Positions 1 to 22,641 of a stretch of DNA of 22,641 bases are shown piece after piece. The first letter of the stretch is position 1. Each line of letters starts with the position of its first letter. Made by a program: the position numbers and the translations under genes. Under the pieces are notes generated by a model. That model saw only the letters and a program-made list of their open reading frames with translations. It made no database searches and was not told where the DNA came from. Source of the stretch: a virus. The stretch covers positions 1 to 22,641 of IMG/VR virus record IMGVR_UViG_3300030329_001109. One strand, 5' to 3'.

Positions 1-408
1 CTCAGATGTTGAGTGCTCAATGCTTATCGGTACGCCTGATGTAGCAGTACCTATAGTTATCCCATTAGATGTATTGGAGTTATCTATATTTAAGGTCGAT
101 GTACTGTCTAATGAAATATTAGAGCCATCAACAACTAACGTCCCATCTATATCTGTATTATCTAAGTTAGCAGTACCATCTACTGCTGCATCACCAGTTA
201 CAGATAGGTTGTCGTTAATTGTAGTTTCGGAAGTTGAATGTCCGATACTTATAGGAACTCCAGATGTTGCTGTAGCAATAGTAATTCCGTTGCTTGTATT
301 GGAATTATCAATGTTAAGTGTTGATGTACTGTCTAGCGAGATGTTAGAACCATCAACTACAAGTGTTCCATCTATGTCTGTGTTATCTAGATTGGAAGTA
401 CCATCTAC
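1..408 (-). repeat. 225-bp tandem repeat in the fibre gene
   Basis: Bases 184-408 and 1-183 align at an offset of 225 bp, which is 75 codons. The second copy is cut by the window edge after 61 codons. The encoded units share stretches such as NLDNTDIDGTLVVDGSNISL and NSNTSNGITI. Differences are mostly at synonymous positions, so the copies have diverged in DNA while the protein was kept. More copies may follow beyond base 1. Confidence 0.9.
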
Positions 409-1332
409 TGACAGGTCGTCAGCTATAGCTACGTTACCGTCAGCCACATTGAGGGATGTTGCTCCATCAGTACCTGTAATTATTAACTGTTCTTCACTTG
501 CATCCCATGTGAGATTGTCACCAGCAGTTCCAGAGTACAGAACAACATCGACTCCAGAACCATCTGTACCTCCAGTTATTGTTCCTGTAAACGTACCTGT
601 TGTACCACTTATAGGATTACCACTAAGCTGTACTGTTCCTGATAGGTTAGGAAAGGTAATAGTTCTATCTGCCGTTGGGTCGGTGATAACAAAACTTGTT
701 TCGTAGGTATCATTTGAGGTTCCCTCAAATACTAAAGGAGTACCTCCTTGTATTGTGGCCCCTATTGTTAGGGAATCAGCAGCAGCATCTCCAAGAACCA
801 AGTTACCATTTAGTGTAGTAGTTCCTGTAACTGTTAAGGCTCCACCTACAGTTGCGTTTCCGATTATTGCAACAGTAGAACTTGAGGCCGTTGAATTAGG
901 AGTTATAGTTAAATGGTCTACAAATGTCCCTTGTGAATTGATGTCATTACCAATAGCAATTACACCATCAATACCAGCATCAATACGCCACTGGTCACTA
1001 GCATCATCCCCCTCATCAGCATACAGGTATAGAGCAGCTATAGCTCCCTCGTTACCACGTATACTTAGTTTCTCAACATCTATCTCAGATAAATGAATCT
1101 TGTCGTCAAACTTGTACCTTCTCTTTGAAGTACCTTTTACTATCTCAACATCAAACTCACCGGGAGTTGCATGAGAATAACTATAATATCCACTAGAGTT
1201 AGTAGTTACTGATGAGGCTTCTCTGGCAGTGGTAGTCGTATTCTTGTCATAGATATGAATCGTTGCCCCTGATACTGCATCACCAGAGTCATCGTATACA
1301 AAGCCTGCAAAGTTAATTGTAGGTGCTGCCAT
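1..1332 (-). CDS. Tail fibre protein, 5' part only (runs off left edge)
   Basis: This frame is open from an ATG at 1332 to base 1 with no stop, so 444 codons of a longer gene are seen. An AGGAGGGAG ribosome site lies just upstream of the ATG. Residues about 1-65 look like a small carboxypeptidase-regulatory or CNA-B-like beta domain (VYDDSGDAVSGATIHIYD, then a YYSYSHATPGEFDVEI stretch). The rest is low in aromatic and charged residues and rich in Thr, Ser, Asn, Gly and Asp, with repeated short beta strands such as NATVGGALTVTGTTTLNG. From about residue 309 it becomes a 75-residue tandem repeat. This is the usual make-up of marine phage fibre shafts, with the receptor-binding tip expected beyond the left edge. 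It is the last gene of the visible tail block. Fibre function is inferred from composition, repeats and position; a chaperone or hydrolase domain could lie in the unseen C-terminus. Confidence 0.8.
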   Translation of the reverse strand, partial: MAAPTINFAGFVYDDSGDAVSGATIHIYDKNTTTTAREASSVTTNSSGYYSYSHATPGEFDVEIVKGTSKRRYKFDDKIHLSEIDVEKLSIRGNEGAIAALYLYADEGDDASDQWRIDAGIDGVIAIGNDINSQGTFVDHLTITPNSTASSSTVAIIGNATVGGALTVTGTTTLNGNLVLGDAAADSLTIGATIQGGTPLVFEGTSNDTYETSFVITDPTADRTITFPNLSGTVQLSGNPISGTTGTFTGTITGGTDGSGVDVVLYSGTAGDNLTWDASEEQLIITGTDGATSLNVADGNVAIADDLSVDGTSNLDNTDIDGTLVVDGSNISLDSTSTLNIDNSNTSNGITIATATSGVPISIGHSTSETTINDNLSVTGDAAVDGTANLDNTDIDGTLVVDGSNISLDSTSTLNIDNSNTSNGITIGTATSGVPISIEHSTSE

Positions 1333-1734
1333 TTATCTCCCTCCTAGTCGGGACTTATCCCTAAATTGCAACGCTTCTCTAGTAACCCCAATTGGGTCTT
1401 GTTCAAGGTCATCCTCATCTACAAAGATTAAAGTAATACCCTGAGCCACTAGAGACTGCCTAGCAAATAAATCTCTTGATTTAGTTTCTGCCCCTAACTC
1501 GTAGTGATAGTATACACCTTGGACGTTCACAGCTAAATTAGGTGGGTTAGTAAACATGAAGTCTATTACCACCCCTCCCTTATCTAGTCTTCCTCCCATC
1601 AAGGGGCTTTGATATGTGAAGTCTTCATCGGGTTGATACCCAAGTTCTACTAATGATGCATAGAAAGCCCATTCTGGTTTTGACCCTTGCCATCCCTCAG
1701 GAGGTTCAGGCAGGAGTCCCGGTTGTGTAGTCAT
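1333..1734 (-). CDS. PD-(D/E)XK nuclease-like (Vsr/DUF559-type fold) protein
   Basis: 133 residues. The layout matches small restriction-endonuclease-fold proteins. There is an N-terminal helix with an acid (KPEWAFYASL, E21), then DFTYQSPLMGGR, a Gly-Gly turn, the strand VVIDF with D58, the strand LAVNVQG at residues 67-73, YYH at 75-77, a helix containing D88, and a final strand ITLIFVDEDDL. In active members the strand after D58 normally carries Glu-x-Lys; here the residues are N70-V71-Q72, so catalysis is uncertain. The start codon overlaps the stop of the 97-residue gene (TAATG) and the stop is directly followed by the fibre gene start, so it is firmly inside the tail block. It could nick or trim DNA during ejection or packaging, or be a fold reused structurally. 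The fold call rests on motif spacing, not on a search. Confidence 0.6.
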   Translation of the reverse strand: MTTQPGLLPEPPEGWQGSKPEWAFYASLVELGYQPDEDFTYQSPLMGGRLDKGGVVIDFMFTNPPNLAVNVQGVYYHYELGAETKSRDLFARQSLVAQGITLIFVDEDDLEQDPIGVTREALQFRDKSRLGGR

Positions 1735-2027
1735 TATCCATCCAGTATTACCGCCCAGCAGACCTTATCACCGTTAGTAGCTACATCTACATAGAATGCA
1801 CTAAAGGCTACGGTTCCACCAGACGCTGCAAAGTCAATTTCTATCTCGTTTCCAGCTGATAACTCATATCCATTAGTAGCAGTAACGTCACTGACACCCA
1901 GATATGCGATACCAGAATTAGCTGCTAATGCTTTTACTTTTATATATCTAACTCTGTTAGTAGTATTAGATATCTGTACCTCAGTACCAGCTGTAGATAC
2001 TGTAGTTGTTCCTGCATCAAATATCAT
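1734..2027 (-). CDS. Small beta-sandwich virion protein (97 aa)
   Basis: This is a 97-residue, almost all-beta sequence with TTTVSTAGTEVQISN at the start, VRYIKVKALAANSGIAYLGV in the middle and a Gly/Asn-rich C-terminal half. Short proteins of this pattern (an EVQISN-like strand, a YIKVKA-like strand, a YLGVSDVTATNGYEL-like turn) are frequent in phage structural clusters as head or tail accessory proteins; this is recalled family knowledge, not a search result. The ATG overlaps the stop of the preceding 665-residue gene as ATGA, and its own stop overlaps the next ATG as TAATG, which indicates translational coupling on both sides. There is no signal peptide or membrane segment. The exact role is unknown. 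Confidence 0.7.
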   Translation of the reverse strand: MIFDAGTTTVSTAGTEVQISNTTNRVRYIKVKALAANSGIAYLGVSDVTATNGYELSAGNEIEIDFAASGGTVAFSAFYVDVATNGDKVCWAVILDG

Positions 2028-4021
2028 GGTTCCACCAATGTAATTCTAGAAGAGCCACGTTCATCGTGGCCTGTGTATTCAATACCAGTAGCAGATGTTA
2101 CATCTACAAAATAGTTTCTAGTAGTGCTATCGTCATCTCTATAGGTAAACTCTACTAACGTATCGCTTTCTATAGCATCTACTAAATTAGATCGTAACTC
2201 CTTGGGACTGTTACCTTTGTATTCACGATTAAGGTCAACTTCTACTGCATGACCCCACTTAGCTTCCAGTTTCTTTCTATATTCAAGAGTTACTGATATA
2301 ACATCTGGGCTTTTCTTTTTAGCGTCAGCATCGTTTTCTCTGGCTAAATCAAGTTTTATCTTAATAGCACGAAACGTCTTGCCAATAGGGTCACCATCAT
2401 CATTATTAAACGTATAAGTAGTTACACCGTTACTTGTAATCGTACCAAGTAACACCTCAGTAGTAGAGTAATCAGCATAGTAATATGCCTTTACTGTTTC
2501 ATTGGAAGAACACCCAGAAGTTTCTATCTTTAACTTAAGTGCGGTCTTGTCTACTTCTGTTTGCTGTGCATCAAACCAAGGAGTTTCATGAGTTCCAGAT
2601 ACTGCGTACTCATAGTTACCAAGTTGAGCAGGGTTAATAATGTCAAAGGGAACCATCTGATGATATATGTTTCCATCATATCCCCACCACATTCTGTAGT
2701 CTCCCTGACCAGCATTAGTAACAATCATATGCTCTATAGCTTTACCGGGGTCAGGAGCCTGCCACTTACACTCCCAGCCTGTATCATTCCAGCCAAGAAT
2801 TGTTGAGTAACCTGAATCAGAGTCTATAACAGAAGAACCAAAGTGTGGTTGTCTGGACCACTGGTAAGCAATGTCCGTACTTGCTACGCTCTCCGGAGCT
2901 GTGGTGGCATCTACAGCAGCAAGTAACTCTGTATGAGTTCCTGCCAGTTTCTTTATAGTTCCTCGTCTATCCTGAGGAAGCCCATCGTCCCTGTCTGGAC
3001 CCATGACTGTAATAACAGCATGGATATTACCATTAATGTACTTGTATATACCTAGACCGCTAGGGCTGTATATAGAGTCCCTCCACCTTACAGAGCCAGA
3101 ACCATTGAACTGATGGAAAGGTAAATGGAACTGTGTCTCTACGAATCTCTGGTTGGCTGCATCATGTGCATACAATCCTACCTGAGTAGATGCGTATATG
3201 ATTTGCTCTCCCTGAGAATCCCTACCTACAAATAAGTCAGTAACATAATCATCAGGGACAGGTAACTTAGCATCAGCAACAGGGTCACCACCAATTGTGA
3301 GTGTGTACCACAGTTGGCCTGTGCTACTTATTCCCCATAGTCTCTCGTCCCAGAATGTTAGAAATTCAGTTGGTATTGCATTACCAGAATTAGCTAATGA
3401 TGTTGTTGCAGAGTTCGTCTTGTTAGTTACTGCTATAGCACTGGAAAAGTAACTATATCCGCTTGCTCCAGTTCCAGTATTTCTGTGTGCAACAACTATA
3501 TAGTCAGTGCCATCCATTCGTACTGAAATGGAGTCAGTAGGAGTAGAGGGGAATGAATACGCACTACCTCCATCACTAGCAGTTACTCTGGTCCAGTCAT
3601 CTGAAGCCTTAACATAATTGTATAGAGCTAAATCCCAGCTTGCATAGATATCACTTGTAGTGCTACCAAGGTCTTGAATCATAGTTATTTCGCCAGTGAT
3701 TGCGGTTGAACCGCCAGTTACCTCTGCGGTAGTAACATTACCAAGGGCACCAAGAACAAGGTGGTGTCTGTATCTGGTCTGGCAAGTAGAGAACCATGCT
3801 CTGTCAGCATCAGCTGGTCCCTGCATCCTCTCAACACCTATACCACCACGCCAGTCAGACCAAGAAACTACTGATGACCTAAGCTGGCTATCCTTTGTGG
3901 TGTCACCTATAACTACTTTAGCTGGATATATAGATGCCAATGTACTTTGGACTGGCCTGTTTAAAGGATAGTAAGTACCGTCAAGGTATATCTCATTCTT
4001 CTGTATTACTTTGTTTGCCAT
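2024..4021 (-). CDS. Tail protein, possible beta-propeller (nozzle-like)
   Basis: 665 residues with a high content of beta-type sequence, regularly placed Trp and Tyr, and repeated Gly-Asp turns through the middle (such as FLTFWDERLWGISSTGQLWY and IIYASTQVGLYAHD), which suggests a propeller or stacked beta-sandwich. The N-terminal segment RGGIGVERMQGPADADRAWF, about residues 60-78, is a feature I associate with large tail proteins of uncultured marine phages. The C-terminal part carries alternating strands and an acidic end. It follows the 487-residue neck/tail protein through a TAATG overlap and precedes the small beta protein through ATGA. By position it could be the tail nozzle (T7 gp12-like role) or a receptor-proximal tail protein. 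No catalytic motif is recognised. Confidence 0.6.
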   Translation of the reverse strand: MANKVIQKNEIYLDGTYYPLNRPVQSTLASIYPAKVVIGDTTKDSQLRSSVVSWSDWRGGIGVERMQGPADADRAWFSTCQTRYRHHLVLGALGNVTTAEVTGGSTAITGEITMIQDLGSTTSDIYASWDLALYNYVKASDDWTRVTASDGGSAYSFPSTPTDSISVRMDGTDYIVVAHRNTGTGASGYSYFSSAIAVTNKTNSATTSLANSGNAIPTEFLTFWDERLWGISSTGQLWYTLTIGGDPVADAKLPVPDDYVTDLFVGRDSQGEQIIYASTQVGLYAHDAANQRFVETQFHLPFHQFNGSGSVRWRDSIYSPSGLGIYKYINGNIHAVITVMGPDRDDGLPQDRRGTIKKLAGTHTELLAAVDATTAPESVASTDIAYQWSRQPHFGSSVIDSDSGYSTILGWNDTGWECKWQAPDPGKAIEHMIVTNAGQGDYRMWWGYDGNIYHQMVPFDIINPAQLGNYEYAVSGTHETPWFDAQQTEVDKTALKLKIETSGCSSNETVKAYYYADYSTTEVLLGTITSNGVTTYTFNNDDGDPIGKTFRAIKIKLDLARENDADAKKKSPDVISVTLEYRKKLEAKWGHAVEVDLNREYKGNSPKELRSNLVDAIESDTLVEFTYRDDDSTTRNYFVDVTSATGIEYTGHDERGSSRITLVEP

Positions 4022-5484
4022 TACTCAACTGCTCTCCCTGTTATGAGTAGAGGGAACGCTCGTTTGGCCTGCTCTGCAAGCCCCAACCAAAAAGCAGCTT
4101 GTTGTCTTAGCTGGTCTGGGTCAGTAGATGGCCCACCTGAAGCAGAGGCAAAGGCTAATCCAGTAGCCCTAGCTATTATGTACGAGTCATCTATCTCTGT
4201 AGTTGCTGAGTCAGTAGTTAGTAACGCTGGCTTGTCGCCACCTGTAATCTTTAGTAGTGAATACCCTGCTGCAAACTTTCCATCTTGGGTGATTACCAAG
4301 TCTCTTGCACTGCGGTCTAGCTTCCACAGGTGCTTAGGGAATATCTCCCATACTGCGGAATCATTCTGGACTACCTTTAAGTCATCAAGAAATACAGTAC
4401 AAGCCCCTAAATCTGTACCAGTTTGCTTTAGCCCTATAGATATAATTGCAGTATCTATTTCTGGGTTAGCAAGTTTAACACGAAAATACGTCCAAGAATC
4501 TGCTGACAGTGCCGGGACATCTAATGATTCCAGTGGACTAGCACAACTTGCAGTATCGTCTAACAGTACCTGTAAATTACCACTAGATGTAGATACTGTA
4601 CTCTTAATCCAACCTTCAAGGTAATCGTATTTACTTATATCCTTACTACCAATAGATTCCGTAACAATCTGGTTAGTGCCTGCTGCTGTTGGAATAATAA
4701 ATTTATTACTAGCTGTTCCCTGTTTCTTATCCTGAGTATCAACTACAGGAAATAATAGAACACTAGCTCCATCTGAATGTGTAGCAGCAGTTGTGCCTCC
4801 TGCCCCCCTAGAAACAGTTAACGTATTAGAACTAATACTACTGATAGTCATCTTCTCTGAACCTACCAGAATTTGCTGACTGGTTCGTAAAGGAGTAGCA
4901 CTTGCAACTGTTACTAAAGTAGCATCTGCATCTGTTATAGCACCATCTAAAGTAGTAGCTACAAGAGTTGAGTGTTCATCAAAAGCAGAGTTACAAGAAT
5001 GAAGCCTAGTAAAAGATACGCTGCTTCTGTAGTAGAGGTGATTAATGATAGATATGTTACTGGGTACATCAAAGCGTAAGGCCGTTCCGTCTGCGTGTAA
5101 GCTAACGTCTTCTACTGGGTCATAAGCCTGACCAGTAGTATCAATAATGGCCTGATTAATAAAGTCATGGATAGCATTAGGATGGTATCCCTGTTCCCAT
5201 AACTCATAGGTATCATTCGTAGCAGTGCTATTAGACAGTGCTGGAGATACTGTGAGGTCAGTAGATGATTCTACAAAGTCACTGACACGCCTTAGGGCAC
5301 CGTCATTGTTACCTGAAGTAAAGAGGGCATTGTAACCAATGTAGTTATCATTGCCCCCTGTAAGAGTGTTGTCTATCAGGGAAGTAGTATCACCGTTACC
5401 TGAGGCCGATGATACGTATATAGCTCCTAAGTTATAGCCGATAGACTGGCGTAATTGCTTTCGGGTTCTTCCCTGTACAGGCAT
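4021..5484 (-). CDS. Neck/tail connector protein with inserted beta domains
   Basis: 487 residues. The N-terminal part (1-about 150) has RKQLRQSIGYNLGAIY and HPNAIHDFINQAIIDT, resembling head-to-tail adaptor or tail connector proteins. Residues about 180-250 match a small domain common in phage virion proteins: TLVTVASATPLRTSQQILVG, then GSEKMTISSI, then the RGAGGTTAATHSDGA signature. Residues about 270-385 look like a jelly-roll carbohydrate-binding module (YLEGWIKSTVS, WTYFRVKLANPE, CTVFLDDLKVV). The C-terminal helix (DQLRQQAAFWLGLAEQAKRA) returns to a connector-like character. The gene starts 11 bases after the coiled-coil gene, with only a GGGG tract as ribosome site, and its stop overlaps the next start. 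A tail or connector role is inferred from order; the binding module would suit surface attachment. Confidence 0.6.
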   Translation of the reverse strand: MPVQGRTRKQLRQSIGYNLGAIYVSSASGNGDTTSLIDNTLTGGNDNYIGYNALFTSGNNDGALRRVSDFVESSTDLTVSPALSNSTATNDTYELWEQGYHPNAIHDFINQAIIDTTGQAYDPVEDVSLHADGTALRFDVPSNISIINHLYYRSSVSFTRLHSCNSAFDEHSTLVATTLDGAITDADATLVTVASATPLRTSQQILVGSEKMTISSISSNTLTVSRGAGGTTAATHSDGASVLLFPVVDTQDKKQGTASNKFIIPTAAGTNQIVTESIGSKDISKYDYLEGWIKSTVSTSSGNLQVLLDDTASCASPLESLDVPALSADSWTYFRVKLANPEIDTAIISIGLKQTGTDLGACTVFLDDLKVVQNDSAVWEIFPKHLWKLDRSARDLVITQDGKFAAGYSLLKITGGDKPALLTTDSATTEIDDSYIIARATGLAFASASGGPSTDPDQLRQQAAFWLGLAEQAKRAFPLLITGRAVE

Positions 5485-5495
5485 TGTCTACCCCA

Positions 5496-5687
5496 TTATT
5501 TTTTCTTAGAGCCTTTCAGTTCCTCAATCTCTGCTTCTAGTTCTGCTATTCGGGAATCCCTTGTAGCAATTACTCTCTGTAGCATATTGATTTGTGCTGT
5601 CATTCCAGCAGTCGGGTTAGCCTGAAAAGCTGCATTGATATCTTCTGTTGTTAATCCGAACTCTTGTGCCTCGTTCTGTCCTACCAT
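5496..5687 (-). CDS. Small coiled-coil protein (63 aa)
   Basis: 63 residues. The first half (about 1-30) has a mixed Gln/Ala/Asn composition (EDINAAFQANPTAGMTAQI). The second half is a clear helical coiled coil (MLQRVIATRDSRIAELEAEI) ending in a basic GSKKK tail. The start overlaps the previous stop as TAATG. Short proteins with a C-terminal heptad region occur in phage head-tail regions as assembly factors or hub trimerisation elements, but nothing here fixes the job. No membrane segment is seen. It is real by its tight coupling and coiled-coil heptads. Confidence 0.7.
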   Translation of the reverse strand: MVGQNEAQEFGLTTEDINAAFQANPTAGMTAQINMLQRVIATRDSRIAELEAEIEELKGSKKK

Positions 5688-6043
5688 TAAATACCTCGAT
5701 AATAAATCCGATTGTTTGTACTATCTCTACGCTTTGCAGCGTATTCCTTAAACTCTTTAAGTTGCTTCCCTATCTCCTTTCTTTCTTCTGCTGTTGGTTT
5801 CTTTTTCTTGTCTTTAACACGGCACTCTATTAGAAAGTTTTCTAGTGCCTGAGCAGCCATGTCTTCTATGTGAGCCTGAGATATATCTGGGTCTGCTGGT
5901 ATCTTAACTACCTGTGCCCTACCAGTTTCAGGGTCTTTAAAGTGGAACGTATGGACAACAATGGACACCCCAGTTTCATTATTGTAGCCAGTATTGTCAC
6001 CGCCTACATAAGTTGAGCCTTGAGGTGTCCAGAGTTCTACCAT
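5687..6043 (-). CDS. Hypothetical head/tail-region protein (118 aa)
   Basis: 118 residues, not assigned to a family. The N-terminal half (1-60) is beta-rich and polar (TGVSIVVHTFHFKDPETGRA). The C-terminal half is helical and strongly charged (KDKKKKPTAEERKEIGKQLK) and ends in a Tyr/Arg-rich tail. Both the start and the stop sit in TAATG overlaps, with the 243-residue protein before it and the coiled-coil protein after it. The charged helical end could contact DNA or an acidic partner. The position between head decoration and tail connector genes suggests head completion, which is inference only. Confidence 0.65.
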   Translation of the reverse strand: MVELWTPQGSTYVGGDNTGYNNETGVSIVVHTFHFKDPETGRAQVVKIPADPDISQAHIEDMAAQALENFLIECRVKDKKKKPTAEERKEIGKQLKEFKEYAAKRRDSTNNRIYYRGI

Positions 6044-6774
6044 TAACCTATGTTAGCTTTTATGAGTCCGTACTCGCCATTAACTCCAGCTATCGGTCCC
6101 ATGTATCCGACTACAGTTCCCTCATCATCTGCATCAGAGTCAAGAACCTCAACAGCCCCAGCCACACCCTGAGAAGCAACTAACTGTGTCGCAATTCCGG
6201 GAGTGCCATCAATCAATGCTGTTGTAAATCCTTTATCACAAATCCATCCGTAATATGTATCTGCAATATCAACACAAGCCCACCCTAGTGGGGCATTGTC
6301 TATATCATCGTGGTCATGAATTTCTACTTCTTTATGGGGGTTTTCATATATTCCCACTTGCTGAGAAGTTGTTATTGCAGTTGCAAGCCCATCTTCCTCG
6401 TCAAGTGTTAATACACATCCTGTTGCACTGGATACCGCAGTATTACTTTTAATCCTGTACATATGACCCTCTTCCTCAACATCGTTGAAGATAAGCCAAC
6501 CATCCTTGTACTGGTCTTTGGCAATAGTCAGTGAGCCTGATAGGGTTACTGTGGTTGCTCCTGCTGAAGCAGCGGATACTGCCAAGTCAACTTGGTGGGC
6601 AGCAGTTCCTGCCATGCCGTCTACCAATAAGCCTGCTGTTATTGCTTCGCCTGCTTGAACATAAACAAATTCCCTATCAGCTATCTGCATTCGGGTACCA
6701 AGTTTATGTTTCTGGGCAGAAGTAGTTACTTTCTCCCAGCCAAATTTTCCCATTATTGTTTGCGGAAAAGACAT
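6043..6774 (-). CDS. Probable head decoration / minor structural protein
   Basis: 243 residues, with a very good AAGGAGG ribosome site seven bases before the ATG, the strongest in the window, which suggests high expression. The sequence is beta-rich: REFVYVQAGEAITAGLLVDG near residue 35, an Ala/Gly/Thr-rich Ig-like stretch (ASAGATTVTLSGSLTIAKDQ) about 70-90, a His/Asp cluster EIHDHDDIDN about 150-160, and a C-terminal GVNGEYGLIKANIG. Proteins with this YVQAGEAI and EYGLIK pattern sit behind the capsid gene in many uncultured phages and are usually annotated as capsid-associated structural proteins. The HDHDD cluster could bind metal. The placement two genes after the major capsid gene supports a decoration or stabilising role. 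Confidence 0.6.
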   Translation of the reverse strand: MSFPQTIMGKFGWEKVTTSAQKHKLGTRMQIADREFVYVQAGEAITAGLLVDGMAGTAAHQVDLAVSAASAGATTVTLSGSLTIAKDQYKDGWLIFNDVEEEGHMYRIKSNTAVSSATGCVLTLDEEDGLATAITTSQQVGIYENPHKEVEIHDHDDIDNAPLGWACVDIADTYYGWICDKGFTTALIDGTPGIATQLVASQGVAGAVEVLDSDADDEGTVVGYMGPIAGVNGEYGLIKANIG

Positions 6775-6839
6775 ATCAAACCTCCTTCAAGGTTACTTAC
6801 AGGTTTCTTATACACCCTGCGACCAACCGTTATTTGTTT

Positions 6840-6886
6840 AGAGAACCCTGAGAGCCACGGTCAATCGTTACAACTCTCAGGACTCT
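6840..6886 (-). other. Hairpin in the 113-base gap before the decoration gene
   Basis: CCTGAGAG at 6847-6854 pairs perfectly with CTCTCAGG at 6874-6881. AGAG (6840-6843) and CTCT (6883-6886) extend the stem after a small internal loop. The 19-base loop holds a further ACG/CGT pairing. It lies just after the end of the zinc-finger-like gene and no T-run follows on the minus strand, so it is not a standard terminator. RNA processing, partial attenuation or leader structure are possible. Confidence 0.6.
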
Positions 6887-6887
6887 A

Positions 6888-7313
6888 TTATACATCTGGA
6901 TGCAACTTACGTTTGTGGAACGTCAACTTAGACGATGCTCCTGCTGAGTTCTTAGCCTCAGCAACAAACCCACATATCTCGCAAGTCTTTGCAGCAGAGT
7001 CAATAACTTCTTTGGCTTCTTCTACTATAGCTTCAGCCTCAGTAAAAGACTCTCTGCACCACTTACACTCACAGGTAGCACTTGGTTTCCAAGGAAACAA
7101 ACCTATTTTCGATTTACGTAATACATAGTCCGGGCTACCGGGAACACCTTTAATAGCTGTTCCAACACCCCGGACTATTTCCCCCTGAACATTGAAGCTG
7201 GCTTTGTGTCTGTAAAGAGTAGTTTTGGGCTGCCAGTCATCTATATAAGACATTGTGAATCCAGCATTTGCCAATTCTACTTTTTGTTTATTACGTTCAG
7301 TTATGCCAGCCAT
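6888..7313 (-). CDS. Zinc-finger-like head-region protein (141 aa)
   Basis: 141 residues with AGGAG seven bases before the ATG. Residues 1-78 form a soluble N-terminal region with no recognised domain. Residues 81-86 are Cys-Glu-Cys-Lys-Trp-Cys. A second cluster has C111-x2-C114, then H133-x4-H138, which is C2H2 zinc-finger-like with a longer than usual 18-residue spacer. A helix rich in Glu and Ala (TEAEAIVEEAKEVIDSAA) separates the two clusters. The gene follows the major capsid gene by 13 bases and precedes a 113-base gap with a hairpin. Possible roles are a DNA-binding head protein, a metal-stabilised capsid accessory or a carried regulator. Zinc binding is inferred from the residue pattern. 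Confidence 0.65.
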   Translation of the reverse strand: MAGITERNKQKVELANAGFTMSYIDDWQPKTTLYRHKASFNVQGEIVRGVGTAIKGVPGSPDYVLRKSKIGLFPWKPSATCECKWCRESFTEAEAIVEEAKEVIDSAAKTCEICGFVAEAKNSAGASSKLTFHKRKLHPDV

Positions 7314-7326
7314 TAATTACTCCTGA

Positions 7327-8199
7327 TTATGCAGTATCTAGGTCATCAATCTCAAAAGTAACAGGTGCCCCACGGCTATCATCTAGCTCAAAAACACCGT
7401 AGTCAGCAGTCATGACCACCTCAGTTGCCCTGAGTGACGCATCTCTTTGTCTCTCAGTTCTGGTGTCTACGCTAGTCAGAGCAGCCATAGCACTCTTGTC
7501 AGCGATAACTCCAACACCTGAATCAACACCACTAACCTTTTCAATGTTTCCATCTTCAAATATGGACACGCCATTAATTGGTCGCAGCCCACTGTAGAAG
7601 TTAGAAAGTAAATCTGCTGACCAACCACTCGTTATTTCAGCATTGTTACCAGCAGTTGTGGCTGCCTGTTTTGAAAGATTCGCCACAGCATTTGGGTGAT
7701 GAACTATGTATACCTGATTACCAAACTTATTAGCTTTAGCTCTAGAAATAATTGCATGGACGTTAGCAGCAGTCATTAACCTACCATCCGCACTCAAGTC
7801 TGATCCACCGTTTAAGGCAGGGTACAGAGCAATAACGTCTGTATCTTTCTTTCGGGCCATACCGTCACCAAGCTGTCGTCCTATCATCGAGAAGACGTTA
7901 TCAGCAGCTTGCCTGACAAGTTTATCAGTAAGGATAACCTTTGCTCCTACCTCAGATGCGGTAAGGTCAACGGTTGTCATTCCGATCTCTTCCTCGTCAA
8001 CTATGTCCTGCCCATCCACCAGATCACTCATGCTCATTTGCCCTACTTTAGGAACAGTTACCTGTTTCGCTCCCTTAGGTAGAGTGAACTGCTCAATAAG
8101 AGCGAGTGCTGGAGCGTTATGCTCCTCTGTGTATCGGGCTGCACTAAGAATAATTCTTTGTGCTTTCTCTAAATTTCCTGTTGTGGCTGTTTGTGCCAT
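7327..8199 (-). CDS. Major capsid protein
   Basis: 290 residues directly downstream of the scaffold gene, the expected place for the shell protein. The N-terminal helix (LEKAQRIILSAARYTEEHNA) and the segment ASEVGAKVILTDKLVRQAAD with the following DVIALYPALNG resemble HK97-fold coat proteins, particularly the N4 gp56-like set seen in environmental phages. The C-terminal part has the expected mixed alpha/beta run (YIVHHPNAVANLSKQA, then SIFEDGNIEKVSGV) and a short ordered end. A GTGAGG ribosome site is about nine bases before the ATG. The protein has no Cys and no obvious prohead protease site. The call rests on position after the scaffold and on fold-like motifs. Confidence 0.78.
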   Translation of the reverse strand: MAQTATTGNLEKAQRIILSAARYTEEHNAPALALIEQFTLPKGAKQVTVPKVGQMSMSDLVDGQDIVDEEEIGMTTVDLTASEVGAKVILTDKLVRQAADNVFSMIGRQLGDGMARKKDTDVIALYPALNGGSDLSADGRLMTAANVHAIISRAKANKFGNQVYIVHHPNAVANLSKQAATTAGNNAEITSGWSADLLSNFYSGLRPINGVSIFEDGNIEKVSGVDSGVGVIADKSAMAALTSVDTRTERQRDASLRATEVVMTADYGVFELDDSRGAPVTFEIDDLDTA

Positions 8200-8230
8200 A
8201 ACTAAACCTCACTGTTGCTAGTTTACTAAT

Positions 8231-9028
8231 CTATAAACCAGCAGCCCTTCGTGCTGCTTGTTGTGCTTGGGCAGACCTATCTCCTTGATTGTATCTGTCA
8301 AGCCACCTATCCTCGTCATTGGACGCTGCTGGGGTGCTTTGAGAATTATCAAAGCTCTGTGAAGGAACTAGCTTCGCCCTCAGTTCAGCTATTTCTGCAT
8401 CCTTGTCTCTATCAGACTTGATGCGTTTTGCAGCCTCTTCCATTGCGTCAGGATTGGGATGTTTTCTTAATTCTGACAGGTCACTCAACCCCAGTCCATA
8501 CTTATTAGCGAAATGTTCTGCTGCATTTGCCTGTCCTTGTAGGAACTGTAACTGTTGTTCATATTGCCTTTGTTGTTGAGCAACGGCATTTTGCTGGGAC
8601 AACCACTGTTGAGCAGCCTGTGCAGCCTGTTCAGGCAAATACCCTTGTTGTTCGTATTGCTGTTGAACAGTTTGGGCTTGCTGTTGTAGTTGCTGTTGCT
8701 GTTGCTGTTGCTGGTAATAAGCAACCTGTTCTTCTTGCTTTTGAATCCTTTGCTGTAAATCATCTAATCTAGGATCAGGAGTCTCTGGCTCAGGTGCTGC
8801 CTCAGGTGTTTCTGCTACTGGAGTATTTGCTTCAGGAGCAGGGGCAGGGGGAGTATCTTGTGTTGCTTCTTCTGCAACAGGTGCTTCTGAACCTATATCT
8901 TCAGGAGATGTAGATACATCTTCAAAGGTATTAACCCCTTCAAATTCACTTGTGATATCCGTAGTTGTACCTCCAGTATTTACTGGGGCTACGTCTGCTT
9001 CTGGTTGTTCCTGAGATTGATTTACCAT
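8231..9028 (-). CDS. Scaffolding protein, Gln-rich
   Basis: 265 residues. The N-terminal 90 residues are acidic and Pro/Ala/Glu-rich, likely disordered. Residues about 90-180 are dominated by Gln, including one run of eight Gln and many AQQ or QQQ repeats, and should form a long helix. The end is basic and helical (RYNQGDRSAQAQQAARRAAG), as in scaffolds whose C-terminal helices bind the coat protein. The gene directly precedes the capsid gene. The Gln run comes from a short CAA/CAG-type repeat near 8640-8720, which also creates spurious open frames on both strands. A GAGG ribosome site is present. No protease motif is visible, so this looks like a pure scaffold rather than a protease-scaffold fusion. 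Confidence 0.75.
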   Translation of the reverse strand: MVNQSQEQPEADVAPVNTGGTTTDITSEFEGVNTFEDVSTSPEDIGSEAPVAEEATQDTPPAPAPEANTPVAETPEAAPEPETPDPRLDDLQQRIQKQEEQVAYYQQQQQQQQLQQQAQTVQQQYEQQGYLPEQAAQAAQQWLSQQNAVAQQQRQYEQQLQFLQGQANAAEHFANKYGLGLSDLSELRKHPNPDAMEEAAKRIKSDRDKDAEIAELRAKLVPSQSFDNSQSTPAASNDEDRWLDRYNQGDRSAQAQQAARRAAGL

Positions 9029-9063
9029 ACCTTACCTCTTTGTCTAGTTTATATTAGTATACC

Positions 9064-12000
9064 CTAACGCACCCCAGCTGGTAACTGTGGACCCTGTATA
9101 GGTGCTGTAGGTATAAACCCTGAGATGTTACTAGACCTTCCATACAAATGATTGTAGTAGGACTTAGCCTGAGGTGTTAACGGCTTATCGTAAAAGTCTC
9201 CATACCAGAAAACCAAGGCTAATTCCATATTTGGATATCCATTTTGCTGGGCATCCCTTAAAAGTATTTGCTTACGTAACTGCGATCTTCGCTCTACTAA
9301 TGACTTTACAATTGGGTTTCCGTTATATAGAGCATTACGTCTACCGCTATCTGCATTTAAATAACTGTCCCATATTTGTTGGAACTGAGGTGAAGCATTA
9401 GGAAATAATTCCTGTACATTCCTACCAGCGTTCCAGTATGGAGCAAGTATCTTCCTAGAGTTGTCATAGGCTTTTTCAGTAGAAGTCATATTAGCTTGTA
9501 ATCTAGCCATGACTTCTTGATACATATTATCTCCAGCAGCTTCAGATGAAAGTTTTATACTTTCTAGATAGCGATCTCTTTCAACAAAGAAATCAGTCCA
9601 GTCAGTATTGTTAATTCCATCTTCTGTGCTATCTGAAGGCTCAATAGCATAGTACCCAGCAAGCAACAAGTCTGCTCCTACTCGTATGTCTCCCATCTTT
9701 CCAGCTGCTGTATACAAAGAATTATAGTAGGCATCTTTTACCTCGTCTGACTCACCACGTATGGATTGTCTGTATATCTGAGTAGATGCAATTTCAGCAC
9801 CTTCATATTTATTCCATCGGTCTGATTTTTCCTCTCTCCATTCTTTTGGAGATAACTTTGCACCTGTACCTTGCTTCAGCCAACTCTGTAACTGTAGGTC
9901 ATCTTTATCCTGTTGAACTTTTAACTGCTGCCTGACCTTACCCATAAGCCTTCCAGCCTTACGAGTATCCTCAGCAGACACATCAGGGAACATTTCTTCT
10001 GTTTGAGCCTGAGAAATCTCAAACAAACCACCGCCCTTTTCAGGGTAGAAAGACTTAATCATTGCATCCCAGAAAGGAATTTCTTTCTTGGGCATACGTA
10101 TCTCACGATCAAACTCTTCGTACTCTTCCTCATTAAGAGATGCTCTGAACTCCATTCTGCGAGTTCTATCCATATCCCTGTACTCTTCTACCCTCTCAGC
10201 CATTGGCCTTTGTTCCACATCACGTAATTCGTCAGCCACTCTAAAGACGTAATCGGAAAAACTCGTAACAAGTTTTCCTGCCCCACCAGTAATGTTTTCG
10301 TACAAATGGTCTAGTCTTTGAGGGCTGCCTATTACATCCCCTATAAGGTCAGGAGCAGGGACATTATCAAGTATTCCTGCTGCCTTTCTAGCAGTTTCAG
10401 ATGTCCACTGGTTATATTGCTCACTTAATTCCCCACCCTGTAACTCTTCGTCAACTATAGGAGCCTGCCTAAAGAAGTCGTACCCGGTGATTTCTTCCAT
10501 ACCTGTATTAAGAAGTTCTGGCATTGGAACATCAGACACTGGAGATGTAGACTTAAATACCTCAATGGCCCACTTGCTCTTGTCTACAGGAACTTCTTCA
10601 TCAGTTAGCTCATCTAATAATGTAGCCTGTTGAAATAATAAGTTCCACTCTCTTAATCTATGAGGAATAACTAAGTATTTAGGAACAGGGCGATTAGTTT
10701 TAGGGTCTAATACTAAATCACCATTCTCGTCTTTCTCTGGTGGCAACATAAAAATCATAGAATTGTATCTAATATATGAGGGAATATCGTAATACAATGG
10801 CTTACCTTCATAAGTGAATTGCTTATTCCAGTAGTTCTGTATACCCCAGTAAGTAGCAACTGCTGAACCTATTATTACAGCTGCGTTTCTAGGGCCACCA
10901 TTTACCCCATCAAATACTTTACCTGTTACCCCACGACCTTGCCACGGCAACGCATTCTTAAGTTGCTCTGATGCAGAACCAAACTCAAACTTAGGCCCAC
11001 CCTCTACTGGGTTACGTACTGGTCTTATTACAGGATGCAAGTTAATGCCAAGTGTTCTGAATGGTAGCTTCATTCCTTCCATAGCTGCGTTTAAGAACAG
11101 TATGTAGTTGTTCCATCTTCGTATCGCATCACCACCTCTGGAAAAATCTAATGTAGCCTCAACACCATTCTGTGCTGCTCTCTGCATCTCATCTGAATCA
11201 ACAAGTCCTACACCAGTTTCTTTCCAGTTGTTTAACATCTCATCGTTAAAAGACTTGCGATCTAGTTTCATTAATCTGTTAAATTCATCTTTACCTATGT
11301 ATTTCTTTAAAGCCTTTTCTGTAACAGCAAGTCTTGGAGCCTGCTCAACAGCAGAACCAGTAGCAGGAATAACTCTTTTTAACTTACCCATAATATCTGT
11401 ATTGGGATTAACTGCGTTTCTTAGGTATTTATTTAATGTTTTACCTGTAACATCTTTAGGACTTATAACTGTTGCGTCTTGTCTTGTCCCGGCAGTTCGT
11501 ATCTGTTCAGTTATTTTCCTTAAGTTACCATCAACATCGTAAAACCTATCAGAGTATCCACCACTTAACTGTACAAGTTCCATCATTCGGTCTTCATTAT
11601 TTCTGGCTACATTCCAAAGACTTTTCATAATCCTTGCAGATGTACTTGTAGGCAATACTCCAGCCTTTAAGAATACTGTAAACATATCTATAAGACCGTT
11701 ACGCATAAAGAAAAGAGGATTAAAGGTTGTATATACAGACCTAAAGAAACCATTAGACGCACCAAGTATGGCGTTGATTTCTTTGTCTCCACGTAAAGCC
11801 AATCCCGATCTGCCATTTAGTACATCCCAGAACCACTTAGGAGCAGTGGTTCCATCTGTACTTCCATATACAAATCTTTGACCGTTATCATAAAAAGATA
11901 TAAATCCAGAAGCAGCTTCGTCTACATATGGAACAGGAATAAGTTCTATATCATCTATAGCCTTTCCATTCTCGTCTTTTATAAGATTACCGTCTGCATC

Positions 12001-14691
12001 TTTTCTTTTTACTTTACGAACAAACTTACTTGAAACATCTTTAAGGCCAATTTCCTGACCCAGACCCATATTGATAGCCTTCTTAGTTATGCTGTTTCGT
12101 GTAAGTCTTAACTCAGTAGCTATCAGGTTTTTAAGCATTACTTCACCAAGTGGTGGTAATGCACCAAGTGCTTCAACAGAATCTTCAGTAAGTTTCCTTA
12201 TCCCATTATCAGAAAGCCCACCATTTAAACCACGATACATATCAGATATATTGCCCTGATCTGCAAATTCCTGATACTGAATTGGGTTATACCATTCATA
12301 CTCTCGTTGCCAGTAATCAAATCTCTCTTGATCTATTAATCCCTCACGTAGCATCCTGCCACGCTGTTCTCTGTACATATCACGAATGGCCCTTGCCCCT
12401 TCTTCTATAGCATCAAGTGCATCATCCGATAGGGTTACACCTTCTATGGTGTTCCTGCGTATCCACTCTCTATCAGTCCAGTTAGCTAAATCAGCAGAAT
12501 CAACCTTTATCTTTTTGGTTGGATCAGCAGGATCAACAATACTTGGAACTCCTCGTCCTTCAAATTTAGATGCAAGAACAGACCAATGTCTTGCCTGTAT
12601 AACTCTCTCTATAGCTTCTGGAGTTGCACCTCTGGCAAGTAGCGGTTCAATCTGATCCCTCATAAAGTTTACGTATCGTGCGTGTCCTTTACCTACAGCA
12701 GCTCCTGTAGCACGAACCAGACGATCAGCAACTGGTACTGCCATACGAGCAAGAGGATTAAATAGGGCATTAGGATTCGCAGATCGCCAAGCATAGTCCT
12801 CAAGTATCCTGAGGCCAAAGGAAGAGTCCCATGCCTTGGTAATAAATGCTACGTATTTGTCAGCTATATTAGGAAACCTAGATTTCATTCCAGCTGCAAT
12901 ACGGTCAGCATAGTCGCCACCTAGCCTATCTTTTAATCTACTGAGTCTGCCACCAATAGCCTGTTCAGCCTCCTGATGGCCCACGCTAGGTCTCGATGCT
13001 CGCCTTTGCTGAAACTGTTGAGGCTGCATCCCCATTACTGCTTCTCTTGCTGTACCTTGACCTTGAGTAATATTCTCTACTCTCATCCTAGGAGCAGGAG
13101 AAGATGCAGGGCTAACGGAAGGAGTTAATTCTTCTACCCTAGCACCAGCACCAGAAGCCTGACGTTGTAAATAAGAAGGACGACTTACTACTGCTGAACT
13201 GGGAATGTCACCAGCGTGTACCAACCCTGATGCTTCAACAAGAATATTCTCAGGATTTAATTCATTAAGATCAATAATAAAATGTTCTTTTAAGGAATCC
13301 AGTGGAGTATTTGGAGGAACTTCACTCATCCATACAATCTTTTGATCTGTTCCCCTTTTAAACATATCGGCAATAGCTTTAACCTCTGAAGCATGACCTG
13401 ATATTGGGTATGACTGCACACCATAGTTTTCAGGATTAAAGATTCTATGAAAATCTTCAGCCCCCTCTGATATTGGATATGCCTGTACCCCTTGTTGTGA
13501 CGCAGCATATGGAAGTCTTTCACCTTGAGAACTAGGAACCATGTGCATTAAATATCTTGATGGCTTATATCCTGAGATTCTCATTTGACCAGCTAGAGAT
13601 TCCAAGTCAGGAAACTTTAAAGCTGCTTCAGCAGCAGGAGTGCCCCCTAGATGTTCAGGTAATCCTGCTAATGGAACAGGCCGTGCTTTTTCTGCAAGAT
13701 CAATAGGTTCTCTTCTTTCAACAAATGGTCTTTCAATCTGTCTAGGTTGTTGCCCCATAATAGCTTCTTGAGCCTGACCTTCAGGAACAATTTCTTCTGG
13801 AACAGATGGAGTTTCGACACGTCTTCTGGCTTCTGCCCTTGCCCTAGATGCTCCTACCTGACTACCAACCCCTCTACCAACAGCACCTATTCCTCTGAAT
13901 GGAGCAGTAATAACTCTCTCAGCACCTCTTTCAAGTAACTCTACTGGCTTTAATGCCATCTCAGCACCACGTAATCCTGCTCTTGCCACAGGAGCAGCTG
14001 CCCCTAGCCTTCCTGCTGTACTCAGAGCCTGCCCTGCTCTTGCTCCCTGCAATGCAGTACGAGCGACTCTGGCTGGCGGTATAGCAAGATAAGGTAACTC
14101 TTCAGTGAGTCCTCTAATATAAGGAGGTAACTTATATATATCCTCTCCTATTTCCCTTCTTTCTCTTTCTGAAAGGGGAACCCCGGTTTCTGCTTCTCTT
14201 TGTCTTGCAACCTCATCTATTCTCTGGGCACGTACAGTGTCTTTGGCACTTGTTGGTACATTGATGAACTCACCAAAAACATTTTTCAAACCTAGCGTAC
14301 TACCAGTAGTAGCTAAATCTAGAAGAGCAGATGGGGAAACGCTACCATCTGGCTTACGATAAGCATCTAGATTCCAATTCCATTTTCCCTGATATCTACC
14401 TATAGGATCATACCAAGCAGCTTCTTGGGATTGAGGCGTATCCTCCCAGCTAACTGGTAAAAATTCTGTAAAGCCACCCATCCAAGGCTTTATGCCTCTC
14501 TCATGTCCAAACTCCAGCCCCTTCAATGCTTCTTCAAGACCAAATCCACCAACAACTGGAACTTGTTCAGGTATTGGAGAAAACTCAAGAGCTTCTTGTA
14601 GTCCTCGTTGTCCAAGAGGCACCGCATACTCTTTAAAGGCATCCCAGCCTTTATCAACTACATCGGTTCTATGCCACCATTCATGAGGCAT
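9064..14691 (-). CDS. Giant LPD38-type polyvalent virion protein (1875 aa)
   Basis: 1875 residues, the largest gene here. Residues 1-380 are Ala/Arg-rich and helical with membrane-like stretches. Residues about 379-505 form an ART-like segment described separately. Residues about 830-1290 match the LPD38 pattern of large polyvalent phage proteins: FISFYDNGQRFVYG near 930, the NPLFFMRNGLIDMF motif near 990, DFSRGGDAIRRWNN near 1180 and a hydrophobic segment AAVIIGSAVATYWGI near 1270. The C-terminal 500 residues are helical and charged, ending in a Pro/Gln tail. The gene lies between portal and scaffold. Such proteins are thought to be packaged and ejected with the DNA; that is family knowledge. 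It starts at a TAATG overlap without a clear ribosome site, so translation may depend on the preceding gene. Confidence 0.7.
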   Translation of the reverse strand: MPHEWWHRTDVVDKGWDAFKEYAVPLGQRGLQEALEFSPIPEQVPVVGGFGLEEALKGLEFGHERGIKPWMGGFTEFLPVSWEDTPQSQEAAWYDPIGRYQGKWNWNLDAYRKPDGSVSPSALLDLATTGSTLGLKNVFGEFINVPTSAKDTVRAQRIDEVARQREAETGVPLSERERREIGEDIYKLPPYIRGLTEELPYLAIPPARVARTALQGARAGQALSTAGRLGAAAPVARAGLRGAEMALKPVELLERGAERVITAPFRGIGAVGRGVGSQVGASRARAEARRRVETPSVPEEIVPEGQAQEAIMGQQPRQIERPFVERREPIDLAEKARPVPLAGLPEHLGGTPAAEAALKFPDLESLAGQMRISGYKPSRYLMHMVPSSQGERLPYAASQQGVQAYPISEGAEDFHRIFNPENYGVQSYPISGHASEVKAIADMFKRGTDQKIVWMSEVPPNTPLDSLKEHFIIDLNELNPENILVEASGLVHAGDIPSSAVVSRPSYLQRQASGAGARVEELTPSVSPASSPAPRMRVENITQGQGTAREAVMGMQPQQFQQRRASRPSVGHQEAEQAIGGRLSRLKDRLGGDYADRIAAGMKSRFPNIADKYVAFITKAWDSSFGLRILEDYAWRSANPNALFNPLARMAVPVADRLVRATGAAVGKGHARYVNFMRDQIEPLLARGATPEAIERVIQARHWSVLASKFEGRGVPSIVDPADPTKKIKVDSADLANWTDREWIRRNTIEGVTLSDDALDAIEEGARAIRDMYREQRGRMLREGLIDQERFDYWQREYEWYNPIQYQEFADQGNISDMYRGLNGGLSDNGIRKLTEDSVEALGALPPLGEVMLKNLIATELRLTRNSITKKAINMGLGQEIGLKDVSSKFVRKVKRKDADGNLIKDENGKAIDDIELIPVPYVDEAASGFISFYDNGQRFVYGSTDGTTAPKWFWDVLNGRSGLALRGDKEINAILGASNGFFRSVYTTFNPLFFMRNGLIDMFTVFLKAGVLPTSTSARIMKSLWNVARNNEDRMMELVQLSGGYSDRFYDVDGNLRKITEQIRTAGTRQDATVISPKDVTGKTLNKYLRNAVNPNTDIMGKLKRVIPATGSAVEQAPRLAVTEKALKKYIGKDEFNRLMKLDRKSFNDEMLNNWKETGVGLVDSDEMQRAAQNGVEATLDFSRGGDAIRRWNNYILFLNAAMEGMKLPFRTLGINLHPVIRPVRNPVEGGPKFEFGSASEQLKNALPWQGRGVTGKVFDGVNGGPRNAAVIIGSAVATYWGIQNYWNKQFTYEGKPLYYDIPSYIRYNSMIFMLPPEKDENGDLVLDPKTNRPVPKYLVIPHRLREWNLLFQQATLLDELTDEEVPVDKSKWAIEVFKSTSPVSDVPMPELLNTGMEEITGYDFFRQAPIVDEELQGGELSEQYNQWTSETARKAAGILDNVPAPDLIGDVIGSPQRLDHLYENITGGAGKLVTSFSDYVFRVADELRDVEQRPMAERVEEYRDMDRTRRMEFRASLNEEEYEEFDREIRMPKKEIPFWDAMIKSFYPEKGGGLFEISQAQTEEMFPDVSAEDTRKAGRLMGKVRQQLKVQQDKDDLQLQSWLKQGTGAKLSPKEWREEKSDRWNKYEGAEIASTQIYRQSIRGESDEVKDAYYNSLYTAAGKMGDIRVGADLLLAGYYAIEPSDSTEDGINNTDWTDFFVERDRYLESIKLSSEAAGDNMYQEVMARLQANMTSTEKAYDNSRKILAPYWNAGRNVQELFPNASPQFQQIWDSYLNADSGRRNALYNGNPIVKSLVERRSQLRKQILLRDAQQNGYPNMELALVFWYGDFYDKPLTPQAKSYYNHLYGRSSNISGFIPTAPIQGPQLPAGVR

Positions 14692-15067
14692 TAGTAGGTA
14701 ATAAACCTAGTGCTAGGAGCAAATCTCCTAGTAGATACTCCTCTCTCGTACGGAGTTCGAGCAGCGTATCTTTGTGTGTATGGATTTTGTGTAGCTTGGT
14801 TTTCAAGATACTGAGAGAAAGTAGTCCACTTAGATGGGTCTTTTTGACTCCTCATCTCCTGACCCCTATTCCCTAGAAACCTGTTGTAAATATTAGAATA
14901 CTGGCCTTGGAAATAGTCTCTGGCCCTATTCTGCATAGGGTCAGTTCCTAGAAACTGTTGCCCTGCAAGATGTGTCATAAATGCTGTCTGAGGGTCTTGT
15001 TCTACCATGAACTCTCCCAGATCATTGGCAGTCGTGAATCCAGCAAATGCGTTATTATTAGTAGCCA

Positions 15068-15068
<1 letters not shown>
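14691..15068 (-). CDS. Small virion protein sharing a module with its neighbour
   Basis: 125 residues, rich in Gln, Asn, Arg and aromatic residues. Residues about 25-90 resemble the C-terminal part of the 819-residue upstream protein: DPQTAF aligns with SPLDAF, QYSNIYNRFLGNR with YYPAYGRFLLNR, and FSQYL with FGQYL, in the same order and similar spacing. The C-terminal end (YERGVSTRRFAPSTRFITY) is basic and aromatic. A GGAGG ribosome site lies just upstream, and both gene borders are TAATG overlaps. It is likely a paralogous companion of the larger protein, perhaps binding the same partner. No catalytic residues are recognised. Confidence 0.65.
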
Positions 15069-17527
<2,459 letters not shown>

Positions 17528-17528
17528 A

Positions 17529-19388
17529 CTATCCTCCTGTTGGTGGAATCAAACCTAAACTTTGTAATCTTGTTTCTGTATTCTGTGCTCCCGGCCTTGG
17601 GGTTCCCGGTGGAACTGAAGGACCAACTGGAGCAGTGGGAGGTACTGGTGGTACACCCATCATTGCGTCAGGCATTACCTGAGGAGGTAATCCCGGCGGT
17701 CCCATTGGAGGTGCCCCCGGTGGTCCCATCGGTGGACTACCCTGTGGTGGCCCTCCCTGTGGCCCCATAGCACCACCACCCATCATTTGTGCCTGTTCCA
17801 TACTCTTTACAGCAAATAATCTTAATAATTCACCCTGATAAAACTGTGCTAAGTCCTGCCTGCCTTGATTAATGGATGCCTGTAGCATTGTCCATAAACC
17901 AGCTTCGGGTAACATACTCTCAGCCATCTGGGTTTTAATTGAATCATCAACTTGGTCTGCTGACTGTAGACCTAGTATCTGGTCACGTATATATGTATCA
18001 GGAAGTAATGGGGTCTGCCCTTCTCTCGCAATCTGAGCCATGCTCATCTTGCTCATCTCGTCCTGAGGCAGCTGGCCCATGAATGTAATCTCTGCTTCGC
18101 CTGCGTTTCGTACAGTTTCAGGGGAAATCTCCTCTGAAAAGTACATTCTGTTCCTGTCCTGACCGCTAACCTCTATGGATTTAAAGGCTCCTGTTATGTA
18201 CTGGTCACACATTAGACGAAATATAATCGAATATGCTCTCTCAAGTGCAGAAAGCCGTGGAACAAGTACAGTTTCTACACCCTGACGCAAGGTATTTATG
18301 GCAAATCCTGAAAGTTGGAACTCAAGTTGTCCATAAATTGAGTGAGGTAAGCCGCCTCTCTGCATTTCCCCTGAAACAAGCCCCATAAAAGCCCCGGATT
18401 CTCTGGACATTTCCAGTAATCCCAGTGGTTCTACGTCTTCGCCCTGTCCAAGTGCGATTTCAGAACCTTCCTTGAATGGGTCTTCTTCCAGTGTCTTAGT
18501 ACCATCTCTGGATTTTACCTTTAATCCCTGCCTACGTGACCTAGCCGTGAGTTCTAACATCACGCTCATCATGAAATTATGCTTCTCGTACAAATCTCTC
18601 GATGATTTAAAGCAAGATTCTCCGTAATCCTCGATGGTATCTAGGTTTCCTGTATCAGTTATAGCCTGTACCAGTGGTTGAGAGCCTACTGGCCCAAGAA
18701 ATACAGGTACACGTTCTGACCCATGCTTGGTTCTTTTCTTAAGAACCTCTGTATCTGTGCATACTATGTTGTCTTCTGAGTCATAAAAGTCATAAACGTC
18801 CACTGCATCGTCATCGTTCGGGTCGCTTCCTTCCCCTGATATGTCTACGTCATACATAGCTTTTATCTCAGAAGGAGTTCTCTTAATCTTGTAACAAGCC
18901 CAAGCTAATCCCTTATCACCTTCTCCCCAGTACGTATGCATTGGGTCCCAAGGCTGTATATCGACATTAGTTTCGCCGTCCTTGTCTTTAACGAACAAGG
19001 CTCTTCCTGCATACCATCCTCTGACAGCTATGTACCAAGCTATCTGGTTTCTGACAGGAGGCTGGAACCTGTTTGCCATTCTCTCATCGGCAGCTTTACT
19101 AATCCCGATAAGGAATCTTTCCTTGGCATCGTTGTTTTCTCTCTGCTCTCTCTCAGAATTACCGTATGGGATTCGCACTACCATCTCTGATGAGGTCATC
19201 CACGATATTAGCTTGTCTGCATAGACCTGTGGTTCGTTGGAGGTGTATGACTGATACCCTTCTCCTGCATCAAATTCTTCCAGTCTGTACAGCTTATGGT
19301 CGTTGTCCATTCTGGTTCGCAGTGGTTCGGTCAAATCATAATGATTATCTACTAAAGCACTTATTTCTTCTGGTTTATAGTTAGCCAT
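17529..19388 (-). CDS. Portal protein
   Basis: 619 residues, immediately after terminase large subunit with a TAATG overlap, which is the standard place for the portal. The N-terminal half carries YKPEEISALVDNHYDLTEPL, an Arg/Glu helix, and EPQVYADKLISWMTSSEMVV, followed by a mixed alpha/beta body (YFSEEISPETVRNAGEAEIT near residue 420) consistent with portal wing and stem. Residues about 535-619 form an extreme Pro/Gly/Met tail with repeated GPP and PPMGPPG, probably disordered and collagen-like in composition. The portal gates DNA entry and anchors the connector. The ribosome site is weak, as expected for a reinitiating gene. The call depends mainly on context and length; the sequence is divergent from model portals. 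Confidence 0.82.
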   Translation of the reverse strand: MANYKPEEISALVDNHYDLTEPLRTRMDNDHKLYRLEEFDAGEGYQSYTSNEPQVYADKLISWMTSSEMVVRIPYGNSEREQRENNDAKERFLIGISKAADERMANRFQPPVRNQIAWYIAVRGWYAGRALFVKDKDGETNVDIQPWDPMHTYWGEGDKGLAWACYKIKRTPSEIKAMYDVDISGEGSDPNDDDAVDVYDFYDSEDNIVCTDTEVLKKRTKHGSERVPVFLGPVGSQPLVQAITDTGNLDTIEDYGESCFKSSRDLYEKHNFMMSVMLELTARSRRQGLKVKSRDGTKTLEEDPFKEGSEIALGQGEDVEPLGLLEMSRESGAFMGLVSGEMQRGGLPHSIYGQLEFQLSGFAINTLRQGVETVLVPRLSALERAYSIIFRLMCDQYITGAFKSIEVSGQDRNRMYFSEEISPETVRNAGEAEITFMGQLPQDEMSKMSMAQIAREGQTPLLPDTYIRDQILGLQSADQVDDSIKTQMAESMLPEAGLWTMLQASINQGRQDLAQFYQGELLRLFAVKSMEQAQMMGGGAMGPQGGPPQGSPPMGPPGAPPMGPPGLPPQVMPDAMMGVPPVPPTAPVGPSVPPGTPRPGAQNTETRLQSLGLIPPTGG

Positions 19389-20764
19389 TACCAGCGTTTC
19401 ACTCTTATTGTGCTGTTTTCCGTAATATATCCGTATCCGTAACGATTAATAAGACCGTAGATAACTGCCTTCACTCCGTGGTTATACCTGTCTTCTGGAG
19501 TCTGTCCCACTATATTACCATCTCTATCCATCTTCCACCTATATGCTCTTGACTGACCATCAAATGGATTTGGCTGAACTCCCAGTTCGGAAAGGATACC
19601 CTTACACTTGGAGTTAAATACAATACGTGGTTCTCGCTGCTCTACCGGGTCTGTCTTAAGAAAGGACTTTAGTCTTTCTGTCCCTTCATTTATCCTGATT
19701 TTCTGTGAATCAAAATATATTCCTGTTCTTTCCAGCCACACTTCAGCTGGAGCAGCCATTGCCTGATGCTGATATCCGGCAACGTCTATGACTCCGAACC
19801 TTGCGTCCCTCCACCAAGGCCGGGACTGGGCTATATCTATTATGTCATCCGTAACTAGGTTCCTTTCGTATATTTCATCTATAACTCGTATCTGGTCATT
19901 GACTACCTGTATGATTTCACAGGCGTAAGCCTCTGCATAACCGGGGTCAATCCAGATATGAACTGGAATATCTGGTTCGTACTCAACATCCTGTACATGG
20001 ATATCTGGTCTTACCTCAGTAAAGACCAATCCCTGTGGGGGTGACGGTACACCTTCGATTCTCTCCATGAAAAAGTCATCAGATGAGGCTCTTTCAAGTG
20101 CAAGAATTTCGGGGTCTTCTCTGCCACCGGGGTAAAGGTAGCTGTTTGAGTAGCTTGGCAGGGAGAAAGCCTTCTCGTCTGCCTGAGATGAGTGCTGCCA
20201 TGCCTGAAACATCTGTGGATACCACCCTAAAGAGCCTTCAAAAGTACCAGCTAGGAACAGCCACCCTCTCTTTGGGGCACATCTTCCTCGTAATCTGTGG
20301 AAAGTTTCCAAGTCCAGCTGCGATGCTTCGCATCCTATGATTCCATTAGGTGCTCTCATAGCCAGAGTACGTGGGTCTTTAGCTGATTTAGTCTCTATTC
20401 TGGTGCCATCTGCCAGCACAATCCTTCCGGGGTCTACTCTTTTAGACGATTCTTTGAGTAATCCCAGCGAACCAAAGTCCTCAACCAGATACTCAAACTC
20501 TGCTCTGGTCCTTTCGTAGTCAGCAGCTACCAGCCAGTACAGTCCGGGGCCGTCATTTTCTAGGAATCTACCCAGTAAATACTTGGAAGCCACCATAGAT
20601 TTTCCTGCCTGCTCACCACCAGCTACAAGAATGAACCTTTTCCGTGAGGAAAGTATGGGCATTTGCAGTGGTGTGGGGGAGAATCCTACTCGGTCATATA
20701 TATAATTCGCTACCTCATTAATCTGGGATGACGAAATCGTAGATTGATTCATGTTCACTAACAT
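19388..20764 (-). CDS. terL: Terminase large subunit (packaging ATPase/nuclease)
   Basis: 458 residues. The P-loop is AGGEQAGKS at 48-56. The Walker B region reads GIIGCEASQ at 141-149, with Cys before the catalytic Glu146 where Asp is usual. The coupling motif is LAGTFEG at 171-177. The C-terminal RNase H-like nuclease shows D273 in HIWIDPGYAEAY, then D327 in VIDVAGYQ, and a last helix DRYNHGVKAVIYGL near 425-438, where His stands near the usual acidic site. It cuts and translocates concatemeric DNA into the prohead through the portal. The start is uncertain: the first ATG at 20764 overlaps the upstream gene by 47 bases, a second ATG lies at 20752, and no further Met occurs until residue 35. 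Confidence 0.93.
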   Translation of the reverse strand: MLVNMNQSTISSSQINEVANYIYDRVGFSPTPLQMPILSSRKRFILVAGGEQAGKSMVASKYLLGRFLENDGPGLYWLVAADYERTRAEFEYLVEDFGSLGLLKESSKRVDPGRIVLADGTRIETKSAKDPRTLAMRAPNGIIGCEASQLDLETFHRLRGRCAPKRGWLFLAGTFEGSLGWYPQMFQAWQHSSQADEKAFSLPSYSNSYLYPGGREDPEILALERASSDDFFMERIEGVPSPPQGLVFTEVRPDIHVQDVEYEPDIPVHIWIDPGYAEAYACEIIQVVNDQIRVIDEIYERNLVTDDIIDIAQSRPWWRDARFGVIDVAGYQHQAMAAPAEVWLERTGIYFDSQKIRINEGTERLKSFLKTDPVEQREPRIVFNSKCKGILSELGVQPNPFDGQSRAYRWKMDRDGNIVGQTPEDRYNHGVKAVIYGLINRYGYGYITENSTIRVKRW

Positions 20765-20987
20765 ATATCGGGGTCATTTCACCCATATATGCTCCCAAAA
20801 TATTGTATTCATAGAACTCTATCGCTTCTTCTCTAGTCATATCCTCAGCAAGAATATCCACTATCTTATTCGTGGAGTAAACAAGCCTCATAGAAGCGTC
20901 ACACTGGCCTATAATAGCAGGCTTATACCTGTTTATTTCTTCCTGCGTGCTGCCTATAAATAGGGGTAACTCTCCAGATATGTTCAT
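20718..20987 (-). CDS. Conserved small phage protein (89 aa)
   Basis: 89 residues with an AGAGG ribosome site six bases from the ATG. The centre reads PAIIGQCDASMRLVYSTNKI, then MTREEAIEFYEYNILGAYMG. This resembles short proteins often found beside terminase genes in phages, whose pattern is a variable start, a VYS-type strand, a helix, EEAxEF and YNxxGAxxG; this is recalled, with no known biochemistry. The last 47 bases overlap the start of the terminase large subunit. It lies between the two terminase genes, preceded by a hairpin. It may help packaging or be a small regulator. Confidence 0.7.
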   Translation of the reverse strand: MNISGELPLFIGSTQEEINRYKPAIIGQCDASMRLVYSTNKIVDILAEDMTREEAIEFYEYNILGAYMGEMTPIYVSEHESIYDFVIPD

Positions 20988-21001
20988 ACTACCTCTTTTT
21001 G

Positions 21002-21055
21002 GGGACTAGAAGGAGGGGAATATGAAGTCACTCGTAGAAAACCTCCGACTAGCCC
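21002..21055 (-). other. Hairpin between small-terminase gene and 89-aa gene
   Basis: The arms 21002-21016 (GGGACTAG then GGAGG) and 21042-21055 (CCTCC then CTAGCCC) are nearly complementary, with one bulge and one 2x2 internal loop, around a loop of about 25 bases. On the minus strand the fold ends a few bases before the ribosome site of the 89-residue gene. It could gate that gene or mark an RNA processing site. No T-run follows, so it does not look like an intrinsic terminator. Confidence 0.6.
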
Positions 21056-21057
21056 GA

Positions 21058-21516
21058 TTAGTTTTTACCTCTAAGGATATCTTCTGCCTGTTGTTCAATT
21101 GATTTATTTGGAGAATCGTCATCTGAGAACTGTATTCCCTTGAACTTGCTCCTCAAATCCTTCATGACATCCTTTGCAACGTCATCGGTAACTACTGGCT
21201 GGTCACGGTACTTGTCAGGCTTTAATGCCTTCAAAACAAATATCTGTAGTATGGGATTACAGTCAGATTTTTTCGCCCTTTCAAATACTACGTTCTCGAT
21301 TATCTCAGCGTAGTCTTCCTTGGCATCATCGAACCTCTGTATGAACCCATACGTATCCTCTCTTCTCCACCTAGATATGGCCTCTCTGCTTATCTTGGTT
21401 TCCATACAGGCATGTTTAATCGTTCCATGCTTATCAAATGCCTCAAGGAACATATTTTGCCTAGCTTTAACGTCCTCTGGCCTAGTACCAGATACCTCTG
21501 AATGACTCGCTGGCAT
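21058..21516 (-). CDS. terS: Terminase small subunit
   Basis: 152 residues. Residues about 20-55 form a helix-turn-helix (FLEAFDKHGTIKHACMETKI, then SREAISRWRRED), the DNA-recognition element of small terminases. A charged central helix (DAKEDYAEIIENVVFERAKK) suits oligomerisation, and the acidic C-terminus (FKGIQFSDDDSPNKSIEQQA) would contact the large subunit. The ATG overlaps the stop of the tiny basic gene as TAATG. An AGGAAG ribosome site is present about eight bases ahead. The protein selects the packaging site, and the repeat-rich DNA about 0.6-1.1 kb upstream is an obvious candidate target. The helix-turn-helix could also belong to a transcription factor, but the place before the terminase large subunit decides the call. 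Confidence 0.8.
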   Translation of the reverse strand: MPASHSEVSGTRPEDVKARQNMFLEAFDKHGTIKHACMETKISREAISRWRREDTYGFIQRFDDAKEDYAEIIENVVFERAKKSDCNPILQIFVLKALKPDKYRDQPVVTDDVAKDVMKDLRSKFKGIQFSDDDSPNKSIEQQAEDILRGKN

Positions 21517-21614
21517 TACTTTTTCTTCCTAGTCATTTTCTTGCCAGTTTTCTTGGCATTCTTTTTAGGCGGTCTTCCTATCTTTTTTCCGTAACTACCT
21601 TTACCGGTTGGCAT
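21516..21614 (-). CDS. Tiny very basic AT-hook-like peptide (32 aa)
   Basis: This frame of 32 codons plus stop runs from an ATG at 21614 to a TAA at 21516. It encodes 12 Lys and 2 Arg, with the core GKKIGRPPKKNAKKTGKKM. GRP flanked by Lys is AT-hook-like, a minor-groove binding pattern. A GGAGG ribosome site at 21620-21624 is placed five bases from the ATG, and the stop overlaps the small-terminase start as TAATG. Small peptides opening MP-x-GKG-x-YG and carrying GRPPKK occur near packaging genes of other phages, from memory. It may coat or bend DNA, or assist packaging initiation. It is easily missed by minimum-length filters. Confidence 0.8.
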   Translation of the reverse strand: MPTGKGSYGKKIGRPPKKNAKKTGKKMTRKKK

Positions 21615-21616
21615 AA

Positions 21617-22045
21617 CTACCTCCAAAAACTTGGTTGGTTATTTTCTATAATAAGATACCACACATGTCTATCAGTACACACGTATCTTAACGGAGCATC
21701 CTTACAACTTTTGAGACTATCAGGAATAACAGCCTCTCCACATTCATCGTATGGACAATCCATCTCGTAAGCAAAAGCATCTGAACCGTTCTTACGGCTG
21801 GAAGACTTTATCTTAACTTTGGCATATATACCACGGAATCTCTTGAATCCACCGTAGTAAGGAACTGCAACTGAACCCAATGAATTATTCTTAGCAACAG
21901 CTAGTCTTGCCCTGTTTCTACTTGTAATCGGGTCTTTGTATTTAACCCACCCACATAACAGGCAATACTTCCTGTCATCTGTTTCTTCAGTTACGCCACC
22001 GCATTTTATGCAGTCTCTACACCTGATACTCATAATGCAATCCAT
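21617..22045 (-). CDS. Zinc-ribbon protein (142 aa)
   Basis: 142 residues. C12-x2-C15 and C28-x2-C31 form a classical zinc ribbon near the N-terminus, preceded by C9. A second metal site is likely from C96 and C101 (CPYDEC) with C122 and H126 (CTDRHVW). The linker is basic (FKRFRGIYAKVKIKSSSRKN). Nucleic-acid binding is likely; it could be a transcription or packaging accessory. The first ATG (22045) has no clear ribosome site. A second ATG at 22033 also has only a weak one, so the start is open. This is the first gene after the noncoding region and follows a structured leader directly. The gene ends two bases before the next start. Confidence 0.72.
   Translation of the reverse strand: MDCIMSIRCRDCIKCGGVTEETDDRKYCLLCGWVKYKDPITSRNRARLAVAKNNSLGSVAVPYYGGFKRFRGIYAKVKIKSSSRKNGSDAFAYEMDCPYDECGEAVIPDSLKSCKDAPLRYVCTDRHVWYLIIENNQPSFWR
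21620..21624 (-). promoter_or_regulatory. Shine-Dalgarno site for the 32-aa gene
   Basis: GGAGG on the minus strand, five bases before the ATG at 21614 and inside the last codons of the zinc-ribbon gene. It is the main sequence support that the tiny frame is translated. Confidence 0.8.
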
Positions 22046-22059
22046 GTTAGCATCAAAGT

Positions 22060-22142
22060 GCAGGGAGCGGTACCGGGGATGGTAACTGCCTCACCATGTC
22101 TTTGCCGTCCAGATGAACCCCGGTCAATCTGGGACTCCCTGC
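22060..22142 (-). ncRNA. Structured leader RNA candidate upstream of zinc-ribbon gene
   Basis: GCAGGGAG (22060-22067) pairs perfectly with CTCCCTGC (22135-22142). Inside it ACCGGGG (22072-22078) pairs with CCCCGGT (22118-22124). A third stem ATGGT/ACCAT (22079-22083 and 22093-22097) lies within. These nested stems make a compact branched fold of about 83 bases that ends 15 bases before the gene start. It is not a tRNA, since there is no valid T-arm or anticodon arm. A cis-regulatory leader or an independent small RNA is possible. The pairing is seen in the sequence; function is inferred. Confidence 0.55.
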
Positions 22143-22143
22143 T

Positions 22144-22199
22144 CCCCCCTTTATTCCCCCCTTCCCCTTAACAATCCCCTACCCCCCTATAATCCCCCC
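22144..22199 (-). other. G-tract run, possible G-quadruplex
   Basis: On the plus strand there are six C-runs of 6, 6, 4, 4, 6 and 6 bases at 22144-22149, 22156-22161, 22164-22167, 22176-22179, 22182-22187 and 22194-22199. On the minus (transcribed) strand these are G-runs separated by 2-8 bases, which fits a G-quadruplex in DNA or RNA. Confidence 0.65.
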
Positions 22200-22201
22200 A
22201 C

Positions 22202-22251
22202 TAGATTTAGATATCAGATATCAGATATCAGATATCTCAAACCTAAATCTA
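22202..22251. repeat. AGATATC x4 tandem inside an inverted repeat
   Basis: AGATATC is repeated four times without a gap at 22209-22236, each holding the palindrome GATATC. The array is bracketed by TAGATTTAG (22202-22210) and its complement CTAAATCTA (22243-22251), so about 50 bases can form a cruciform. This suggests binding sites for a dimeric protein or initiator. Confidence 0.8.
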
Positions 22252-22252
22252 A

Positions 22253-22294
22253 TTACTTGAAATTAGTTATTTGAAATCAGGCTTTTGAATTATT
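22253..22294. repeat. 14-bp direct repeats
   Basis: TTACTTGAAATTAG (22253-22266) is followed at once by TTATTTGAAATCAG (22267-22280), with 12 of 14 bases identical, and by a looser third unit at 22281-22294 sharing TTTTGAA. The 14-bp period differs from the neighbouring 7-bp array. Confidence 0.7.
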
Positions 22295-22398
22295 AGAAGC
22301 GTGTGGCTAAGTGTCAGTAACCCTTTTTATAGAAATTAAATTTAGACACGTATCCACCACTACTGCCCCCAAAGACATAAGACCCACCCCCTCACCTC

Positions 22399-22462
22399 GC
22401 ACCCAAATTAATACCCTCATCACTAGCAGCTGATTACAGCTACTAGGAATCGGGTTGGGTGC
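22399..22462. other. Long nested hairpin
   Basis: An outer stem GCACCCAA/TTGGGTGC (22399-22406 and 22455-22462, perfect 8 bp) stacks with CCC/GGG (22414-22416 and 22452-22454). Around a small internal loop the inner stem is CTAGCAGCTG/CAGCTACTAG (22423-22432 and 22437-22446, nine of ten pairs), closed by the loop ATTA. No T-run follows on either strand, so it is not a terminator of the usual type. Confidence 0.7.
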
Positions 22463-22510
22463 TTCTTGGTTGAATACCGCTCCGCTGCGAAAGCCTCCAG
22501 ATTTCAGGTC

Positions 22511-22566
22511 TCGATATCCGCATATCTGCATATCTGAATATCGGCATATCTAGATATAAAGATATT
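22511..22566. repeat. Seven-unit 8-bp degenerate tandem repeat
   Basis: Seven consecutive 8-base units at 22511-22566 share an ATATC core at the 3' end of each unit (TCGATATC, CGCATATC, TGCATATC, TGAATATC, GGCATATC, then two decayed units). The strict 8-bp phasing with variable first bases is iteron-like and distinct from the 7-bp array at 22209. Confidence 0.75.
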
Positions 22567-22580
22567 GTATTCAGTTTCTT

Positions 22581-22619
22581 GATACTAACGGCTGACAGTA
22601 TCGTATCAGGCGGATACTG
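22581..22619. other. Overlapping GATAC dyads
   Basis: GATACT (22581-22586), AGTATC (22597-22602), GTATC (22603-22607) and GATACTG (22613-22619) allow mutually exclusive hairpins, for example CAGTATC/GATACTG. A T-rich stretch follows at 22625-22638, but it starts five bases after the stem and no plus-strand gene precedes it, so I do not call a terminator. Confidence 0.5.
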
Positions 22620-22641
22620 GCTAATTTCTTTTTTATTTAGG

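Follow-up and report, generated by a model that had tools for sequence, protein, structure and literature searches.

What is the role of the repeat-rich gap at positions 22046-22641 of the window, the 22.6-kb contig (22,641 nucleotides) from an uncultured marine tailed phage that was analyzed here? The structural operon of this phage runs leftward on the minus strand, and the gap lies 5' of the minus-strand genes for a zinc-ribbon protein (ZR), a small basic peptide, and the small and large terminase subunits (TerS and TerL). A preliminary description had regarded the gap as a candidate packaging site or replication origin. We favor, with a probability of about 0.5, the reading that the gap is a control region of the late operon, whose universal core is a structured element, probably an RNA, with an operon-level role, and which includes a probable cos site in one clade.

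In order to compare the gap among related phages, we used TerL as a query, which retrieved 508 relatives from IMG/VR, and kept the best 80 of these 508; the contigs compared are metagenomic fragments. A protein search of cultured phages found no close TerL, with a top identity of 27%. In the orientation of the relatives, the gap is divergent and separates leftward early genes from a rightward late operon of ~28 kb, which starts with ZR, TerS, TerL, and portal. The same gap lies between leftward genes and the rightward late operon in the large contigs G005 (39.9 kb) and G006 (39.0 kb), and the genes recognized on the leftward side of G005 include those for an exonuclease and an anti-restriction protein. 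We found no convincing gene within the gap, the longest closed ORF inside it being 74 aa, and the view that this stretch upstream of the zinc ribbon, the basic peptide, and the terminase is non-coding and functionally important was right. As single-stranded DNA, the 596-nt gap outperforms shuffled sequences in folding by 3.8 sd, and none of 100 shuffles folded as well. BLAST of the gap against the relatives revealed three conserved blocks, of which block C adjoins ZR. Elsewhere in the window, a repetitive fibre-like gene occupies the left end, where the contig breaks (1-1332), and an 819-aa structural gene contains perfect 33-bp (two copies) and 30-bp repeats (15780-15977).

The genes next to the gap are all encoded on the minus strand. 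ZR (21617-22045) is the first gene past the folded element described below. An alignment of 20 homologues showed the motifs C-x2-C...C-x2-C and a C-terminal CP...C-x3-H-x-WY; there was no significant Pfam match, and the predicted fold (pLDDT 74) matched nothing in the PDB. The small basic peptide (MPTGKGSYGKKIGRPPKK..., 21519-21614) is located between ZR and TerS and is widely conserved. In relatives it begins with MPKVGKKHFSYS..., and in some clades it directly follows the folded element and has its own Shine-Dalgarno sequence. TerS (21058-21516) and TerL (19388-20764) were assigned to phrog_4044 (E 3e-14) and phrog_2 (E 6e-17), respectively.

The repeats that gave rise to the earlier proposals are real, yet the conservation of the gap lies elsewhere. 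The 7-bp array consists of four perfect, palindromic copies of AGATATC (22209-22236, unstranded), and an 8-bp ATATCTGC-like array (4.8 copies, 83% matches; 22514-22551, unstranded) lies across block A from it; the word ATATC is common to both arrays, on opposite sides of this block. The repeats reported as a separate 14-bp array exist, but they are the 7-bp array counted in pairs. GATAC/GTATC dyads are present from ~22580 to ~22620, and hairpins are found at 22423-22446, in the palindromic array, and at 22060-22142. For the first of these (CTAGCAGCTG-ATTA-CAGCTACTAG, unstranded), no conservation was found among the relatives. Short tandem arrays are more common than expected by chance, being present in 25 of 37 homologous regions compared to 16 of 111 control pieces. 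Arrays of 7 or 8 bp recur in place in many relatives with a different, often palindromic unit in each lineage: AGATATC in the window and CTGTTAACAG, TGTAACC, ACTAGT, and others elsewhere. Relatives lacking the repeats while keeping the terminase genes had been named in advance as evidence against the arrays, and many relatives indeed keep these genes with differing repeat units and no G-tract block. The tandem palindromes may be fast-evolving operator-type sites.

The most strongly conserved component of the gap is a pseudoknotted element at 22060-22142 on the minus strand; the preliminary description had seen it, but noted it merely as hairpins. In block C, complementary stretches change together. 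A covariance model (R1), built from an eight-sequence seed that was aligned without structure, matches the window with 49.9 bits (E 6e-10), which places the window's own member among the more divergent ones (50 bits). On the minus strand, the element comprises P1 (22135-22142 with 22060-22067), P2 (CCAG/CTGG, 22129-22132 with 22109-22112), P3 (CGG/CCG, 22105-22107 with 22068-22070), P4 (22093-22097 with 22079-22083), and a pseudoknot (CCGGGG/CCCCGG, 22118-22123 with 22073-22078), formed by the P2 loop and the strand that links P4 to P3'. Its length across members is 83-94 nt. Of 75 sources searched with the model (the window and its relatives), 68 have the element, in one copy each and in all members on the terminase strand and upstream of TerS, and large contigs carry one element each wherever the gap is present in full. 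Pieces of the element also served to fetch further contigs; those that the model confirmed carry terminases of the same group, and 744 kb of other, unrelated phage loci contained no match to the model. A chance match to the RNA pattern within a coding gene (L267) fails the covariance model and was discarded.

Compensatory changes support the structure well beyond controls. In an alignment of 45 distinct sequences, which was fitted to the model and thus leans towards structure, compensatory changes that keep the pairing are seen at 20 of 21 nested pairs, and the structure-free seed shows the same changes. Paired cells amounted to 95.2%, compared to 35-52% in controls with partners slid by 1-3 columns, and the covariation score was reached by 0 of 500 shuffles. 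The pseudoknot also covaries, with at least 10 different stem sequences (for example CUAGGGC/GCCCUAG, CUAGAGC/GCUCUAG, CCGGGAU/AUCCCGG, and ACAAAGA/UCUUUGU). The structure rests on comparison and not on energy, because minimum-energy folding of a 160-nt stretch of the window alone was no better than shuffles. Upstream of the element, several sister clades (L006, L008, L010, L027, L060, L064) have an extra hairpin domain with a conserved GGAGGTG, which the window's clade lacks; clades further away have other hairpins in its place, separated by ATTRTANCA-type boxes.

The conserved loop bases (UUAGU, GUCGA, and AGGCAG) together with the pseudoknot suggest that the element is an RNA. G-U pairs make up 1.4% of the standard nested pairs, and so few are also expected of a DNA structure, or of one needed on both strands. 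Judging from these sequence features, we consider an RNA probable over a DNA element at about 3 to 1.

Both sides of the element show promoter-like signals. Just 3' of P1 lies a TG-N-TANCAT box (ATGCTAACAT, 22044-22053, minus strand) resembling an extended -10 box. Of 45 distinct members, 44 have this box no more than 40 nt from P1 (background 0.4%), and all but two of the 45 have it 4-7 nt past P1; TA replaces TG in two. In most cases, the ZR start codon comes 6-7 nt after the box and lacks a Shine-Dalgarno sequence, an arrangement suggestive of a leaderless start behind an extended -10 box. On the 5' side of P1, 24 of 41 members have a similar ATTRTANCA box no more than 60 nt away (background 0.7%). 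Further upstream, the bipartite block A (22321-22391, minus strand), which we aligned in 31 sequences, reads GGGGGT-N2-GTCTT ... (~24 nt) ... ATAC-N4-...ATTTAATTT-N4-AAAAAGG with near-constant spacing. It showed no covariation and was rejected as an RNA; its features fit a DNA site that a polymerase or an activator would recognize, and we describe it as promoter- or activator-like. In a sigma70 scan of the window, promoter-like sites were fewer than in shuffles, and the TANCAT-type box was discarded as a genome-wide promoter, its copies being at or below expectation. A T7-like relative has CACTATAGG at the position after TerL, but a T7-like RNA-polymerase promoter was likewise rejected for the motif ATTATAGGGG, as none of the ten G005 proteins tested was recognized as an RNA polymerase.

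Between the element and the 7-bp array lies the G-tract block (22144-22199, minus strand), a candidate cos site according to motif enrichment and homology to the ends of G005. The G-tracts of the preliminary description correspond to two G6-N6-G6 copies 38 bp apart on this strand, G6-ATTATA-G6 (22182-22199) and G6-AATAAA-G6 (22144-22161), separated by TA-GGGG-ATTGTTAA-GGGG-AA. G005 begins and ends with GGATTGTCAAGGG, a 13-nt overlap inside the G-tract block, and the homologous GGATTGTTAAGGG in the window (22165-22177, minus strand) is a putative cohesive end. Such an overlap is below usual assembler word lengths and would fit filled-in 5' overhangs. A contig of another species (L005) starts at the place homologous to the G005 end. 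For comparison, lambda has 12-nt extensions and PaP3 a 20-nt cos (PMC7672466). Like these sites, the G-tract block lies near the terminase genes; unlike them, it consists of G-tract repeats, all on one strand, and its putative ends are contig ends. The block was found only in the window's clade, and most relatives do not have it.

We additionally searched IMG/VR with the 18-mer GGGGGGATWATAGGGGGG, which returned at least 120 stretches compared to one for a permuted control, an enrichment of at least 120-fold. Among the 120 loci listed, 54 have a gene from one of the tested terminase families within 600 nt, and the terminase genes next to the 18-mer represent at least three PHROG families. In 28 loci (among L102-L221) it lies within ~80 nt of TerS (phrog_2538), and in 17 loci it is mostly within 60 nt of a T7-like TerL (phrog_38). 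A contig end falls within 60 nt of the motif in 8 of the 120 loci (2.3 expected), and one locus (L165, 1-180) shows the layout end-motif-TerS-TerL. In other loci, the 18-mer or G-tract array precedes recombination or replication genes. The TerS of another motif-bearing cluster had one match among cultured phages (31%), a third motif-bearing TerS had none, and BLAST of the G-tract block in phages, run with the low-complexity filter applied, gave no hit. The packaging-site reading draws moderate support, and this from the G-tract block only; the arrays fail as conserved sites. We rate the chances as even that the block has a packaging role, and a cos site in the window's clade is plausible, not proven, on sequence evidence.

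These data might also be taken to mean that the gap as a whole is the packaging site proper, the G-tract array being cut to leave a 5' overhang of ~13 nt, and the terminase binding the folded element, together with its flanks, as a DNA structure. The end overlap of G005 and the homologous start of L005, the enrichment of the motif beside terminase genes of several families, the excess of contig ends near it together with the layout of L165, and the scarcity of G-U pairs in the element all point in this direction. However, most relatives have the folded element and lack the G-tract array, six other contigs cross the array, and in other species the contig ends are spread over ~2.7 kb. In addition, L060 equals L061, and L062 is 99.8% identical, so that their contig ends are not independent, and G-tracts can break assemblies. 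We regard this explanation as possible but rather doubtful.

It appears improbable that these phages, with their ordinary TerS/TerL pair, use the element as a packaging RNA or packaging-linked nucleic-acid structure and that, in addition, G6-AT[TA]ATA-G6 is a packaging signal across unrelated lineages. The pRNA of phi29 has 174 nt, is encoded at 147-320 bp, and has been described as unique to phi29 and related phages (PMC11476376). The element resembles it as a structured element near a genome end and linked to packaging genes; in contrast to phi29, a TerS/TerL pair is present here, the element measures 83-94 nt, and it matches no Rfam family.

We consider it unlikely that the element is a leader controlling the translation of ZR alone, for example through binding of ZR to its own mRNA. 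In most ZR-bearing clades, the start codon lies at a fixed ~22 nt past P1, and a Shine-Dalgarno sequence was not seen before it. However, this spacing is explained by the -10-like box as a leaderless start, and if TG-N-TANCAT is the ZR promoter, the element is upstream of that start and outside the ZR leader. Moreover, loci in which no ZR was found (L008, L010, L011, L025, L064, L012) retain the element. Its role is thus not confined to ZR, and this suggests that it acts at a level above an individual gene.

A replication origin, with the arrays as iterons and the G-tracts promoting R-loop priming of replication, is also hard to credit: tandem repeats flank a conserved block, G-tract arrays of some other phages precede recombination or replication genes, and the suggested check of cumulative GC skew did place a minimum at the gap in G003, G004, and G006, but this minimum coincides with the switch in gene orientation and, because skew follows orientation, is neutral evidence, while the repeat units are lineage-specific, the array is absent from most relatives, no initiator gene was recognized among the ten G005 proteins tested, and nothing supports this reading specifically.

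For the operon-level role to which we commit, the put RNAs of phage HK022 offer an analogy. These are compact structured elements at the head of a phage operon, encoded on the transcribed strand at two early sites. The element described here is likewise compact, structured, and placed at the operon head on the operon strand, and a similar function may be proposed by analogy; unlike the put sites, it is single and late, and put RNAs are not known to contain a pseudoknot of this kind. Transcription would start from block A and the -10-like boxes around the element, which would either form the start of the late transcript or be a separate short RNA. This RNA might condition RNA polymerase in the manner of put, or bind a phage protein, so that transcription continues through the ~28-kb late operon. 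The terminase of the window's clade would in addition cut concatemers at the G-tract array (cos).

In Rfam 15 scans, the element gave no hit even with E values of up to 1-2 allowed, and we found no on-point report of a structured RNA at terminase genes in the open-access literature. Melnitz-like marine phages carry a glutamine riboswitch (PMC9004378), also a structured RNA upstream of genes in marine phages; it differs in fold and gene context from the element, for which Rfam gave no match. To the extent covered by Rfam 15 and the open-access literature, the element matches no known RNA family and is undescribed.

Overall, an element that is unmatched in Rfam and yet conserved in front of the packaging genes through a whole group of uncultured phages points to an undocumented regulatory or packaging step. 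Packaging sites are rarely readable from sequence in uncultured phages, and the 18-bp G-tract motif beside unrelated terminase genes could make them so.
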